64,000 nt of DNA from positions 1-64,000 of the forward strand of contig SVTL01000001.1 in NCBI GenBank assembly GCA_015063795.1. The letters are read 5' to 3'. The notes beneath the pieces were generated by a model. The model had not been told where the DNA came from. It saw nothing but the letters and a program-made list of their open reading frames with translations, and made no database searches. Source of the stretch: Oscillospiraceae bacterium (GTDB taxonomy: Bacteria; Bacillota; Clostridia; Oscillospirales; CAG-272). Below, one piece after another: positions 1-64,000 of this stretch (position 1 is the stretch's first letter; the number at the start of each line of letters is the position of its first letter). The position numbers and the translations under genes were made by a program.

Positions 1-135
1 CACATTCATTTAATCACCCACCTGTATATATTATAATTCCCAAAAGCGAAATATAATAGTCACAATGAGTTGCTATGCTATTCCCCTTTTGCGAAGTATA
101 TGGTATAATGATAACGGGAATACTCTACGCCAGAG
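1..135. promoter_or_regulatory. Left-edge non-coding stretch with a putative extended -10 promoter
   Basis: The stretch before the first gene is AT-rich and shows no coding pattern. A TATAAT hexamer at 104-109 is preceded by TG one base upstream, so it fits an extended -10 promoter reading rightward. The matching -35 region near 81-86 is poor. It would drive the small gene and sigma-factor operon that follow. Confidence 0.5.
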
Positions 136-144
136 GTGTTTTTA

Positions 145-399
145 ATGTATAGTAAAGATAATATATTCAAACGTATAGCTGAAGAACGTGGTATTACGGA
201 AGAAGAAATGAGAGAACAAATACAACAACGTATAATTGCCGGATTGAATGGTCACGATCCTGTTCAGCGAAAACAGTGGGAAGCGATCCCACATGAAGGT
301 GATATCCCTACGCCTGAGGAATATGTCCGGTATATAATCGAAAAACTTACTGCGGAAAGTCGGGAGGATATACTACGGCGATATAAATTTTCAAGATAA
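145..399 (+). CDS. Small conserved protein upstream of the sigma factor (84 aa)
   Basis: This is a short, charged, helical protein with no signal peptide or membrane segment. A C-terminal PTPEEYVRYI motif resembles small Clostridia proteins sometimes labelled as related to the Spo0A C-terminal region; that link is recalled, not proven. I chose the ATG at 145 because an AGAGGT ribosome site lies about 8 bases upstream. The in-frame GTG at 136 sits on top of that site and would add three residues. It precedes the sigma-factor gene by 65 bases and is probably co-transcribed. Its function is unknown. Confidence 0.65.
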   Translation: MYSKDNIFKRIAEERGITEEEMREQIQQRIIAGLNGHDPVQRKQWEAIPHEGDIPTPEEYVRYIIEKLTAESREDILRRYKFSR

Positions 400-464
400 T
401 TCAAATTTGTTCATCCTTTTTAACTTCCTGCATCGTTTATATATACAGAACAGGTGGTGGTTAG

Positions 465-1001
465 ATGGAATATTCCGATTGGGAACTTGTGCGCGAAATA
501 AAAAACGGAAACGAAGATGCAATGGAACTATTGGTGCGCCGCTATTATCCGCAGGTTTTCCGATATGTTTTGCAGATCATCGAATCTGAGCAGGATTCCT
601 ACGATGTGACACAGGACATATTTCTGTCAGTGATTCAGAATATTCGGGGATATCTGCCGCTGAAAAAATTCGGGTCGTGGCTGTTTACCATTGCACACAA
701 CAAGTGTATGGACTATTTCAAAACGAACCATTCCGACCGCTTTGTAGATATCACCGAGATAGAGATACACGATACAGAAACACCGTTTGACAAACAAATC
801 ATTGATTCTATCGTAATGGATGAAGTGCTGGGAAAACTCACACCTCCGCAGCGTGAGGTGGTGATCCTGCATTTCATTCATCGGTTTACTGCCAAACAGA
901 TTTCCAGTATGACCCAAACCCCATTACCCACCATAAAATCAAGAATTGCTGTATCAAGAAAACGATTAAAAGAATTGTTAGAGGAGAACCGATATGAATG
1001 A
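465..1001 (+). CDS. RNA polymerase sigma factor, sigma-70 family (ECF-like)
   Basis: At 178 residues this has the size and two-domain layout of an ECF sigma factor. Region 2 covers about residues 20-90, with the DVTQDIFLSV and FGSWLFTIAHNKCMDY motifs that bind core polymerase and the -10 element. Region 4 covers about residues 115-175, with the LTPPQREVVILHF and TIKSRIAVSRKRLKELL helix-turn-helix. The AGGTGGTGG sequence just upstream is a good ribosome site. The stop overlaps the start of the next membrane-protein gene by 8 bases, a common arrangement for a sigma factor and its membrane anti-sigma. It probably directs transcription of this ABC-transporter operon and perhaps others. The gene is AT-rich compared with the window. 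Confidence 0.93.
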   Translation: MEYSDWELVREIKNGNEDAMELLVRRYYPQVFRYVLQIIESEQDSYDVTQDIFLSVIQNIRGYLPLKKFGSWLFTIAHNKCMDYFKTNHSDRFVDITEIEIHDTETPFDKQIIDSIVMDEVLGKLTPPQREVVILHFIHRFTAKQISSMTQTPLPTIKSRIAVSRKRLKELLEENRYE

Positions 1002-1689
1002 TCGAATGGAAACCAACATAGAGCGCACGATAGAAAATCTGCGTTCTTCAATGCCGACAAAGCTGCGAAGGCAGACAACAATTTTTACTCTGTTACGGGT
1101 TGCTGTGAGTGAAATGAATCCTGTTTTGCTGACCTGCGTACTTGGCGGCATTCTTGTCTGCGGGTATATATTCACAGATATTCTGTCAATGCCAACAGTT
1201 ACCGTATTCTGTACAACACCGCTTCCGCTTCTTTTGCTGTTTCACAGTTATGTGCTTCGTCAAAATGAAGCAATGCGGGAACTGGAAGATACGTTCTGCT
1301 ACTCATACGCAGAAATGTTGATAGCGCGGTGTATGGTAATATCCGCTTATGCAGTATTATCGTTAGTATGCTTGTGCGTGATGGTTCATTTGACATCATC
1401 TGTTTCCATCATCCGATTGCTTTTATGCGGGGCATTGCCGACAGTTTATTTATCTGCCGCCTTGCTTGGGGTAGCGGCCAAGGTGCGCAGTCCCGAAAGC
1501 ATTTCGATTGTTGCGATCGCTCTTTGGCTGGCATTGTGCTTTGCGATGCTGTACTTTCCGCTGAACGAGTTGCTTTTGCACACATCACTGATCACGTTTA
1601 CAATCCTGCTTATCGTAGGGCTTGTATTATATAGTATCAGTATCATCCAAATATCTCGGAGGACAAAATATGCGATCCATTTTTTATGA
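994..1689 (+). CDS. Six-helix membrane protein, possible anti-sigma factor
   Basis: A hydrophilic N-terminus of about 40 residues is followed by six probable transmembrane helices, near residues 43-62, 70-90, 108-130, 135-158, 167-187 and 195-215. The start overlaps the sigma gene, so the two are translationally coupled. Position and topology suggest an anti-sigma factor with a cytoplasmic N-terminal tail, but I see no zinc-finger HxxxCxxC motif and recognise no family. The alternative is a subunit of the ABC transporter encoded next. Its role is inferred from context only. Confidence 0.75.
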   Translation: MNDRMETNIERTIENLRSSMPTKLRRQTTIFTLLRVAVSEMNPVLLTCVLGGILVCGYIFTDILSMPTVTVFCTTPLPLLLLFHSYVLRQNEAMRELEDTFCYSYAEMLIARCMVISAYAVLSLVCLCVMVHLTSSVSIIRLLLCGALPTVYLSAALLGVAAKVRSPESISIVAIALWLALCFAMLYFPLNELLLHTSLITFTILLIVGLVLYSISIIQISRRTKYAIHFL

Positions 1690-2497
1690 AGCGAAAAAAC
1701 ACCTTTCGTTCCGCGAAACCTGGGTTGGGTATATTCTTGCCGTTGGATTTTTAATTATTTCGGTTAAAAACACCGCATATACCATCCCGGACGTTGCCGA
1801 ACAATGGAATATCCTTTTTCAAGACATCTATATGTACGGCGCGACACTGTCTGCATTTCTTGTTGCAATCGGCATATCAAGGCTCATGTGTTATGAACAT
1901 GAAAGAAAGACGGATGCTATTTTGTATACCGCAACAAACGGCAGACACATTTCCTTTTTATCAAAAATGGGATTTGCGGTGCTGTACTGTGCTGCTGTTG
2001 TTATCATCATCGGTGCGGTCAGCATTGTGATTCACGGTTCGATCTTCGGTTTTGAAAATGCTTTTTCTGATATCAAGTATTGCCGTTACTTCACGAATGG
2101 GGCTCCTGCAGTTCCCAATCTCGTATACAGTATCGTTCAGTATCTGTTTTTGTTCCTTGGTGTATTGTATTTTGCAGGCTTTGTTATGCTCGTGGCAACG
2201 CTTACAAAACGTACAGCACTTACCATCTGTATCAGCGGAGGAACATATCTCGCATTGCTGATTTATTATCTTGTGGGTTCAAGCTTTCTGCGAGGAATCG
2301 CCATTGATATTGCGGATACTGTATGGCGGTTCAGTTTCGCCGGATTTATGCTGCAGGAGTCCTATTCCCGGTTCCCAGTTCTGAATTGGGTAGGCGAATG
2401 GAGTAGTGCGTGGAAAACGGTTCTGTTGGTGATCGGTATTGTTTTAGCAGAAGGTGTTCTTCTGTGGCAGCTGTGGCGAAAGAAGGACCGAAAATGA
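1670..2497 (+). CDS. ABC-2-like transporter permease, subunit 1
   Basis: This 275-residue polytopic membrane protein has about six or seven hydrophobic segments. A soluble loop after the second helix (YEHERKTDAILYTATNGR) resembles the conserved cytoplasmic loop of ABC-2 permeases. The ATG at 1670 is preceded by GGAGGA at 7 bases. It overlaps the end of the previous gene by 20 bases and joins the next permease through an ATGA overlap. Together with the following permease and ATPase it probably forms an exporter whose substrate cannot be read from sequence. Confidence 0.82.
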   Translation: MRSIFYEAKKHLSFRETWVGYILAVGFLIISVKNTAYTIPDVAEQWNILFQDIYMYGATLSAFLVAIGISRLMCYEHERKTDAILYTATNGRHISFLSKMGFAVLYCAAVVIIIGAVSIVIHGSIFGFENAFSDIKYCRYFTNGAPAVPNLVYSIVQYLFLFLGVLYFAGFVMLVATLTKRTALTICISGGTYLALLIYYLVGSSFLRGIAIDIADTVWRFSFAGFMLQESYSRFPVLNWVGEWSSAWKTVLLVIGIVLAEGVLLWQLWRKKDRK

Positions 2498-3213
2498 GAG
2501 CCGAAATAAAACATATATTGCGTACCCCATTGTATTGGTTGGTACTGATTGCCGGGATCGGTGCAAGGACAGTCTTTGCATATCTGGATTTCAAACATCG
2601 TTTGAGTAGCTACTGGACATTATCGGATGAATATTGGAGCAGACTTGGTTCGATTACAGTTGCCTTTTTGATACTGCTTGTCCTCATTCACCGATTTTCT
2701 GTAGATTATGAAAACAACACATATTCGGTCATTGCAAGTACAGTGTATGGTCGAAAGAAACTGTACTTTGAACGTCTGGCTGCAGGATGCCTTATGGCTA
2801 TTTTCGGCGTGGTAATCTTAACCATAGCAAATATTGGTATTACGCTGACGATCGGCCGCAGTTCTATTACACCGACAGATTGGTTATATGGATTTGCTTC
2901 GCATACGATTGTTGTTATTGTAGGGGCTGTCGGTTACTTTCTTGTATCAGCGTTTGTATGTGATGCTATTGGGGATCACCCTGCCTCTATGTGTATATGT
3001 GGTCTTCCATTGGGCGTCAGTTATTTTATCAATATCGGAATAATCGAAGAATTTGATCTGTTTTGGTTTATTCGATACGGATTTTTCACGGAATTTTTAA
3101 GAGGCCGATGGGTTTCTTCGTTACCCGCATTTTGGGGTATATGGTATCCGGTCATGATTGTCGGAGTCTTTATTTTGTCTATTTACAGGAGAAAGGAACG
3201 CAAATTGTTATGA
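2494..3213 (+). CDS. ABC-2-like transporter permease, subunit 2
   Basis: This 239-residue protein has roughly six hydrophobic helices and the same loop style as its upstream neighbour (YENNTYSVIASTVYGRKK between helices 2 and 3), which points to two related half-permeases. Start and stop are coupled by ATGA overlaps to the genes on both sides, so subunits are probably made in fixed ratio. It should pair with subunit 1 and the ATPase at the end of the operon. No sequence feature reveals the substrate. Confidence 0.82.
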   Translation: MRAEIKHILRTPLYWLVLIAGIGARTVFAYLDFKHRLSSYWTLSDEYWSRLGSITVAFLILLVLIHRFSVDYENNTYSVIASTVYGRKKLYFERLAAGCLMAIFGVVILTIANIGITLTIGRSSITPTDWLYGFASHTIVVIVGAVGYFLVSAFVCDAIGDHPASMCICGLPLGVSYFINIGIIEEFDLFWFIRYGFFTEFLRGRWVSSLPAFWGIWYPVMIVGVFILSIYRRKERKLL

Positions 3214-4070
3214 AACTTGTGTTTGAAAATATCAGTAAACTTTACGGAGATTTTCCCGCTTTATCGGGGATCAATCTTTCGCTTGAAAACGGTGTGTACG
3301 GATTGTTGGGACCGAACGGTGCGGGCAAAACCACTCTGATGCGGATTATGACCGATCTTTTGAAACCGTCTACGGGCAGAGTTTTGCTTGACGGTAAGGA
3401 TATCGCCCTCCTTGGTGCAGACTTTCGCCGCAGACTCGGCTATCTTCCGCAGGATTTCGGATTTTATCCAAACTACACCGCAGAACAGTATCTTTTGTAT
3501 ATTGCAAGACTGAAAGGGCTTACCAGGTTTGAAGCGAAAAAACAAACGGGTGATTTGCTTGAAATGGTGGGGCTGTATGAGAAGCGGGGGCAGAAATTGA
3601 AAGGGCTCTCCGGCGGTCAGCGTCAGCGGGTCGGAATTGCACAAGCGCTTCTTGGTGATCCCGATATCCTGGTACTCGACGAACCTACCGCCGGACTTGA
3701 CCCGGAAGAGCGCATCCGGTTCCGCGGTATTATCAGCAATCTATCAAGACAAAAGACAGTATTGTTATCGACTCACATTGTTTCCGATCTTGAAGCCGTT
3801 GCAAACGAAATGATTCTGCTGAAAAAGGGGCAAGTGCTTACCGTTCAGAAGCCTCATGATCTTCTCCGCGAACTTGACGGTATGGTTTGGACTGTTTCTG
3901 TTTCTTGCAAAAACGAAAGGGATTTTGCAAAAAAGTATCCTTGCAGCAACATTATGCACGATGGAGAAATCAGCGTGCTCCGTATGCTTTCGCGTGAGAA
4001 GCCGCACGATGAAGCAGTCTCTGAACGTCCGAACATGGAAGATATGTACTTATACTATTTCGGCGGATAA
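3210..4070 (+). CDS. ABC transporter ATP-binding protein
   Basis: At 286 residues this is a classical nucleotide-binding subunit. Walker A GPNGAGKTT lies near residue 36, the signature LSGGQRQRVGIAQ near 133, Walker B ILVLDEPTAGLDP near 153 and the switch histidine in LLSTHIVSDLE near 187. A C-terminal extension of about 80 residues follows, as in ABC-2 drug or peptide exporters. The start overlaps the preceding permease stop as ATGA, so I prefer 3210 to earlier in-frame starts. It is the last gene of the AT-rich sigma-ABC operon. Such systems often confer resistance to antimicrobial peptides, but that is inference. Confidence 0.95.
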   Translation: MKLVFENISKLYGDFPALSGINLSLENGVYGLLGPNGAGKTTLMRIMTDLLKPSTGRVLLDGKDIALLGADFRRRLGYLPQDFGFYPNYTAEQYLLYIARLKGLTRFEAKKQTGDLLEMVGLYEKRGQKLKGLSGGQRQRVGIAQALLGDPDILVLDEPTAGLDPEERIRFRGIISNLSRQKTVLLSTHIVSDLEAVANEMILLKKGQVLTVQKPHDLLRELDGMVWTVSVSCKNERDFAKKYPCSNIMHDGEISVLRMLSREKPHDEAVSERPNMEDMYLYYFGG

Positions 4071-4134
4071 TGCGCTTCCTTTAAGTTTTGATCAAACCCT
4101 TTCGGATTGATAGGGATTGGAGAATATGGCAAAC

Positions 4135-4171
4135 GAAAAAACGACAAGTGCAAATGAAACTTGTCGTTTTT
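4135..4171 (-). terminator. Rho-independent terminator of the tRNA operon
   Basis: A 12-base-pair stem with arms at about 4136-4148 and 4160-4171 and an AT-rich loop is followed on the minus strand by a T-rich tail. It begins right at the encoded CCA end of tRNA-Glu. Because it has T-runs on both sides it may also stop rightward transcription from the ABC operon. Confidence 0.85.
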
Positions 4172-4245
4172 GGTGACCCGTAGGAGAATCGAACTCCTGT
4201 TACCGCCGTGAAAGGGCGGTGTCTTAGCCGCTTGACCAACGGGCC
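4171..4245 (-). tRNA. tRNA-Glu (anticodon TTC)
   Basis: Read on the minus strand, the sequence folds into a standard 75-nt cloverleaf with an encoded CCA end. The acceptor stem is GGCCCGT pairing with ACGGGTC, including one G-T pair. The anticodon arm is CCGCC-CTTTCAC-GGCGG, giving TTC, and the T-loop is TTCGAAT. It abuts the tRNA-Met gene with no spacer and shares its promoter. Its 3' end faces the AT-rich sigma-ABC region. Confidence 0.97.
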
Positions 4246-4322
4246 TGGTAGCGGAAGTTGGACTTGAACCCACGACCTATCGGGTATGAACCGATTGCTC
4301 TAGCCAGCTGAGCTATTCCGCC
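4246..4322 (-). tRNA. tRNA-Met (anticodon CAT), elongator type
   Basis: The 77-nt minus-strand sequence has the anticodon arm ATCGG-TTCATAC-CCGAT and an encoded CCA. The acceptor starts G-G and pairs G1-T72, so it lacks the unpaired C1-A72 and the three G-C anticodon pairs of an initiator; it matches an elongator methionine tRNA. A CAT anticodon could also mark a lysidine-modified isoleucine tRNA, but the body resembles tRNA-Met. The T-stem has one G-A mismatch. Confidence 0.92.
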
Positions 4323-4347
4323 ATATTGTATTGCTGAAAGCCTAGTA

Positions 4348-4376
4348 AGTATACCATAAAAAAATCCATTTGTCAA
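4348..4376 (-). promoter_or_regulatory. Sigma-A promoter of the tRNA-Met/tRNA-Glu operon
   Basis: On the minus strand a perfect TTGACA (4371-4376) and TATACT (4348-4353) are separated by 17 bases. Transcription would start about 20 bases before the mature tRNA-Met 5' end. Confidence 0.9.
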
Positions 4377-4405
4377 CAGTATTTTAGAAAAAAATAAAAA
4401 ATATC

Positions 4406-4434
4406 TTGACAAAAGGGAATTTTTGTAGTATGAT
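4406..4434 (+). promoter_or_regulatory. Sigma-A promoter of rpsF-ssb-rpsR
   Basis: A perfect TTGACA at 4406-4411 and TATGAT at 4429-4434 are spaced by 17 bases. It is back to back with the tRNA promoter and gives a leader of about 90 bases before rpsF. Confidence 0.92.
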
Positions 4435-4440
4435 AATATA

Positions 4441-4529
4441 CTGGAAACGTCGGTGGAAAACCGATTCATCCTTACCGCTGAAAAAGCGGTCACCTGCGAA
4501 AGCAGAGTCCATAAGGAGGTATATTAGCT
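4441..4529 (+). promoter_or_regulatory. Structured rpsF leader, candidate S6:S18 autoregulatory site
   Basis: The leader contains three small hairpins: CGGTGGAAAACCG, ACCGCTGAAAAAGCGGT and CTGCGAAAGCAG, then the AAGGAGG ribosome site. In many bacteria the rpsF leader binds the S6:S18 complex and represses its own operon. Position and hairpin content fit, but I could not match the consensus in detail. Confidence 0.4.
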
Positions 4530-4826
4530 ATGGTAAAGGCAAACGCATCGTACGAAACCATTTTTATCGTTGACCTCAACCTCGGCGAAGAGGGCGTGAA
4601 GGCGATGGTAGAGAAGTTCACGAAGCTGATCTCTGACAATGCAGAGCTTGGCGAAGTAAACGAATGGGGCAAGAAGAGACTTGCATATCCCATCAACGAC
4701 ATGAACGAAGGTTATTACGTGCTGGTTGAGTTCAAGGCTCCCGCAGGCTTCCCCGCAGAGCTTGAGCGCATTTACAGCATCACCGAAGGCATCATGCGTT
4801 CCATCGTCGTCAGAAAAGACGCGTAA
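4530..4826 (+). CDS. rpsF: 30S ribosomal protein S6
   Basis: This 98-residue protein is the usual length for bacterial S6 and carries the family's YETIFIVDLNL start, the GKKRLAYPINDMNEGYYVLVEF core and an IMRSIVVRKD end. S6 binds S18 and helix 22-23 of 16S rRNA in the small-subunit platform. It heads the conserved rpsF-ssb-rpsR operon, and AAGGAGG precedes the ATG at good spacing. Confidence 0.98.
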   Translation: MVKANASYETIFIVDLNLGEEGVKAMVEKFTKLISDNAELGEVNEWGKKRLAYPINDMNEGYYVLVEFKAPAGFPAELERIYSITEGIMRSIVVRKDA

Positions 4827-4844
4827 CGAACAGGAGGCGAAAAC

Positions 4845-5312
4845 ATGGCAAATTTCAATTTTAACAAGGTAATCGTCGGCGGCCGACTGACTGCGGATCC
4901 CGAACTGAGACAGACTTCCAACGGAATTGTCGTAACCTCGTTTTCGATTGCCGTCAATCGCCGTCCCTCCCGCACCGCTGACGGACAGACTCAGCAGCAG
5001 ACCGATTTCCTGAACGCCACCGCATGGCGTCAGAACGCGGAGTTCATCACCCGCTTCTTCAAGAAAGGAAGCTCGATCTGCGTGGTCGGCTCTCTCCAGA
5101 CGAGAAAGTGGACCGATCAGCAGAACAACACCCGTTATGCCACCGAGATCGTTGTCGATGAGGTGTGCTTTGTTGACAGCAAGGGCGAAGGTCCTCAGGG
5201 TATGTCAACGGCCGGGGCCGCCGATTCCTTTGGCGCTCCCAGCTTCAGCAACGGCGTGTCTGCACCGTCAGACTTCGAGGTCGTCAGCACAGACGACGAT
5301 CTCCCGTTTTAA
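4845..5312 (+). CDS. ssb: Single-stranded DNA-binding protein
   Basis: This 155-residue protein has an N-terminal OB-fold of about 110 residues (NKVIVGGRLTADPELRQT, FSIAVNR, FLNATAWRQNAEF, VVGSLQTRKW). A flexible Gly/Ser/Ala-rich linker follows, then the acidic tip DDDLPF that recruits replication and repair partners. It coats single-stranded DNA as a tetramer during replication. It lies between rpsF and rpsR as in most Firmicutes, 18 bases after rpsF, with an AGGAGG ribosome site. Confidence 0.98.
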   Translation: MANFNFNKVIVGGRLTADPELRQTSNGIVVTSFSIAVNRRPSRTADGQTQQQTDFLNATAWRQNAEFITRFFKKGSSICVVGSLQTRKWTDQQNNTRYATEIVVDEVCFVDSKGEGPQGMSTAGAADSFGAPSFSNGVSAPSDFEVVSTDDDLPF

Positions 5313-5351
5313 TTTGCGGACAAACGTTCCGCAGGAAAGGAAGAGATAAAA

Positions 5352-5624
5352 ATGGATAACAAACAGCCCAGAGAAGCAGCCCCCGCAAAGGCTCCTTACA
5401 AGCCCGGTATGAACCGCAAGAGAAAGAAAGTTTGTCTGCTCTGCGCCGACAAGGTCGAAGAGCTTGACTATAAGGATGTTGCCCGCCTGAGAAAGTTCGT
5501 CAGCGAGAGAAGCAAGATCCTGCCCCGCCGCATCACCGGCAGCTGCGCAAAGCATCAGCGTCAGATCACCGTTGCCGTCAAGAGAGCCCGTCAGGTCGCT
5601 CTCCTGCCTTACGTCAGCGACTGA
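5352..5624 (+). CDS. rpsR: 30S ribosomal protein S18
   Basis: This 90-residue protein has an N-terminal basic tail and the S18 core [35 protein letters not shown] and [16 protein letters not shown]. It forms the platform heterodimer with S6 in the small subunit. It ends the operon and is followed by a terminator. Its last 34 codons plus the terminator are duplicated 1485 bases downstream, beyond the AraC-GNAT gene; this upstream copy is the intact one. Confidence 0.98.
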
Positions 5625-5669
5625 TTGTAACATGCAACCGAAAGGACGACCGTTTGGCCGTCCTTTTTT
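5521..5669 (+). repeat. 149-bp direct repeat, copy A (rpsR 3' end plus terminator)
   Basis: This segment matches 7006-7154 at the same length with no gaps; by eye only three positions differ. It covers the last 34 sense codons and stop of rpsR and the following terminator through its T-run. The two copies flank the AraC-GNAT gene, so the pair looks like the footprint of an integration or duplication event. Confidence 0.95.
5641..5669 (+). terminator. Rho-independent terminator after rpsR
   Basis: An 11-bp stem with one mismatch (AAAGGACG...CGTCCTTT) closed by a GTTT loop is followed by six T residues. It ends the rpsF-ssb-rpsR transcript. Confidence 0.93.
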
Positions 5670-5699
5670 CGTCCTTTGTTAAACTCAGCGTTTGCTGTC

Positions 5700-5728
5700 A
5701 AGACAAAATGGCAAGGATATGTTACAAT
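5700..5728 (+). promoter_or_regulatory. Putative promoter of the AraC-GNAT gene
   Basis: AAGACA (5700-5705) and TACAAT (5723-5728) are spaced by 17 bases, about 50 bases before the gene. The match is moderate. Confidence 0.6.
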
Positions 5729-5779
5729 GAGAACACAAACCGACAGCTGAACGTTTGAAAGAAAAAGGAGGATTGTTCG

Positions 5780-7000
5780 ATGGAAAACAGCGAACTTATC
5801 ACAAAAGCATTGAACTATATCAAATCCGAGAATCGAAAAAAGGACATCACCATCGATGATATCGCAGCGCATGCCGGCTTTTCTACCGATTACTTCAACC
5901 GTATTTTCTTTGCGCATACCGGATTCAAGATCATGGAATACGTTCGTTTCAGTCGGTTGCAAAGGGCGGCACGGCTTTTGCGGGGAACGAATCGCGAGGT
6001 TCTTGACATTGCTCTCGACTGCGGATACGAAGCGCACGAAAGCTTTTCGAGAGCATTCAAAAACCAATACGGTTCTTCACCAAGCGAGTACAGAAAGAAA
6101 TATGAAAAGATCGAGGCCTATTACGGTGATTTCTATAACGATACGATCGGTGCAAGGCTTTTGCATGAATTCAAAGATTTTAAACAGGCAGACAGTGACG
6201 ACGTGATCGACTGGTTGTTGGAAACCGATTCGCTTCGCTACGGATATACCGCTGTTTGCTTCCGTGTTAACGGAGGCGCGGCACTATACAACGGGGAAAA
6301 TTTCCGAGATGGATTTGTTTGGTTTACCGAATGGGGGAATCGCATTGAGGGTGAGATCCTTTGCGACGATTGGGATAAAATTGCCGAATACAAAAAGATT
6401 TTTTCGGACGATCGTTTCGAGATGATTCTGTATACGATGGAATCCGACGAAGTGATAAAAGACGAGCTTTCAAAACGAGGCGCGGTCGTTCACAGCATTG
6501 AGAGACATCAAAGCAATGTCTATGCGGGAGAACCTTACGCCCTTCCTTCCATGGACAATCTTTCCATGAGGCTGATTCGTTATGAGGATGCGGATCTTGT
6601 GACGAAATTCTATTCGGAAATCGGATACAAGGGTCCGAGAGTCACGCATTTGAAGCGGGAATTGTACCAAAGAGACGTTTTGGGATGCGCTGACCATTCG
6701 GTCTTTATGTTCGGCATATTCAAAGAGGACCGTTTGATCGGCGTAAGTGACGGAGGCTTGCAGAAGGCGCATGGTTTTGTAATCAACAATTGCGTTGTAA
6801 CGTCAATTTTGCCCGAATATGAAAGTGAAGCGCTGTATCAGTATGCATTCAAGTTTGTCACGAACGCGGCGCTTGAAAAAGGGGCGCTGCCGGTGGATGA
6901 CTTTCAAATTCCGAATACAACATACGGAAAAAAACGAGGTGCATTTTGCTCGACAGATTTTGGCTATCAAACGGTAACAAATGTTTGTACGTTGAAATAA
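5780..7000 (+). CDS. AraC-family regulator fused to a GNAT-like acetyltransferase domain
   Basis: This 406-residue protein starts with an AraC/XylS DNA-binding domain (about residues 8-105: [22 protein letters not shown], then [33 protein letters not shown]). That domain is usually C-terminal, so the order is reversed. A middle region of about 130 residues has no family I recognise. The last 150 residues ([46 protein letters not shown]) look like a GNAT acyltransferase lobe, perhaps a ligand sensor rather than an enzyme. GGAGG precedes the ATG. The gene is AT-richer than its neighbours and is bracketed by the rpsR-end repeat, which points to recent acquisition. The downstream repeat copy supplies its terminator. 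Confidence 0.85.
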
Positions 7001-7005
7001 TCATT

Positions 7006-7109
7006 TGCCCCGCCGCATCACCGGCAGCTGCGCAAAGCATCAGCGCCAGATCACCGTTGCCGTCAAGAGAGCCCGTCAGGTTGCTCTCCTGCCTTACGTC
7101 AGCGACTGA
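7006..7109 (+). pseudogene. rpsR 3' fragment (duplicated remnant)
   Basis: This encodes the last 34 residues and stop of ribosomal protein S18, with no start codon, ribosome site or N-terminal part. Two of the three differences from the intact gene fall inside the coding part. It cannot be a functional gene and is part of direct-repeat copy B. Confidence 0.93.
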
Positions 7110-7125
7110 TTCTAACATGCAACCG

Positions 7126-7154
7126 AAAGGACGACCGTTTGGCCGTCCTTTTTT
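7126..7154 (+). terminator. Duplicated rpsR terminator, now ending the AraC-GNAT gene
   Basis: This has the same hairpin and T-run as at 5641-5669. It lies between two convergent regulator genes. The minus strand has no T-run after the hairpin, so it should act rightward only. Confidence 0.88.
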
Positions 7155-7182
7155 GTATGTTGCCGTATCGTTTTCCACGCTT

Positions 7183-8070
7183 TCAGGTCAACGGCTTGTC
7201 GCCTTTTGGATTGGAGAAGATATGGGTGCTTTTCTTTTTCGGCCATTCTTTTCGAAATTCCAGCGGCGTGCAATCGTGATGCTTGCGGAAAAGATGAACG
7301 AGCCCGACGGTGTTGGCATAGCCGATCCTTTTTGCGATGTCGCTTACGGGAAGTGAGGTTGTCAAAAGCAGATGTTCCGCCTGCTCCAGCTTGTGACGGA
7401 TGATATGGTTTTGAATGGTGCTTCCGCTTTCCTTTTTAAAGCGTTTTTCCAAATAAACGGGGCTGTAGTTCAATTTCCTTGCGATCTCCGTGACGCTGGT
7501 GGTGTTGTTCACGATGAGCTTATACACTTCATGCATGAGCGGGGAAAGAGTGTTTGTTTTGCGGAGCGAGGATTGCAAAATGTCGGTCAAAAGAAGATTC
7601 AGCTCCTTCGAGATCGAAAAGAAATCCATGGATGGAGAAAGACTCTCCTTCAGCTTGCCAAAGCAGGAGAGAATGTTCTCTTGCGGGAAGGGCATGACGA
7701 TCTTTTTCCCCGCCTCGGTAGCGTGGTTATACAGAGCCTGAATCTGCGCGCCGTTGACATGGATGGCGCAATATTCAAAACGGTCGTCTGTGGGGAAAAG
7801 GATGTTGTGTACGCCGAGATAGGCAAAAACAAGCGTGCCCGCCTCCAACGGATACGAGATGCCGTTATACACAAATTGACCGCTGCCGTTCAGGGTGTAA
7901 TGGATCATGTATACATCGGTGTTGAAGCGCTCGACGTAATAGGAGGGCAGGGTATATTCGTGCGCCATGCTCGTCAGATAAAGAAGCGCATCGGGATAAG
8001 GTGCGAGCGGGAGAAAATAAAAGGATTCAGACGTCTCTTTGAGATCGATGCGATAGGTGCTTTCGTACAT
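7183..8070 (-). CDS. AraC-family transcriptional regulator (cupin sensor type)
   Basis: At 295 residues this has the common AraC layout. An N-terminal cupin-like sensor spans about residues 30-150 (VYMIHYTLNGSGQFVYNGISYPLEAGTLVFAYLG), and two helix-turn-helix units span about 195-290 (SVTEIARKLNYSPVYLEKRFKKESG and PVSDIAKRIGYANTVGLVHLFRKHHDCTPLEFRK). The start at 8070 has GGAG 8 bases upstream; longer in-frame openings lack a ribosome site. It is divergent from the secreted SGNH esterase and shares a 113-bp intergenic region with it, so it probably controls that gene in response to a sugar-like ligand. Confidence 0.92.
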   Translation of the reverse strand: MYESTYRIDLKETSESFYFLPLAPYPDALLYLTSMAHEYTLPSYYVERFNTDVYMIHYTLNGSGQFVYNGISYPLEAGTLVFAYLGVHNILFPTDDRFEYCAIHVNGAQIQALYNHATEAGKKIVMPFPQENILSCFGKLKESLSPSMDFFSISKELNLLLTDILQSSLRKTNTLSPLMHEVYKLIVNNTTSVTEIARKLNYSPVYLEKRFKKESGSTIQNHIIRHKLEQAEHLLLTTSLPVSDIAKRIGYANTVGLVHLFRKHHDCTPLEFRKEWPKKKSTHIFSNPKGDKPLT

Positions 8071-8119
8071 AGGCAACTCCGAAGGTTTGTTTAGTATTCT
8101 TTTTGGACGAAAAAGTATA

Positions 8120-8148
8120 TTGATAAAACTTTCCGTCTCCAGTATAAT
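8120..8148 (+). promoter_or_regulatory. Sigma-A promoter of the SGNH esterase gene
   Basis: TTGATA (8120-8125) and TATAAT (8143-8148) are spaced by 17 bases in the intergenic region shared with the divergent AraC gene. A weak minus-strand promoter (TATACT complement at 8114-8119) would overlap the -35, so the regulator could govern both directions. Confidence 0.82.
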
Positions 8149-8183
8149 AAACTTGAAGAAAAATGTCAACTGCGGAGGTGTCA

Positions 8184-9695
8184 ATGAAACAAAGAAAATT
8201 TTCAGGTCTGCTGATTCTATTGGCATTCTTTTTGAGTTTTTCTCTTTCGATAACTGCAGTCAACACGGATTTCGACCATAACGGTGACAAAACGGAGGAT
8301 CGTATGGATGCCATTGCCTTGGCCAAGGCCATTCAAAACGGGGCGGATCATACGGTCTTTGATGTGATCGCTCTATTGAAACAAATCGTCGGCGACCGTG
8401 CAGCCGAGCCTGTTTCGGTGATCGGCGATGTGACAAACGCTTCGAAAATAAGCGAAGACCTTTCGGCGGGAACCATCCTGCTTCGTCAAAAGGCGCTGAC
8501 AACGAACAGTCCGGCCTTTACCTTTTCTCTCGGCGATGCTCCTCTTAAAGGTGAGGCCTTTGCCGTCAGCGGTACGATCCGGGCGAAAACGGAAGCGGGA
8601 CGTTCGGGGCACATTCAGTTCACCGCTTACCAAGATCGGTCCAATTTCGCCAACTTCATCATCAACCGCAGGGTGGACGGCGTAAACGGCGTTTATCGGA
8701 ACATGACCGCGGACGGAAAGCGGACGCCGAATTCGGGCAATCAAAAGGTTGACGAGAGTCTGGTTGATTCAACCGATTGGACGGCTTCGTTTGCGTTTGT
8801 CTTTGATCACGGGCAGATCGAGCTTTATCTAAAGGAAAGCGGAGAGGAATATCAGCTGATGGCCTCTTACGAGACCGACTGGAAAACGGCATCCGCTCAG
8901 TTCAAGCTGATCCAGTATGCAGACGTCACACTTTCTGATATAAAAATGAACATCAAAAACGAGGAGGTAAGCGCCTTGCGGAATGTATGGAAGGGACTTC
9001 CCGAAAATCCCATTGCTTCTTTGAAGCTTTTGTTTATCGGAAACAGCGCAACCTATGTGAACGAGATCCCGCAGACACTCAGCCGATTGGCAAGAAAAGC
9101 AGGATACGATGTGGAGGTGAATTCCATCACCTCGGGCGGGTATTCGCTCGCGCAGCATGCGGACAGTACCACCGATCACGGGAAAGAGGTTTTGAAAGAG
9201 ATCGCCAAGGGCTACGATATCGTCATTTTGCAGGAGCACAGCAACTGCATCGAGTCGGCTGAGAAGGGGCAGAAAACCTTTGAGGCGTGTAAGGTGTTGA
9301 ATCGGGCGATCCGCGAATCGGGAGCCGAAACCTACCTTTACATCCGTCCGCCAACGGGCGTTGACAAGGCAGGATACGATTCCTATGAGCAGTGCTTTGC
9401 TTATGGACGTCTTTTTGAGGATATTGCCGCGAAGCTGAAGGCGGAATGCGTGTTTGTGAACCGCGCTTATGCTTATGCGATCAAGAATCTGGAAGTTCCG
9501 CTGTGGGGGCCGGACAATGCCCACACCAGCGTTGAGGGCGGGTATATGGCGGTTTGTGTCTTTTTCTCCACCTTGTTTGACACCTCGTCCGCCGTCCTTG
9601 ACGACAACGGTCTCAGCGCGGATACCGCACTAACTCTCAAGCAGGCGGCTGACAAGATCGTGTTGGAAGGTCTTGAGATGAAACAGGATGCCTGA
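8184..9695 (+). CDS. Secreted SGNH/GDSL-type hydrolase with N-terminal dockerin-like repeat
   Basis: This 503-residue protein has a signal peptide (about residues 1-26), then a dockerin-like calcium-binding segment (DFDHNGDKTEDRMDAIALAKAI, followed by VFDVIALLKQIVG) directly after the cleavage site. A beta-rich middle domain (about 80-260) may bind carbohydrate. The C-terminal domain (about 275-490) carries the SGNH block I motif LLFIGNSATYVNEIP, a later IVILQEHSN and a PDNAHTSVEGGY block with the catalytic Asp and His; it resembles the DUF4886 group. It probably removes ester groups from polysaccharide outside the cell. The ATG at 8184 has GGAGGT upstream and begins the signal peptide; the earlier ATG at 8163 lacks one. 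Confidence 0.85.
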   Translation: MKQRKFSGLLILLAFFLSFSLSITAVNTDFDHNGDKTEDRMDAIALAKAIQNGADHTVFDVIALLKQIVGDRAAEPVSVIGDVTNASKISEDLSAGTILLRQKALTTNSPAFTFSLGDAPLKGEAFAVSGTIRAKTEAGRSGHIQFTAYQDRSNFANFIINRRVDGVNGVYRNMTADGKRTPNSGNQKVDESLVDSTDWTASFAFVFDHGQIELYLKESGEEYQLMASYETDWKTASAQFKLIQYADVTLSDIKMNIKNEEVSALRNVWKGLPENPIASLKLLFIGNSATYVNEIPQTLSRLARKAGYDVEVNSITSGGYSLAQHADSTTDHGKEVLKEIAKGYDIVILQEHSNCIESAEKGQKTFEACKVLNRAIRESGAETYLYIRPPTGVDKAGYDSYEQCFAYGRLFEDIAAKLKAECVFVNRAYAYAIKNLEVPLWGPDNAHTSVEGGYMAVCVFFSTLFDTSSAVLDDNGLSADTALTLKQAADKIVLEGLEMKQDA

Positions 9696-9720
9696 TCGGA
9701 AGCCTTTTCCTTGCAAATTA

Positions 9721-9748
9721 AAAAAAGGACTCAAAAGAGTCCTTTTTT
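9721..9748. terminator. Bidirectional terminator between convergent genes
   Basis: A symmetrical AAAAAAGGACTC/GAGTCCTTTTTT hairpin with a 4-base loop has A/T runs on both sides. It serves the SGNH gene on the plus strand and the lipoprotein gene on the minus strand. Confidence 0.92.
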
Positions 9749-9761
9749 GTTATCGGATATC

Positions 9762-10925
9762 TTACTGCTCTGGAACGGCGTTTGCGATGATGAAGTCTTC
9801 AACCGCGGCGTTCATGGCGATCATCTTCAGATAATTCATCCCGTAAACAGCCTCATACTGCGAAGCGTCGCCCATGCCGGAAGAGGCGAAGTAAGCGGTC
9901 ACGTCCGCGTCTGAGGGTGCGATGCTTTCGGCTTCGGCGATGGCCTGATAGACCAGCGACAGCTTGGCATTGGTTTCGTTGACCGTTTTGTATTTTTCCT
10001 TTAGCGCGGCCTCATCGGCAACGCCCTCATAGGTGGAGAGGAAGGTGGGGAGATCCACGCTGTAGTAAGCGGCATACTGACGGTAGGTGTCCATCATGTA
10101 AGCCTCCTGGAACTCCATCACCGACTGCGGGATGGAGGAGACGGTCACGGCCGTCAACTGCTCGGAGACATAGGCACGGATGGCATCGTTCTGAAGACTC
10201 TGCTTCAGCTGCTCCTTCACCTCATCGGTGGTCTTCCAGCCGTAAGCGGCGGTGAGATTGGCTTCCACAAAGGCGTTGTCAAAGACGGGGGTGATGGCGG
10301 CACCCTCGATGTAGTTGATGGTGACGGTGAAGATGGCATCCTTGCCGGCCAGGTCGGTGGCGTGGTAGTTGTCGGGGAAGGTGACCTCAATGTCAAAGGT
10401 CTCGCCTGGCTTGTGACCGATCAGCTGCTCAAGGAAGTCATCGATGTAGCTGGTCACGCCGATGGTAACGGTGGTGCCCATGCCCTGCGTGCTGCCGCCT
10501 TCAAAGGCAACGCCGTCGATCTTGCCCACGTAGTCGATGTTGACCGTGTCGCCGTTCTGCAGAGCGGCATCGGTGATCTTTTCGGTGGTGGCGAAGCTTG
10601 CCAGCAGGTTGTCCACCTCGGTCTGAATCGCATCGTCGGAGACGGTGTGAACGGATTTGGGAATGCTCATCCCCTTATAGGTCATCGCGGCGACCAGCTC
10701 AGAGGCCTTCACGTCCTTCCAATAGCCCTTCTCATCAAAGGCGGCGCTGAAGTCCAGAGCGGCAGGCTCGGTGCTGTCGGCAGGCGATTCGGTCACAACC
10801 GCTTCGTCTGACTGTGCATTTTCGGTGGTCTGTTCCCCCTTGTCAAAAGGTTCGATGGGATTCTGACAGCTGACCGCCAGCGCGGCGACCAGAAGCAGAG
10901 TCAGAAGCAGGGTAAGCTTTTTCAT
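9762..10925 (-). CDS. Trigger-factor-like FKBP peptidyl-prolyl isomerase lipoprotein
   Basis: This 387-residue protein starts with a lipoprotein signal whose lipobox LAVSC puts the lipidated cysteine near residue 20. A low-complexity Glu/Ser/Thr linker follows. The FKBP domain (about residues 125-215) has NGDTVNIDYVGKIDGVAFEGG and GETFDIEVTFPDNY, the pattern of the trigger factor isomerase domain. The remaining 170 helical residues match the trigger factor C-terminal chaperone arms (DEVKEQLKQSL). The ribosome-binding N-terminal domain is missing, replaced by the export signal. It probably folds secreted proteins at the outer face of the membrane, a role played by PrsA elsewhere. A TATAAT lies at 10971-10976 on the minus strand. 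Confidence 0.88.
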   Translation of the reverse strand: MKKLTLLLTLLLVAALAVSCQNPIEPFDKGEQTTENAQSDEAVVTESPADSTEPAALDFSAAFDEKGYWKDVKASELVAAMTYKGMSIPKSVHTVSDDAIQTEVDNLLASFATTEKITDAALQNGDTVNIDYVGKIDGVAFEGGSTQGMGTTVTIGVTSYIDDFLEQLIGHKPGETFDIEVTFPDNYHATDLAGKDAIFTVTINYIEGAAITPVFDNAFVEANLTAAYGWKTTDEVKEQLKQSLQNDAIRAYVSEQLTAVTVSSIPQSVMEFQEAYMMDTYRQYAAYYSVDLPTFLSTYEGVADEAALKEKYKTVNETNAKLSLVYQAIAEAESIAPSDADVTAYFASSGMGDASQYEAVYGMNYLKMIAMNAAVEDFIIANAVPEQ

Positions 10926-11036
10926 GTGTATGAATTCCTTTCGTGTCGTTCAAAATTGGCATGCTTCCTTATTATATGTCATTTCTTCTTTCAAAAGGTT
11001 TCGATTTCTTTTACATATTTTAAACTTTTCTCATCA

Positions 11037-11072
11037 AAAAACGGGACTGCCGCAGAAGCGACAGCCCCGAAG
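11037..11072 (-). terminator. Terminator of the SLH protein gene
   Basis: On the minus strand GGGGCTGTCGC and GCGGCAGTCCC form an 11-bp stem with a TTCT-like loop, followed by a run of six T residues. It lies about 20 bases past the stop codon. Confidence 0.9.
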
Positions 11073-11091
11073 AATGGTGTTTTGCTGAAAA

Positions 11092-13788
11092 TCAAACCGT
11101 GAGGGTTACGCCGTACGCCACCCCGTTGAGGGTGAAGACGATGGCATACTCACCGGCCGCAACTGCACCGGAATCGATCACGATGTCGGGCGAGGCGACC
11201 GAGACGGTCAGGGAGGACACATCCAGCGCCGCGCCGTTGTGGGTGGCGGAGCGGAGAGCGGCGGTCATCCCGCTGATGTCGGTGTCGGCGGTGATCTTCA
11301 CCTTGCCGGCTCCGGCATCGTAGGAGGCGGTGAAGGCGATGTCGCCCTTGACCAGGATGGCGTTGACCACGCTGCCGGTCTTGATCAGCTCAACGCGCTT
11401 CATGAACAGCTCGTCCAGATCCATGTCGGACAGAGTGCCGGAGGCGCTGATGGCCTTGATGGCAACGGTGTCGGCCAGCTTGAAGGTCTGGCTGCCCACG
11501 GTGACGGTGGCGGCGGTGAAGCCGGTGACCGCGCCCTCGGTGGTGCTCATGAGCTTGTTGCTGATGCGTCCCTCAGCATCGGTGGCGTAGGTGGCACCGA
11601 CGGTCAGGTCGGAATAGAGCGAACGGAGGGTGGTCTTCTCGCCGGTGGCGAAGTTGAACACGCTGTAAACGGTGTAGTACTTGCCCTCGGCATACTCATA
11701 GCCGGCGAGAGAGAGGATCTTCACGTTGGCCCCCGTGGCCTCCGCATCGGAGAGGGTACCGCCCGAGACATAGAGGTAGACCAGCGTATCGACAGCACCC
11801 ACCTCGTCACGCATGACCGCGATCACGTCGGAGGAGGCGTTGGCCTTGAGGATACCGGCATACTCGCCCTTGTGGAAGGTGAAGTTGCCGCTGCCGTCGT
11901 TGACCAGAATGACCGAGCTCTTGTCGGTGACGAACTTCTTGTCGCCGATGGAGAAGTAGGCGTTGCCATCCTTCTTGATCTCGCTTTCGGAGGCGATGCC
12001 TTCGGCAATGTGCGAGAGCTCACCGCTCTGGGTGAATGCACCGCTGCCCATGGCGATCAGGCTGTGGACGCCGTCAGCGCTCTTCACGAAGCGGTAGACC
12101 TTACCCACATTCACCGAGGTGGCATCCACGAAAATGTCCTGCACGGTGCCGTCCACATTGGCGCTCATCACATAGCGGAGCATGCCGCCGGTGTAAACGG
12201 GAATCGGCTGGGAGAGGGCGACGAGATAGGTCGAATCGCTGCGGACGGCATCCTCTGCACCGGGAACTGCCAGAATGACACCGTTTTTGGCCACAACGCG
12301 GACCTCCTTGCCAAGACCGAAGGACATCAGCGCGCTGTAAATGTCAGCGGCGGGGACGCCGGAGTTGGCCATGCCGAGGTTGTAGGACTTGCCGCCGATG
12401 TCGGCGCTCGTCTGCGTGATCTTGGTGATCAGACCTTTTTCGCTGACCTCAAGCACCTCCAGGATCTCCAGAGATTTGTTGCCGGCGTTGAAGTAGTAGA
12501 GAACGTAGTCGCCGCTCTCGGCCTTGACGTCGTTGAAGTAGCCGCCGGTGAGCTGGCTTGCCTTCAGTCCGCCGGCCAGATTGATCTTGTCCTTTGTGAT
12601 ATCCAGCTGACCGAAGGTCGCATTCTTGAGGATCGCGGCCGATGCGGTCTCGCTGTTGGCCTGATCGAAGATCAGCGTCAGGGTGCCGAAGCCCATGGCG
12701 CTCTTCAGCTCGGAAACGGTTTTCAGCGGAACGAGGGCGGAAGAGGAGCCGAAACGGTGAACGACCAGCTCATTGGCGTTGGTGGACAGTGCATCGCTCT
12801 TTTCTTCCACAACCTTGTATTTCACGCCGTTGATGGTGACATACGAGTTATCGGAAGCAAAGGAGACGGTTTCGGCGGTCACGCTCTTGCCGCGGAAGGT
12901 GCAGCCGATGATGTCGATCGTATCGTTTTTGTCGGTGTAGATCACTCTCAGCTCGCGATTCAGCCAATCCTCTGCCTTGCCCGAAAGACCGAGCTTGTCA
13001 AAGGGGACGGTCATCTTGCTGCCGTCGCCGCTTTCCAGCGTCACATAGCCGTTTTTGATGATGGTGGTGTTGTCGCCGACGGTATAGTCGTTGGTGGCAA
13101 CGATGCGGGCTTCCTTGATCGAATAGCCGAAGATCTTTTCGATGATGGTGGATTTCTCCAGAACGGTGGAGCCGTTGTGGGTGATGAGGTAGTCGCTGGA
13201 GAGAGCGTTGTAGAGCAGGGCAGCGACCTCACCGCGGGTCAGCTCCTGGGTGTAGCGGACCTTTTCCAGTCCGTTGTCCAGACCAAGCTTGATGCCCTCG
13301 TCAATGAAGGTCCAAGGATAACCATTTTCCATGGCCTTGGTGGAGTGGCCGAGCGCGCGGACGACCATGGTCAGCGCATCCTGGAACATGATGCCCTCGC
13401 GGGGTTCAAAGGTGGAAGCGCTGGTTCCGAAGATGTAACCGTTGGAGTTGGCCCAGGTGATGGCACCGTGGTAGGTGGGATCGTAAAGATCGGTGAAGGC
13501 GGTGCCGTTGACCGTGCCGGCGTTGTTGCGCCCCGCCATCATCAATCGGTAGAGCAGAAGCGCCATCTGTTCTCGGGACACCTTGTCCTGAGGCGAGAAC
13601 TCATTTTCGCTCGTACCTTTGATAACCCCGATGTCGCTGAGAAGATCGATTTGATCTCTGTATACATACTCTGCCTGAATGTCATCGTAAGCTTTCGCAC
13701 CGACGGAAAAGGCGAGACCGCTCAGCATGATGGCGCTCATAGAGACTGCAGTTGCTTTCTTCAGAAAGCTGTGTGCTTTGTTCAACAT
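11092..13788 (-). CDS. S-layer-homology (SLH) domain surface protein
   Basis: This 898-residue protein has a signal peptide (about residues 1-32, ending SVGAKA) and three N-terminal SLH domains (about 35-200: DLLSDIGVIKGTSENEFSPQDKVSREQMALLLYRLM, AITWANSNGYIFG, EGIKLGLDNGL). These anchor it to cell-wall polymer. The other 700 residues are beta-rich with no family I recognise and many Ala/Gly/Val/Thr, as in S-layer or large adhesive surface proteins. AGGAGG precedes the start, and a strong promoter lies about 120 bases upstream, giving a long leader. It may be the main S-layer subunit. The minus-strand location next to another secreted protein suggests a cell-envelope neighbourhood. Confidence 0.9.
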   Translation of the reverse strand: MLNKAHSFLKKATAVSMSAIMLSGLAFSVGAKAYDDIQAEYVYRDQIDLLSDIGVIKGTSENEFSPQDKVSREQMALLLYRLMMAGRNNAGTVNGTAFTDLYDPTYHGAITWANSNGYIFGTSASTFEPREGIMFQDALTMVVRALGHSTKAMENGYPWTFIDEGIKLGLDNGLEKVRYTQELTRGEVAALLYNALSSDYLITHNGSTVLEKSTIIEKIFGYSIKEARIVATNDYTVGDNTTIIKNGYVTLESGDGSKMTVPFDKLGLSGKAEDWLNRELRVIYTDKNDTIDIIGCTFRGKSVTAETVSFASDNSYVTINGVKYKVVEEKSDALSTNANELVVHRFGSSSALVPLKTVSELKSAMGFGTLTLIFDQANSETASAAILKNATFGQLDITKDKINLAGGLKASQLTGGYFNDVKAESGDYVLYYFNAGNKSLEILEVLEVSEKGLITKITQTSADIGGKSYNLGMANSGVPAADIYSALMSFGLGKEVRVVAKNGVILAVPGAEDAVRSDSTYLVALSQPIPVYTGGMLRYVMSANVDGTVQDIFVDATSVNVGKVYRFVKSADGVHSLIAMGSGAFTQSGELSHIAEGIASESEIKKDGNAYFSIGDKKFVTDKSSVILVNDGSGNFTFHKGEYAGILKANASSDVIAVMRDEVGAVDTLVYLYVSGGTLSDAEATGANVKILSLAGYEYAEGKYYTVYSVFNFATGEKTTLRSLYSDLTVGATYATDAEGRISNKLMSTTEGAVTGFTAATVTVGSQTFKLADTVAIKAISASGTLSDMDLDELFMKRVELIKTGSVVNAILVKGDIAFTASYDAGAGKVKITADTDISGMTAALRSATHNGAALDVSSLTVSVASPDIVIDSGAVAAGEYAIVFTLNGVAYGVTLTV

Positions 13789-13912
13789 TCTGTTTTCCTC
13801 CTATGAATCTTTCAGCGGCTCTTTGACCGACCCCCCTGCCCCTTGCAGGAAATTGTTTGGGCTTTCCGTCAAAGACTTCGAGGAGATTTGCTCTCTCGTT
13901 GACCGCGAATTC

Positions 13913-13941
13913 ATCATACCACGGCCGAGCCAAAGATGCAA
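13913..13941 (-). promoter_or_regulatory. Sigma-A promoter of the SLH protein gene
   Basis: On the minus strand TTGCAT (13936-13941) and TATGAT (13913-13918) have a 17-base spacer. The transcript would carry a leader of roughly 115 bases. The remaining stretch to the trmB terminator (13942-14100) shows nothing I can identify. Confidence 0.8.
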
Positions 13942-14101
13942 TGGTTTTTGTGCAAGTGTAATATGTCTGTAATCGATATTCACGACTTATTTATTTATTT
14001 TGCACAATTTTCCATGTTTTCCAATCTCTACGGCTGTTTTGCATCGTGAGAGGGGCGATGGAAAGAAGAAACATGAAAATGAGGAAAAGTCTGTCAAAAA
14101 C

Positions 14102-14136
14102 AAAAAGAAAGACAGTCAAAAACGGCTGTCTTTCGG
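14102..14136 (-). terminator. Terminator of trmB
   Basis: AAAGACAG/CTGTCTTT arms at 14108-14115 and 14126-14133 are followed on the minus strand by a T-rich tail. Confidence 0.82.
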
Positions 14137-14176
14137 TTGGATGACATGCTTATCAATAAGGAAGAAAGACGAAACG

Positions 14177-14836
14177 TCATTCGACGGGTGCGTCCTCCTC
14201 TTTTTTTGGCAAACAGATCGCTTCCAGACGGTGGATGCTGAAACCTTTTGCGGAAAAATTCGTCTCATATTCTGTCGGAATGTTATCGGCGTTGTATTCG
14301 CTGTTGTGCAGGTCGCGCGTGACATTCTGCACCAGCCAGCCGTCGTCACGCAGCTCGGAGAGCGAAAAATCAAACAGCTGGGCGTTGTCGGTTTTGAAGA
14401 AGAGCTCACCGTTTTCCTTGAGCATCCGACGGTAGAGCGCGAGAAAGCCGCGGTAGGTCAAACGGCGCTTGTAATGTCCCGCCTTGGGCCAAGGGTCGGA
14501 GAAATTGAGGTAGAGGCGGTCAACGCTGTGGGGCGGAAAACGCTCGGAAAGCGTTTTGGCATCCACGTTGAGAAAACGGACGTTGGTGATCTCCTCACGG
14601 GCAACGCTTTCGGCGGCGAGAAGGATCACATCGGTCATTTTTTCCAGCGCGTAGATGGTAGCGTCAGGCTCCTTTTTGGCAAGACCGCGGACAAAGGCAC
14701 CCTTGCCGCAGCCGATCTCCACAAACAGACGCCCTTCCTTGGGCAGGGGAACAAGACCGTTTTCGTCCAGCTCGACAAAGAGGGAGGAAACGGCATCCAA
14801 GCGTTCATCGCGGTGCTTTTTCTTTCGCATTCTCAT
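14177..14836 (-). CDS. trmB: tRNA (guanine-N7-)-methyltransferase
   Basis: At 219 residues this is the normal length for TrmB. The SAM-binding motif is VEIGCGKGAFV near residue 43. The diagnostic LYLNFSDPWPKAGHYKRRLTYRGFL lies near residues 110-135, and NIPTEYETNFSAKG near the C-terminus contacts tRNA. It methylates G46 in the tRNA variable loop. The start at 14836 has GGAG upstream and begins with a basic MRMRKKKHRDERL stretch typical of the family. Longer openings upstream run into non-coding sequence. Confidence 0.95.
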   Translation of the reverse strand: MRMRKKKHRDERLDAVSSLFVELDENGLVPLPKEGRLFVEIGCGKGAFVRGLAKKEPDATIYALEKMTDVILLAAESVAREEITNVRFLNVDAKTLSERFPPHSVDRLYLNFSDPWPKAGHYKRRLTYRGFLALYRRMLKENGELFFKTDNAQLFDFSLSELRDDGWLVQNVTRDLHNSEYNADNIPTEYETNFSAKGFSIHRLEAICLPKKEEDAPVE

Positions 14837-15004
14837 GGCGGTAAAAACTCCTTCAAACGAAAAAATATGACGGATAACGCACTTTCGTATGGATGAGAAA
14901 GCGCGGGACAATCCTATGGTCAGGCAAGAGCCCATTTTGAAAAATAATGAGGCAAAAAAGAGCGCGTGCAAGGCGTTTCGCTCCTTTTCGACAGGGACGA
15001 TCGG

Positions 15005-15010
15005 TATAAT
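15005..15010 (+). promoter_or_regulatory. Putative -10 element of the HAAS/DUF4097 operon
   Basis: TATAAT lies 58 bases before the GTG start of the HAAS-like gene. I see no good -35 at 17-18 bases, so activity may need a regulator. Confidence 0.45.
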
Positions 15011-15067
15011 AGAGATGATAGACGGAGAAAAAAGGATCGCAAGAGGGAAAAAAACGAGGTCAAAGAC

Positions 15068-15790
15068 GTGAAAAAAGACGAATTTTTGCTGCAGTTAAGA
15101 GACCATATGAAAACGCTGTCGGTCAGCGAGGAGGGAATCGGCGAGCACATCGAGCGGTTTGAAGCCTATTTTGCTCCGATGAGCGAGGACGAGTGCGAGC
15201 AGGCCATTCAGACCATGGGAGGCATCGAGGGCGTTTTGGCATCCTTGGAGGCCTTTTACGGCGTCGGTGAGACAGACTCCGCGGAAAATGATCGGATGGC
15301 GGGCGAAGAACAGCCTTCGGAGAAAACGCTGGTGTTCGAGGAAGCTGTTACAGACGAGCCGCCGACTGCTGAAAAACAGCCCGCGGAACCAAAGCGCGGA
15401 GCGGCCTTCTGGACGCTGTTTGTTCTCACCCTGCCGCTGACGATTGGTGCTTATGCGGCGATGAATGTGCTGTTTGCTTCGCTGATCGTTCTCCTGTCGC
15501 TTTGCATTGGGGCTCTGGCAGCGGCGACCGCTCTCACAGCCCTTTCGGGAACGGCGCTCTCGCTGGTAGGGATCGTGTATGGCACCGTCAAGCTGTTTAC
15601 ATACCTGCCCACAGGTTTGTATGAGCTGGGATTGGGACTGCTGCTGCTCGGCGCGACGCTGACCGTGTCCATTTTGCTGTATAACGCCGCCATAAGGCTT
15701 CTGCCGATTGCGATCCGCCGATGTGCGTCTGTTTGCGGCAGAGCGAACCGAGCCGTGTTTGCGGCTTTGAAGGGAGGAGAGCAGGTATGA
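15068..15790 (+). CDS. HAAS/DUF1700-like membrane protein
   Basis: A helical N-terminal domain of about 60 residues (LRDHMKTLSVSEEGIGEHIERFEAYF, then AIQTMGGIEGVLASLEAFYG) resembles the HAAS signalling domain. An acidic, Pro/Glu-rich linker follows, then three or four membrane helices between residues 115 and 220. I chose GTG at 15068, with GAGGT 7 bases upstream, because the sequence upstream encodes an implausible Arg/Asp/Lys string. It overlaps the DUF4097 gene through ATGA. In Firmicutes such pairs usually follow a PadR repressor gene and respond to envelope stress; no PadR gene is present here. Confidence 0.75.
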   Translation: MKKDEFLLQLRDHMKTLSVSEEGIGEHIERFEAYFAPMSEDECEQAIQTMGGIEGVLASLEAFYGVGETDSAENDRMAGEEQPSEKTLVFEEAVTDEPPTAEKQPAEPKRGAAFWTLFVLTLPLTIGAYAAMNVLFASLIVLLSLCIGALAAATALTALSGTALSLVGIVYGTVKLFTYLPTGLYELGLGLLLLGATLTVSILLYNAAIRLLPIAIRRCASVCGRANRAVFAALKGGEQV

Positions 15791-16614
15791 GACCGGCATC
15801 GAAGATGTTTCTTGTGATCGCGCTGATCCTGATGATCGGCGGCGGTGTTTTGTGCGCGGTCGGCAGGCATATGGCCGCAGAGGACGGCCAAGCGCTGTTT
15901 GCCCAAACGGTGGGCGAGGACGGACGATCGGTCATGACCTTTTCTTTGGATCACGAGATGATCAGCAAGCTGAGCATAGACGTGGACCATGCCGACATCC
16001 GCGTGATCGGAGGAAGCGAGCGCTCGTATGCGGAGCTGTTTGACTTCAATCCCGCCAACACCTCCTGCGACGTGCAGAACCGCATTCTGCGCATCCACAC
16101 CGGCTGGGACTTTTTTACCTTTTTCAAGATCGGCGGCAGCGGCATCGCCTTTGACGGTCTGCGCGACTACATCCGTACACCCTTTTTCAGCGAGCGGCGG
16201 GAGATCGTGATCCACCTCTCCGACGAAGAGAGCGTCCGCGTGCTTGAGATTGGGACGGAGACAGGCTCGCTGACGCTGGAGGGCATCGGAAGCGAAAGCG
16301 ATTTCTTGCTGAAGACCGATGCGGGCAGCATCACAGCCCGTGATCTGGCGAATGCTTCGTTTTTTTCGGCGGACTGCGGCGAGGGAGATGTGACGCTGGA
16401 AGAGGTGAACGCCGATCGGTATGAGATCACCGTCGAGCTTGGGCATCTGACGGCCTCTCTCCCTGCGGACACCGCTTTTGACCTGCGTGCCGATCTGGGC
16501 AGCGTCACGCTCAACGGCGAATCGAAGGGAAGCGCTTACCAATCAGAAGGCGATCAGTCCCGCGCGTTCCAAGCCAATGTCGCGGTGGGTGACATAGCGC
16601 TTTCGCTCAAATAA
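15787..16614 (+). CDS. DUF4097-like beta-helical membrane-anchored protein
   Basis: This 275-residue protein has one N-terminal membrane anchor (about residues 7-27, FLVIALILMIGGGVLCAVG) and an extracytoplasmic region of repeating short beta strands (IDVDHADIRVI, LEIGTETGSLTLEGI, LKTDAGSITARDL, ITVELGHLTASL, LRADLGSVTLNG), the typical DUF4097 pattern. It is translationally coupled to the HAAS-like gene through ATGA, and GGAGG precedes the start. It probably works with that protein at the cell envelope; the molecular role of the family is not established. Confidence 0.8.
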   Translation: MRPASKMFLVIALILMIGGGVLCAVGRHMAAEDGQALFAQTVGEDGRSVMTFSLDHEMISKLSIDVDHADIRVIGGSERSYAELFDFNPANTSCDVQNRILRIHTGWDFFTFFKIGGSGIAFDGLRDYIRTPFFSERREIVIHLSDEESVRVLEIGTETGSLTLEGIGSESDFLLKTDAGSITARDLANASFFSADCGEGDVTLEEVNADRYEITVELGHLTASLPADTAFDLRADLGSVTLNGESKGSAYQSEGDQSRAFQANVAVGDIALSLK

Positions 16615-16715
16615 AGAAAAAAACGAACGAAGCGCGGCCAAGCGAAAAGCGCGTATAAAACAGAGCACATCGCACATACTAATCCCGTATCCTTACAGAA
16701 AGGGAGGGAATCGCT

Positions 16716-16925
16716 TTGCTCGACAGACTTGCGCTTATCATAGCGATCATCGGCGGTATCAACTGGGGCAGCATCGGGCTGTTCAAATTTGATATCGTCG
16801 GCTGGATCTTCGGCGGACAGGATGCCGTCGTGAGCCGGATTATATACGTGGTCGTCGGTCTTGCGGCTCTTTGGTGCATTTCGCTGCTGTTCAGACCCCG
16901 CACCGAAGAAATCGAAGAACGATAA
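16716..16925 (+). CDS. DUF378 family small membrane protein (69 aa)
   Basis: This short protein has two transmembrane helices with the family pattern LALIIAIIGGINWGSIGLFKFD and a charged C-terminus. GGGAGGG lies 7 bases upstream of a TTG start; no ATG is available in frame nearby. The 100-base gap after the DUF4097 gene holds no clear promoter. Function is unknown. Confidence 0.85.
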   Translation: MLDRLALIIAIIGGINWGSIGLFKFDIVGWIFGGQDAVVSRIIYVVVGLAALWCISLLFRPRTEEIEER

Positions 16926-16934
16926 CAAAAAAGC

Positions 16935-16975
16935 AAAGACCGGGGATGGGAAACCGCCTCGGTTTTTCTTTTTTG
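16935..16975 (+). terminator. Terminator after the DUF378 gene
   Basis: ACCGGGG and CCTCGGT form a 7-bp stem with one G-T pair and a long loop, followed by TTTTTCTTTTTT. Confidence 0.7.
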
Positions 16976-16995
16976 ACATCGGCAGAGGGACGCTG

Positions 16996-17526
16996 TTACA
17001 CCGAATAGGGCACGCCGTCCAGATCCTTCCAGACAAAGGAGTCGCCGTCAAGGACCATGTAGGAATGGGGCGAGCCGTTTTTGGGGATGGTGGTCGAGCC
17101 GGGGTTGAGGAAGCGGATGCCGTTTTTCTCGGCGTTCAGCGGAACGTGGGTGTGACCGCTGAGCACGATGTCAACCGCTTCTGCCGGCGGATTGTCGATG
17201 TTGACGTGGTGGCCGTGGGTGAGCAGAATGGTCATGCCGTTGAGCGTCAGCGTTTTGTGCTCGGTGGTCACGTCAAACTCCAGCACCATCTGGTCCACCT
17301 CGGCCTCGCAGTTGCCGCGGACGCAAACGATCTTGTCCTTCATCGGATTGAGCATGGCGATCACCTCTTTCGGCGCATACCCCTCGGGCAGGTCGTTGCG
17401 CGGGCCGTGGTAGAGAACATCGCCGAGCAGCAGGAGGGTGTCAGCCCCCTCGGTCTCGAAGCGGTCGAGCAGCTTTCGGCAGAACAAAGCGCTGCCGTGT
17501 ATGTCGGATGCGATCAGGTATTTCAT
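16996..17526 (-). CDS. YfcE/MJ0936-type metallophosphoesterase
   Basis: At 176 residues this has the compact calcineurin-like fold. It shows DIHG near residue 8, LGDVLYHGPRN near 40 (GDxxxHG), VRGNCEAEVD near 70 (GNC/GNH), THGHHVN near 108 and SGHTHVPL near 126. These are the metal ligands of the YfcE family, which cleaves phosphodiesters using manganese. The natural substrate is not known for most members. The start at 17526 is preceded by GAAAGG. A consensus promoter lies about 50 bases upstream, so it is probably monocistronic. Confidence 0.92.
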   Translation of the reverse strand: MKYLIASDIHGSALFCRKLLDRFETEGADTLLLLGDVLYHGPRNDLPEGYAPKEVIAMLNPMKDKIVCVRGNCEAEVDQMVLEFDVTTEHKTLTLNGMTILLTHGHHVNIDNPPAEAVDIVLSGHTHVPLNAEKNGIRFLNPGSTTIPKNGSPHSYMVLDGDSFVWKDLDGVPYSV

Positions 17527-17577
17527 AAAAATCAAACGCCTTTCTTTTGCTTTGAAAATCAATCGGATAACATTCCT

Positions 17578-17606
17578 ATTATACAACAAATCCGCCCGCA
17601 TTGCAA
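17578..17606 (-). promoter_or_regulatory. Sigma-A promoter of the phosphodiesterase gene
   Basis: On the minus strand TTGCAA (17601-17606) and TATAAT (17578-17583) are spaced by 17 bases. Confidence 0.85.
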
Positions 17607-17686
17607 GAGGAAGACGATGCGGATCGAGAAAAAGAATGGAAAAATGAAAAAAGATCCGAAAAATGAAAAAATATGCCGTTTTGCTC

Positions 17687-17715
17687 TTGCAAATGCGTCT
17701 GTGTTGTTATATAAT
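17687..17715 (+). promoter_or_regulatory. Sigma-A promoter of the LRR surface protein gene
   Basis: TTGCAA (17687-17692) and TATAAT (17710-17715) have a 17-base spacer, about 40 bases before the start codon. The -35 resembles that of the divergent phosphodiesterase promoter. Confidence 0.87.
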
Positions 17716-17757
17716 GAAGAAAATCCCGAAAAAATCATCATAAAAGGATGAAACATT

Positions 17758-20700
17758 ATGAAAAAACTGTTTTTCACCTTACTTACTTTAACGCTTCTGC
17801 TTGCGCTGACGGCTTTTCCCACCTCGGCGTTGCAGGACGGCGATTTCACCTATACCGTCAACTCCGACGGCACCGCTACCATCACCGGTACGACGAAAAA
17901 GACGGGGGAGCTGAACATCCCTTCGACCGTCGGCGGATATAAGGTGACGGCGATTGGGTATTATGCTTTTTCCGGTTGCAGCGGCTTGACAGGCAATCTC
18001 GTGATTCCGGACAGCGTGACGACGATCGGCTATTCTGCTTTTGAAGGTTGCAGCGGCTTGACGGGCAATCTCGTGATTCCGGACAGCGTGACGACGATCG
18101 GCTATTCTTCTTTTCGTAATTGCAGCGGCTTGACGGGCTCACTTGTGATTCCGGACAGCGTGACGGTGATCAACAATTATGCTTTTTATGATTGCCGCGG
18201 CTTGACGGGCAATCTTGTGATTCCCGAAGGTGTGACGACGATTGGCAATTCTGCTTTTTCCAGGTGCAAAGGCTTCACGGGCGCTCTTGTGATTCCGGAC
18301 AGCGTGACAACGATCGGCAGTTCTGCTTTTTCCTCTTGCAGCGGCTTGACAGGAGATCTTGTGATACCGGACAGTGTGACGACGATCGGCTATTCTGCTT
18401 TTGAAGGTTGCAGCGGCTTGACGGGCAATCTTGTGATCGGTGACAGCGTGACGACGATTGGCGATGGTGCTTTTTCCGGTTGCAGCGGCTTGACGGGCAA
18501 TCTTGTGATCGGTGACAGCGTGACGACGATTGGCGAAAGAGCTTTTATCGGTTGCAAAGGTTTGACGGGCAATCTTGTGATTCCCGAAGGTGTGACGACG
18601 ATCGGTGAATGGGCTTTTTACAATTGCAGCGGCTTGACGGGCGACCTTGTGATCGGCGACAGCGTAAGGACGATTGGAAATTATACTTTTCGCGGTTGCA
18701 GCGGCTTGACGGGCATCAAAGTGGATGAGAACAATGTATGGTATAGCGATATTGACGGTGTGCTTTTGAATAAAGAGGGCACGGTTCTTTTGAAGTATCC
18801 GGAGGGCAAAATAGGCTCTTATACCATTCCATCCAGCGTGACGGCGATCGGCGATTATGCGTTTGCGAGTTGCAACGGCTTGACGGGCAATCTCGTGATT
18901 CCGGACAGCGTGACGGTGATCAACAATTATGCTTTTGAAGATTGCAGCGGCTTGACGGGCGAACTTGTGATCGGTGACAGCGTGACGACGATCGGCAGTT
19001 CTGCTTTTAGTAATTGCAGCGGCTTTACGGGCGATCTTGTAATACCGGATAGTGTGACAACAATTGGAGATTCTGCTTTTTCCGGTTGCAGTGGTTTCAA
19101 TGGAAAGATAGTATTGCCGACCGGCTTAACTACTATCGGATTTCGGATGTTCTTTGAATGTAGTGGTTTAAAGGGAAGCCTTGTAATACCGGAAGGTGTC
19201 ACCGAGATTGGACAAAGTGCTTTTCAAAATTGCAGAGGTTTATCCGGCGAACTCGTGATACCATCGAGTGTGGTAACGATTGATAAATCTGCTTTTTATT
19301 CTTGTAATTTTACAGGAGACCTTGTAATTCCCGATGGTGTAAAGACAATAGGTGAATTTGCTTTTGCGTTTAATAATTTTACAGGAGCCCTCGTAATTCC
19401 GGAAAGTGTTACTGTAATTGAGAGATATACCTTTTATAACTGTAGTAGCTTGACAGAGAAGCTTGTGATTTCCTCCAATGTAACTTCTATAGGAGAAAAT
19501 GCATTTTATAATTGTAGTGGCTTAACTGGATCTCTTGTGATTCCGTCAAGGGTGACAACGATTGGGGGAAGCTCTTTTAGCGGTTGTATCGGTCTGACCA
19601 CTGTTGTGATCCCGGACAGCGTGACGGAGATTGGAGGCAGTGCTTTTAACAATTGCAGCGGCTTGAGCCATGCTTATTTCTACGGTGATGTTCCGTCCAA
19701 ATGGGGTGTATCGGTATTTTCAAACAATGCTTCCGACTTCATCATTCACTACATTGATGGAAAAGCCGGTTGGACATCGCCTACATGGATATCCCCGGAT
19801 TCTTTTTATCATCGTGTTTACAACACCGCTGTTTTTGATCCCACCATCGGCGAACAGGACGGCTTTACTTACCGCAAGCACGATGACAAAACGGCCACGA
19901 TCCTTTCTTATAGCGGAACTGAAACGGATCTTGCCATTCCTGCGGTGTTCAACGATCATATGGGAGACTATACGGCGAAAGCCATCGGGGCAAAGGCCTT
20001 TCAGAATGGTGCTTCTTTGCGTTCTGTTATCATTCCCGCAAGCGTGCAGAGCATAGGTGATTATGCGTTTGAAAACTGTACCGGCTTACTTACCGTTCGG
20101 ATGGAAAACGGTGTGAAAACCATTGGAAGCAATGCCTTTAAAGGGTGCAGCGCCCTTGCTTCGGTGAGCCTTTCCGATCAGATCACCTCCATCGGCGCTT
20201 GTGCTTTTTATGAATGTAAGGCGTTGGCAGGCGAGTTTGCTTTCCCGTCGGGCGTCAAAACGATTTCCAACTGTGTGTTGGAGGGGTGCGCCGGTCTGAC
20301 AGCGGTTGTGATTCCCGAGGGTGTAACATCGATCGGGTATGCCGCTTTCTCCGATTGCCAAAGTCTTGTCTCGGTAACGATCCCCGACAGCGTGGAAGCG
20401 GTTGGCATTAAAGCTTTTTACCGCTGTCACACTTTGGAACGTGCTGTTTTGCCCGGCAATCTGAAGGTGATCGAATCGATGTTGTTCTATGGTTGCCGTT
20501 CACTGTCCGACATCTTGATCCCTTCTTCGGTAACAGCCATCGGCGATTCGGCTTTTTATGCCTGCAAAAGCCTTGCTGAAATCAGAATCCCTGCTTCGGT
20601 CACAGAGATCGGCGCTTCGGCGTTCAAATTTTGTCAAAGCCTTTCGGATATTGAAATTCCTGCCTCGGTTTCTTCGATCGGAAACGGAGCGTTTGCCGCT

Positions 20701-23700
20701 TGTTCTGCCTTGCAAAATGCCTATTTCCTTGGCAATGTCCCCGGCAACTGGGGAGGAATGGTTTTTGATGTCAACTCTTCTTTTACCATCCATTATCTCA
20801 ACGGAAGAAGCGGCTGGACAACGCCGGAATGGACGGCTCCCGACAGCCGTGTATATAAGGCCGAGCCTATCAAGCCGTCCTTCGACGAGGATTCGGTTGG
20901 TTCGGGACCTGTTGATGGCGGAACGGTCAGCTTCAAGCTGTTTTCGTTGAAGGTGCTTGACGAGACAAATCAAAATCCCATTAAAGGTGCGGAAATCACG
21001 TTTGGAGGCGTTACCGTAAAAACCGATGCCGACGGAGCTGCTGTGTTCGAGCTGCCCGAGGCGGAAAATGTTGCATTGTCTGTTTGTGCGGAGGGATTTG
21101 CAGCCTTTTCGGACGAAGTGTATGGGAATTTCAACAACCATGCCTTTGATATCATTCAGCTTCACCGTCAGTCCGATGCTGTGCTCCTTCCGATCTCCTG
21201 CAACGGAAAATCCATTTCCAATTCCGCCGTGCAGATCAACAATCGAGCCGATCTGATGGCTGAAATTGTTGTGAGCGGAAGCTCTTTCTGGGAAATTACC
21301 GGTTATACGCTGAAGCAAGGGTATACGGTGCTGGGAGAAAACCAATCGGGCAAATTCAGCGTGCATAACAGCTGCTTTAAAAAGAATCTTCCCATCTTAG
21401 TTATCATGTCTGTTGACGGATGCGACGATGTGACAGAGATATTGAACATCACAGTTGCTTCCTTTACTTTCTTTCCTACCGATTTCCCCTTGGGCGCCGA
21501 TACCATCAAAGTTCCTGCTGATGTCGCGCTGTTTGGTGGGTTGGAACTGAAAATCGGAGGTGAAAAGGAACAGGTTGAATTTGAAATCACGAACAATCAA
21601 ATTAAAGTCGGATACAATCTGAATGTCAAAGAGAAAGAACTATCGTATGTTGCCAAGGAGTTTTTGAATAAAAAGAACTATCTGGTTCAGCAGGAAGCAA
21701 CCTCGAATTTGTCGTTCGATTATGCGGGCTATATTGTGATTGATATCGGGAACAACTCGGTGTCCAATCTGCAGGGGCAGATTTTTCTGGTTGCAAAGTA
21801 CTCCTATGAATTTGGCAGAACCTATATCCTGTTTCTTCCGATTTACGTTGGCATTGAATTGTCGGCTGAAGGACAGGTGATTATCAACCGTTTCGGGTAT
21901 GATTTCGATAATGCCAAACTGGTTTGGCCGTCACTGGATGCTAGCATTGGCGGAGGAGTAACGCTGAGAGGGGGCGCCAGTATCTGGTTCGCTTCCGCCG
22001 GTGTTTACGGAAGCGGAAAAATGAATTTTCTTTTTGGAGTTCTTCCAAAGTTTATGCTGAAAAAATGGGGGTTGACCGGTGAATTTGGTCTTTATGCCAG
22101 AGCAAAATTCCTAGGCGAAGCCAAGCTTCCCCTCGTCAGCGGCGAATTGGTGCTGTATGCCCCCGATAGGCCGAGCATCCTTTCCTCCATCCAGATGAAC
22201 GGCGCTTCGCTTTACGATGCTGATCTGTCCGAATATTCGCGCGCTTCTCTGTCAACCGGCGCATGGAATGCGGGTGTTGCTGCGGGTACGCTGCAGACCG
22301 ATGTTGGCAGCTTTGCCGATCCGCAGATCGTCACCGCAGGAAGCACCACGCTGATGGTCTTCCTTGCCGACAACGGCGGTACGGACGAGTATAACTATCA
22401 GCAGCTGGTCTATTCGCTTTGGAACGGCAGCGGCTGGGATGTGCCCAAGGCTGTGGACGGCAATGCGCTGTCCGATGCCGAGTACAGCCTGTACAGCGAC
22501 GGCACGAGCATCTATCTTGCCTACACGCAGGCCAAGCGTCTGATGACCTCCTCCGACACCGCCTCCGACTGCGCTTCGCTGGCCGAGGTAGCCGTCACGG
22601 TCTTCGATGCGGAAAAGGGATGCTTTGCCGAGCCCGTCGTCCTCACCGACGATGCCTCTTTCGACACGCAGCCCTCGCTCACCTCGCTCAACGGCTCGCC
22701 CGTTCTGGTCTGGGCGAAGAACACCGACAACAACCTCTTCGGCATGAGCGAAAACAATGCGCTTTACATCAGCCGCCTGACCGACGGTGCGTGGACAGCG
22801 CCTGCTTTGCTGGCGGAAAAGACCGATGCGGTCATGACGCTTTCTATCGGAAGCTTTGACGGAGCAAACGCCGTCGCGGCCGCCGTTCACGATGACGACA
22901 ACGATTTCACCACCGCATCGGACAGCGTTCTGGTCCTGTATGCCGCAGACGGCACCACCCGTTCGCTTCCCGTCGGCGCTTACGAGAACGCGGTCTTTGC
23001 GGAAAGCGGACTCTATTGGTATGAAAACGGCACGCTCTCCCGCCTGACGTCGATGAACGGAGAAGCTGAGACGGTATCGCAATCGCTTTCGGCCGACAGC
23101 GCGGCGGATTTTGACGTGATCGCCGACGAGGACAATGCCTACATACTCTACCGCGTGTACAACACCGAGGGTGAAAACGGCGGAAGCGATCTGTATGCCA
23201 TCACAAGCACCGCAAGCGGCTGGACCTCTCCCGTGCGCCTGACCGAGACGGCGGGCTATGTGGACAGCTTTGACGCGGTCTGGTCGGACGGTGCGCTTCT
23301 CACGGTCTACCGCCGCACCGATGTCACCTTCACCGCCGACAGCTTTGATACGACCAGCGATCTCTGCTCGGCTTTGATCCGTCCGGCGGTTTCGCTGAAG
23401 GTCACCGACATCACCTACGATCACGAGGAGCTGTTTGACGACGATCAGCTCACCCTCACCGTCTGCGTGACCAACCGCGGTACGCTGCCTGCCGACGCCT
23501 ATACGCTGACCGTGGGCGGACGTACCGAGACCTATGCCGAGCCCATCGCCTCGGGCGAGACCAAGGAGCTGACGGTTGTCTGCACCATCGCTGAGGACAC
23601 GTCCTTTGCCACGGTGACTGTTTCCGATGCGAGCGGCGTTTCGCACAGCGAGAGCATTGCCGTCGCCTTTGCCGACTTCACGGTGGCCGCCGAAGGCAAG

Positions 23701-24135
23701 CTTCTCGGGGAAAAGCCGTTTGTCAATGTCACGCTCCGCAACGAGGGCAGTATGAGCGGAAGCGGAACGCTGAGCCTGAAGCGTGACGATGCCGACGGCA
23801 AGGTGATCTACAGCGAAAAGCTCACCCTTGATGACGGCGAGCAGAAGTATCTGCTTCTCGAGATCGTGGACGGATCGCTGGAGAAGATCTTTGTGGAATT
23901 CACGCCCGATGAGCCCGATTACTTTGAGGGCGACAACAGCACCGCCTGCTCGGTTTACCGCGGCATCAAGCTCCCTGCCGTGACCGATGCCATCGCGCTG
24001 ATTTCTGCCATTACAAGCGGCGAAACGCTGTCAAATGCCGATAAATGGTCATCCTATGACTACGACGGCGACGGCAGCGTGACCGTGCTCGATGTGATGG
24101 AGCTGATCCTGGTCATCACGGAAGCGACCGCATAA
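17758..24135 (+). CDS. Giant BspA-type leucine-rich-repeat surface protein with dockerin-like C-terminus
   Basis: This 2125-residue protein has a signal peptide (about residues 1-25). About 34 LRR_5-type repeats follow (to about residue 1000), each near 24 residues with the pattern LVIPDSVTTIGxxAFxxC. They fall in three blocks separated by non-repeat inserts; the first insert (VDENNVWYSDIDGVLLNKEG) is typical of BspA proteins. A carboxypeptidase-regulatory-like beta domain (about 1060-1140), a long beta-rich region, a propeller-like region (about 1510-1830) and two CARDB-like domains (about 1870-2060) come next. The end has one clear calcium loop, DYDGDGSVTVLDVMEL, like half a type I dockerin. 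It is probably a secreted adhesin or surface-complex component. Several repeats are nearly identical in DNA, while some are AT-rich and divergent. Confidence 0.93.
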   Translation: MKKLFFTLLTLTLLLALTAFPTSALQDGDFTYTVNSDGTATITGTTKKTGELNIPSTVGGYKVTAIGYYAFSGCSGLTGNLVIPDSVTTIGYSAFEGCSGLTGNLVIPDSVTTIGYSSFRNCSGLTGSLVIPDSVTVINNYAFYDCRGLTGNLVIPEGVTTIGNSAFSRCKGFTGALVIPDSVTTIGSSAFSSCSGLTGDLVIPDSVTTIGYSAFEGCSGLTGNLVIGDSVTTIGDGAFSGCSGLTGNLVIGDSVTTIGERAFIGCKGLTGNLVIPEGVTTIGEWAFYNCSGLTGDLVIGDSVRTIGNYTFRGCSGLTGIKVDENNVWYSDIDGVLLNKEGTVLLKYPEGKIGSYTIPSSVTAIGDYAFASCNGLTGNLVIPDSVTVINNYAFEDCSGLTGELVIGDSVTTIGSSAFSNCSGFTGDLVIPDSVTTIGDSAFSGCSGFNGKIVLPTGLTTIGFRMFFECSGLKGSLVIPEGVTEIGQSAFQNCRGLSGELVIPSSVVTIDKSAFYSCNFTGDLVIPDGVKTIGEFAFAFNNFTGALVIPESVTVIERYTFYNCSSLTEKLVISSNVTSIGENAFYNCSGLTGSLVIPSRVTTIGGSSFSGCIGLTTVVIPDSVTEIGGSAFNNCSGLSHAYFYGDVPSKWGVSVFSNNASDFIIHYIDGKAGWTSPTWISPDSFYHRVYNTAVFDPTIGEQDGFTYRKHDDKTATILSYSGTETDLAIPAVFNDHMGDYTAKAIGAKAFQNGASLRSVIIPASVQSIGDYAFENCTGLLTVRMENGVKTIGSNAFKGCSALASVSLSDQITSIGACAFYECKALAGEFAFPSGVKTISNCVLEGCAGLTAVVIPEGVTSIGYAAFSDCQSLVSVTIPDSVEAVGIKAFYRCHTLERAVLPGNLKVIESMLFYGCRSLSDILIPSSVTAIGDSAFYACKSLAEIRIPASVTEIGASAFKFCQSLSDIEIPASVSSIGNGAFAACSALQNAYFLGNVPGNWGGMVFDVNSSFTIHYLNGRSGWTTPEWTAPDSRVYKAEPIKPSFDEDSVGSGPVDGGTVSFKLFSLKVLDETNQNPIKGAEITFGGVTVKTDADGAAVFELPEAENVALSVCAEGFAAFSDEVYGNFNNHAFDIIQLHRQSDAVLLPISCNGKSISNSAVQINNRADLMAEIVVSGSSFWEITGYTLKQGYTVLGENQSGKFSVHNSCFKKNLPILVIMSVDGCDDVTEILNITVASFTFFPTDFPLGADTIKVPADVALFGGLELKIGGEKEQVEFEITNNQIKVGYNLNVKEKELSYVAKEFLNKKNYLVQQEATSNLSFDYAGYIVIDIGNNSVSNLQGQIFLVAKYSYEFGRTYILFLPIYVGIELSAEGQVIINRFGYDFDNAKLVWPSLDASIGGGVTLRGGASIWFASAGVYGSGKMNFLFGVLPKFMLKKWGLTGEFGLYARAKFLGEAKLPLVSGELVLYAPDRPSILSSIQMNGASLYDADLSEYSRASLSTGAWNAGVAAGTLQTDVGSFADPQIVTAGSTTLMVFLADNGGTDEYNYQQLVYSLWNGSGWDVPKAVDGNALSDAEYSLYSDGTSIYLAYTQAKRLMTSSDTASDCASLAEVAVTVFDAEKGCFAEPVVLTDDASFDTQPSLTSLNGSPVLVWAKNTDNNLFGMSENNALYISRLTDGAWTAPALLAEKTDAVMTLSIGSFDGANAVAAAVHDDDNDFTTASDSVLVLYAADGTTRSLPVGAYENAVFAESGLYWYENGTLSRLTSMNGEAETVSQSLSADSAADFDVIADEDNAYILYRVYNTEGENGGSDLYAITSTASGWTSPVRLTETAGYVDSFDAVWSDGALLTVYRRTDVTFTADSFDTTSDLCSALIRPAVSLKVTDITYDHEELFDDDQLTLTVCVTNRGTLPADAYTLTVGGRTETYAEPIASGETKELTVVCTIAEDTSFATVTVSDASGVSHSESIAVAFADFTVAAEGKLLGEKPFVNVTLRNEGSMSGSGTLSLKRDDADGKVIYSEKLTLDDGEQKYLLLEIVDGSLEKIFVEFTPDEPDYFEGDNSTACSVYRGIKLPAVTDAIALISAITSGETLSNADKWSSYDYDGDGSVTVLDVMELILVITEATA
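17947..18719 (+). repeat. Tandem 72-bp LRR-coding repeats, block 1
   Basis: About 11 in-frame units of 72 bases encode the LRR_5 consensus. Neighbouring units share long identical stretches at DNA level, for example the CAGCGGCTTGACGGGC start, so the array has expanded or been homogenised recently. It may vary in copy number between strains. Confidence 0.92.
18830..19668 (+). repeat. LRR-coding repeats, block 2, with an AT-rich divergent core
   Basis: About 12 further repeat units follow. The first four resemble block 1. Units between about 19080 and 19560 use AT-rich codons and differ in DNA although the protein pattern persists. The last unit returns to the local composition. This mosaic suggests that recombination brought in repeats from another LRR gene. 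Confidence 0.85.
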
Positions 24136-24160
24136 AACCAAGATAAAACCAAAAGAAACC

Positions 24161-24206
24161 AACCGCGCTGTGGAGACGATCTCTGTGGCGCGGTCTTCTT
24201 TTGCTT
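24161..24206 (+). terminator. Terminator of the LRR protein gene
   Basis: ACCGCGC and GCGCGGT arms extend through an inner TGTGGAGA/TCTC pairing, followed by CTTCTTTT. Confidence 0.85.
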
Positions 24207-24278
24207 GTCGGATCGTGTTGAAAGATGAATTTTTATGAAGTTTGCAATCGGTGGTAGAAATGTACACAAAATGTGTGG

Positions 24279-24292
24279 TATACTGTTATAAT
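24279..24292 (+). promoter_or_regulatory. Extended -10 promoter of the activase-dehydratase operon
   Basis: TATAAT at 24287-24292 is preceded by TG one base upstream, and another -10-like TATACT lies at 24279-24284. The -35 is poor. It lies about 35 bases before the start. Confidence 0.6.
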
Positions 24293-24327
24293 AGGAATAT
24301 AATTTTAACAGAAACGGTTGAAGACCT

Positions 24328-27231
24328 ATGATAAAAATCGGACTTGACGTTGGCTCCACCACCTTAAAATGCGTTGTGCTGGACGCCAAGCAGCAGATTC
24401 TTTTTCAAAAATACGAACGGCATTTTTCCCGCATTCCCGAAAAGTCGTCGGCCATGCTCAGAGAGATCGCCGAGGCTTTCCCGAATGAGAGGGAGGTCTG
24501 TCTTTCGGTTTCGGGCTCGGCGGGCATGGGCTTTGCCGAGCAGATGGGCATTCCCTTTGTGCAGGAGGTATATGCCACGCGCGTGTCGGTGCGCACGCTT
24601 TTGCCCGATACCGATGCGGTCATCGAGCTGGGCGGTGAGGATGCGAAGATCCTTTTTCTCAGCGGTGCGTTTGAGGTTCGCATGAACGGCAGCTGCGCGG
24701 GCGGCACGGGCGCCTTCATCGACCAGATGGCAACGCTTCTCGGCGTTTCGCCCGATGAGATGAACGAGCTTTCCAAGGCCAGCGAAAAAACATACGCCAT
24801 CGCCTCCCGCTGCGGTGTGTTTGCCAAGTCGGACATTCAGCCGCTGCTCAATCAAGGGGCGCGGCGCGAGGACATTTCGGCCAGCATCTTCGCCTCGGTG
24901 GTCAACCAGACGGTGGCAGGGCTGGCGCAGGGACGCGAGATCGTCGGGAACGTGCTGTATCTGGGAGGACCGCTGACCTTCTTCTCCGAGCTTCGCAAAT
25001 GCTTTGACCAAACGCTGAACACCACCGGACTCTGTCCCGATCATTCGCTGTATTTTGTGGCCATCGGCGCGGCGCTTTTGGCGGAGGAGACGACCTTTTC
25101 TCTGTCTGAACTGATCGAAAAGACCGCGGTTTATTCTTCGGAGGGCGGGTATATGGCCGATCTGCCGCTGTTCTCCGATCAAAGCGAATACGAAGCCTTC
25201 TGCGCCCGTCACGGACAGGACAAGATCGGCCACGCGCTCCCTGCGGACAGCAAAGAGCTGTATGTGGGCATCGACGCCGGCTCCACCACGCTGAAGGCGG
25301 TGGCGATCAACGAAAACGAGCAGATCGTGTATTCGGCGTATCGAAAGAATGCCGGCAACCCTGTGCCGCTGGTGAAGGAGATTTTGCAGGAGATCGATTC
25401 TCTCTGCCCGGATCTGCCCATCCGCGCCTCGGCGACCACAGGCTATGGCGAGGAGATCATCAAAAACGCCTTCCATGCCGATTACGGCGTTGTGGAAACG
25501 GTGGCGCATTTTCTGGCCGCCCGCCGTTACGATCCGCAGGTGGATTTCATCATCGACATCGGCGGACAGGACATCAAATGCTTTAAGGTACATAACGGCT
25601 CGATCGACAACATCTTTCTCAACGAGGCCTGCTCGTCGGGCTGCGGCTCGTTTCTGCAGACCTTTGCCGGCTCGCTGGGCTATGATGTGGAGACGTTTGC
25701 CTCCCTGGGGCTTTTTGCCGACCGCCCCGTGGATCTGGGCTCGCGCTGTACGGTGTTCATGAATTCCTCGGTGAAGCAGGCGCAGAAGGACGGCGCCTCC
25801 ATCGAAAACATCTCGGCGGGGCTTTCGGTGAGTGTTGTGAAAAACGCCATTTACAAGGTCATCCGTGCTTCGGATGCCGATTCGCTGGGCAAGCACATCG
25901 TGGTGCAGGGCGGAACCTTCCTCAACGATGCGGTCCTGCGCGCCTTTGAGAGGGAAATCGGACGAAACGTCACCCGTCCGCCCATTGCGGGGCTGATGGG
26001 GGCTTACGGCGCGGCGCTGTATGCCAAGAGCCGCGGCTGCGGGCAGAGTACGCTTCTGCGCGGCGAACAGCTGACAAGCTTCCGCCATGAGGTGAAGGCG
26101 ATCGTCTGCAACGGCTGCACCAACGCCTGCCGCCTGACGGTCAATACCTTCGGCGACGGTCGGCGCTTCATCGGCGGCAACCAGTGCGAAAAGCCGATGG
26201 GGAACGCCGAGGCGAAAGAGAGCTACAATCTTTACGAATACAAACGGCAGCTGCTGGCAGCATACAAGCCTTGCGAGGGCAGGCGCGGCATCATCGGCCT
26301 TCCCATGGGACTCAATTTCTATGAGCTTCTGCCGTTCTGGTACACGCTTTGGACGAGTCTTGGCTTTGGCGTCCGCCTCTCGCCTCCCTCGTCGAAAAGC
26401 CTTTATCATAAGGGACAGCAGTCCATCCCTTCGGACACGGTCTGTTACCCGGCCAAGCTGATGCACGGACACATTGCCTCTCTGGCGGACATGGGCGTGG
26501 ACGCGGTCTTCTATCCCTGCCTGAGCTATCACATCGACGAGCATCTGGGCGACAATCACTACAATTGCCCGGTGGTGGCTTACTATCCCGAGGTCATCGG
26601 TGCGAACATGAAGGGCATCCGTCTCATCCGCGATTATGTGGGCATCCACCGTCCCGCAGACTTCACCAAGACCATGCACAAGATCGTCTGCCGCGAATTC
26701 GGCGATATTCCCTTCCGCGAGGTGAAACAGGCGGTGAACGCCGCCTACGCCGCGTATGAGGCGCACAAAAAAGCGCTTCGTGCCAAGGGCGAGGACTATC
26801 TGCAGCTGGCACAGGACAAGGGATTGCGCACCATCATTCTGGCAGGGCGCCCGTATCACGTAGACGGCGAGATCAACCACGGCATCGACAAGTACATCGC
26901 GTCTTTGGGGGCGGTGGTCGTCAGCGAGGATTCTCTGGCCGACCGCTATGAAAAACGACCGCATGCGGTGCTCAATCAATGGACCTTCCACGCCCGTATG
27001 TACGAGGCGGCGCGCTTTGCTGCGGAGAGTGAGCGGGACATCGCGCTGATGCAGCTGGTCTCCTTCGGCTGCGGACTGGACGCGGTCACGGGCGATGAGG
27101 TACGCCGTATTCTGGAAGAAAAAGGGAAGATTTACACGCAGATCAAGATCGACGAGATCACCAATCTGGGCGCGGTCAAGATCCGCATCCGCAGTTTGTT
27201 TGCGGCGCTGGATCTGAAAAAGGGGGGATGA
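24328..27231 (+). CDS. Tandem 2-hydroxyacyl-CoA dehydratase activase (BcrA/BadF type) with DUF2229 domain
   Basis: This 967-residue cytoplasmic protein contains two ASKHA ATPase modules. Module 1 covers about 1-260 (IGLDVGSTTLK, ELGGEDAK, SCAGGTGAF, SRCGVFAKS). Module 2 covers about 310-570 (VGIDAGSTTLK, DIGGQDIKCF, EACSSGCGSF, SRCTVFMNS). Each keeps the cysteines that in HgdC-type activases hold a 4Fe-4S cluster between two subunits (C123/C162 and C435 or C439/C474). The DUF2229 region (about 595-870) has its own cysteines (CNGCTNAC, NQCEKP). Activases use ATP to push one electron into a dehydratase cluster. Related proteins of about 1400 residues also contain the dehydratase-like part; here that is a separate coupled gene. 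The substrate is unknown. Confidence 0.9.
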   Translation: MIKIGLDVGSTTLKCVVLDAKQQILFQKYERHFSRIPEKSSAMLREIAEAFPNEREVCLSVSGSAGMGFAEQMGIPFVQEVYATRVSVRTLLPDTDAVIELGGEDAKILFLSGAFEVRMNGSCAGGTGAFIDQMATLLGVSPDEMNELSKASEKTYAIASRCGVFAKSDIQPLLNQGARREDISASIFASVVNQTVAGLAQGREIVGNVLYLGGPLTFFSELRKCFDQTLNTTGLCPDHSLYFVAIGAALLAEETTFSLSELIEKTAVYSSEGGYMADLPLFSDQSEYEAFCARHGQDKIGHALPADSKELYVGIDAGSTTLKAVAINENEQIVYSAYRKNAGNPVPLVKEILQEIDSLCPDLPIRASATTGYGEEIIKNAFHADYGVVETVAHFLAARRYDPQVDFIIDIGGQDIKCFKVHNGSIDNIFLNEACSSGCGSFLQTFAGSLGYDVETFASLGLFADRPVDLGSRCTVFMNSSVKQAQKDGASIENISAGLSVSVVKNAIYKVIRASDADSLGKHIVVQGGTFLNDAVLRAFEREIGRNVTRPPIAGLMGAYGAALYAKSRGCGQSTLLRGEQLTSFRHEVKAIVCNGCTNACRLTVNTFGDGRRFIGGNQCEKPMGNAEAKESYNLYEYKRQLLAAYKPCEGRRGIIGLPMGLNFYELLPFWYTLWTSLGFGVRLSPPSSKSLYHKGQQSIPSDTVCYPAKLMHGHIASLADMGVDAVFYPCLSYHIDEHLGDNHYNCPVVAYYPEVIGANMKGIRLIRDYVGIHRPADFTKTMHKIVCREFGDIPFREVKQAVNAAYAAYEAHKKALRAKGEDYLQLAQDKGLRTIILAGRPYHVDGEINHGIDKYIASLGAVVVSEDSLADRYEKRPHAVLNQWTFHARMYEAARFAAESERDIALMQLVSFGCGLDAVTGDEVRRILEEKGKIYTQIKIDEITNLGAVKIRIRSLFAALDLKKGG

Positions 27232-28556
27232 GGATGGAAGAGCGCATCGAATTTACCAAAGAGATGAAGAAGGATTATACAATCCTGTTCCCCAACATGG
27301 CGGACATTCAGTTTCGCTTTCTGTGCAAGGTTTTTCGCGGCTTCGGCTATCAAACCGAGCTTTTGACCGAAACGGGGCGCCGCATCGTGGATGTGGGGCT
27401 CAAATATGTCCACAACGACACCTGTTATCCCGCGCTTCTCACCATCGGTCAGCTGATCGACGCGTTGGACAGCGGACGGTACGACGTGAACAAGACCGCT
27501 TTGATGATGACGCAGACCGGCGGCGGATGCCGTGCGTCAAACTATATCTTTCTTCTGCGGAAGGCGCTGAAAAAGGCGGGATACGGGCAGGTGCCGGTCA
27601 TTTCCATCAACTTCGCGGGATTGGAGAAAAACAGCGGCTTTACCTGGACGCTTCCGCTGATCCGACGGGCGTTGGCAGCGATGATCTATGGCGATCTGCT
27701 GATGCTGCTTGCCAATCAGACGCGGCCGTATGAGGTGAACAAGGGCGAAAGCGATGCGCTGGTGGAAGCGTGGATCACCGACCTGTCGGCTCGTTTTGAG
27801 AAGAAGCAGGCTCTCGGACAGCGGGCGATGGCGAATGTGATGAAGGAGATCGCCGCTTCCTTCGCCAAGATCGAGATTCAAAAGATCCCTCTGCCCAAGG
27901 TGGGCATTGTGGGTGAGATCTATGTCAAATACAGCCCTTTGGGCAACAATGAGCTGGAAAAATTCCTGCGCTCGCAGGGGTGTGAGGTCATGGTCCCCGG
28001 CATCATGGGCTTTTTGCAGTATTCGGTGGAGAATATGCTCATCGATGTGAAGCTGTACGGAGGAAGTGCGGTCCGCCGTCGGATCCTGGAGATCGTCAAG
28101 CGCTATTTTGCCGGCTTTGAGACCGCTCTGTTGGATGCGGTGAGATCGGTCGGCTGCTTTGAGGCGCCCACCCCCTTCGCCGAGATGAAAAGGATGGGCG
28201 AGGCGTTCATCGGTGAGGGCTGCAAGATGGGTGAGGGCTGGCTTCTCACCGCGGAAATGGTGGAGCTGACCGAGTCGGGCTATGGCAACATCGTTTGCGC
28301 CCAGCCCTTCGGCTGCCTGCCCAACCACATCGTGGGCAAGGGCATGATCCGCCGTCTGAAGGAGGTCTATCCCTCCTCCAACATTGTGGCCATCGACTAC
28401 GATCCGGGCGCGACCAAGGTCAATCAGGAAAACCGCATCAAGCTGATGCTGGCCGTGGCCAGAGAGAATCTGAGAGAAGAAAACGGCATAAAAAAAACCG
28501 AAGGAACACAGAAAACGGTTCCTTCGGAAGAGAAAAAGCAGCTTCTCACGCGCTGA
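27228..28556 (+). CDS. 2-hydroxyacyl-CoA dehydratase subunit-like protein (HgdB/BcrB type)
   Basis: This 442-residue protein has conserved cysteines in HNDTCYPALLTIGQ, TGGGCRASNYIF and CAQPFGCLPNH, the pattern of 2-hydroxyacyl-CoA dehydratase family proteins that carry a 4Fe-4S cluster. Its start overlaps the activase stop by 4 bases, so translation is coupled. A KSxxYH-like acyl-CoA site is not obvious, and the true substrate may not be a CoA ester. The last 25 residues are Lys/Glu-rich, and their DNA doubles as a terminator for the opposite gene, so this tail may be poorly constrained. Confidence 0.87.
   Translation: MRMEERIEFTKEMKKDYTILFPNMADIQFRFLCKVFRGFGYQTELLTETGRRIVDVGLKYVHNDTCYPALLTIGQLIDALDSGRYDVNKTALMMTQTGGGCRASNYIFLLRKALKKAGYGQVPVISINFAGLEKNSGFTWTLPLIRRALAAMIYGDLLMLLANQTRPYEVNKGESDALVEAWITDLSARFEKKQALGQRAMANVMKEIAASFAKIEIQKIPLPKVGIVGEIYVKYSPLGNNELEKFLRSQGCEVMVPGIMGFLQYSVENMLIDVKLYGGSAVRRRILEIVKRYFAGFETALLDAVRSVGCFEAPTPFAEMKRMGEAFIGEGCKMGEGWLLTAEMVELTESGYGNIVCAQPFGCLPNHIVGKGMIRRLKEVYPSSNIVAIDYDPGATKVNQENRIKLMLAVARENLREENGIKKTEGTQKTVPSEEKKQLLTR
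28490..28527 (-). terminator. Terminator of cca, embedded in the opposing coding sequence
   Basis: Perfect 10-bp arms (CCGAAGGAAC at 28498-28507 and GTTCCTTCGG at 28518-28527) are followed on the minus strand by eight T residues. The element lies inside the 3' coding end of the dehydratase-like gene and about 65 bases past the cca stop. There is no T-run on the plus strand, so it acts leftward. Confidence 0.87.
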
Positions 28557-28590
28557 TGTTTGGGAAAACGCTTTGATGTTTGAAACAGCC

Positions 28591-29922
28591 TCACCGACGG
28601 CGAAGCGATTCCGCCTCTCGGAGAAGGTCGTCCTTTTCGTTGGGAAGCGATCCGTCCAAAACGCGCTCAAGCAGTTGGTTCAGGGTGCTTCCCACTTCTT
28701 TTCCCTGTGAAAAGCCAAGCGAAAGAAGGTCGCTGCCGTTGATCGCCAGCGAGGACAGCGAAAGGCATTCCTGCTTTGCGAGAACATCGGATGCCAGCTC
28801 CTCCATGCGGTTCAACTCGGCCATCTCGCCGATGTAAGCAGGGGACTGCCCGAGAAGATCGCCCTTTTTCAGCTTGATCAGATCGAAAAAGAGGGCAGGC
28901 GTCAGCTTGGCCATCCATTTTTTGACGGTTTTGCGTTGGGCGGGGAAGCGGATGTCGTGACAGCGGATCAGCGTGAGCACCTCTTGGCGGACCGCGCCGC
29001 TGATCTTCAATCGGTCCAACAGCTTTTCGGCAATGGCAACACTTGCCTCGGCATGGCCGTAAAAGTGACCGAAGCCCTTTTTGTCCACAGAAAAGCAGGC
29101 AGGCTTGCCGATGTCGTGAAACAGAGCGGCCAGAAGCAGGGAGGGCTTGTTTTCCACATTTTCCACCACCACCGCCGTGTGGGTGAGAACATCGTGAATG
29201 TGATATTTGTTTTTTTGATCAAAGCCGTGCAGAGGCAGCAGCTCGGGCAGAAAGACGGCAAGCACATCGGCGTAGGACGTCAGCACGCGCCGCACATCCT
29301 TTCCGCCCAGCAGCTTCAGAAGCTCGGCTTGCAGGCGTTCGGCGGAGATGCTCTGAAGAAGCTCCTTGCTTTCGCGCAAGGCCGATTCGGTCTCGCTCTC
29401 GATAGCAAAGCCATAGACCGAAGAAAAGCGGAGAGCGCGCAGAATCCGAAGCCCGTCCTCGTGAAAACGCTTGATCGGCTCGCCCACGGCGCGGATGATC
29501 CGCTTATTCAGATCTTCCTGCCCGCCGAAGGGATCGATCAGCCCCTCCTTCGGCGCATAATACATGGCGTTGACCGTGAAATCCCGCCGCGCCGCATCCT
29601 CTCTCAGACTGCGTGTGAAGGAAACGCTGTCCGGTCTGCGGCCATCGGAATACAGGCCGTCCACCCGATAGCTGGTGATCTCAAGGGGAGATTCGCCGAG
29701 CCAAACCGTCACCGTTCCGTGGCGGATGCCGGTCTCAACAAGGCGGCAGTCGGAAAAGACCGCCTTCGTCTCCTCGGGCAGGGCGCTTGTGCTGATGTCG
29801 TAATCGCGGACCGGAAGCGAGAGCAGGCTGTCTCTCACGCAGCCACCCACCGCGTAGGCCTCAAAGCCGCTTGCGTTCAGACGGTCGAGGGCCGTTTTTA
29901 CCTCTTCGGGAAGAACAATCAT
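28591..29922 (-). CDS. cca: CCA tRNA nucleotidyltransferase with HD domain
   Basis: This 443-residue enzyme adds or repairs the CCA end of tRNAs. The class II head has VGGCVRDSLLSLPVRDYDI near residue 25 (the two metal-binding Asp residues), RRDFTVNAMYY near 105 and DGLRILRALRF near 150. An HD domain (about 225-330: HIHDVLTHTAVVV, LAALFHDIGKP) follows, as in the Firmicutes type. Start 29922 has GGAG 7 bases upstream. Two tRNA genes in this window already encode CCA, so repair or processing of others is its likely role. A poly(A) polymerase relative is the alternative, but Firmicutes members of this layout are usually CCA enzymes. Confidence 0.93.
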   Translation of the reverse strand: MIVLPEEVKTALDRLNASGFEAYAVGGCVRDSLLSLPVRDYDISTSALPEETKAVFSDCRLVETGIRHGTVTVWLGESPLEITSYRVDGLYSDGRRPDSVSFTRSLREDAARRDFTVNAMYYAPKEGLIDPFGGQEDLNKRIIRAVGEPIKRFHEDGLRILRALRFSSVYGFAIESETESALRESKELLQSISAERLQAELLKLLGGKDVRRVLTSYADVLAVFLPELLPLHGFDQKNKYHIHDVLTHTAVVVENVENKPSLLLAALFHDIGKPACFSVDKKGFGHFYGHAEASVAIAEKLLDRLKISGAVRQEVLTLIRCHDIRFPAQRKTVKKWMAKLTPALFFDLIKLKKGDLLGQSPAYIGEMAELNRMEELASDVLAKQECLSLSSLAINGSDLLSLGFSQGKEVGSTLNQLLERVLDGSLPNEKDDLLREAESLRRR

Positions 29923-29977
29923 AAACAAACTCCAAAAAAACAAACCGCTTGATCAAAACGGATCTTTTCATACCGAT

Positions 29978-30006
29978 ATTGTACCAAAAAGTCAGGAGAA
30001 TTGCAA
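29978..30006 (-). promoter_or_regulatory. Sigma-A promoter of cca
   Basis: On the minus strand TTGCAA (30001-30006) and TACAAT (29978-29983) are spaced by 17 bases. The -35 overlaps the first base of the divergent gene's start codon, so the two genes are packed with almost no free space. Confidence 0.8.
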
Positions 30007-30512
30007 TGGAACGGATACAAAAAGCCGAAAACTTGTTTTTGAACGGCTGCAACTGCGCGCAGGCGGTTCTGACCGCTTATCATGACGTGATCGGGCTGAG
30101 CGAGGAGCAGGCGATGAAGCTGGCCTCCTCCTTCGGCGCGGGCATGGGACGGATGCGCGAGGTCTGCGGCGCCTGCTCGGCGGCGTTTATGATCGCGGGC
30201 CTGCTTTGCGGCTATGCCGATGCCGGCGATGACAAAGCCAAGGCCGAGCATTACCGTCTGATCCAGCAGATGGCCGAGCGCTTCAAGCAACAGCATGGGA
30301 CCATCCTCTGCCGCGAGCTGCTGCAGGGGATCAAGACCGACACCTCGCCGACGCCCTCCGCACGCACGGCAGAGTATTACAAGCAGCGCCCCTGCGTCCG
30401 CTTTGTCAGAACGGCGGCGGAGATCGTGGAGGAATTTTTGCTTTCCGAGAGGGAAAAAGAAGAAAAGCACTTGCCAAAGGCGGGAAAAAGCGGTATAATG
30501 ACCGTAGAGTGA
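30006..30512 (+). CDS. C_GCAxxG_C_C family redox protein
   Basis: This 168-residue protein has the family's cysteine pattern: NGCNCAQAVLTAY near residue 15, SSFGAGMGRMREVCGACSAAFM near 42-62, and PCVRFVRTAAE near 135. Such proteins are common in anaerobes and are thought to bind metal or act in redox reactions, but their reaction is not established. AGGAG precedes the ATG. The 3' end of the gene holds a promoter for the next gene, and its last residues are charged and variable. Confidence 0.88.
   Translation: MERIQKAENLFLNGCNCAQAVLTAYHDVIGLSEEQAMKLASSFGAGMGRMREVCGACSAAFMIAGLLCGYADAGDDKAKAEHYRLIQQMAERFKQQHGTILCRELLQGIKTDTSPTPSARTAEYYKQRPCVRFVRTAAEIVEEFLLSEREKEEKHLPKAGKSGIMTVE
30471..30499 (+). 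promoter_or_regulatory. Sigma-A promoter of the ABC exporter operon, inside the preceding gene
   Basis: TTGCCA (30471-30476) and TATAAT (30494-30499) with a 17-base spacer lie in the last 14 codons of the redox-protein gene and read into the ABC exporter gene. Confidence 0.82.
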
Positions 30513-30570
30513 AAAAGGTGTTCTTGTCCGCCTGCAAAAAAAGACGGGCAGAGAAAGGATGTGAAAAGGC

Positions 30571-32607
30571 ATGGGACCGGATATGGGAATGCCCCCTCCG
30601 CGCGGACCCCGCATGGGACCGAAGAATGAGCATCTTCGTGTGCCGCGCCCGAAAAGCATCAGGGAAGTGCCGTCCTATCTGAAAAAGGTGATCGGCGGCT
30701 TCCTGCGCCGTCTGTTTTATATTGTGAAATTGGTATGGGACACCAACCATTGGATCTTATTGGGCATGATGCTGCTCACGCTCTTTCACGGCGTTCTCCC
30801 CGTGGCGGGCGAATACGTGAATGCCGCCATCCTCAACGCCCTTGCCGAGTCGCTGGTGGATCAAAGTCTGGTGCTGGAGTCCTTCATCGGGCTGTTTGTC
30901 ATCCGCTTTGCCATCATGCTCTTCAGCCGTTTGGTCACCACCTTTGACAATCTGCTCAACCGTTTGGCCGGCGAGATGGTGGCCAATCACATCAAGGTTC
31001 AGCTGATGACCAAATCCGACGAGATCGACATCGCGCGCTTCGATCTCCCCGAGTTTTACGAGAATCTGGAAAATGCCAACCGCGAGGCCGGCTCCCGTCC
31101 CGTGCAGATCCTGTCGGCCACGTTCAGCATGATCAGCACGGTGATCAGCATGGTCAGCTTCATCGTGGTGCTGGCGGCGGTCAGTACCTGGGCTCCGCTT
31201 CTGATCATCATGCTGGCGCTCCCCTCCGCCATCATCAATTTTGTTTATCGTCATAAAAAGGTCACCTACATCCGCTACCGTTCCAAGGACCGCCGCGAAA
31301 TGCAGTATTATTCGGGGCTGATGACCAACAAGGATATGGTCAAGGAGATCCGCGTGTTCTCGCTGGGCAAGACCTTCATTGAGCGGTATAAGGCCGTGTT
31401 CAAGAAGTATTTCGGCGGTCTGAAGAAGCTGATCCTGCAGGAGCATGTGTGGAACGTATCGCTGGTCATGATCAAGGTCGGCGTCAACTGCGGTCTGCTG
31501 CTCTACATTGCCGATAAGGTCATCAAGGGACAGATCAAGGTCGGCTCCTATTCGCTTTATTCGGGTGCGCTCAACTCCATCGCCAACGGCGTGAACACCC
31601 TCATCACCACCACCGCCACCATCTACGAGGGTGCGCTGTTCATCGATAACGTCATTGCCTTCATGGACGAGAAGAAGACCATGAAGTCCATTCTCGACAA
31701 GCCGATCAAGCCTGTCCGCCGTCAGGATCATACCATCACCTTCGAAAACGTCTCCTTTTCTTATCCGGGCAGCGACCGTCTGGTGCTGAAGAACGTGAGC
31801 TTCACGCTCAATCCCGGTGAGACGGCAGTGCTGGTGGGTGTCAACGGCGCGGGCAAGACCACGCTGATCAAGCTGCTGATGCGGCTGTACGATCCCACCG
31901 AGGGACGTATTCTCATGGACGGTCATGACATCCGCGAATTTGCGCCGGAGGAGTATTACCGTATGTTCGGTGTCATCTTCCAGGACTTCGGCAAGTATGC
32001 GGTCAACGTCACCGAGAACATCGCCTTTGGCGACATCGACAAGGAGCCGACCGATGATCGGATCCGTGACGCTGCCGAGCGAAGCGGTGCCGATGCCTAC
32101 ATCGAAAAGCTGTCCGACGGCTATCAGACACCGCTGATGCGTATCTTTGAAGAGAACGGCGTGGAGCTTTCGGGCGGTCAGTGGCAGAAGCTGGCCATCG
32201 CCCGTGCCTTCTTCAGCGATTCGGACATCATCATTCTCGATGAGCCCACCGCCGCGCTGGATGCTCTGGCCGAGCAGGAGATCTACATGCAGTTTGACGA
32301 GCTGCGGAAGAATAAGATCACCATCTTCGTCTCCCACCGCCTGTCCAGCGCCACCGTCGCCAGCAAGATCCTGGTCTTTGAAGACGGTATGCTCCGCGAG
32401 GAGGGCAACCATACCCAGCTGATGGCGAAAGAGGACGGCATTTACCGCAAGCTCTTTACCGCTCAGGCCAGCCGATACATTTCCGAAGAACACAACATGA
32501 ACATAGACGGAAAGGAAGACAACACTCATGAAAAAAGCCCCGTTTCTCCCCGCAGACATCCTCATTCCGAACGAAGAGATGAGCAAATGGGCGGTGATCG
32601 CCTGTGA
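30571..32607 (+). CDS. ABC exporter, fused membrane and ATPase domains
   Basis: This 678-residue protein has an unusual Met/Gly/Pro-rich N-terminus (MGPDMGMPPPRGPRMGPKN), a transmembrane domain of about six helices (residues 55-355), and an ATPase domain (about 385-625). The ATPase domain has Walker A VGVNGAGKTT, signature ELSGGQWQKLAIARAFF, Walker B IIILDEPTAALD and the switch histidine in FVSHRLSSA. The layout is that of homodimeric or heterodimeric exporters of drugs, lipids or peptides; no partner half-transporter lies nearby. The C-terminus runs 80 bases into the next gene, and those last residues look unconstrained. The ribosome site is AAGGATG-like. Confidence 0.92.
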   Translation: MGPDMGMPPPRGPRMGPKNEHLRVPRPKSIREVPSYLKKVIGGFLRRLFYIVKLVWDTNHWILLGMMLLTLFHGVLPVAGEYVNAAILNALAESLVDQSLVLESFIGLFVIRFAIMLFSRLVTTFDNLLNRLAGEMVANHIKVQLMTKSDEIDIARFDLPEFYENLENANREAGSRPVQILSATFSMISTVISMVSFIVVLAAVSTWAPLLIIMLALPSAIINFVYRHKKVTYIRYRSKDRREMQYYSGLMTNKDMVKEIRVFSLGKTFIERYKAVFKKYFGGLKKLILQEHVWNVSLVMIKVGVNCGLLLYIADKVIKGQIKVGSYSLYSGALNSIANGVNTLITTTATIYEGALFIDNVIAFMDEKKTMKSILDKPIKPVRRQDHTITFENVSFSYPGSDRLVLKNVSFTLNPGETAVLVGVNGAGKTTLIKLLMRLYDPTEGRILMDGHDIREFAPEEYYRMFGVIFQDFGKYAVNVTENIAFGDIDKEPTDDRIRDAAERSGADAYIEKLSDGYQTPLMRIFEENGVELSGGQWQKLAIARAFFSDSDIIILDEPTAALDALAEQEIYMQFDELRKNKITIFVSHRLSSATVASKILVFEDGMLREEGNHTQLMAKEDGIYRKLFTAQASRYISEEHNMNIDGKEDNTHEKSPVSPRRHPHSERRDEQMGGDRL

Positions 32608-33760
32608 CCAGTTCACCTCCGACGAAAGCTATTGGTCGAAGGTGGAGAGCTTTGTCGGCGAAAGCCGCTCGGCGCTGAGGATCACGCTGCCCGAGATCTA
32701 TCTGGAAAAAGACAATGTGGATTCGCGTATCGCCGCGGTCAACGAAACCATGAAAGCCTATCTGGACGAAGGCATTTTCCGCACGCTGGAGAATGCGTTT
32801 GTCTACATCGAGCGTACCCAGCCCGACGGACGGATCCGCCGCGGCATTCTGGGGCGTGTGGATCTGGAGGAGTACGATTACCGCAAGGGCGCCGATACGC
32901 TGGTGCGCGCCACGGAGGGGACCGTCCTCTCCCGCATTCCGCCCCGCGTGAAGATCCGCCGTAACGCACCGCTGGAGCTTCCCCATGTGATGCTGCTGGC
33001 CGATGATAAGGAGAATGTTCTCTTTGCCACGCTGGATGAGAAGAAGGATACCTTTGAAAAGGTGTATGATTTTGATCTGATGATGGGCGGCGGCCACATC
33101 GTCGGCTATCGCTTGCCTGCCGATCAGACCGAGCGCATTCTGGCCGCACAGGAAACGCTGATGGGCGGCAAGGACAATCCGCTTCTTTTCGCGGTCGGTG
33201 ACGGCAACCATTCTCTTGCCACCGCCAAGGAGTGCTATACGCTTCTCAAGCAGAGCATCGGCGAGGAAAAAGCCAAGAACCATCCTGCGCGCTATGCGCT
33301 GGTGGAGGCGGTCAACATTCACGACGCAGCACTTGACTTCGAGCCGATCTACCGCGTCATCTTCGACTGCGACACCGAAGAGCTGAAGAAGGATCTGAAA
33401 GCGCACTTTGAAGCCGCAGACAACAATGCGTTTTTTGAATATGTTACCAAGGAGGGACGCGAGCAGATCCCCATGACGCTGGCAGAGGGGCAGCTGATCG
33501 TAGGAGCTCTGCAGGACTATCTGGACGAATGGCTGAAGGCTCATCCTGCCGCCCGCGTGGACTACATCCACGAGGAGGGCGAAACGGTGGCGCTGGCGCA
33601 GAAGGATCATGCAGCCGGCTTCCTGTTCACGGGCATGGGCAAGGCCGATCTGTTCCCCGCAGTGGCCGCATCCGGCTCGCTGCCCCGCAAGACCTTCTCC
33701 ATGGGCGTCTCCCGCGACAAGCGGTATTATCTGGAGGCCAGACGCATTACCGAGCATTGA
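32528..33760 (+). CDS. DUF1015 family protein
   Basis: This 410-residue soluble protein matches the widespread DUF1015 family: WAVIACDQFTSDESYW near residue 20, GDGNHSLATAK near 225, and conserved NHPARYALVEAVNIHD near 250. Some genomes place members near serine metabolism genes, but no function is established. The start lies 80 bases inside the preceding ABC gene, with AGGAAG upstream. That overlap is long, so the ABC reading frame may have lost an earlier stop. The intergenic gap after it holds a strong promoter. Confidence 0.9.
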   Translation: MKKAPFLPADILIPNEEMSKWAVIACDQFTSDESYWSKVESFVGESRSALRITLPEIYLEKDNVDSRIAAVNETMKAYLDEGIFRTLENAFVYIERTQPDGRIRRGILGRVDLEEYDYRKGADTLVRATEGTVLSRIPPRVKIRRNAPLELPHVMLLADDKENVLFATLDEKKDTFEKVYDFDLMMGGGHIVGYRLPADQTERILAAQETLMGGKDNPLLFAVGDGNHSLATAKECYTLLKQSIGEEKAKNHPARYALVEAVNIHDAALDFEPIYRVIFDCDTEELKKDLKAHFEAADNNAFFEYVTKEGREQIPMTLAEGQLIVGALQDYLDEWLKAHPAARVDYIHEEGETVALAQKDHAAGFLFTGMGKADLFPAVAASGSLPRKTFSMGVSRDKRYYLEARRITEH

Positions 33761-33791
33761 CAAAATATTGCAAAGAAAATCGGCAATCCCC

Positions 33792-33820
33792 TTGACAAGC
33801 AAGAGGGGAAATGGTATAAT
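33792..33820 (+). promoter_or_regulatory. Strong sigma-A promoter of the dockerin-only protein gene
   Basis: Perfect TTGACA (33792-33797) and perfect TATAAT (33815-33820) are spaced by 17 bases. This is the best consensus promoter in the window and predicts high expression of a very small gene. Confidence 0.93.
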
Positions 33821-33860
33821 AACAGCGTATTCTTTAATTCCAATCACGGAGGAGCGAACC

Positions 33861-34148
33861 ATGAAAAAGTTTTCGCGCATTCTTCTTTTGGCCCTTGCCG
33901 TTCTGATGATGGCAACGATGGCTGTCTCCGCAGCTGACTATGATATCAACAATGACAGCAATGTTAACGATGCCGACGTTCAGGCTCTCATTGAGCACAT
34001 TGCCAACGGCGGCGGTTATATCTCGGCTTATGACATTCGTCCCGATTCTGTTGCAACGATCAACATTCTCGATGCCATCGCTCTGAAGGCATATGTGAAC
34101 GGTGCGATCCTTCCTGCTGACGACAACTGGACGAGTTACTGGTATTGA
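33861..34148 (+). CDS. Small secreted dockerin-like protein (95 aa)
   Basis: A signal peptide (about residues 1-24) is followed almost at once by a dockerin-like pair of calcium loops: DINNDSNVNDADVQALIEHI and the more divergent RPDSVATINILDAIALKAYV. Nothing else is encoded, so the mature protein is essentially a free dockerin of about 70 residues. GGAGGA lies before the ATG, and it has its own strong promoter and terminator. Dockerins normally attach enzymes to cohesins; a stand-alone one could be a competitor, a cap or a regulator of a surface complex. No cohesin is visible in the window. Confidence 0.82.
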   Translation: MKKFSRILLLALAVLMMATMAVSAADYDINNDSNVNDADVQALIEHIANGGGYISAYDIRPDSVATINILDAIALKAYVNGAILPADDNWTSYWY

Positions 34149-34167
34149 TCCGTATTTTTGAAACGAA

Positions 34168-34198
34168 AGACGGGCGGCTTTTTGATGCCGCCCGTTTC
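34168..34198 (+). terminator. Terminator of the dockerin-only gene
   Basis: CGGGCGGC and GCCGCCCG form a perfect 8-bp stem closed by TTTTTGAT and followed by a short T-run (TTTCTG). Confidence 0.85.
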
Positions 34199-34256
34199 TG
34201 TACTTCTTTGCCGAAAGCGGACATCGCTTTGCATGGCAACAAAAAGGAGAAAAAAC

Positions 34257-34934
34257 ATGTTTGACATTCACGATCCCACGCCTTTGGAGATCCTCCGCAA
34301 GACCGACCACACCTGTCTGAAGCAGGACGCGGTCTGGGAGGACATCAAAGCCCTTTGCGACGATGCGATGCATATGAACGTCGCTTCGGTCTGCATTCCG
34401 CCCTCCTATGTCAAAAAGGCGTATTTTTATCTGACCGGACGGATGAAGATCTGCACGGTCATCGGCTTCCCCAATGGCTACTCCACCACCAACGCCAAGG
34501 TGTACGAGGCGGCGGAGGCTCTGCGTGACGGTGCGGATGAGATCGATATGGTCATCAACATCGGCTGGGCGAAGGCGGGACGCTTTGACAAGATCGGAGA
34601 GGAGATCTCCGCCATCCGCTCGGTCTGTAAGGACAGAGTGCTCAAGGTCATCGTGGAGACCTGCCTGCTGAATGAGGAGGAGAAGATCGCGCTCTGCGAA
34701 ACGGTGGCGGCGTCGGGTGCCGACTTCATCAAAACCTCCACCGGCTTTTCCACCGGCGGTGCAACGGTGGAGGATATCCGGCTCTTCCGCGCCCATCTGC
34801 CGGCCAAGGTGAAGATCAAGGCGGCGGGCGGGATCCGTTCGCTGGAGGAAGCCAACGATCTGCTGAAGGCGGGGGCAAGCCGCATCGGCAGCAGCCGTCT
34901 GGTGGACGAAGTGAAGAAGCTCACGCTTCGCTGA
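34257..34934 (+). CDS. deoC: Deoxyribose-phosphate aldolase
   Basis: At 225 residues this is a typical DeoC TIM barrel. It has DHTCLKQDA near residue 16, DEIDMVINIG near 95, the Schiff-base lysine in DFIKTSTGFSTGGAT near 157, and the proton-relay lysine in VKIKAAGGIRS near 185. It splits 2-deoxyribose-5-phosphate into glyceraldehyde-3-phosphate and acetaldehyde for nucleoside salvage. AAGGAG precedes the start at 34257. No other nucleoside-catabolic gene is next to it; the following VanZ-like gene starts 3 bases after its stop. Confidence 0.96.
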   Translation: MFDIHDPTPLEILRKTDHTCLKQDAVWEDIKALCDDAMHMNVASVCIPPSYVKKAYFYLTGRMKICTVIGFPNGYSTTNAKVYEAAEALRDGADEIDMVINIGWAKAGRFDKIGEEISAIRSVCKDRVLKVIVETCLLNEEEKIALCETVAASGADFIKTSTGFSTGGATVEDIRLFRAHLPAKVKIKAAGGIRSLEEANDLLKAGASRIGSSRLVDEVKKLTLR

Positions 34935-34937
34935 TCG

Positions 34938-35402
34938 ATGAAAAAGCAGCGATTTGTTTTCTGCCTGTATCTGATCGTCAATCTGCTTTGGCTGGCGTTT
35001 ATTTTCGGCCATTCCATGCAGTCGCTTGAGACGACGCAGCAGAGCAGTCTGGATGTGGGCTCGGTGCTGAATGCCCTGTTGGAGGCGCTGTCGATCCCCC
35101 TTGAGTTGACCGACCATATGGTGCGGAAAACGGCTCATTTTGTGGAGTTTTTCCTGCTGGGAACGCTCTATTTCGGTTGGGTACCTTTGCTGAAAAGACC
35201 GCTCCGCCCATCGGTGGTGCCGATTTTGTTCGGCGGACTGCTGAGCGCGGTGTGCGATGAATACATCCAGTTTTTTGCAGGAAGGGGCAGTCAGGTCACG
35301 GATGTGGTGCTGGATTTTTCCGCTGTGGTAACGGCTGTTTTGCTTTGGTCGGCCGCTGTGTGGCTGCGAAAAAAGCGCAAGGGCAAGCAGGCAAAGGCCT
35401 AA
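34938..35402 (+). CDS. VanZ-like family membrane protein
   Basis: This 154-residue protein has four predicted helices and the family signature RKTAHFVEFFLLG near residue 60, with DEYIQFFAGRGSQVTDVVLD near 100. VanZ relatives can raise teicoplanin resistance in enterococci, but most homologues have no tested role. It lies 3 bases after deoC and is surely on the same transcript. No separate ribosome site is visible beyond sequence inside the deoC 3' end. Confidence 0.9.
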   Translation: MKKQRFVFCLYLIVNLLWLAFIFGHSMQSLETTQQSSLDVGSVLNALLEALSIPLELTDHMVRKTAHFVEFFLLGTLYFGWVPLLKRPLRPSVVPILFGGLLSAVCDEYIQFFAGRGSQVTDVVLDFSAVVTAVLLWSAAVWLRKKRKGKQAKA

Positions 35403-35439
35403 AAGGTAACAATCAACAACGAAAGGAAAGAGGATCGGT

Positions 35440-36000
35440 ATGGCAAAGCAATCCTGGAAGGGCTCAACGCTGTTGGCGCCGCTTCCGTTTGTGATGGTTT
35501 CCTGCGGCGAAGGGGAGGAGAGCAACATCATCACCATCGCCTGGACGGGAATCGTCAATTCCAAGCCTCCCATGACCTATATTTCGGTGCGTCCCGAGCG
35601 TCATTCCTATGACATCATCAAAAAGAGCGGCGAGTTTGTCATCAATCTGGTGGACAGCCGCCTCACGAAAGCTGCCGATTACTGCGGCATCTATACCGGC
35701 AAGAAGGTTGACAAATTTGCCAAGATGAAGCTGACCAGGGAAGAAGCCTTCCATGTGGCCTGCCCATCGATCGCGGAGTCGCCGCTGTCCATCGAGTGCC
35801 GTGTCAACCGCGAGATCGAGCTGGGAAGCCACACCATGTTTTTGGCTGACATCCTGTCGGTCAACGTGAAGGAGGAGCTTTTGGACGAAAAGGGAAGACT
35901 CTGTCTCGACAAAGCCAATTTAGCCGTATTTACCCACGGCGAATACTTCGCGACCGGCAAAAAACTGGGCAAATTTGGCTTTGCGGCAAAGAAAAAATAA
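35440..36000 (+). CDS. Flavin reductase family protein (FMN-binding split barrel)
   Basis: This 186-residue protein has the flavoredoxin/flavin-reductase pattern: VMVSCGEGEESNIITIAWTG near residue 18, PPMTYISVRPERHSYDIIKKSGEFVINLV near 45-75, and HTMFLADILSVNV near 128. It should bind FMN and transfer electrons, like flavoredoxin in anaerobes. GGAAAGAGG lies before the ATG. It may share the deoC-vanZ transcript, ending at the terminator 35 bases on. A related domain is fused inside the flavodiiron protein encoded nearby on the other strand. Confidence 0.92.
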   Translation: MAKQSWKGSTLLAPLPFVMVSCGEGEESNIITIAWTGIVNSKPPMTYISVRPERHSYDIIKKSGEFVINLVDSRLTKAADYCGIYTGKKVDKFAKMKLTREEAFHVACPSIAESPLSIECRVNREIELGSHTMFLADILSVNVKEELLDEKGRLCLDKANLAVFTHGEYFATGKKLGKFGFAAKKK

Positions 36001-36035
36001 AAATCAAAACGAAACGATCAAAGAATCGAAACGAA

Positions 36036-36077
36036 AAAAGCCCGAAGGTACCATGACGTACGTTCGGACTTTTTTTG
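36036..36077. terminator. Terminator between convergent flavin reductase and ZIP genes
   Basis: A 12-bp imperfect stem (AGCCCGAAGGTA with TACGTTCGGACT) is flanked by A- and T-runs, so it can work in both directions. Confidence 0.85.
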
Positions 36078-36090
36078 TTTTTTGAAAGCG

Positions 36091-36843
36091 TCAGCCCAGC
36101 AAGACATCGGAAGCCAGCATCACGCAGAAGCCGACCAGAAGAGCGTATGTAGCACCGCGCTGATGGCCGCCCGAATGGGTTTCGGGGATCATCTCATCGC
36201 TGATGACGTACAGCATCGTACCGCCCGCAAAAGCGAGAGCAAAGGGCAGGATGGCCGAGGAGAGACTGACGGCAAAGAAGCCGATCAATGTGCCGACCAC
36301 CTCCACCACACCGGTCAGCATGGCGGCGATGAAGGTCTTTTTCGGCGTAACGCCTGCTGCCAGCATCGGACCGATGATGACCATACCCTCGGGGACGTTC
36401 TGCAGAGCAATGCCGCCTGCGATCATCAGCGCCTGCGAGGTGTTGCCCGAGCCGAAGCCGACACCGGCCGCAATGCCCTCGGGCAGGTTATGGATGGCGA
36501 TGGCGGCGACAAACAAAAGAACCTTGCTCAGATTGGCGCTGGGGTGACTCTCATCCTCGCTGCCCATCAGCTTATGAAGATGCGGAACCGCCTTGTCCAC
36601 CACATTGAGGCAGAGAGCGCCCACAAAGATGCCGACGATGCACACGGGAAGCCCCCACGTGCCGCCGTAATCCAGCGAGGGGAGAATCAGACCGAGTACC
36701 GCTGCCGCCAGCATGACACCGGCCGCGAAGGAGAGGACGATGTCTGAAAAACGGCGGGAAAGATTTTTGAACAAAAAGCCGATCACAGCGCCGAAAACGG
36801 TGGCACCGCCGACGCCGATTGCGGTCAGAAGAACAAGCTGCAT
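36091..36843 (-). CDS. ZIP family divalent metal transporter
   Basis: This 250-residue protein has eight likely helices. Helix 4 carries IAIHNLPEGIAAGVG and helix 5 GIALQNVPEGMVI, the metal-binding signature of ZIP carriers, which import zinc, iron or manganese. A hydrophilic loop between helices 3 and 4 (KLMGSEDESHPS) is short. AAGGAG precedes the start. It follows the superoxide-reductase gene on the same strand but a terminator separates them, so co-expression would need read-through. Iron import would fit the neighbouring iron enzymes, but the substrate cannot be told from sequence. Confidence 0.9.
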   Translation of the reverse strand: MQLVLLTAIGVGGATVFGAVIGFLFKNLSRRFSDIVLSFAAGVMLAAAVLGLILPSLDYGGTWGLPVCIVGIFVGALCLNVVDKAVPHLHKLMGSEDESHPSANLSKVLLFVAAIAIHNLPEGIAAGVGFGSGNTSQALMIAGGIALQNVPEGMVIIGPMLAAGVTPKKTFIAAMLTGVVEVVGTLIGFFAVSLSSAILPFALAFAGGTMLYVISDEMIPETHSGGHQRGATYALLVGFCVMLASDVLLG

Positions 36844-36863
36844 AAAAGAACTCCTTTGAAAAG

Positions 36864-36906
36864 CAAACCCGCAAAAGCGAGAGAAAAGCCTTTGCGGGTT
36901 CGATTG
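36864..36906 (-). terminator. Terminator after the superoxide reductase gene
   Basis: On the minus strand AACCCGCAAA and TTTGCGGGTT form a 10-bp stem and are followed by TGCTTTTC. It separates the oxygen-defence genes from the ZIP gene. Confidence 0.8.
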
Positions 36907-36922
36907 TTACACTTTCAGCGCG

Positions 36923-37297
36923 TTACGCTTTCCACAGGCTGTGGAGGTTGCAGTAAGCAAAAACGGCCTGAACCTCGTCTCCTTCGCAAAGAGCAAAGCA
37001 GGTCTGAGGCTTCTGTCCCGGCTTCAGAGGCTTTCTCTGATTGCCGAATTTGGACTGCAGGGAGACCCATTCGATGTAGTGCTCCTCACTCATGGGATGC
37101 TCAACAGAACCCACAGTGACCAAAACCTTGTTGCCCTCCACGGTGTAAACGGGGACGTGCTTTTCCACGGCGGCATCGGTGCTTCCGGGAATGATCTCCT
37201 TCATCTTCTGTCCGCAGCACATGACCGGGACACCGCTCTCTTTGACCAGAGCTACGATCTTGCCGCAATGTTCGCAAAGATAAAATTTCTGTTCCAT
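36923..37297 (-). CDS. dfx: Desulfoferrodoxin-type superoxide reductase
   Basis: This 124-residue protein has an N-terminal desulforedoxin-like domain (YLCEHCGKIV near residue 7 and PVMCCGQKM near 25, the four cysteines of centre I). The superoxide reductase domain has EKHVPVY near 45, EHPMSEEHYIEW near 66 and the CNLHSLW motif near 116 that supplies the cysteine and histidine of the catalytic iron. It reduces superoxide to hydrogen peroxide without making oxygen. The usual electron donor is rubredoxin, and a rubredoxin domain is encoded two genes upstream. Confidence 0.95.
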   Translation of the reverse strand: MEQKFYLCEHCGKIVALVKESGVPVMCCGQKMKEIIPGSTDAAVEKHVPVYTVEGNKVLVTVGSVEHPMSEEHYIEWVSLQSKFGNQRKPLKPGQKPQTCFALCEGDEVQAVFAYCNLHSLWKA

Positions 37298-37311
37298 GTC
37301 GGTCAGCCTCG

Positions 37312-37509
37312 TTATGCCATCATGATCTCGGAGATCACGTCGAGCACCTTGTCATGACATCCGCCGCATCCGGTGGAGCAGTGAGTGATCATCTGAACCT
37401 TTTCGAACAGCTTCAGAACGTCCTGCAGCTTGTCCATGCCCTCCAGCGCGTCAGCGATGTTCTTGTAGCTGACCTGCATGCAGTTGCAAACCATGTAATT
37501 CTCTTTCAT
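37312..37509 (-). CDS. BFD-like [2Fe-2S]-binding small protein (65 aa)
   Basis: Cysteines at residues 8 and 10 (MVCNCMQV) and 48 and 51 (CSTGCGGC, with another at 44) follow the CxC...CxxC spacing of bacterioferritin-associated-ferredoxin domains, which also occur inside nitrite reductase and glycerol-3-phosphate oxidase systems. It is 14 bases upstream of the superoxide reductase gene on the same transcript and downstream of the flavodiiron gene. It may pass electrons between those proteins, which is inference from context. Confidence 0.87.
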   Translation of the reverse strand: MKENYMVCNCMQVSYKNIADALEGMDKLQDVLKLFEKVQMITHCSTGCGGCHDKVLDVISEIMMA

Positions 37510-37544
37510 GTTGTGATTCCTTTCTGATATGTAAAAATTTTTGT

Positions 37545-37575
37545 TTAAAAAATGACGGCGAAAGCCGCCGAGGCC
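37545..37575 (-). terminator. Putative terminator or attenuator after the flavodiiron gene
   Basis: On the minus strand CGGCG-GCTTT-CGCCG is followed by TCATTTTTT. A second hairpin, CCCGTGGT...ACCGCGGG, lies just before it at about 37576-37596. The BFD-like gene starts 36 bases further on, so partial read-through is expected. Confidence 0.65.
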
Positions 37576-37616
37576 CGCGGTGGTTGACCACGGGACCCGA
37601 CAAGCTCAGGGGGCCG

Positions 37617-39407
37617 TTATTTGATTTCTTCAAAGTCCGAAGCGCCGTGCTTGCAGAGGGGGCAGACGAAATCCTCGGGAAGCGTGTCACCCTCATAGAC
37701 ATAGCCGCAGATCTTGCACACAAAGCCTTTTTTGCCCTCGGTCTGAGGCTTGGGCTTGACGTTGTTTTGATAGTAGGTATAGGTCATCGTTTCGCGGTCG
37801 GAGAGGACTCTTGCCTCGGTCACCGAGCAGATGAACATACCGTGGGTGTCCAGATCCACATACTGCTCCACCTTCAGCGACATGAAGGCGTTGATGTGTC
37901 TGGGGAGGAAGATCAGCCCGTTGTCGGAGCGCAGGGGCGTGCAGTCGGCAAATTTATCCACATTGCGTCCGCTCTGGAAGCCGAATTTTTCAAACACGGA
38001 GAAGGGGGCATCCACCGACAGACAGTTGATGTTCATTTTGCCGGTCTGCTTGATGATGTGGTGGGAATAATTGTCCTTGTTGATGGTGACCGCGATGCGG
38101 TTGGGCGTGCTGGTGACCTGCGTGACGGTGTTGACGATCAGACCGTTGTCCTTTTTGCCGTCGTGGGAGGTGACCACATACAGACCGTAACCGATCTTGA
38201 ACAGCGCAGACAGATCGTTCTTGTTGGCGGTGGAGTCCTGCTTGGCCAGATAGTCCATGCAAAGCTCGTCAGCCAGCGCGTTCAGCTGGGTGGTGCTGTC
38301 CTCGTTGAGCGCGGAGAGAAGCTTCACGGAATGCTCGGCGAAGGTCAGATCCTTGCTGTCCTCCAGCATTCCCTTCATCACACGGGCGGCCATGGGAGCC
38401 CAGCTTCCGTTTTCGATGAAGGCTACCGTGCGGCTCTGGAAGTTACGCTCGGTCAGGTGATCGATGAATTCCCTCATGAAGGGGAAGATATCGGCGTTGT
38501 AGGTGGTGGTGGCCAGAACCAGCTTGCTGTAACGGAAGGCATCGGAAACAGCCTGTGCCATGTCGCAGCGGGCCAGATCGGTGACGACCACCTTGGGACA
38601 GCCGTTGGCACGGAGACGGTCGGCAAATTTCAGAACCGCCTTTTTGGTGTTGCCGTACACCGAGGTGTAAGCGATCATGATGCCGTCGGTCTCGGGCTGA
38701 TAGCTGGACCAGGTGTAGTAGAGATAGAGGTAATGATCCAGATTCTCGGAAAGGACCGGACCGTGGAGAGGGCAGATGGTCTGAATGTCGAGCGCGGAAG
38801 CCTTTTTCAGCAGAGACTGCACCTGCATGCCGTACTTGCCGACGATGCCGATGTAATAGCGTCTGGCCTCGTCCTCCCAAGGCTCATTGGCATCCAAAGC
38901 ACCGAACTTGCCGAAGCCGTCAGCCGAGAACAGGACCTTGTCGGTGCTGTCGTAGGTGACGATGACCTCGGGCCAGTGAACCATGGGTGCGGTGACAAAG
39001 CTCAGATTGTGGCTGCCCAGCGAAAGCGTCGAGCCCTCGCCCACCACGACCTGCTTGTCGGCAAAATCGGTCCCGAAAAAGTTTTTCATCATGACAAAGG
39101 CCTTGGCCGAGGAAACGATCTTGGCCTCGGGATAGGCTTTGATGAAGCTGACGATGTTAGCCGAATGATCGGGCTCCATGTGCTGAACGATCAGATAATC
39201 GGGCTTGCGGCTGCCCAGCGTGTTCTGGATGTTGTCCAGCCAGGCGTGGGTGAAGCGGGCATCCACCGTGTCCATGATGGCGATTTTGTCGTCCACAATG
39301 GCATAAGAGTTATAAGACATTCCGTTGGGAACAGCGTACTGCCCCTCGAACAGATCGATCTCGTGATCGTTGACGCCGATGTAATGAATGCTGTCGGTGA
39401 TTTTCAT
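37617..39407 (-). CDS. Flavodiiron protein fused to flavin reductase and rubredoxin
   Basis: This 596-residue soluble enzyme has four modules. The metallo-beta-lactamase-like diiron domain (1-245) keeps the ligand set H76-x-E78-x-D80-H81, H144, D163 and H215. A flavodoxin domain (about 250-395, IAYTSVYGNTKKA) binds FMN. A flavin-reductase split barrel (about 405-540) resembles the separate gene at 35.4 kb. The C-terminal rubredoxin (about 552-596) has CKICGYVYEG and CPLCKHGASDF. Flavodiiron proteins reduce oxygen to water or nitric oxide to nitrous oxide. With reductase and rubredoxin fused on, one chain can carry electrons from NAD(P)H-derived flavin to the diiron site. GGAGG precedes the start. 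Confidence 0.95.
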   Translation of the reverse strand: MKITDSIHYIGVNDHEIDLFEGQYAVPNGMSYNSYAIVDDKIAIMDTVDARFTHAWLDNIQNTLGSRKPDYLIVQHMEPDHSANIVSFIKAYPEAKIVSSAKAFVMMKNFFGTDFADKQVVVGEGSTLSLGSHNLSFVTAPMVHWPEVIVTYDSTDKVLFSADGFGKFGALDANEPWEDEARRYYIGIVGKYGMQVQSLLKKASALDIQTICPLHGPVLSENLDHYLYLYYTWSSYQPETDGIMIAYTSVYGNTKKAVLKFADRLRANGCPKVVVTDLARCDMAQAVSDAFRYSKLVLATTTYNADIFPFMREFIDHLTERNFQSRTVAFIENGSWAPMAARVMKGMLEDSKDLTFAEHSVKLLSALNEDSTTQLNALADELCMDYLAKQDSTANKNDLSALFKIGYGLYVVTSHDGKKDNGLIVNTVTQVTSTPNRIAVTINKDNYSHHIIKQTGKMNINCLSVDAPFSVFEKFGFQSGRNVDKFADCTPLRSDNGLIFLPRHINAFMSLKVEQYVDLDTHGMFICSVTEARVLSDRETMTYTYYQNNVKPKPQTEGKKGFVCKICGYVYEGDTLPEDFVCPLCKHGASDFEEIK

Positions 39408-39460
39408 GGTTGCATCCCTCCGTTGGAAGCGTTATGGAGATGTAAGATAAAGATAAGAAT

Positions 39461-39489
39461 ATTTTACCACAAGTTGAAACTTTTTTCAA
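39461..39489 (-). promoter_or_regulatory. Promoter of the flavodiiron operon with a palindrome in its spacer
   Basis: On the minus strand TTGAAA (39484-39489) and TAAAAT (39461-39466) have a 17-base spacer. A 12-base palindrome, AAGTTGAAACTT, at 39471-39482 fills most of the spacer, a good position for a repressor. The promoter lies between the ferredoxin gene's stop and the flavodiiron start. Confidence 0.72.
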
Positions 39490-39499
39490 GAGGAAAATC

Positions 39500-40204
39500 T
39501 TAATCTTTGCATTTTCCGTCGGTGGTAATGGTCACAACGCGCCACGGAATGCCTTTTCCGCTGGTCTGCAGAGCGCGCTTGGCCGCCATTTCGATGCCGC
39601 CGCAGCAGGGAACCTCCATGCGGACGATGGTCAGGCTCTTGATGTCGTTGTCGGTCAGAATGCGGGTGAGCTTTTCGGTGTAGTCGCCCTCGTCCAGCTT
39701 GGGACAGCCGATGAGGGTGATGCGGCCGCGGATGAAGTCGTTGTGGAAGCTGCCGTAGGCATAGGCGGTGCAGTCGGCGGCGACCAACAGGTGGGCTCCG
39801 TCAAAATAGGGGGCATGGATCGGAACCAGCTTGATCTGAACCGGCCACTGAGAGAGCTGACTGCTTGCGGGAGAAGCCACAGACGAGACGGTGCAGGCGT
39901 TCTCCTCGCGCTTGATGGCCTTCGTCATCGTGCCGGGGCATCCGCAGGGAAGCTTGACGCCGTGCTTGACCATTTTGGCCTTGCGGACGGCCTCCTCATC
40001 GTAGGCAGGGGCTTCTCTTTGTTCAAACGTGATGGCGCCCATTGGGCAGGCGGGCAGGCAGTCGCCCAGACCGTCGCAGTAGTCCTCGCGGGTGAGACGG
40101 GCCTTGCCGTGGATCATTTCAATGGCCCCCTCGTGGCAGGCGGCGGCGCAGGCACCGCACCCGTTGCATTTGCTTTCATCGATCTTGATGATCTTACGGA
40201 TCAT
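39500..40204 (-). CDS. 4Fe-4S ferredoxin-like protein with a C-terminal iron-sulfur or redox domain
   Basis: This 234-residue protein opens with a two-cluster ferredoxin domain: CNGCGACAAACHEGAIE near residue 12 and the second set (DGLGDCLPACPMGAITF) near 45, where the first cysteine of the usual CxxC is replaced by Gly-Leu-Gly. The C-terminal 140 residues have a CGCPG motif, DCTAYAYGSFHNDF and VPCCGGIEMA, a pattern seen in anaerobe ferredoxins next to hybrid-cluster or flavodiiron genes. It lies directly upstream of the flavodiiron operon and probably joins oxygen or nitrogen-oxide defence. Start 40204 has GAGGAGG upstream. Confidence 0.85.
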   Translation of the reverse strand: MIRKIIKIDESKCNGCGACAAACHEGAIEMIHGKARLTREDYCDGLGDCLPACPMGAITFEQREAPAYDEEAVRKAKMVKHGVKLPCGCPGTMTKAIKREENACTVSSVASPASSQLSQWPVQIKLVPIHAPYFDGAHLLVAADCTAYAYGSFHNDFIRGRITLIGCPKLDEGDYTEKLTRILTDNDIKSLTIVRMEVPCCGGIEMAAKRALQTSGKGIPWRVVTITTDGKCKD

Positions 40205-40264
40205 GTGTTTGTCCTCCTCTTGCATTTTGTGAGACCATTGTAGCACAAGAAAAGACATTCGTCT

Positions 40265-40278
40265 GTTGAATTTTCAAC
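40265..40278. promoter_or_regulatory. 14-bp palindrome upstream of the ferredoxin gene
   Basis: GTTGAA-TT-TTCAAC is a perfect inverted repeat about 60 bases before the ferredoxin start, just upstream of a likely -10 TACAAT (minus strand, near 40239-40244). It shares the GTTGAA/TTCAA half-site with the flavodiiron promoter region, so one regulator could control both. This is a guess from two sites. Confidence 0.45.
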
Positions 40279-40395
40279 AAAACGAAAAAAGACAAACCGT
40301 TTTTGCAAGGCTTTCGCCGTTTCTTTTCTATATCATAGGATACCCGCACCACGCATTTTTACCCATGCGCCGGAAAAGTTTTACCCGTCCGCCGC

Positions 40396-40434
40396 AAAAA
40401 AAGAAGGGACCGCCGCGATGATAACGGCAGTCCC
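40396..40434 (-). terminator. Terminator of the sugar-catabolic operon
   Basis: On the minus strand GGGACTGCCG pairs with CGGCGGTCCC, followed by TTCTTTTTTT. It lies just after the second GH4 gene. The remaining 110 bases to the ferredoxin promoter show nothing else recognisable. Confidence 0.88.
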
Positions 40435-40452
40435 ATTCCGAGATGCGATGGT

Positions 40453-41802
40453 TTATTTGTAGTATTCCTTCATAGGAGCGTTGAAAGGCATATCCAGAAT
40501 CTCGTTCAGCAGCGTTTCGGCCTGCTCGCGGGTTCTGGTCCAGGGATCCATGCAGATCAGATCGAGCAGCAGATCGCGGCTGCGGTTGGTATAAGCTTCC
40601 AATTCCATGTTGGCAGGAGCGATACGGTCGCGCATCATCCATGCCTGAATGGGCTTGGGCAGGGGCTTGGTGTGCAGACCCTGTACGCCGCGGGCGGAGA
40701 TGATGGCAGGGATCTCACAGTTGAAGTCGGTGGGGACACCCTCCACATAGCCCTTGTCGTTGATGGTGTTGACCACGATCTTCTTCTCCACATCAAAGGC
40801 CAAAGCCTCGATGACGGGGATCATGGGCTCGGAGGAGCGCTGCAGCTTGTAGGACTCGGTGACCTTCTTTTCCTTGTTGAAGGCAACGTAGTTCATAAAG
40901 TTGATCTGCTTGCGGCTTCTCTCAAAGTAGTCCATATACCAGCCGGTGGGATCCTCGTTCCACTTGGCCTCCACCTCGGGAGAGGTGTGGTAGAAGTGGC
41001 CCCAGCTTCCGCCGCCGGGCACACAGGTGTCGCCGATGGGGAACACGCCGTAGCGCTTATACAGGTCAACAGCCTTCGGGCTGATCTTCTGGCTCTTGGC
41101 AGGATGCTCCTTCAGGTACTCAGGCAGCTTTTCTTCGATCCACTGATCCAGCAGCGGGAAAGCGTCCTTGCCCTCATACTTGAAGTCGTTGAGCCACAGG
41201 AAGTGGTTGACACCGGGGCAGATGTAGCTGACCTTGGACAGGTCAAGTCCCATGGTGTAGGCCAGGTTGCGCGCGTTGTTGGAGCCGTGGCACATACCGA
41301 TGATCTTGCAGCCGGGGTACTTTCTGTGGAAGTAGGTGGTGGCGGCCATGACGGGGTTGGCGACCATGATCAGCCAGGCATTGGGGCAGATGTCCTGCAT
41401 ATCCAGATAGATGCTCTCCATCAGCTGATACTGATGGAAGTTGATCCAGAAGGACTCGTCGTGAACGATGTGCTGGCTGCCGCCGAAGGTATAGCCGTTC
41501 TTCTTGGCGATGTTCCAGCCGTCGATCATATAGTCGTAGCCGCCGGGCATGGCGGTGTCAATCACGAAGTCGGCGTTTTTGAGAGCGGTCTTACGGTTCA
41601 GGGTTTTGGTGATCTTGAACTTGATGCCGATCTCCTTGGCAAAACGGGTGCAGAGGGTGTAAGCAATGTTCAGCTTCTCCTCGTTGATGTCCATCATGCA
41701 GAGCGTGGAGCCGTCCAGATACTTGGACAGGCACATATCCTTGATCAGGTTCAGCGAGAAAACACCGCTTCCTGCACCGATCAGAGCAATTTTGATTCCC
41801 AT
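40453..41802 (-). CDS. Glycoside hydrolase family 4 enzyme, copy 2
   Basis: This 449-residue protein has the GH4 Rossmann start KIALIGAGSGVFSLNLIKDM, which binds NAD, and conserved metal- and substrate-binding motifs NPVMAATTY, IIGMCHGSNN (cysteine) and CPGVNHFLWLNDF (histidine). GH4 enzymes cleave glycosides by a redox mechanism with NAD and manganese. Substrates range from alpha-glucosides to galacturonides and cannot be read by eye; the closest recalled group is LplD/alpha-galacturonidase-like. It is nearly identical to the GH4 gene just upstream, the differences lying mainly in the middle (residues 215-340). It ends the operon. Confidence 0.92.
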   Translation of the reverse strand: MGIKIALIGAGSGVFSLNLIKDMCLSKYLDGSTLCMMDINEEKLNIAYTLCTRFAKEIGIKFKITKTLNRKTALKNADFVIDTAMPGGYDYMIDGWNIAKKNGYTFGGSQHIVHDESFWINFHQYQLMESIYLDMQDICPNAWLIMVANPVMAATTYFHRKYPGCKIIGMCHGSNNARNLAYTMGLDLSKVSYICPGVNHFLWLNDFKYEGKDAFPLLDQWIEEKLPEYLKEHPAKSQKISPKAVDLYKRYGVFPIGDTCVPGGGSWGHFYHTSPEVEAKWNEDPTGWYMDYFERSRKQINFMNYVAFNKEKKVTESYKLQRSSEPMIPVIEALAFDVEKKIVVNTINDKGYVEGVPTDFNCEIPAIISARGVQGLHTKPLPKPIQAWMMRDRIAPANMELEAYTNRSRDLLLDLICMDPWTRTREQAETLLNEILDMPFNAPMKEYYK

Positions 41803-41835
41803 GGTGTTGTGTATTCCTTTCCGAAAACGTAGATC

Positions 41836-43185
41836 TTATTTGTAATATTCCTTCATGTCAGCGTTGAAGGGCATATCCAGAATATCCTTCAGCAGGTTTT
41901 CGGCCTGCTCGCGGGTTCTGGTCCAGGGATCCATGCAGATCAGATCGAGCAGCAGATCGCGGCTGCGGTTGGTGTAAGCCTCCAGCTCCATGTTGGCGGG
42001 GGCGATACGGTCGCGCATCATCCAGGCCTGAATGGGCTTGGGCAGGGGCTTGGTGTGCAGACCCTGTACGCCGCGTGCGGAGACGATGGCAGGGATCTCG
42101 CAGTTGAAGTCGGTGGGAACGCCCTCCACATAGCCCTTGTCGTTGACGATGTTGACCACGATCTTCTTCTCCACGTCGAAGGCCAGTGCTTCCACAACGG
42201 GGATCATGGGCTCAGAGGAGCGAACCAGCTTATAGGTGTCGGTGATCTTCTTGGACATATCGAAGGCGGCGGCGTTCATGTCGGCGATGCGCTTGGTGCC
42301 GCGCTCAAAGTAGCCCTCATACCAGCCGGTGGGATCCTCGTTCCACTTGGCCTCCACCTCGGGGGAGGTGTGGTAGAAGTGGCCCCAGCTTCCGCCACCG
42401 GGCACGCAGGTGTCGCCGATGGGGAACACGCCGTAGCGCTTGTACAGGTCCACGCCCTTCAAGCCGATGCCGCGGCTCTTCTCAGGATGCTCGGCGAGGA
42501 ACTGAGGGAATTTTTCCTCGATCCACTGATCCAGCAGCGGGAAGGCGTCCTTACCCTCGTAAGTAAATTCATTGAGCCACAGGAAGTGGTTGACACCGGG
42601 GCAGCAAACGCCGACCTTGGACGTGTCAAGGCCGATGGTCTTGGCCAGATTCTTGGCGTTGTTGGAGCCGTGGCACATACCGATGATCTTGCAGCCGGGA
42701 TATTTGCGGTTGAAATAGGTGGTGGCGGCCATGACGGGGTTGGCGACCAGGATCATCCAGGCGTTGGGGCAGATGTCCTGCATATCCAGATAGATGCTCT
42801 CCATCAGCTGATACTGATGGAAGTTGATCCAGAAGGACTCGTCGTGAACGATGTGCTGGCTGCCGCCGAAGGTATAGCCGTTCTTCTTGGCGATGTTCCA
42901 GCCCTCGCGCATATAGTCATAGCCGCCGGGCATGGCGGTGTTGATGACGAAATCGGCGTTCTTCAGTGCGGTCTTGCGGTTCAGGGTCTTGGTGATCTTG
43001 AACTTGATGCCGATCTCCTTGGCGAAGCGGGAGCAGAACTTATAGGCGGTGTTCAGCTTCTCCTCGTTGATGTCCATCATGCAGAGGGTGGAGCCGTCCA
43101 GATACTTGGACAGGCACATATCGCGGATAAGATTCAGCGAAAAGGTACCGCTTCCCGCACCGATCAGAGCAATTTTAATTGACAT
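41836..43185 (-). CDS. Glycoside hydrolase family 4 enzyme, copy 1
   Basis: This is a 449-residue paralogue of the next gene, the same length and colinear throughout, with the same NAD-binding start (KIALIGAGSGTFSLNLIRDM) and catalytic motifs (IGMCHGSNN, CPGVNHFLWLNEF). Long stretches are identical at protein level, including about residues 100-150 and the last 120. AAGGAG-like sequence precedes the start. The pair arose by tandem duplication and may have slightly different sugar specificities. The 33 bases between them hold only the next ribosome site. Confidence 0.92.
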   Translation of the reverse strand: MSIKIALIGAGSGTFSLNLIRDMCLSKYLDGSTLCMMDINEEKLNTAYKFCSRFAKEIGIKFKITKTLNRKTALKNADFVINTAMPGGYDYMREGWNIAKKNGYTFGGSQHIVHDESFWINFHQYQLMESIYLDMQDICPNAWMILVANPVMAATTYFNRKYPGCKIIGMCHGSNNAKNLAKTIGLDTSKVGVCCPGVNHFLWLNEFTYEGKDAFPLLDQWIEEKFPQFLAEHPEKSRGIGLKGVDLYKRYGVFPIGDTCVPGGGSWGHFYHTSPEVEAKWNEDPTGWYEGYFERGTKRIADMNAAAFDMSKKITDTYKLVRSSEPMIPVVEALAFDVEKKIVVNIVNDKGYVEGVPTDFNCEIPAIVSARGVQGLHTKPLPKPIQAWMMRDRIAPANMELEAYTNRSRDLLLDLICMDPWTRTREQAENLLKDILDMPFNADMKEYYK

Positions 43186-43217
43186 AATAAGTAAACTCCT
43201 TTTTTTAATGGTGAATC

Positions 43218-43844
43218 TTAAAAGAATTCACGCGGATAGGTCATTTTCTTTTCTTCCCAGTACAGACGGAAGACCGAAACCTCGCGGATGGCGATCATGC
43301 TGGCATAAGCCTCAAAGCCGAACAGACCGTGGTTGGTCACATCGATGGGGTTGGGGTCGGTGAGCTCGATGACCAGCTGGCCGTCGATCATCACGAAGCA
43401 GTGTCCCTTGACGCTGCCGGCCTGGATGTGGTACTCCCGGTCAGCCTCGGCCTTGAAGAGGGGATTGCCCACATTCAGCTTGTATTCGGGGGATTTTTCG
43501 ATGCCGACCATGTTGCGCCACCAGCCGTTGATGCCGGCGACATAAGCGACCGAGCGGGTGTTGGTGGTATTGTTCCATTCGCCGTTCCACATCACGTTGA
43601 TGTCGTGGGTGGAGGGGGAGACGATCTTGGCGTAGAAATCCACCATCATATCGCAGAAATAGTGGCCTTTGGAGACGATCATGCCGGGGCATTCGTCGGG
43701 ATTCTTGCCGTAGATCCAGCCATCCTTGTACCACCAGCTGCCGTGCTTGACCGTAAAATCGTTGCGGAGCATCTCCTCGCTGGCAACGCGGTGGTAGAGC
43801 GGGTTTGCGGGATCATACCAAACCTCTTTATGAAGCAGTCTCAT
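43218..43844 (-). CDS. Putative jelly-roll (concanavalin-like) carbohydrate-active protein
   Basis: This 208-residue protein has no signal peptide. It is beta-strand-rich with many Trp/Tyr (GSWWYKDGWIYGKN, DINVMWNGEWNN, GINGWWRN) and a C-terminal DHGLFGFEAY-like strand (TNHGLFGFEAYASMIAIREVSVFRL), which is typical of LamG/DUF1961-like jelly rolls. Such proteins bind or hydrolyse glycans. It sits between the isomerase-like gene and the GH4 pair on one transcript, so it likely acts on the same intracellular sugar. I could not confirm catalytic residues. Confidence 0.65.
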   Translation of the reverse strand: MRLLHKEVWYDPANPLYHRVASEEMLRNDFTVKHGSWWYKDGWIYGKNPDECPGMIVSKGHYFCDMMVDFYAKIVSPSTHDINVMWNGEWNNTTNTRSVAYVAGINGWWRNMVGIEKSPEYKLNVGNPLFKAEADREYHIQAGSVKGHCFVMIDGQLVIELTDPNPIDVTNHGLFGFEAYASMIAIREVSVFRLYWEEKKMTYPREFF

Positions 43845-43856
43845 GAAGAAGCCTCC

Positions 43857-45227
43857 TTACATGACAACGTCAATATCAAGCAGCGAGCAGACGGTCTTCA
43901 CATCCTCGATGTAGTCGCCGTAGACCATGATGATGTGCTGACCGGGAACATTTTCCAGATACTGCTGCATGGGAACGTTCAGGCGGAGCAGGGTAGCGGG
44001 GAAGTCGGGGGTAGGCTCGGCCCAGCCCAGCTCGGTCCACTTGGGAGCGGTCTGGCAGAGGCCCTTGGAGAGGAAGAGCTTGAACTGGCCCTTCTCGTTG
44101 TAGAAGCGGGCGAAGGTGACCTCGCCGCAGCGAACCTTGGACACGTTGGAGATACCGGTGTTGGTCTCGCCCAGGTTGGCGGCGCGGATGCGGGTGATGC
44201 CGTCGGCGAACTCGGGCGGAATGAAGCCGCAAACACCCACGAGAACGTCTTTTTCGTAAGCCTCGTAGTGCTCCATAAACGCAGAAGCGTTGCCGGTGAT
44301 GGTGGAGAGGATGATGCTGGTCATCAGACCGTAAGCGTCGCACTCGCAGATGACCGACAGATCCTTGTTGGCCAGCAGAGTCTGAGCCAGGCAGGGGTTG
44401 AAGCCGAAGAGGGAGGTACCGCCGTCAACGCACTTCATGGAAATGGCATCGAGACCGCGGCCGTCGGCCTTGTTCTTCATCGCGTAGTAAAGGCGGGCAA
44501 CGTTTTCCAGCACCTTGTCAGCGATCTTGTTGGTAAACAGGGTGGTCTCCTTGATCTCAGCCACGATCTTGGCAACCTCTTCCTTGGGGCAGGCTTCCAT
44601 CTTCTGAGCGATCTCAAAATCGGAGTAGTTTTCGATGTCAACGCCCATCTTCTTGAACAGGGCGGTCTTGTCGTAAGCGACGGTGTACAGGCCCATGTCG
44701 GCATAACCGACCAGACCGATGCGGCTCTTGCGGATGCGCTTGGCAGCGGCGACCAGCTTGATGTAGTGCTCAACCTCTTCATAGGAATGAGCGGAGTCGG
44801 GCTTTTCGGCGATCAGCTTATATTTGAAGCCGAACTCATGCACGATGGGCATGAAGCCGGTGATGCCGGCGGCTGCGGCAGGCGAATGAAGCTTGCCGGT
44901 CTTGTCGGTCTTGCCGCCGATGCCCCAGATGAGCAGCGGAACGTTGGTGTAATTCTTCAGAACAGTCATCACATAGGGGGTGATGTGCCAGGAGACGAAG
45001 TTGACGATGAAGAGGTCGATCTCCTTGCCTGCCAGCTTGGCGGCGGCCTTTTCGGCATCCTCACCGCACATGATCTTGTGCGTGGAAAGGACGTTGCAGT
45101 CCATCTTCTTGACGGCGCCGTTGACCTCATTGATCACCTTGGCCAGGTAATCCTGGGGATACATTGCCTCACCCAGATTGAGGATGACGACATTTGCTTT
45201 TTCCATGTTCTTCATTTGTTTTTCCAT
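43857..45227 (-). CDS. L-fucose/L-arabinose isomerase-like protein
   Basis: This 456-residue protein resembles the fucose/arabinose isomerase family. It has an N-terminal Rossmann-like part (VVILNLGEAMYPQD, WHITPYVMTVLKNY, LIWGIGGKTDK) and a C-terminal part with ISMKCVDG, CLAQTLLANKD, CECDAYGLMTSIIL and GQHIIMVYGDYIED. Family members bind manganese and convert an aldose to a ketose, though distant relatives have other substrates. Start 45227 is the longest ATG; the ribosome site AAAGG is too close to it, so 45215 or 45206 is also possible. It follows the FGGY kinase, a usual pairing for sugar breakdown. Confidence 0.85.
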   Translation of the reverse strand: MEKQMKNMEKANVVILNLGEAMYPQDYLAKVINEVNGAVKKMDCNVLSTHKIMCGEDAEKAAAKLAGKEIDLFIVNFVSWHITPYVMTVLKNYTNVPLLIWGIGGKTDKTGKLHSPAAAAGITGFMPIVHEFGFKYKLIAEKPDSAHSYEEVEHYIKLVAAAKRIRKSRIGLVGYADMGLYTVAYDKTALFKKMGVDIENYSDFEIAQKMEACPKEEVAKIVAEIKETTLFTNKIADKVLENVARLYYAMKNKADGRGLDAISMKCVDGGTSLFGFNPCLAQTLLANKDLSVICECDAYGLMTSIILSTITGNASAFMEHYEAYEKDVLVGVCGFIPPEFADGITRIRAANLGETNTGISNVSKVRCGEVTFARFYNEKGQFKLFLSKGLCQTAPKWTELGWAEPTPDFPATLLRLNVPMQQYLENVPGQHIIMVYGDYIEDVKTVCSLLDIDVVM

Positions 45228-45285
45228 ACCTTTCTTATTCGATTTATCAAAAATAGTATTTCTTTTCAAAAAAGGGGGATCGGTC

Positions 45286-46794
45286 TTAAAACTCCTGCTT
45301 CAGCGCCTCATACAGCGACAGATACTTGCTGTAAGAAGCGGCATAGAGAACTTGGTTTTTCCCGTTGGGGGAGAAGGACGCCTTTTTGCCTGCCTGATTT
45401 GAGGCAACCGTCTTGACATCCGCGCCATCGGTGACCGCGCAGTAGCCGAGGATGGCGGCGCCGAGGGAGGTGGATTCGGCCTCGTTCATGCGGATAAAGG
45501 TCTTCTGACAGATATCCGCCTTGATCTGCCCCCACAGCCTGCTGTAAGAGCCGCCGCCGAGGGAGCGCACCTCGCTGACGGGAACGCCCGCCTTTTCCAG
45601 CGAGAGGAGCACCTCATGAAGCATATACCCAACGCCCTCCAGCACCGCACGTGTCACATCGCTTTTCTTGGTGGCCAGCGTCAGACCGTACAGCACGCCG
45701 CAGGCGTTTTCGATCTCGTTGGGAACGCCCTTGCCTGCAAAGTGGGGAAGGAGGATGACACCGTTGCTGCCGGGCGCGGCCTGTTCGGCGTATTCGTCCA
45801 CCAGTCCGTACACGCTCTTGCCTTCTTGCTCGGCCTTGGCGGTCAGCTCCTCCAAAAAGTTGTCCTTGAACCATTTGAGCACGATGCCCGCCGTGTTGCA
45901 GAAGGGCATATAGAGAAAACCGTGATCGAAATGCTTGTAGATGGTGAGCATTTCGGGGTTGTCGTAATCGGCGTGGGAGGAGGTGGCTCCGATGACCAGC
46001 GCCGTGCCGGTTGTTTCGGTGACGATGCCCTCTTCCACATTGCCTGCACCCACCGCCGAGGAGACCTGATCCATGGCGCCCGTGGTTACGACCGTGCTTG
46101 TGAAAAGACCGGTCTCAGCCGCGGCTTCTTCGCTTACATGTGCCACGGTTTGTCCGCAGGGCAGGATGTCGGGAAGCTTTGCTTTGTCGATGCCGCAGGC
46201 GGTCAGAAGATCGTTCAGATAGGCTTCTTCGTTGATGTCGAACCAGCCGGTGGAGGAGAGAAGCGACTTTTCCGAAACGGTTTGCCCGGTGAGACGGGCG
46301 ATGAGGTAATCCTCCAAGAGGAGGAACTTGTATGTACGGTTGTAGATCTCAGGCTCGTTTTCCTTTATCCACATCAGCTTGGCCAGCGGCAGAGCGCCGT
46401 TGACGCAGGAAAGGCCTGTGCGGGCATAGAAGGTCTTGAGCGGCATGGCCTTTTTGATGGCCTCGCCCTGCTTGTCGGCGCGGGCGTCGATCCAGACGAT
46501 GGCGTTGCGGATGGCCTTGAGATCGGTGTCAACGGGGATCAGCGTTTCGCCTTGGGTGGTGAAGGTCAGCGCGGCGATGCGCTTCATATTCTCTTCGCCA
46601 ACCTGTTTGGCGATCTCCTTCACGCAGAACACAAAGGTGTCCCAATACACCTGCGGATCGATCTCCACGATGTCGGGCGCGGGAGTGAGAAGCGAATATT
46701 CACGGGAAACAAAGGCCGTTTTGTTGAAACTCTCGTCAAAGAGGACGCATTTCATGGCGGTAGTTCCCACGTCAAAGGTCAAGAACGATTTCAT
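45286..46794 (-). CDS. FGGY-family carbohydrate kinase
   Basis: This 502-residue protein has the FGGY start FLTFDVGTTAMKCVLFD, a WIDARADKQ motif near residue 85, a middle TGAMDQVSSAVGAGNVEEG and the C-terminal EVRSLGGGSYSRLWGQIKADI with AILGYCAVT. These are typical of xylulokinase- and rhamnulokinase-like enzymes that phosphorylate pentuloses, hexuloses or related sugars. It is the first gene of the operon behind a strong promoter. Start 46794 fits the family; GGAG lies about 14 bases upstream, somewhat far. The substrate presumably matches the product of the isomerase-like neighbour. Confidence 0.92.
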   Translation of the reverse strand: MKSFLTFDVGTTAMKCVLFDESFNKTAFVSREYSLLTPAPDIVEIDPQVYWDTFVFCVKEIAKQVGEENMKRIAALTFTTQGETLIPVDTDLKAIRNAIVWIDARADKQGEAIKKAMPLKTFYARTGLSCVNGALPLAKLMWIKENEPEIYNRTYKFLLLEDYLIARLTGQTVSEKSLLSSTGWFDINEEAYLNDLLTACGIDKAKLPDILPCGQTVAHVSEEAAAETGLFTSTVVTTGAMDQVSSAVGAGNVEEGIVTETTGTALVIGATSSHADYDNPEMLTIYKHFDHGFLYMPFCNTAGIVLKWFKDNFLEELTAKAEQEGKSVYGLVDEYAEQAAPGSNGVILLPHFAGKGVPNEIENACGVLYGLTLATKKSDVTRAVLEGVGYMLHEVLLSLEKAGVPVSEVRSLGGGSYSRLWGQIKADICQKTFIRMNEAESTSLGAAILGYCAVTDGADVKTVASNQAGKKASFSPNGKNQVLYAASYSKYLSLYEALKQEF

Positions 46795-46848
46795 AACAGA
46801 CGAAATAGACTCCTTTCCATATACCACCTATATTCTTTATCATACAAT

Positions 46849-46877
46849 ATTATACAATAGGAATGGCATGAAGTCAA
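46849..46877 (-). promoter_or_regulatory. Sigma-A promoter of the kinase-isomerase-GH4 operon
   Basis: On the minus strand TTGACT (46872-46877) and TATAAT (46849-46854) have a 17-base spacer. I see no obvious operator around it. Confidence 0.9.
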
Positions 46878-46890
46878 CCGAAAACGCAAA

Positions 46891-46926
46891 ATAAAAACGT
46901 CGTATTCAAAGAAAATACGACGCTTT
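46891..46926 (-). terminator. Terminator of the NYN gene
   Basis: Perfect CGTCGTATT/AATACGACG arms at 46898-46906 and 46914-46922 are followed on the minus strand by TTTTTATTTT. It lies directly before the operon promoter. Confidence 0.93.
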
Positions 46927-46955
46927 TACGATACTTTTTTCACTTTGGATCGTCT

Positions 46956-47735
46956 TTATTCGGCAGACAAACCGCGCTTGCGTGCTTCCGCCCAGTTGAC
47001 GTTGACGGTTTTGATGCTCTTGCCTGATGAGATGTTCTCCTGCTTCTGGAAGACGACCTGGTCGCTGATCAGCTTTCGCAAAGCCTCGGCAACGGTACTT
47101 TTGCTCAGGGCATTTTTGCGTGCGACCGATTCCACTGTGGCCCAGAAGGTGGGGTAATTCTTTTTCTTTCCGCTTGCTTTTTCAAGCGATTTGAGATTGG
47201 CTAAGATCAGGCTGTAGATCTCGGCAAAGGGATCCTTTTTCTCGGGGATCTCGATCATCCACGTTGCCGAATTTTTGAGGACGGTGCTGGCGGCGTTTTT
47301 CACCGCGTATACACCCACTTCTTTTCCGCATTTGGCGTGCAGGAAGGTGGCGGCCGAGCTGAAGTGACCGTCGCCGGAGAAGATGATAAAGGCATCGATG
47401 TTGTCGGCGGTCATGGCCTTTTGGTAGATGTGGTCAAGCATGATAAAATCGGTGAAATCCTTTTTGTGGTGGGGCGAGGTGTTCTGCGTCTCCACGATGG
47501 TGCTTGACACTTCTCTGATGCGCGGGATCTCGAGGCGGATCGACGTGTTGGAAAAGTCGGCAAAAAAGAAGATGTCGCGCACGTCGTATTTTTGAGAAAG
47601 CTCCTTGTACCATCCGCGGATGTCCGGCTTCTGATTGTGCAGCTTTTCCAGCGAGATGTACCAGTGCTCGTAATCGACGAACACAAGCGCTCTTTTTTTG
47701 CCCGTTGCATGAAACAGTTTGGGGAATCGTAACAT
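46956..47735 (-). CDS. NYN-domain (LabA-like) protein with C-terminal winged-helix-like region
   Basis: This 259-residue protein has an N-terminal NYN/PIN-like nuclease fold (about residues 15-165) with ALVFVDYEHWYISLEK, FFADFSNTS and DAFIIFSGDGHFSSAATFLH, whose aspartates fit the metal site of this fold. The last 85 residues (YPTFWATVESVARKNALSKSTVAEALRKLISDQVV) look like a winged helix. NYN proteins often cut RNA, but many are untested. Start 47735 is the first ATG of the conserved part; AGGAGG is 17 bases upstream, so the exact start is unsure. It is divergent from the serine hydrolase gene. Confidence 0.85.
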   Translation of the reverse strand: MLRFPKLFHATGKKRALVFVDYEHWYISLEKLHNQKPDIRGWYKELSQKYDVRDIFFFADFSNTSIRLEIPRIREVSSTIVETQNTSPHHKKDFTDFIMLDHIYQKAMTADNIDAFIIFSGDGHFSSAATFLHAKCGKEVGVYAVKNAASTVLKNSATWMIEIPEKKDPFAEIYSLILANLKSLEKASGKKKNYPTFWATVESVARKNALSKSTVAEALRKLISDQVVFQKQENISSGKSIKTVNVNWAEARKRGLSAE

Positions 47736-47811
47736 AAAAGTCTTGTGTGTAACCTCCTTTCTTTCGGAATGACGGCGATCGAAACGTACCGTTTTTTCAA
47801 ACGCTTTGTCC

Positions 47812-47840
47812 ATTATACAACATTTTTTTGAAAAAAGCAA
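47812..47840 (-). promoter_or_regulatory. Promoter of the NYN gene
   Basis: On the minus strand TTGCTT (47835-47840) and TATAAT (47812-47817) are spaced by 17 bases. Confidence 0.72.
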
Positions 47841-47906
47841 GAGCCAAAGCACCCCTTTTCCACGGACGATGGATTTTCTTTCATCAAAAAGTGGTGGTTG
47901 ACGCTG

Positions 47907-47935
47907 TTGACTTTTGGGAAAGAATCCTGTATAAT
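47907..47935 (+). promoter_or_regulatory. Sigma-A promoter of the serine hydrolase gene
   Basis: TTGACT (47907-47912) and TATAAT (47930-47935) have a 17-base spacer, about 60 bases before the coding start. Confidence 0.9.
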
Positions 47936-47993
47936 AAAAAGTACGTATGCCGATCGGAATGAGAGATCAAAGGAAAGGGTATGGTGATGTCCT

Positions 47994-49775
47994 GTGGATC
48001 TCAAAATGCAGACCAATGTGATGAAGCTGCTTCGGCGCCTGTCCGAGCCGTCAAAGGCGGTGGAAACGGTGATCCCCTTTGCACCGCAGAAGCGGTTTGT
48101 GAAGGAAAGCGCGGTCGCCTCTCCGCTGGCACGGACAACGCCCGAGAAAAAAGGGATCCCGTCGTCTCACATCGCTGCCTTTGTCAACGAGCTGATCGGC
48201 GATCCAACGCTGCATTTTCACAACCTGCTGATCGCCTGCGAAGGCGAGGTCATTTTTGAAGGCTCCTTCGGCGACCACCGTCCCGACATTCCGCACGCGG
48301 TCTATTCGCAGAGCAAGACCGTTACGGCTCTGGCCATTGGCATGCTCGTCGATGACGGACTGCTGTCGCTTGACGAGAAGATCGTGAAGATCTTCGAAAA
48401 AAAGGTCACGCCCCTTTCCCAGCTCTCCCACAAGGAGATGACCGTGGAGCATCTGCTGACCATGAGCAGCGGGGCTTTGTTCAACGAGCTGGGGGCGGTC
48501 ACCGAGACCGACTGGCTGAAGGCCTTTTTGCAGACGGCGGTGCTCTCCGAGCCCGGCAAGCTCTTTGCTTACAACAGCATGAATTCCTATGTGCTTGCCG
48601 AGATCGTGAAGGAAAAAACGGGGAAAACGCTGGGCGATTTTCTTGACCGGCGGCTTTTTGCCCCGCTGGGCATCGACGATTATTATTGGGAAAAGTCTCC
48701 CACAGGCTCCGAAAAGGGAGGCTGGGGATTATACATCATGCCCGAGGACATGGCCAAGATCGGCTGTTTGTTTGCCAATGGCGGTCTTTGGCAGGGCAAG
48801 CGGATCGTGTCCGAGGAGTGGATCGCCCGCTCGGTTCGTGCTCACAAGAAAACGCCCGCTTCCTACGGACGGTATGATTACGGCTACCATCTCTGGGTGA
48901 GCCGCGAGGAGAATTCCTATCTGTTCAATGGCTTTTTCGGGCAGAATCTGCTGGTCTATCCCGATAACGGCATCGTCATTGCCACCAACGCCGCATTTTG
49001 CGAGCTCTTCCAGCAGTCGAATTATTACGCCATTGCCGACCGCTATTTCGGCCGTGCTTTTCAAAGATGTGCACCGCTCCGCGCCTCCCATGACCAACGG
49101 AAGCTTCGGCTTCTGGCCAAGACCATGGACCGTCCGTCTGAGCCCGACCGTCTGACGCGTCTCTTCCGCACGCGGGAGAGGGAAGAGCTGCTGGACTTTC
49201 TGGACGGCAGGCTTTATCGATTCTCTTCGCCCCAATCCGCGCGCGTCGGGCTGATGCCGCTGGTGGCGCAGATCTTTCAGAACAATTATACGCAGGGCAT
49301 CAGCGCCATCGCCTTTGCGGCAGAAAACGGACAATTGTTTGCCGATGTGACCGAATCAGGCAAAACGCAGCGCATCGGCATCGGCTTTGAGCGCGCGGTG
49401 TACACCCCGATCGATTTCAACGGCGAAACATATGAATGCGCTGTTCGCGGACGGCTGATGCGCAATGAGGACGATCTGCCTCTGCTGAAGCTGGACCTCT
49501 CTTATACCGAGAACGCCTCGGCGCGTCAGATTCGCTTTGTCTTTGAAAACGAGACGGTCAGAGCGTCCTTCACCGAATCGCCCGACGAGAGCTTTGTGTT
49601 CGCCTTTGTGGACTTTTTTGCAGGCGAGATGCTGAACAAAAAGGTGACGGAGTTTCTTTCGTCCGCCTCGGACGGCAACTTTTTGACCAACATCAAACAC
49701 AAGGGCAAGCAGATCTTTGCGCCTGTGCTGACCGGACAGCTCGTCAAGAGCGGAGAAGACCGAGATCAACAATAG
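47994..49775 (+). CDS. Beta-lactamase-family serine hydrolase (class C-like)
   Basis: The N-terminal two-thirds of this 593-residue protein has the beta-lactamase/esterase fold: SQSK (SxxK nucleophile) near residue 105, VEHLLTMSSGALFNE near 150, YNSMNSYVLAEIV (in place of YxN) near 192, and NGFFGQ near 305 for the third motif. The last 200 residues form a separate beta-rich domain. There is no signal peptide, so it probably works in the cytoplasm, perhaps as an esterase or peptidase. I chose GTG at 47994; AAGGAAAGGG lies 14 bases upstream, and an ATG at 48006 is also possible. The CapA-like gene follows within 33 bases. Confidence 0.9.
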   Translation: MDLKMQTNVMKLLRRLSEPSKAVETVIPFAPQKRFVKESAVASPLARTTPEKKGIPSSHIAAFVNELIGDPTLHFHNLLIACEGEVIFEGSFGDHRPDIPHAVYSQSKTVTALAIGMLVDDGLLSLDEKIVKIFEKKVTPLSQLSHKEMTVEHLLTMSSGALFNELGAVTETDWLKAFLQTAVLSEPGKLFAYNSMNSYVLAEIVKEKTGKTLGDFLDRRLFAPLGIDDYYWEKSPTGSEKGGWGLYIMPEDMAKIGCLFANGGLWQGKRIVSEEWIARSVRAHKKTPASYGRYDYGYHLWVSREENSYLFNGFFGQNLLVYPDNGIVIATNAAFCELFQQSNYYAIADRYFGRAFQRCAPLRASHDQRKLRLLAKTMDRPSEPDRLTRLFRTREREELLDFLDGRLYRFSSPQSARVGLMPLVAQIFQNNYTQGISAIAFAAENGQLFADVTESGKTQRIGIGFERAVYTPIDFNGETYECAVRGRLMRNEDDLPLLKLDLSYTENASARQIRFVFENETVRASFTESPDESFVFAFVDFFAGEMLNKKVTEFLSSASDGNFLTNIKHKGKQIFAPVLTGQLVKSGEDRDQQ

Positions 49776-49808
49776 AAAAAGAACAAACTGACTTGGAGGA
49801 TATCAAAC

Positions 49809-51095
49809 ATGAAATTTACCTGTGCGGGCGATTTTCTCGCCCAGAGACGCTTTCCCGGTGAATACGAGGGCTTTGCTCCCCTCCGTGACTACATCATGAA
49901 GGGTGATTTTCGCTTTGTCAATCTGGAGACCACGCTCAATGAGCCCGGCGAATGCTACGGCTCCCAGTTCTGCGGCGGATCCTATCTGCGCGCCGTTCCC
50001 GAGACGGTGCTGGATGTGAAGAAATACGGCTTCAACATTCTTTCGGCGGCCAACAACCACACGCTGGACTATTCCTACGGCGGTCTTCTGGCCACCATCG
50101 ACGCGCTGAAAAAATACGATATGCCTCATGCGGGCATCGGCCGCAACCTGTCCGAGGCTGCCGCCCCCGCCTATCTGGATACGTTGAACGGACGCGCCGC
50201 TCTGATCTCGGTCACCGCCTCCTTCCATGAAACGGCCATGGCCGGCGAGCAGAACCGCCTCGTCAAGGGACGTCCCGGCGTCAACGGTCTGCGCAACGAC
50301 ACCTATTACACGGTTTCGAAAAAAGAGATGGAGATGATCCGTGAATTGGCGCGTGTCACCCAGATCAACGGCTACACCGACGTGGTCAGAGCCGAGGGCT
50401 ACCGTCCGCCCCTGCCGGAGGGTGCGTTTGACTTCGGCACCATCCGCTTCTTCGAGGGCGAGGAAACGCGCAAGGTGCAGAAGGCCAACAAGAAGGATAT
50501 GAAGCGCGTGGAAAAGGCGATCTTTGATGCCAAGCTGCAGGCTGACTGCATCATCGTTTCGCTCCATGCACACGATATGCTGGGCGCCAACAAGGAGCTT
50601 CCTGCCGAGTATGTGGAGGAGTTTGCCCGCGCCTGCATCGATTTCGGTGCTCATGCCGTCATCGGTCACGGTCCTCACCTGCTCCGTCCGCTGGAGATCT
50701 ATAAGGGCAAGCCCATCTTCTATTCGCTGGGCAACTTCCTTTTGAACAACGAGAACATTCCCTATGCGCCTGAAGAGATGTACGACAAAGAGGGGCTTGA
50801 AGGAACGGCCACCATGCACGAGCTGTTTGAAAAGCGCAGCGGCGGCTTCAAGCGCGGTCTGTATACGGCGGTCAAGAACTATGAGACCATCGTCCCCTAT
50901 TTCGAGATCGAGGAGGGTGAGCTGACGAAGCTGGAATTCATGCCCGTTGAGTTGGGCTTTGGTCTGCCCCGCTCCCGTTACGGCATGCCGCGGTATGACA
51001 AAAATCCAGCCTTCATCGAACGCTTTGCCGACCTGTGCGCGCTTTACGGCACCAAGTTTGACGAAAAGGACGGTCTTTACCGCGTCAAGCTCTGA
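49809..51095 (+). CDS. CapA-family metallophosphatase-like protein
   Basis: This 428-residue protein fits the PGA_cap/CapA group: FTCAGDFLAQRR at the start, FVNLETTLNEPGE near residue 40, LSAANNHTLDYSYGGL near 78, SLHAHDM near 255 and GHGPHLLRPLEIYKGKPIFYSLGNFL near 285. These residues form the metal site. Some members help make poly-gamma-glutamate capsule, but this one has no signal peptide or membrane anchor and no pgsBC genes nearby, so another phosphoester role is likely. GGAGG lies 9 bases before the ATG. Confidence 0.9.
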   Translation: MKFTCAGDFLAQRRFPGEYEGFAPLRDYIMKGDFRFVNLETTLNEPGECYGSQFCGGSYLRAVPETVLDVKKYGFNILSAANNHTLDYSYGGLLATIDALKKYDMPHAGIGRNLSEAAAPAYLDTLNGRAALISVTASFHETAMAGEQNRLVKGRPGVNGLRNDTYYTVSKKEMEMIRELARVTQINGYTDVVRAEGYRPPLPEGAFDFGTIRFFEGEETRKVQKANKKDMKRVEKAIFDAKLQADCIIVSLHAHDMLGANKELPAEYVEEFARACIDFGAHAVIGHGPHLLRPLEIYKGKPIFYSLGNFLLNNENIPYAPEEMYDKEGLEGTATMHELFEKRSGGFKRGLYTAVKNYETIVPYFEIEEGELTKLEFMPVELGFGLPRSRYGMPRYDKNPAFIERFADLCALYGTKFDEKDGLYRVKL

Positions 51096-51161
51096 TCGTG
51101 ACAGCTTGATGCCATCCCTTTGACATCCCGCGTGACCTGAAGCCAACATTGAAACGATAAG

Positions 51162-52238
51162 GTGGTTGCAAAAGAATTGAATTCTCGAGGGTATCGGCCG
51201 AATGGCCGCCCGCCGCAAAAGCGGCATACCGTTTATACATACAGCCGCAGGCGCGACAAGGACAAGCTGTGGCTGGTCCTGATCCTGCTGGGGCTGCTGC
51301 TGGCAACGGTCTTTCTCTTCGGTATTTTGTACCGCGATCTGACGAAAGAGCCCGAGGTCACACCGGTCAGCAGTGCAGGGTATTGCTTCCGAACAACGGC
51401 CGCGCCGGACGAATCGTCAGCGATCCCGTCCATTGACCGTGCCTCGGCCATCGGCATCTGGACCGATGAATTGAACAGCACCAATGCCATCCTCATCAAC
51501 AACACCACCTCCGAGATCCTCTATGTGAAGGATGCGTATGAGATCATCTATCCGGCGTCGGTGACCAAGATCATGACCGCTCTTGTGGCCATCGAGCAGA
51601 TCGGCGATATGAGCAGGGAGATCACCCTGTCGGATACCATGTTCAAGTACATCGAGGAGCAGAATGCCTCGGTGGCGGGCTTTTATCCCAACGAAACAGT
51701 GACCGCGCTGGATATGCTGTACGGTCTGCTGCTTCCCTCGGGAGCGGATGCCGCCATCGGTCTGGCCATGGAGATCGCGGGGGATGAGGCAAGCTTTGCC
51801 GTTCTGATGAACCAAAAGGCGGAGGAGATCGGCATGAAGAACACCCATTTCGTCAACGCAACGGGGCTTCATGACGACGACCATTACTCCACCGTCTACG
51901 ATCTGGCGCTGATGCTCCGCCATGCGCTGAAAGACCCGCTGTTCCGCCGGATCAGCTCCACGGAGAGCTATACCACCTCCTCCACCAAGGCGCACCCGGG
52001 AGGGCTGGTGTTGAAGAACACGCTCTTTCAGAACCTGAAGGCCAGCGGACGCAACAACAATTATATCACCGGCGGCAAGACCGGTTATACGCTGGAGGCC
52101 AATCAGTGCCTGGCCAGCTATGCCGAGAAGGAGAGCAACACGTATCTGCTTGTCACCGTAGGGGCAGGCGAAGGACAGAAGAAAAAACAGCTGCACGTGG
52201 TCGATGCGCTCAATGTGTACGATCAGTACGCAAAATAA
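51162..52238 (+). CDS. D-alanyl-D-alanine carboxypeptidase (peptidase S11)
   Basis: This 358-residue protein has a basic N-terminal tail, one membrane anchor (about residues 38-58), and an extracellular penicillin-binding domain. The domain shows SVTKIM (SxxK) near 128, PSGADAA (SxN-like) near 190 and GGKTGYT (KTG) near 305. It trims the terminal D-alanine from peptidoglycan stems. The usual C-terminal beta domain of DacA-type enzymes is missing. I give GTG at 51162; its ribosome site is weak, and a TTG at 51177 is an alternative. The anchor is N-terminal rather than the usual C-terminal amphipathic helix. Confidence 0.92.
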   Translation: MVAKELNSRGYRPNGRPPQKRHTVYTYSRRRDKDKLWLVLILLGLLLATVFLFGILYRDLTKEPEVTPVSSAGYCFRTTAAPDESSAIPSIDRASAIGIWTDELNSTNAILINNTTSEILYVKDAYEIIYPASVTKIMTALVAIEQIGDMSREITLSDTMFKYIEEQNASVAGFYPNETVTALDMLYGLLLPSGADAAIGLAMEIAGDEASFAVLMNQKAEEIGMKNTHFVNATGLHDDDHYSTVYDLALMLRHALKDPLFRRISSTESYTTSSTKAHPGGLVLKNTLFQNLKASGRNNNYITGGKTGYTLEANQCLASYAEKESNTYLLVTVGAGEGQKKKQLHVVDALNVYDQYAK

Positions 52239-52249
52239 AAAAACAACGA

Positions 52250-52290
52250 AAAGGACAGAGAAGGATTGACGTTCTCTGTCCTCTTTTTTT
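52250..52290 (+). terminator. Terminator of the carboxypeptidase gene
   Basis: AGGACAGAGA and TCTCTGTCCT form a perfect 10-bp stem followed by CTTTTTTT. Confidence 0.93.
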
Positions 52291-52329
52291 GAGGTATTGG
52301 AGTTGAATTCGCTTTGAAAAAACGGTCTA

Positions 52330-55300
52330 TCACTCGGTTCTCAGCGCGACCACGGGATCCTTCTTCGCGGCACTTCGAGAGGGAATGATGCCCGAGAAAA
52401 GAGTCAGTGCAACGCTGATGGCCACCAGAATCGCCGCCACTTCAAAAGGCAGAACGGCATTGAGGTTGGGAAGGCCGGTCAGATGGTGGATGATGGCGTT
52501 GATGGGGAAGCAGAGCAGATAGGTGATGATGACACCCAGCAGTCCCGAGGTGAAGCCGATGATCACCGTCTCGGCGTTGAACATGCCCGACACGTCCTTT
52601 TTTGAGGCGCCGATGGCGCGGAGGATGCCGATCTCCTTGGTCCGCTCCTGAACCGAGATGAGGGTGATGACACCGATCATGATGGAGGAGACCACCAGAG
52701 AGATGGCCACAAAGGAGATGAGCACGTAGGTGATGGCGTTGATCACCGAGGTGATGGAGGACATCATCAATCCCACGTAGTCGGTGTAGGAGATGCGGGA
52801 GATCTCGTCAACGCCGTCGTTGTAGGCGGAGATGGCCTCTTCGATCACATCCTTGCCTGCGAAGGAGGAAGCATAGAGATTGATCGCCGTGGGATCGTCA
52901 AGGTCTAAATGACCGAGACGGAGCAGGTTTTCTTCATAAGTGGAATCGGAGAAGGTAAGGATCTCATCGTGATAGAGCGCGAACTGCTCGGGGGTATAGG
53001 TGCTTATGGCCATGGTCAGTGCGGCGGCAAGCTGTTCGTCGCTCATAGCGCTCATCTGCGCTTCCACCTGAGCGGCAAACTGCCTTTTCACCTGCTCGGT
53101 GACCATGTCGGTGAAGATGTCGGTCAGATCCTCATCGCTCATCGATTCGATATACGAGCGGATCTCGCTTTCGTTCATGCCGGTCTGCTCGGTCATGATC
53201 TGAAGCAGCGTCTGCTCCATGCTCTCGCGGGTCATCTGCGACATGGCCTGAGACACCGCGCCGTCCAACTGCTCTTTCGTGGGGATGGACATGATGCGGA
53301 TATAGGTGTCGGCCTTGCCCTTGTTGTCCAGCTTTTCAACGAAGGCGCGGAATTCGCTCTCCTTTTCGGCATCGGTCATCTCACCTGCGGATTCCTTGAA
53401 GGGCAGGCCGGTGAAGATGTCGGTGTCGGGATCGGCCAGCTGGGCTTTGACTGCGGCTGAGCTTTCCGCCTTTTCAATGATCTGCTTTGTCAGCAGATGG
53501 GTGTAGCCGATCGAGCCGGTGAGCATGGAAGAGACAGCGTCCTCGCTGGGACGGAGAATGCCCGTCACCTTCAGCGGAATGCCGTTGGCGTACAGGTATT
53601 TGAGTCCGGTCTCACTGTCGCGCAGGTCGGTGTAAAGACCGGAGGTCTCGTCAAGGGTATAGCAGTCGGCGCTTAAGATCACGCGGAATTCCATGCCGCA
53701 GATCTCTTCGTAGCTCCAGCTTTTGGATTCATATGCCACATCCTTGCGGTCGGTTGCGGCGCGCATCACCGCATCGATCTCTTCCTTCGATTTGAGACCG
53801 AGCGCGTAAAGCGTCATGTCGTCCAGCTCGTTGTTTGAATCGAGCACAAGAACGATTTCGTCATGGCTGTTGGGCCAGGTGCCGTAGACCAGATCATACT
53901 GCTTTTTCAGAAGCGGATTGATCGGATCGCCGTCCAGACCGGGCAGGATCTCCTGCCAGAGCTGCATGCCGCCTCCGCCCATCATGGCGGTCATCCCGCC
54001 GCTTGCTTGCATACCGTTGTTCTGCATGGAGGCGGCCATCTGCATGCCCATGTGCTCGGCGATCAGCTCTCCGAGAAGCTCACGGGTGTCGGAGGCGATG
54101 ATCGTGCCGTCCACATTCTCGGTGTAAACCAAAAGATCGGTGCTGTATTGATACTGCACGCCGTTGACGGCCTCGCGCAGAGCGGTGTCCCCGCCCTCCT
54201 CGGACAGTTTCTTTTCCAGATAGGCCTTGAAGGACTTCAGATCGTTTTCGTCGGCCTCCAGATCGTTGAGCGAGTTGATCAGGTCATAGACCACCGACTT
54301 CTGGTAGACCGCATCCTTCTCGTGCTGTTCGGTGTTCTGCGCTGCGCCGATGAAGGTCTGCAGCAGCGTACCCAGATCCATGTGGGAGCTTTCCAGCGAG
54401 AGCGGGTAGGAGGCCAGCGTGTCTTCCTGAACGGTGTCGATGTAGGAGGTCATGCCGTGGGAGACGGCGAAGATGAGGGCGATGCCGATGATGCCGATGC
54501 TGCCGGCAAAGGCGGTGAGCAGGGTACGCCCTTTTTTGGTGAAGAGATTTTTCAAAGACAGTCCGAAGGAGGTGGCAAAGGACATGGAGGGCTTTTTGCT
54601 CTTTTTGGCCAGCTCTCGCTTTTCCTGCTCGCGGATCCGTTCGCTGTCGATCTCCTGCTCGGTCAGCGGCATCGAGTCGCCGGTGATCCGCCCGTCGATC
54701 ATACGGATGATACGGGTGGAATAGGTCTCGGCTAAGTTGGGGTTGTGGGTGACCATCACCACCAGACGCTTGGCGGAGATCACCTTCAGAATGTCCATAA
54801 CCTGAATGCTGGTTTCGGTGTCGAGCGCACCGGTGGGCTCGTCGGCGAGGATGATGTCGGGGTTGTTGACCAGCGCGCGGGCGATGGCCACTCGCTGCAT
54901 CTGACCGCCCGACATTTCGGCAGGACGCTTGTTCAGCTGGGAGGAGAGTCCAACCTCCTCCAGAGCGGCCTTGGCACGCTTGCGGCGCTCGGCTTTGGAA
55001 ACGCCCGACAGCGTCAGCGCCAGCTCTACGTTTTGCAGAACGGTCTGGTGGGGGATCAGGTTATAGCTTTGGAAGACAAAACCCACCGAATGGTTGCGAT
55101 AGGTGTCCCAATCCCGATCCCTGAAGTCCTTGGTGGAGCGGCCGTTGATGATCAGATCGCCGCTGGTGTATTGGTCAAGTCCGCCGATGATGTTGAGCAT
55201 GGTTGTCTTGCCGCAGCCGGAGGGACCGAGGATGGAGACAAATTCGCTTTCGCGGAACCGCAGATCGATTCCCTTCAGCGCCTCCACGGCACCGTCGCCG

Positions 55301-55338
55301 GCGGGGTAGGATTTGCAGATGTGTTTCAGTTCAAGCAT
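52330..55338 (-). CDS. MacB-like ABC protein with a very large extracytoplasmic domain
   Basis: This 1002-residue single chain begins with an ATPase domain (about 1-225: GPSGCGKTTMLNIIGGLDQ, MSGGQMQRVAIARALVNNPDIILADEPTGALD, VMVTHN). It then has a first membrane helix near 285 and a roughly 470-residue extracytoplasmic region (about 310-780), followed by three FtsX-type helices in the last 170 residues (VSSIMIGVITLISVQERTKEIGILRAIGASKKDV). The extracytoplasmic region is helical and acidic, with a Met-rich stretch. MacB/FtsX-type proteins transmit ATP hydrolysis to periplasmic or wall partners rather than moving substrates through the membrane. Start 55338 is the first ATG of the ATPase domain. 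No partner gene is adjacent. Confidence 0.9.
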   Translation of the reverse strand: MLELKHICKSYPAGDGAVEALKGIDLRFRESEFVSILGPSGCGKTTMLNIIGGLDQYTSGDLIINGRSTKDFRDRDWDTYRNHSVGFVFQSYNLIPHQTVLQNVELALTLSGVSKAERRKRAKAALEEVGLSSQLNKRPAEMSGGQMQRVAIARALVNNPDIILADEPTGALDTETSIQVMDILKVISAKRLVVMVTHNPNLAETYSTRIIRMIDGRITGDSMPLTEQEIDSERIREQEKRELAKKSKKPSMSFATSFGLSLKNLFTKKGRTLLTAFAGSIGIIGIALIFAVSHGMTSYIDTVQEDTLASYPLSLESSHMDLGTLLQTFIGAAQNTEQHEKDAVYQKSVVYDLINSLNDLEADENDLKSFKAYLEKKLSEEGGDTALREAVNGVQYQYSTDLLVYTENVDGTIIASDTRELLGELIAEHMGMQMAASMQNNGMQASGGMTAMMGGGGMQLWQEILPGLDGDPINPLLKKQYDLVYGTWPNSHDEIVLVLDSNNELDDMTLYALGLKSKEEIDAVMRAATDRKDVAYESKSWSYEEICGMEFRVILSADCYTLDETSGLYTDLRDSETGLKYLYANGIPLKVTGILRPSEDAVSSMLTGSIGYTHLLTKQIIEKAESSAAVKAQLADPDTDIFTGLPFKESAGEMTDAEKESEFRAFVEKLDNKGKADTYIRIMSIPTKEQLDGAVSQAMSQMTRESMEQTLLQIMTEQTGMNESEIRSYIESMSDEDLTDIFTDMVTEQVKRQFAAQVEAQMSAMSDEQLAAALTMAISTYTPEQFALYHDEILTFSDSTYEENLLRLGHLDLDDPTAINLYASSFAGKDVIEEAISAYNDGVDEISRISYTDYVGLMMSSITSVINAITYVLISFVAISLVVSSIMIGVITLISVQERTKEIGILRAIGASKKDVSGMFNAETVIIGFTSGLLGVIITYLLCFPINAIIHHLTGLPNLNAVLPFEVAAILVAISVALTLFSGIIPSRSAAKKDPVVALRTE

Positions 55339-55451
55339 AGGTGGTGATGATCCTTTCCCTTTGAGTGCAAGAGCCATTGGCGCTTGAAAAAAGAATTCGC
55401 CAATGTCTGAGATGTTCTTCCGCGGATGGAAGAAAACGGATGAATATACAA

Positions 55452-55478
55452 AGTATAGCACAGTTTCATCCTTGAAAC
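55452..55478 (-). promoter_or_regulatory. Promoter of the MacB-like gene with an inverted repeat
   Basis: On the minus strand a -10 TATACT lies at 55452-55457; the -35 is weak. Its place is largely taken by the inverted repeat GTTTCA-TCCT-TGAAAC at 55463-55478, which could be an operator or activator site. Confidence 0.6.
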
Positions 55479-55542
55479 ATTAACATTTTTCTACCGAATG
55501 CAAAATTTATATCCTTGATTTCATAAAACTTTACGCATGAGA

Positions 55543-55586
55543 GAAAAAAGAGGGGGACCGCTTCTTTTGAAAAAAACGGTCCCTCG
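55543..55586 (-). terminator. Terminator of glgB
   Basis: On the minus strand GAGGGACCG and CGGTCCCCCTC pair across an AT-rich loop and are followed by TTTTTTCTC. Confidence 0.87.
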
Positions 55587-55595
55587 TTTTCATTT

Positions 55596-57431
55596 TTAAA
55601 TGTCGATGGCGTCGTCATAGGGGGAGAGGAAGAGCGCGGAGCAGGGAGGAAGATCGAGTGAGAGCGAAGCGCCCTGCTTGGAAACAATGTCCTCGCCGTC
55701 GATGTCCTCGCCGTAGCGGACGCCGTAAGAGGAGGTGAAAAGAACGCGGAATCGGTCATCGCTGACGGGGAAGGAGAAGCCCTGCTGTGTCTGCCCCGAG
55801 AAGTTGAACACGCAGAGAACCTTTTCGCCCTTGCGCGAGATGCGTTCAAAGGCGATGGCGTTACGCTCCCAATCGTCCACGCTCAGCCAGTGGAAGCCCT
55901 CCCAATCGGTGTCGTTTTCCCACAGCGGAGGGTGGGAGAGGTAGAAGCGGTTGAGCGAGGAGACGTATCGCAGAAGCGAGGCGTGACCGTCCTCATTTGC
56001 AAGAAAAAGATCCACACTGCTCTTGCAGTCCCACTCCCGCTTCTGCCCGAATTCGCTGCCCATAAACAGCAGCTTTTTGCCGGGATGGGCGTACATGAAA
56101 GCGAAAAAGGCGCGGAGCGTGGCAAATTTGCTTTCCTCGTTTCCGCTCATCTTGTTCCACAAAGAGCCCTTGCCGTGGGTGACCTCGTCGTGGGAGACGG
56201 GGAGAATGAACTTCTCGGAGAAGGAATAGAGCATGGAAAAGGTCAGCTTGTCATGAATGGCGCCGCGGTAGAGCGGATCGTGGGAGAGGTAGAGGAAAAT
56301 GTCGTTGGCCCAGCCCATGTTCCACTTGAAGTCAAAGCCCAGACCGCCCTCGGAAGCGGGAGCGGTGACGCCGGGAAAGGCGGTGGATTCCTCGGCAACG
56401 GTGAGAAAGGAGGGGAAAAGCTCGTGCAGGGTGGTGTTGAGCTGTCTTAAAAAGGCAATGGCGTCCAGGTTTTCGTTGCCGCCGAAGGCATTGCGCGATG
56501 AGGGAAGCCCTGCACGGTCGTAGTCCAGATAGAGCATGGAGGTGACCGCATCCACGCGCAGGCCGTCGACGTGGTATTTTTCCGCCCAGAAGACGGCGCT
56601 GGACAGCAGAAAGCTGCGGACCTCGGTGCGCCCCCAATCAAAATAGTGCGTGCCCCAGCGCGGGTTTTCGTTTTTCAGCGGATCGCCCGATTCAAACAGA
56701 GGCGTGCCGTCAAAGCGTGCCAGACCGTGTGCATCCTTGGGAAAATGGGCGGGGACCCAGTCGAGCAGGACGCCGATGCCCGCTGTGTGCAGGCGGTCGA
56801 TCAGCTCCATCAGCTCGTGAGGCGCGCCGAAGCGGGAGGTGGGCGCAAAGTATGACAGCCCCTGATAGCCCCAGGAATCGTCCAAAGGATGCTCGCAGAG
56901 GGGGAGAAACTCCACATGCGTGAAGCCCGTTTCCTTTAAATAGGGGATCAGCTCATCGCCGATCTCGCGGTATGACAGCCCCTTTTTCCAGGAGCCGAGA
57001 TGGATCTCGTAGATCAGCATCGGCGCTTTCTTGGCCTGCTTTTTCCGATACTCCATCCATTCTTTATCATGCCACTCAAAGCCGCCGATGTCGCAGACGA
57101 CAGAGGCGTTTTTCTCTCTTGTTTCAGAGGCAAAGGCAAAGGGGTCGGCCTTGAGAGAGGACTGCCCATCCTTCAGAATGCGGTATTTGTATTTCATCCC
57201 CGACAGGCGGCCAGGCAGAGAGATCTCCCAGATATCGCCGTCGGTTTTTTTCATGGGCAGACTGTTTTCGCTCCAGAAGTTGAGGTCGCAAACAAGAAAT
57301 ATATCATCGGCGGACGGTGCCCAGACGCGGAAGACCGTGCGCTTTCCTTCAAAATGACTTCCGAGGTAGTGATGGGTGTAGTAGTTCGTCCCTTCGTGAA
57401 AAAGGTAGACGGACAGGTCGTTTTTTTTCAT
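55596..57431 (-). CDS. glgB: 1,4-alpha-glucan branching enzyme
   Basis: This 611-residue GH13 enzyme has an N-terminal CBM48 domain (about 20-120: FRVWAPSADDIFLV) and the catalytic barrel with DDSWGYQGLSYF near 190, GVLLDWVPAHFP near 240, DGLRVDAVTSML near 310 (nucleophile Asp), ESTAFPGV near 365 (acid/base Glu) and VSHDEVTHGK near 430. A C-terminal beta domain closes it. It makes the alpha-1,6 branches in glycogen. It stands alone, without glgC, glgA or glgP nearby. It is slightly shorter than many glgB proteins, which have an extra N-terminal module. Confidence 0.95.
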   Translation of the reverse strand: MKKNDLSVYLFHEGTNYYTHHYLGSHFEGKRTVFRVWAPSADDIFLVCDLNFWSENSLPMKKTDGDIWEISLPGRLSGMKYKYRILKDGQSSLKADPFAFASETREKNASVVCDIGGFEWHDKEWMEYRKKQAKKAPMLIYEIHLGSWKKGLSYREIGDELIPYLKETGFTHVEFLPLCEHPLDDSWGYQGLSYFAPTSRFGAPHELMELIDRLHTAGIGVLLDWVPAHFPKDAHGLARFDGTPLFESGDPLKNENPRWGTHYFDWGRTEVRSFLLSSAVFWAEKYHVDGLRVDAVTSMLYLDYDRAGLPSSRNAFGGNENLDAIAFLRQLNTTLHELFPSFLTVAEESTAFPGVTAPASEGGLGFDFKWNMGWANDIFLYLSHDPLYRGAIHDKLTFSMLYSFSEKFILPVSHDEVTHGKGSLWNKMSGNEESKFATLRAFFAFMYAHPGKKLLFMGSEFGQKREWDCKSSVDLFLANEDGHASLLRYVSSLNRFYLSHPPLWENDTDWEGFHWLSVDDWERNAIAFERISRKGEKVLCVFNFSGQTQQGFSFPVSDDRFRVLFTSSYGVRYGEDIDGEDIVSKQGASLSLDLPPCSALFLSPYDDAIDI

Positions 57432-57469
57432 GCTTTTATCAAGCCTCCTTGAAAATGGGTTGTATCCCT

Positions 57470-57498
57470 ATTGTACAAGGATGGAGCAATAAAATCAA
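57470..57498 (-). promoter_or_regulatory. Sigma-A promoter of glgB
   Basis: On the minus strand TTGATT (57493-57498) and TACAAT (57470-57475) have a 17-base spacer. The -35 touches the T-run of the upstream terminator. Confidence 0.82.
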
Positions 57499-57534
57499 GA
57501 AAAACGGGCGAAAGTTCACAAAACAATCGCCCGA
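57499..57534 (-). terminator. Terminator of the glycosidase-SLH gene
   Basis: On the minus strand CGGGCGA and TCGCCCG form a 7-bp stem with a 15-base loop and are followed by TTTTTC. It lies about 80 bases after the stop and immediately before the glgB -35. Confidence 0.87.
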
Positions 57535-57612
57535 CATTCTTCTTCTTTTTGTGCAAAATAACGATAAGATTCAAGGAGGAATCTGCTGCTTCGACGCCAC
57601 TCGACGCTTTTT

Positions 57613-60351
57613 TTATCTTCCGCGCTGTAACATTTTGGAAAACACCGAAGCGATCTCAGCGCGCGTGATGTTGTTCAAAGGCTTCAGCGTGTTGTCCTCA
57701 TAGCCTGTGATCACGCCCGCGGCGTAGGCGACCGACAGCTTTTCTTTCGCCCACTCGGGGACCTTGTTTGCATCGGCGAAGGTCAGCGGAGCGGGGGCAA
57801 TGCCGGTCATCAGCGAGCCGAAGACATACATCACCTCGGTGCGGGTAATGTTGTCGTTGGGACAAAAGTGAACCTTACCGTCGGGCATGGCCTTGCCGTT
57901 CATCAGCCCCTTGCCCACCGCTGCCTTGACATAGGGGAGCGCCCAGGACGGAATGTCGGCGGTGTCGGCGAAGGAAAGCTCGGTATCGGCAAAGGAGGCG
58001 GTGTCGATGCCGCGGAAGCTGACCAGCATCTTGGCAAATTCAGCGCGGGTCAGGTTGCGGTTGGGATGGTAATAGCGGCCGCCGTCTGCTTCCACGCTGC
58101 CCTGTGTGATGCCGGTCTCGTAGAGGGAGGAAACGGCGCTCTTTGCCCAATGCTCGTCCATATCCGCGAATACGGCCGGCTCATCGCCGAAATCGAGCGT
58201 GAACGCATCCATGGTCAGCGAGACGGGGAGGGTGGCGGAGAAGGGGGCAAGGACAGTCAGAGGCTGCTTGATCTCGGAAGGAATGACCGCCTTCATCTTC
58301 ACCAGCCCCATGGCCGGGTATTCTTTTTCGACCTCGTACCGCAGGGAGACGCCGATGCCGTCTGCGTCCAGCGCGCGGACAAAGCATTCATTCATCAGCG
58401 GGAAGCTGTCCACCCACAGCGTAAAGGCTTCGCCGCCCTCGGCCATGACCTTCGGCTGCAGATAGAGCAGATCGCGCCCCGAGAAGAGGAGGGAATAGGT
58501 GCCCTGAAGCAGCTTTGGCTGCTGGGTGAAGGTGACGTCGTCGGTATAGAACACATCCTCGAAGCCGTATTCCATGGCGTTGATCAGCGCAGGCGCGCGG
58601 CCGACGGTGATCTTCACCGAATCGGAGATGCCGCCGTAAGAGACGGTGAGCGTGACGCTCTCAAAAGCCTTGCCGGGATTGGGGTGGATCGCGCCGCTGC
58701 GGTCGATGTAGGCGATGTCGCAGGCAGCAAGGATGTTGGGATCGCTGATATTCAGCTCACCCTCAGAGAAGGACCAGTCCAGCGAAGCGGCATCAACGTG
58801 GGTGAGGATGCCGTCCAGCGAAGCGGACAGCGTGAGCGCATACGAGCTTTTGGAGGGAATGCTGATCTCGCTTTCTTCGATTTCCAGGCGGTCCAGCCTG
58901 TCCACCACGAAGATGTCGGAGCTTCCGTTCAATGGGACGCCTGCGACTACGGCGGAGGCGGTGATGAGAGCCTCGCCCACCGTATCCGCCAAGAAGGTAT
59001 TGCCCTGAAGCCGCCCGACGGTGCTGGCGGTGGTGAAGAGGATGGCGCTCGGAGAGACCGATTCGATAACCTTATAGGAGGTATCGCGCACGGCGGCGGA
59101 CATGGTCAGCGCAGAGCCCTTGAGCACATAGGCTGTGTTGGGCGTGATCTTCAGCGAGGCGGGAACGCCGGTGTAGGACAGGGTGTTGGCGAAGAGAACG
59201 GCATTGGCCAGACTGCGCTCGCTTCCGTCGGAGGGGCGGCTGACGGTCAGGACCTTGTTTGCACCCGAATGCTTGATGGCAACAGTGGTGGAGCCGCCAC
59301 CGTCGAGATTGAGAGCGGTGACACAGCCCAGCTCCTGCATGGTGGCCGCCAGCTCGTTCAGCGTCAGTCCCGTGCTGTATCCGCTCTGCTTGCCGTCGGT
59401 GGCGAAGAAAAGGATGGTGCCGTCTGCCTTGGCGCCGACGGCGGTGCGGGGGTTGTTCTGCTTTTCGTGCGCCTCGTCGACGATGCCTTCCTTGATCTTG
59501 CCGTTCTCCACCAGCAGATCGCCGCCGCCGATGGCCGTCTCCACCATCGTCCACTGCGGATCGATGGTAAAGGTAAAGGCAACGCTGTCACCGACCTTGA
59601 TGCTCTTGTAATCTCCTGCGTTCTTCAGCTGATCGGGGATGGTTATGACTAGCGAGCCTTCGGGGATGGCGCTGTTCTGCGAGGCGGTGCGGATGTCGGA
59701 AACGGTGCCGTGAAAGCCGCTGACCGTGCCGGCCTTGCCGGACAGCTTGATGACGATCTCACGGGAGGAAAAGCTGCTCTTGGTGGATTCGGCGTAATCG
59801 TCGGACATGGCGTACACGCCGTACACGGTGGGATATTTGTTGTAGTGGTCGATTTTATAGGTGCGTCCGCCGATGGCCATGGACAGGGAGATGGCAGGGT
59901 TGCCTGCGATCACGCTGCCGTCATAGCGGATGCCGAAGGCGTTTCGGTCGGCATTGGAGGAGAGGATGCGTCCGTTTGCGATCAGTGCGCTCATGGGGAT
60001 GCCGGTCTGAAAGCTGAAAAAGTCGCCGTTGATGCCTGAGACGACATCGTACCCCTCGTTCTCCGCGCTTCGGACAAGGGAGGAGAGGGTGTCCCGCCCA
60101 TACAGATGCTCGCCGCTTCGGATCAGAGGGAGAGTTCCCTGGAAGGGACGGTATTCGAAAACAAAGGAGCGGTGATTCTCGCTTTCGGTGCGGGAATAAA
60201 GCTCGGAGTAGGTAAGACCGGGGGAGAGCGTGTCGCTCTCGCGGTAATAGACCTCGCCGAGGGCGGAGTGGTCGGCGGCACCGGCAGACAGCAAAAGCGG
60301 CAACGCGAGGAGAGCGGCGGAAAGGAGAGCGGAAAGGGTGTGTTTTTTCAT
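57613..60351 (-). CDS. Phosphodiester glycosidase (NAGPA-like) surface protein with C-terminal SLH domains
   Basis: This 912-residue protein has a signal peptide (about residues 1-26). A NAGPA-type domain (about 90-360) follows, with YDVVSGINGDFFSF, VGAKADGTILFFATDGKQSG and ALNLDGGGSTTVAI, which belong to the phosphodiester glycosidase family that in mammals uncovers mannose-6-phosphate and in bacteria acts on cell-envelope glycans. Beta-sandwich domains fill the middle. Three SLH repeats at the end (FADMDEHWAKSAVSSLYETGITQGS, WALPYVKAAVGKGLMNG, WAKEKLSVAYAAGVITGYED) bind the cell wall. A good extended -10 promoter lies about 55 bases upstream. Confidence 0.92.
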   Translation of the reverse strand: MKKHTLSALLSAALLALPLLLSAGAADHSALGEVYYRESDTLSPGLTYSELYSRTESENHRSFVFEYRPFQGTLPLIRSGEHLYGRDTLSSLVRSAENEGYDVVSGINGDFFSFQTGIPMSALIANGRILSSNADRNAFGIRYDGSVIAGNPAISLSMAIGGRTYKIDHYNKYPTVYGVYAMSDDYAESTKSSFSSREIVIKLSGKAGTVSGFHGTVSDIRTASQNSAIPEGSLVITIPDQLKNAGDYKSIKVGDSVAFTFTIDPQWTMVETAIGGGDLLVENGKIKEGIVDEAHEKQNNPRTAVGAKADGTILFFATDGKQSGYSTGLTLNELAATMQELGCVTALNLDGGGSTTVAIKHSGANKVLTVSRPSDGSERSLANAVLFANTLSYTGVPASLKITPNTAYVLKGSALTMSAAVRDTSYKVIESVSPSAILFTTASTVGRLQGNTFLADTVGEALITASAVVAGVPLNGSSDIFVVDRLDRLEIEESEISIPSKSSYALTLSASLDGILTHVDAASLDWSFSEGELNISDPNILAACDIAYIDRSGAIHPNPGKAFESVTLTVSYGGISDSVKITVGRAPALINAMEYGFEDVFYTDDVTFTQQPKLLQGTYSLLFSGRDLLYLQPKVMAEGGEAFTLWVDSFPLMNECFVRALDADGIGVSLRYEVEKEYPAMGLVKMKAVIPSEIKQPLTVLAPFSATLPVSLTMDAFTLDFGDEPAVFADMDEHWAKSAVSSLYETGITQGSVEADGGRYYHPNRNLTRAEFAKMLVSFRGIDTASFADTELSFADTADIPSWALPYVKAAVGKGLMNGKAMPDGKVHFCPNDNITRTEVMYVFGSLMTGIAPAPLTFADANKVPEWAKEKLSVAYAAGVITGYEDNTLKPLNNITRAEIASVFSKMLQRGR

Positions 60352-60405
60352 CGTGATACCTGTATGTATGTAAGGGTGGATGGCGTATAAAAATCGGATA
60401 CTCTC

Positions 60406-60414
60406 ATTATACCA
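60406..60414 (-). promoter_or_regulatory. Extended -10 promoter of the glycosidase-SLH gene
   Basis: On the minus strand TGG-TATAAT (60406-60414) has the extended -10 form; the -35 is poor. Confidence 0.65.
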
Positions 60415-60530
60415 CAACAAGCGTGAACGGAAAAGGGGCAAACGAAAATTTTTTATGAAAATTCCAGTGCGTTTTTTCGGAAGGAAAAGGCAAAAGAAAC
60501 AGAATTTGTATAAAAAATTTCTAAAAACTA

Positions 60531-60559
60531 TATACAAAATCAAAAAGATATGATATAAT
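60531..60559 (+). promoter_or_regulatory. Promoter of rlmB
   Basis: TATACA (60531-60536) and TATAAT (60554-60559) have a 17-base spacer within a very AT-rich stretch. Confidence 0.75.
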
Positions 60560-60614
60560 ATATAAAGTATAGATAAGATTTCTCCGAAATGGGCAAAAAG
60601 GTACGGATGAACAT

Positions 60615-61370
60615 ATGAAGCAGGAAAAAGAACGGAATGAAAATGTGGTTGCCGGGCGCAACCCGGTGCTGGAGCTCCTCAATTCCGGACGGGATATCGA
60701 AAAGATCCTTGTCCGCAAGGGCGATCGGACGGGCTCGGTGAATCTGATCATCGCCAAAGCGAAGGAGAGGGGCATCCCTCTTGTGGACGCCGAAAACGGC
60801 AAGTTGGATTCGCTGGCGGGCGGCGTGGCGCATCAGGGCGTCATTGCGCTGGCCTCCGAAAAAGAGTATTGCTCGGTGGACGACATTCTCCGCATCGCGG
60901 AAGAGCGCGGGGAAAAGCCGCTGATCCTGCTGTCCGACGGCATTGATGATCCGCACAATCTGGGCGCGATCATCCGAACGGCGGAATGTACCGGTGCTCA
61001 TGGGCTGTTGATCCCCAAGCGCCGTGCGGTGGGGCTGACCTCGGTGGTCGAAAAGGCATCGGCGGGTGCTTTAGAGCACTTTGCGGTGGCCAAGATCGGC
61101 AACGTGGCGCAGACCATCGATGAGCTGAAGGAGAAAGGGCTCTGGGTCTTCTGTGCGGAGGCCGGCGGTCAGCGGTACGATCAGGCGGATTACGATCTGC
61201 CGATGGTGCTGGTGCTGGGCAGCGAGGGCTTCGGTGTCTCCCGTTTGGTCCGCGAAAAGTGCGATTTCACCGTTTCCATCCCCATGCGAGGTAAGATCAC
61301 CTCGTACAATGTCTCGTCCGCTGCGGCGATCCTGCTTTGCGAAACGCAAAGACAACGATATTTGAAATGA
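60615..61370 (+). CDS. rlmB: 23S rRNA (guanosine-2'-O-)-methyltransferase, TrmH/SpoU family
   Basis: This 251-residue protein has the family's N-terminal RNA-binding domain (VVAGRNPVLELLNSG, LDSLAGGVAHQGVIAL) and the SPOUT knot with LLSDGIDDPHNLGAIIRTAE near residue 107, LVLGSEGFGVSRLVRE near 196 and IPMRGKITSYNVSSAAAILL near 222. It 2'-O-methylates a guanosine in 23S rRNA, G2251 in the Escherichia coli numbering. Other SpoU members methylate tRNA, so the exact nucleotide is inferred. The next gene starts 17 bases after its stop. Confidence 0.92.
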   Translation: MKQEKERNENVVAGRNPVLELLNSGRDIEKILVRKGDRTGSVNLIIAKAKERGIPLVDAENGKLDSLAGGVAHQGVIALASEKEYCSVDDILRIAEERGEKPLILLSDGIDDPHNLGAIIRTAECTGAHGLLIPKRRAVGLTSVVEKASAGALEHFAVAKIGNVAQTIDELKEKGLWVFCAEAGGQRYDQADYDLPMVLVLGSEGFGVSRLVREKCDFTVSIPMRGKITSYNVSSAAAILLCETQRQRYLK

Positions 61371-61387
61371 CATAAGGAGCCAGACTT

Positions 61388-64000
61388 ATGGAACATAAAC
61401 ACAACAAAAACGAGATGTCCCCCTCCGAACTGCTCCGTCTGCTGCGCGCCGATCTGGAAAAGCGGCACGGCAACACGGGCATCGGCGAGGAGTATGCGGC
61501 AAGGCCCTCGGAAAGCGCCGGTGTGCCGATGGCTGAACAGGCGGAGGTGCATGATGATTATGTGCCCATTGTTCCCTCGGTAAAGGCAGAAAAGACCGGG
61601 GAGAGCGGCGAGAGCTATCTGTTCACCGAAAAGCAGGATGCGCTGGAGCAGGATGCCGATGCCTTGGAAACGGCGGAGGTGCCTGCGGTTTCGTCCGGAG
61701 AGACGGTGTATGCCGATTTCACGGCGGCGGATCTGGAGGCTGTGGATGCCGATGATGCTGCGGATGCCGCTGATGAAAGCGGTGAGACGGTTTTGTTTGA
61801 CAAGGCCGGGGTTTCTCCGTCCTATCGCAAGAAATATACCTTCACCATCACCCGCAAGAGCGCGGAAGCTCCTGCGCCCGAGCCGGATGCGGCGGAAGCG
61901 ACGATCACTGTTCCCGTTGTGGATGCCGCTGCTGCGGACAGCGATGACATCGATGTGGACGGGCTGATGAAGAAATATCTGTCGGCTGAGGATTATGAAA
62001 AGTATGCCGGCGCCAAGAGTGCGACTGACACCGATCTGTCGGCGGTCAGCGGCGCGGTCCCGTCTGTGAGCGAGATCGGCCCCTTCACCTCGGAGGGATA
62101 CGACGGCGACGACATCCAGAAATCCATTCAGGCGGCTGAGGATTATATTTACGCTTACGAGCATACCGAGGAGCACGAATCGGTGGAGAGCGAGGACGGC
62201 GAGGCCAAGAAGGAATCCTTCGATGAGACCGACGTTTGGATCAGCTCGATCTTCGATGACGAGGAGGAGACCGAAAAGAAATTCGGCGCCGATAAGGTCA
62301 ACGAGATCAACCGCGTTGTGGAGCAGTATGAGACCGATGAGAGCAGCTTCACCGCTCCGATCGCCAAGATTGAGGAGGAGTTCACCTCTCCCGCTCAGGC
62401 AAAAAATGTTTTCGCGCAGTACCGCAAGGAGCACAAATCCCTGCTCGGTAAGCTGGCGGCCTGCATTGTGTTTTTGATTGTCACCTTCTTCTATGAAAAC
62501 ATCGGGCTGTTCGGCGGAGCCTCTCTGCCCGGCGCTCTGAATGCCGATGTGTACCCGGTGGTGCACATCATGATCGATCTGCAGCTGCTGGTGCTCTGTG
62601 CCGCTCTGATCTGGAAGCCTCTTTGGAACGGTGTGCGTGCCATGCTGCGCTTCCGCTTCATTCCCGAAAGCCTGACTGCGCTGATCTTGGCAGTAACGGC
62701 GGTGTATCACATCGCGCTCTGCTTTGTGGGATATGCGCAGGATCTGCGCCTGTTCAATTTCTCGGTCATTTTCTGCATCTTCCTCACCCTTCTTTTTGAG
62801 TTCCTCAACCTCAAGCGTGAGATCTTCGGCTTCAACATTGTTTCGTCCAAGAAACCGAAGTATGCGGTGGTGGATCTCGACTCCGAAAAGTCGGTGCTGG
62901 AAAACGAGGTGTTTGCCGAGTATCTGCCCAAAGATCCCTCCATCTTCCGCATCAACCGCGTGAAGTTTGTCGAATCCTTTGCCGCCCGTATGAACCGCGG
63001 CTCCAAGTTCCTTGCCATTCTCAAGGTTATCCTCCCGCTGGCTCTGCTGACGGGCGTTGTGTTCGGCATTGTGGCCGGCGCTCTTGCCAAGGATGCCTAT
63101 TCCGGCCTCTCGGCCGGCTATATCGCATTCCTGCTCTGCCTGCCCTTCTCGGTGCTCTTCACGTTCAGCTATCCCTTCTACAAGGCGTCGGAGGAAGCAT
63201 TTGAGGTGGACAGCGCCATCGTGGGCGAGGAGGCTTTGGAGGAGTATTCCAATGCGTCGGTCATCTCCTTCGAGGACAAGGATGTCTTCCCGTCTTACGG
63301 CGTCAAGGTCAAGAGCGTGAAGGTGTACGGAGAAAACCGCATCGACCAGGTGCTGTACTGTGCGGCAAGCCTCTTCCGCAAGGTGGGCGGTCCGCTGGCG
63401 GATGTGTTCGACATGGCCACGCTGGAGTTGGGACACTCCGACGATGTGGAGCTGATCGAGGCGGCCGACGACGGTCTGGAAATGACGGTGGACGGCAACC
63501 ATGTGTTTGTGGGCCGTGCGTCCTATATGCGTGCCAACCGCTATTCTCCCATCTACGATCCCGATGACGACTCGCTGGAAAATTCGGGCGAGGTCAGCAT
63601 CATGTATATGGTCAGCAACGACGAGATCATCGCCAAAATGTACATTCAGTACATGGTCGATCCCGATTTCGAATTCACGCTCAAGCAGCTGTACAAGGCC
63701 GGCATGTGCGTGGGTATCAAGACCTTCGATCCCAACATCAACGACCGTTTGCTGAACATGCGGATCCCTGCGTCCAAGTACCCGGTCAAGCTGCTTCGCT
63801 GCCGCGATCTGAGCGATGTGAATGTCACCATGCCCAAGGCCGACAGCGGAATCGTGTCGAAGAATTCGCCGCGTTGCCTGCTTCAGGCTCTGGCGATGTG
63901 CGGCAAGGTCCTGCACGTGGAGAAGACCTCCATCGTCATCAAGGGCATTTCGGTCTTCCTTGCCATTCTGATCATGGTCTTCCTGCTCGTGTTCGGGCAG
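61388..64000 (+). CDS. Large membrane protein, degenerate P-type ATPase relative (partial, runs off the window)
   Basis: The frame stays open from the ATG at 61388 (AAGGAG upstream) to the window edge, 871 codons without a stop. Residues 1-350 are acidic, Ala/Glu/Asp-rich and likely unfolded. Membrane helices begin near 352, with about four before residue 480 and two more between 545 and 595. From about 540 the order matches P-type ATPases: helix pair with CLPF (584-587) where CPC is usual, then VISFEDKDVFPSYGVKV (625-641) at the DKTGTLT position, NHVFVGRASYMR (705-716) like the nucleotide-domain VLVGN strand, and MCVGIKTFDPN at 779-783 at the TGD position. The phosphorylated Asp and TGD glycine are absent, so it is probably not an active pump. 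No function is known to me. Confidence 0.72.
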   Translation, partial: MEHKHNKNEMSPSELLRLLRADLEKRHGNTGIGEEYAARPSESAGVPMAEQAEVHDDYVPIVPSVKAEKTGESGESYLFTEKQDALEQDADALETAEVPAVSSGETVYADFTAADLEAVDADDAADAADESGETVLFDKAGVSPSYRKKYTFTITRKSAEAPAPEPDAAEATITVPVVDAAAADSDDIDVDGLMKKYLSAEDYEKYAGAKSATDTDLSAVSGAVPSVSEIGPFTSEGYDGDDIQKSIQAAEDYIYAYEHTEEHESVESEDGEAKKESFDETDVWISSIFDDEEETEKKFGADKVNEINRVVEQYETDESSFTAPIAKIEEEFTSPAQAKNVFAQYRKEHKSLLGKLAACIVFLIVTFFYENIGLFGGASLPGALNADVYPVVHIMIDLQLLVLCAALIWKPLWNGVRAMLRFRFIPESLTALILAVTAVYHIALCFVGYAQDLRLFNFSVIFCIFLTLLFEFLNLKREIFGFNIVSSKKPKYAVVDLDSEKSVLENEVFAEYLPKDPSIFRINRVKFVESFAARMNRGSKFLAILKVILPLALLTGVVFGIVAGALAKDAYSGLSAGYIAFLLCLPFSVLFTFSYPFYKASEEAFEVDSAIVGEEALEEYSNASVISFEDKDVFPSYGVKVKSVKVYGENRIDQVLYCAASLFRKVGGPLADVFDMATLELGHSDDVELIEAADDGLEMTVDGNHVFVGRASYMRANRYSPIYDPDDDSLENSGEVSIMYMVSNDEIIAKMYIQYMVDPDFEFTLKQLYKAGMCVGIKTFDPNINDRLLNMRIPASKYPVKLLRCRDLSDVNVTMPKADSGIVSKNSPRCLLQALAMCGKVLHVEKTSIVIKGISVFLAILIMVFLLVFGQ

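Follow-up and report, generated by a model that had tools for sequence, protein, structure and literature searches.

The gene at positions 33861-34148 (+ strand) of the window, the 64,000-nucleotide stretch of DNA that we analyzed, is genuine and encodes a small secreted dockerin protein made of one half-degenerate docking module and a short aromatic tail. Stand-alone genes combining a signal peptide with a dockerin recur in related Clostridia. We tentatively read the product as a plug bound to a cohesin or an adaptor that displays its tail, with a probability of about 40%, and place second the reading in which it is a relic of a larger protein.

A probably secreted dockerin with its own transcription unit

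The open reading frame comprises 95 codons plus a stop, with the ATG at 33861 and the stop ending at 34148. Its first 24 residues (33861-33932) read as a signal peptide with a predicted cleavage site AVSA|ADYD after A24, through which the protein is probably exported; removal of this peptide leaves 71 residues. Residues 27-80 (33939-34100) match Pfam Dockerin_1 (PF00404) with 24.2 bits, against a curated cut-off of 22.9. The AlphaFold2 model, computed from an alignment of 7 sequences, has a mean pLDDT of 79 and contains two main helices, with both repeat helices present. In a Foldseek search against the PDB, the best 28 of 31 matches were dockerins; all E-values were above 0.04, which we attribute to the small size of the dockerin domain. 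The best match in VIA-align was 2vn5_D (Z 8.7, rmsd 1.2, 54 residues aligned). The product is thus modeled as a dockerin fold with one good calcium site, and the open reading frame, predicted signal peptide, Pfam match, and structure model all agree with the stand-alone, secreted, dockerin-like protein proposed in the initial annotation.

That annotation also described a product of about 70 residues that is little more than two calcium loops. The size holds, and loop 1 (DINNDSNVNDAD, residues 28-39, 33942-33977) is canonical, with every ligand position fitting, and would be expected to bind calcium. However, sequence and alignment show loop 2 (DIRPDSVATINILD, residues 58-71, 34032-34073) to be degenerate, with either two inserted residues or ligand positions occupied by the wrong residues, and the C-terminal tail ADDNWTSYWY (34116-34145, + strand), delimited by comparison, had been missed. 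No known motif was matched by tails of this type, and the model has low confidence there (pLDDT block means of 59 and 43). An intramolecular clasp formed by the aromatic tail, of the kind reported for Ruminococcus flavefaciens ScaA, was considered and rejected, given that the models were unsupportive, with no predicted packing of this low-confidence tail on the domain.

Upstream of the gene lies a sigma-A-type promoter (33792-33820, + strand), TTGACA-17-TATAAT with an extended -10 (TG), scoring 12/12 with its 17-nt spacer, followed by a ribosome-binding site, GGAGGAG (33848-33854), read 6 nt before the ATG. With this promoter and ribosome site of its own, the gene forms a separate transcription unit. 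The promoter is indeed the best of the window and its only perfect one (1 found versus 0.02 expected). It is strong yet not special, since the 2.16-Mb genome holds 87 equally perfect sites (spacer 16-18), or about 1 per 25 kb, the reversed pattern giving 0. A terminator had been claimed as well, and this was borne out in part: a strong terminator-like hairpin, ACGGGCGGC...GCCGCCCGT, follows at 34170-34195 (recorded without a strand), and the 70 nt after the stop fold with -23.9 kcal/mol, but the + strand offers only a weak T tract, with a better one on the - strand, the only strand for which a terminator scan scored the hairpin. The next gene (34257-34934, + strand), which from its sequence we take to be deoC-like, has its own ribosome site. 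No + strand promoter of at least 9/12 was found by the scan between the dockerin promoter and this gene, so that read-through from the former may feed it. The suggestion that the product is likely abundant was not supported. A first, cruder index (U-ending codons in Ala, Val, and Gly plus CGN Arg) ranked the gene among the highest 2% of 143 ORFs, at about the 98th percentile. Its codon adaptation relative to four ribosomal protein genes, however, is ordinary (68th percentile of 190 ORFs) and gives no support for high expression. Elsewhere in the window, two adjacent and similar 449-aa ORFs (40453-43185, - strand) have high codon adaptation and presumably represent a duplicated GH4-type gene.

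Stand-alone dockerins in related Clostridia

When 395 family genomes were searched with the window protein (E ≤ 0.01), 62 had matches, mostly in long open frames and a few in short ones. Stand-alone signal-peptide-plus-dockerin genes were read in G273, G120, G062, and G131, and also in G078. With profile A1, built from four sequences, the next hits after its own members were G248 (67 bits) and G175 (63 bits), both stand-alone; long proteins reached at most 52 bits, with matches mostly ending before the tail. Further stand-alone genes were identified in G163 and G241, and a search of 394 genomes of the order with profile A4 added G079, G639, G692 (two genes), G737, and G485. With two genes from the window's own genome, and with G131 joining the 16 retained genes manually, the examined set comprises 17 genes in 15 genomes. 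It is a minimum rather than a complete census, as further short frames with matches exist outside it, for example in G692. Candidates were dropped as stand-alone genes when their short frames showed no dockerin (G307, G411, and G354), when they were open at a contig end (G101 and G280:C307) or cut by contig ends (G732 and G479), or when the apparent gene began at a start codon inside a longer one (L006); the frames of G279 (244 aa), G686 (205 aa), and G435 (216 aa) were also removed. Two loci carry additional features: three neighboring signal-peptide-plus-dockerin genes lie in G692 (L188:2125-3442, + strand), two of them ending in the same tail, DDDEHNAIIDWR, and short-unit repeats were seen in the ORF translation beside the stand-alone dockerin of G163 (L142:2903-3286, - strand).

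Close orthologues of the window copy itself were sought among the genome contigs, where 111 pattern matches yielded 0 confirmed cases. At E ≤ 0.001, the window protein had matches in 4 of 59 family genomes, namely its own and three others, the latter weak and in long open frames. The window's genus is represented by a single genome and offers no sister species in which retention of this copy could be seen.

Many of the stand-alone genes have transcription signals of their own. Eight of 11 have a promoter of at least 9/12, with the end of the -10 element lying 34-46 nt upstream of the ATG; six of these eight promoters reach 11/12 or 12/12. For comparison, a 19-kb part of the window contains only two sites that reach 11/12 on its two strands together. 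A strong hairpin follows the stop in 10 of the 11. The remaining three, all from genus g80, stand directly behind a 6S RNA gene that ends about 12-14 nt before the ATG (L106:2626-2837, + strand; L141:3274-3485, - strand; L140:3122-3333, - strand; three g80 species). In Rfam, the 6S score of G273 (54.1 bits) is over the gathering threshold of 46.4, and those of G175 (46.1) and G248 (44.0) are just under it; the upstream DNA of G079 aligns with the g80 6S regions, and Rfam made no 6S call there. The order of 6S RNA and dockerin genes is reminiscent of ssrS-ygfA in E. coli. Members of g80 include the MAGs SIG658 (Oscillospiraceae bacterium), RGIG3011 (goat rectum), and RGIG279 (dairy cattle cecum).

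Stand-alone genes are also kept in place across species, at 6S/argG in g80 and near prfB in genus g63, in which three members share a neighborhood of genes that, from their sequences, we take to be prfB-like and permease-like. Among nine pairs of relatives, pN/pS ranged from 0.32 to 0.69, with dS near or at saturation; these values below 1 show purifying selection on the stand-alone dockerins of relatives.

The tail recurs among these proteins. Defined as [DEN]x(0-2)[GND][WFY][TSV] in the final 14 residues, the motif occurs in 10 of 17 stand-alone proteins and, among the fetched loci, in none of the 72 long dockerin ORFs whose ends are complete (Fisher p 4e-9). This comparison is to be read with care: the motif was defined once the sequences had been seen, some members were recovered by profiles in which the tail was present, and the 10 sequences make up five groups (g1, g80, g63, a second g63 locus, and g181), those of the same genus being related. 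For G120, G062, and G131, the first-search match ended before the tail, and they were therefore not selected by it. The window protein has the features that define the class, with a signal peptide, one dockerin, and the tail motif in its last 14 residues. Two of the 17 lack the tail, and in others it bears only a loose resemblance. A looser test, requiring an aromatic residue among the final 8 positions and two acidic residues among the final 16, gave 15/17 versus 25/72, and discriminates poorly because it also passes the two tail-less proteins. Related tails end two longer proteins as well, of 190 aa in G692 and 410 aa in G639.

Cohesins and dockerins in the genome and family

The genome assembly (29 contigs, 93.7% complete) contains 23 dockerin matches at E ≤ 0.001 and two cohesin matches over the cut-off, the latter in two neighboring proteins on contig C2 (L022:3889-8215, - strand; Pfam). 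The first is a 333-aa cohesin-dockerin protein, and the second, of 1,091 aa, has an N-terminal cohesin followed by Ig-like and Flg_new repeats. The cohesin of the larger protein was not listed in the full-length Pfam scan, and its first 170 residues alone gave 46.6 bits; we take its omission to be a filter effect. This pair is possibly a minimal docking system. No scaffoldin with several cohesins was found in the genome, where these two matches were the only ones and a further one may have been missed in an assembly 93.7% complete. Dockerin-bearing enzymes do exist: the nine proteins scanned include SASA esterase-like and transglutaminase-like ones that carry dockerins. When the 23 matches are taken together with three weak protein matches and the window gene, only 2 of the 27 dockerin places lie in short proteins: the window gene and C16:5264-5593, a second lone dockerin of 109 aa with an 11/12 promoter and without a tail like ADDNWTSYWY. 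Two more ORFs of the window touch on dockerins. The one at 8163-9695 (+ strand, 510 aa) has a dockerin-like stretch after its signal peptide, for which Pfam gave nothing at E ≤ 0.001, and one ending at 24135 (+ strand, open frame of 2127 aa) has a C-terminal dockerin match at 23983-24108.

Across 59 family genomes, the window's own included, dockerins were found in 38 and cohesins in 31. Both occur in 30 genomes, dockerins only in 8, cohesins only in 1, and neither in 20 (Fisher p 2.7e-8, for genomes that are not independent). Cohesins are encoded in all 15 genomes with stand-alone dockerins, versus 31 of 59 in the family. The proposal that a free dockerin could occupy or block cohesins thus gains from the two cohesins encoded in the same genome, but the conservation of the loops is mixed, with loop 2 degenerate in the window protein and, according to the alignment, the loops largely lost in the related stand-alone proteins of G062 and G163.

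Possible roles of a lone dockerin

In the reading that we prefer, the protein would be exported through its signal peptide and, as modeled, adopt a dockerin fold in which one calcium site is good. Its first repeat would then most likely dock, in only one orientation, with one of the genome's own two cohesin proteins. Carrying neither an enzyme nor a binding domain, it would plug that cohesin or, more specifically, display its aromatic tail as an adaptor. Known systems offer points of comparison. The type I dockerins of cellulosomal enzymes (2vn5/2vn6, Clostridium cellulolyticum) are alike in fold, loop 1, and domain length, but the window protein differs from them in having no enzyme, a degenerate second loop, and an extra C-terminal tail. 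Group 2 dockerins of R. flavefaciens likewise have only the first calcium-binding repeat recognizable, as described in PMC2930009. According to PMC5934362, the R. flavefaciens ScaA dockerin (PDB 5n5p) has a similarly disrupted second loop and nevertheless binds its cohesin, using only one binding mode, so that a disrupted loop 2 does not exclude binding; it differs in its 12-residue insertion and its known cohesin partner. The layout of ScaC-type cohesin-dockerin adaptors, as given in PMC4081043, is that of the genome's own 333-aa protein, whereas the window protein has no cohesin.

A rather unlikely alternative, though the second in rank, is that the gene is a relic, with the downstream domain lost and only the 5′ part of a larger gene for a signal peptide and N-terminal dockerin left to drift. 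Several large proteins of the genome carry a dockerin directly after the signal peptide (on C10, C7, C3, and C6, and at 8163-9695 of the window), and one such protein is the best own-genome match to the window protein, at 37% over residues 7-81. The degenerate loop 2 and the failure of the ortholog search point the same way. Against such decay, the promoter, ribosome site, and hairpin are intact, stand-alone genes are kept in place in g80 and g63 with pN/pS below 1, and the tail is common to stand-alone proteins.

The protein could also act purely as a plug or competitor that occupies cohesins and regulates assembly, its tail being irrelevant, which we find unlikely. A single-module protein would suit this role, and with two cohesins facing 23 dockerin matches a free dockerin could compete for them; however, the recurrent tail is left unexplained, and there is no sign of affinity or abundance, codon adaptation being ordinary. 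Conversely, the tail might be the active part, for example as a motif recognized at the surface or in export, or as a peptide that is released, with the dockerin merely its carrier. In g63, loops decay and a tail ending in GIY stays, and since G062 and G163 have lost more of their loops but keep the tail, it may there be the tail, and not the docking face, that matters. Its extreme C-terminal position in most members and the related tails of the two longer proteins fit as well, but the lack of a match to a known motif and the two tail-less stand-alone proteins make this improbable for the window protein. A calcium buffer, also suggested initially, is very improbable: loop 1 is canonical, but the 71 residues hold no more than one good site, and the loops are lost in relatives.

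The dockerin module is of a known kind, and its cargo-free, tailed, and separately transcribed form is a variant for which no description, whether as a lone, free, or orphan dockerin or as a dockerin with 6S RNA, was found in the open-access literature, most subscription papers lying outside this scope. As a more general and quite speculative proposal, less probable than the reading that we prefer for the window protein, the secreted lone dockerins of gut Clostridia might park on a surface cohesin while their aromatic tail recruits or signals, with expression tied to 6S RNA transcription in one genus. Cohesin-dockerin pairing is normally described as a means of enzyme attachment. If the preferred reading of a plug or tail-displaying adaptor is true, the system would also use free plugs or adaptors that could regulate or cap surface complexes, and this would concern gut bacteria other than the classical cellulosome producers.

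Follow-up and report, generated by a model that had tools for sequence, protein, structure and literature searches.

The last gene of the window, by which we mean the whole 64,000-nucleotide stretch analyzed here (positions 1 to 64,000 of contig SVTL01000001.1 from an Oscillospiraceae bacterium), encodes a protein resembling a P-type ATPase whose catalytic motifs have been replaced. Is this a decaying pump gene, or a conserved protein with another role? The open reading frame starts at 61388 on the plus strand behind an AAGGAG ribosome-binding site and, when its 3′ end is read on the same contig, reaches a stop at 64090, giving a protein of 900 residues in which GDGxND is absent from the newly recovered end as well. 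The gap of 17 bases to the upstream rlmB that an earlier note on this DNA had claimed is confirmed (rlmB stop at 61368-61370). No terminator-like site was found between the two genes, and they are therefore probably carried on a single transcript. A promoter-like site precedes rlmB (Table 1), which is weak evidence, as the consensus scan found overall no more sites than chance. Two further frames were noted on the minus strand. A 936-codon open frame at 61190-64000, antisense to the ATPase-like gene and the end of rlmB, is probably a shadow of codon bias, and a large divergent frame upstream of rlmB (57613-60543) looks by eye like a secreted protein with S-layer-homology repeats.

Table 1. Features of the ATPase-like gene and its upstream neighbor, in window coordinates.
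Feature	Position	Strand	Details
Promoter-like site, extended -10 (TATACA-17-TGnTATAAT), upstream of rlmB	60531..60559	+	Consensus scan
rlmB, 23S rRNA (guanosine 2251-2'-O)-methyltransferase; immediate upstream partner	60615..61370	+	TIGR00186 E 6.4e-64, over cut-off
Pseudo-P1B-ATPase gene	61388..64000	+	900 aa; runs past the window end to a stop at contig position 64090
Acidic, Cys-free N-terminal tail, residues 1-340	61388..62407	+	83 D/E, 29 K/R, 0 C
N-terminal short motif, residues 11-19, S-P-S-E-L-L-R-L-L	61418..61444	+	Window version of SxDELLxxL / SLESILAEF
TM1-TM4, residues 349-477, equivalent to MA, MB, M1, M2	62432..62818	+	Hydropathy, model helices, hhalign
Remnant actuator domain, TGE-bearing half deleted	62819..62998	+	Loop 72 aa vs. 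135 canonical; TGE Glu column gapped in 123/125
TM5-TM6 (M3, M4)	62999..63181	+	CPC reduced to L-P-F, Pro586 kept
F628-E-D-K-D-V-F-P635, replacing DKTGTLT	63269..63292	+	D630 111/125, D/E632 100/125, F634 109/125, P635 89/125
Nucleotide-domain relic, residues 640-755, VDGNHVFVGR at 701-710	63305..63652	+	Foldseek P1B N-domain matches; ATP-binding His replaced by Gly668
Tyr755	63650..63652	+	Y in 120/125; invariant Asp in canonical pumps
T779-F-D-P-N-I784, replacing TGDxxx	63722..63739	+	D781 118/125, P782 93/125, N783 90/125, I784 92/125
ADSGIVS, read as ADIVL remnant	63839..63859	+	Preceding GDGxND segment deleted
TM7 (M5)	63917..64000	+	TM8 past window end

Relationship to P1B ATPases

Homology to P1B (CopA-like) ATPases spans residues 340-900. 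With the window protein alone, the NCBIfam heavy-metal P-type ATPase model TIGR01525 gave an E value of 5.1e-6 (25.6 bits, against a cut-off of 346 bits) and a phmmer search matched LpCopA (3rfu) at 7.5e-5, while Pfam returned no family match. A profile built from 76 family members brought LpCopA to 8.9e-22, with further P1B pumps ranking after it, and hhalign against nine canonical P-type ATPases of related genomes gave a probability of 99.8% over 493 columns. TIGR01525 was matched by 28 of 55 diverse members and the CopA model PRK10671 by 21 (best 4.5e-17). Structure prediction took us part of the way: a PDB fold search with AlphaFold models returned P1B ATPases first, including Foldseek matches to the P1B N domain, but the models, built from an input of three sequences, had pLDDT values of 46 in the core and 44 in the P/N region, which are too low to support statements on structure. 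The profile, LpCopA, hhalign and fold matches together show descent from a P1B ATPase, most likely a CopA-like one. The P-type likeness proposed in the earlier note is thus beyond chance, although it begins already at TM1 (about residue 349) and not at residue 540. The family has no entry of its own among the family libraries searched, and searches of viral contigs and plasmids found no relative.

Compared with P1B ATPases such as those of TIGR01525 and PRK10671 and LpCopA (3rfu), the protein has the same eight-helix topology, with actuator remnant, P domain and N domain in the same order, and shares the VDGxxVxxG strand, the M4 proline and an ADIVL-like C-terminal element. It differs in lacking DKTGT, TGE, GDGxND, CPC and the N-domain histidine, and in carrying a long acidic tail and no cysteine metal-binding domain. 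Classified by these sequence features, it is a P1B ATPase homologue, yet not itself a P-type ATPase, and we refer to it below as the pseudo-pump.

Lost catalytic motifs and a new signature

To count motifs, we aligned 125 family members with the nine canonical pumps. Hydropathy gives eight transmembrane helices, with TM4 and TM6 each followed by a cytoplasmic loop, as in the P1B topology, and the helices also appear in the low-confidence model. The actuator loop is indeed too short to hold a normal TGE region (Table 1). In M4 the proline is kept in 110 of 125 members and the flanking cysteines are not conserved, so the CPC/SPC/CPx metal motif is lost. DKTGT is absent from all 125 aligned members; its lysine column holds aspartate in 111 and its phospho-aspartate column a mixture of D, E, T, S and N. 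The replacement sequence FEDKDVF had been correctly placed at 628-634, as had TFD, in place of TGD, at 779-781. Here the threonine and aspartate are retained and the glycine is replaced, giving TxDPNI. The N-domain span is unchanged (154 residues vs. 153 in canonical pumps), but its HP histidine has become Gly, Ser or Cys across the family, and a single glycine of GxG is kept. Downstream, the GDGxND columns are gapped in 125/125, and the distance from TGD to ADIVL falls to 42 from 78 in canonical pumps. The losses consist of specific deletions and substitutions and do not amount to general decay.

The Post-Albers cycle needs DKTGT, TGE and GDGxND. With all three lost, a pump cycle would be impossible and the protein would be a pseudoenzyme: judged from the aligned motifs, loss of catalysis in the family is near certain, and the pseudo-pump is in all probability unable to run a phosphoenzyme cycle.

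In place of the old motifs, the family carries a signature of its own, F628-x-D630-x-[DE]632-x-F634-P635, Y755 and T/S779-x-D781-P-N-I, and G709 is kept in 124/125. Position 630 is D or E in 118/125, whereas E629 and K631, which had been named together with it as candidate invariant residues, are not conserved across homologues; the functional residues therefore differ somewhat from those first proposed. The T779-F780-D781 triplet fared similarly, T/S779 and D781 being conserved in a signature that reads T/S-x-D. The D630-x-[DE]632 pair is conserved and resembles the DxD of HAD motif I, but is shifted by one relative to DKTGT in the alignment.

The long acidic N-terminus, free of metal-binding cysteines as the earlier note had described (Table 1), occurs across the order with a median length of about 340 residues. 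Near its start lies a short motif of the form S-x-[DE]-[DE]-L-L-x-x-L in the taxonomic family of the window genome and F-S-L-E-S-I-L-A-E-F elsewhere in the order. A regular expression for it matched 36 of 113 N-termini, where shuffled sequences would give 0.2, and 0 of 85 mid-tail segments. Using a degenerate DNA pattern, we also tested the motif as a general docking tag and rejected this: most genuine in-frame DDILAE matches are the pseudo-pump gene itself. At one locus (L167, genome G265), the family's N-terminal motif was seen at the C-terminus of what appears to be another open reading frame, of 273 residues and ending SYDLDDILAEFRDNP; this frame may be the same tail in a copy that carries a frameshift.

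Distribution, selection and gene neighbors

A single-copy orthologue is present in 117 of 118 genomes of the window's taxonomic family, the one miss being a genome that is 82% complete. At a threshold of E 1e-30 the gene is found in 239 of the order's 247 genomes, and about 242 of 247 have it once three misses are explained: G253 and G285 carry weaker copies just under that first threshold, and in G139 a contig end cuts the gene after the N-terminal motif. Five genomes of the order are left without it. Outside the order, we found no full-length member in about 520 genomes of class and phylum samples, where the remaining matches are canonical pumps at profile positions of about 200-490. Between congeners dN/dS is 0.05-0.15 (dS 1.2-2.0), and the gene is under purifying selection. 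As no homologue carries DKTGT, this selection makes the family a conserved pseudo-ATPase family. Interrupted copies were seen twice, a split one at L142:3126-5558 and one with a single in-frame TGA at G020:C4, and may reflect sequencing error, recoding or recent pseudogenes.

The most constant neighbor is rlmB: of 117 loci for which upstream sequence is available, at least 114 have it immediately before the pseudo-pump and in the same orientation. Among the three exceptions, two have a split frame, leaving one real case, in G118. There (locus L181) the gene, at 4502-6781, is unlinked from rlmB, which is elsewhere, and sits behind apparent dnaX and recR; at another locus (L144) dnaX and recR lie downstream of the pseudo-pump. 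Presence follows the same line: in the 241 genomes that carry RlmB no absence of the pseudo-pump came to light, and of the six that have no true RlmB, five are missing the pseudo-pump too. The clearest case is genus g108, with two genomes (G167 and G221, 95-97% complete), which lack RlmB, the pseudo-pump and a second EF-G where relatives carry two EF-G, an apparent joint loss. In G189, G200 and G306, the neighboring genes could all be missing because of a single gap in the assembly.

Neighbors other than rlmB vary between taxonomic families. Outside the window's family, 21 of 56 loci, spread over nine families (L139, L149, L143, L145, L146, L133, L187, L192, L197, L105 and others), have an EF-G paralogue (NF009381) immediately downstream in the same orientation, and most of these genomes carry two full-length EF-G genes. 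Within the window's family the count is 0 of 61, and most loci instead have a TIGR03960 radical SAM (rSAM) gene and TIGR03936 downstream. The rlmB adjacency may come from co-transcription instead of common function. Individual rRNA modification enzymes of E. coli have mild deletion phenotypes, yet stimulate 50S assembly, according to excerpts of PMC11194073.

Possible roles of the pseudo-pump

What might such a protein do? We favor a membrane scaffold or sensor, derived from a P1B ATPase and tied to ribosome biogenesis or translation, at a rough probability of 0.55. A scaffold or sensor fits a membrane bundle whose long acidic tail carries a conserved motif at its terminus. The helix bundle would anchor or sense, the N-terminal motif, to go by its conservation, would dock a cytosolic partner from its acidic tether, and the remodeled P domain (D630, D/E632, Y755, D781) may retain a partner- or ion-binding pocket. 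The link to the ribosome is suggested by the strict linkage to rlmB and the frequent linkage to an EF-G-like GTPase; we give even chances to a role, hinted at by these conserved neighbors, in ribosome maturation or in translation close to the membrane. A more specific version, in which a dead copper pump has become an order-wide membrane factor that, with RlmB, tethers or senses ribosome maturation or the activity of the EF-G paralogue through the acidic docking tail, is speculative and in its full form rather unlikely.

Several other explanations can be set against the same data. That the gene is a decaying pump has next to no probability left: although every catalytic motif is lost and the copies at two loci are split or broken by a stop (L142, G020), order-wide orthologues, new invariant residues and the dN/dS range given above rule decay out, as does the absence of any homologue with DKTGT. 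The pseudo-pump might instead serve as a pseudo-subunit that regulates an active P-type ATPase of the cell, for instance in a dimer with CopA. Canonical P1B ATPases do occur in the same genome and the common fold makes pairing plausible, but in the loci that we read no P-type ATPase gene adjoins it; the constant neighbor is rlmB and the other recurring ones are EF-G-like or rSAM genes, which leaves such a partnership improbable.

A passive channel or facilitator, built on the P1B bundle and working without ATP, would make use of the eight transmembrane helices and the retained M4 proline; against it, the CPC metal site is gone and conservation peaks in the cytoplasmic P/N relic and the new motifs rather than in the membrane, and we likewise give this little weight. 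Finally, F-x-D-x-[DE] is similar to motif I of the HAD superfamily and TxD to its motif II, so that a noncanonical HAD phosphotransferase using D630 of the D-x-D as nucleophile can be imagined, and, given the DxD-like motif, unconventional phospho-chemistry retains a small probability. However, the motif IV segment (GDGxND) is deleted in every aligned member with no conserved substitute and the ATP-contacting histidine is lost, making an enzyme of this kind very unlikely.

The pseudo-pump has its nearest analogue, by logic, in human TMEM94 (ERMA), which likewise has a P-type ATPase-like architecture. One cryo-EM study reports neither TGES nor a phosphorylation cycle in TMEM94 (PMC12134183); its status is disputed, as a 2026 paper defends an ATPase role (PMC13322241). 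TMEM94 is a eukaryotic ER protein with ten transmembrane helices and a fold nearest to SPCA, whereas the pseudo-pump has eight; no TMEM94 chain was among the PDB sequence or fold matches listed, and we see no evidence that the two share an ancestor. In alveolates, guanylate cyclases fused to a P4-ATPase-like domain offer another P-type-like domain in a signaling role, as described in parts of PMC6592433 and PMC7858053. By the same partial accounts they differ from the pseudo-pump in being eukaryotic, of P4 type and fused to a cyclase, and an excerpt of PMC7858053 gives the activity of the P4 domain as essential. For bacteria, our literature searches of open-access papers found no report of inactive P-type ATPases.

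Studies of P-type ATPases usually treat them as active pumps. Here a bacterial family appears to have kept the fold and lost the whole catalytic cycle, and it is near-universal in a large order of Clostridia, yet overlooked by Pfam. Its links to rlmB and to an EF-G paralogue offer a testable hint of a role around the ribosome.
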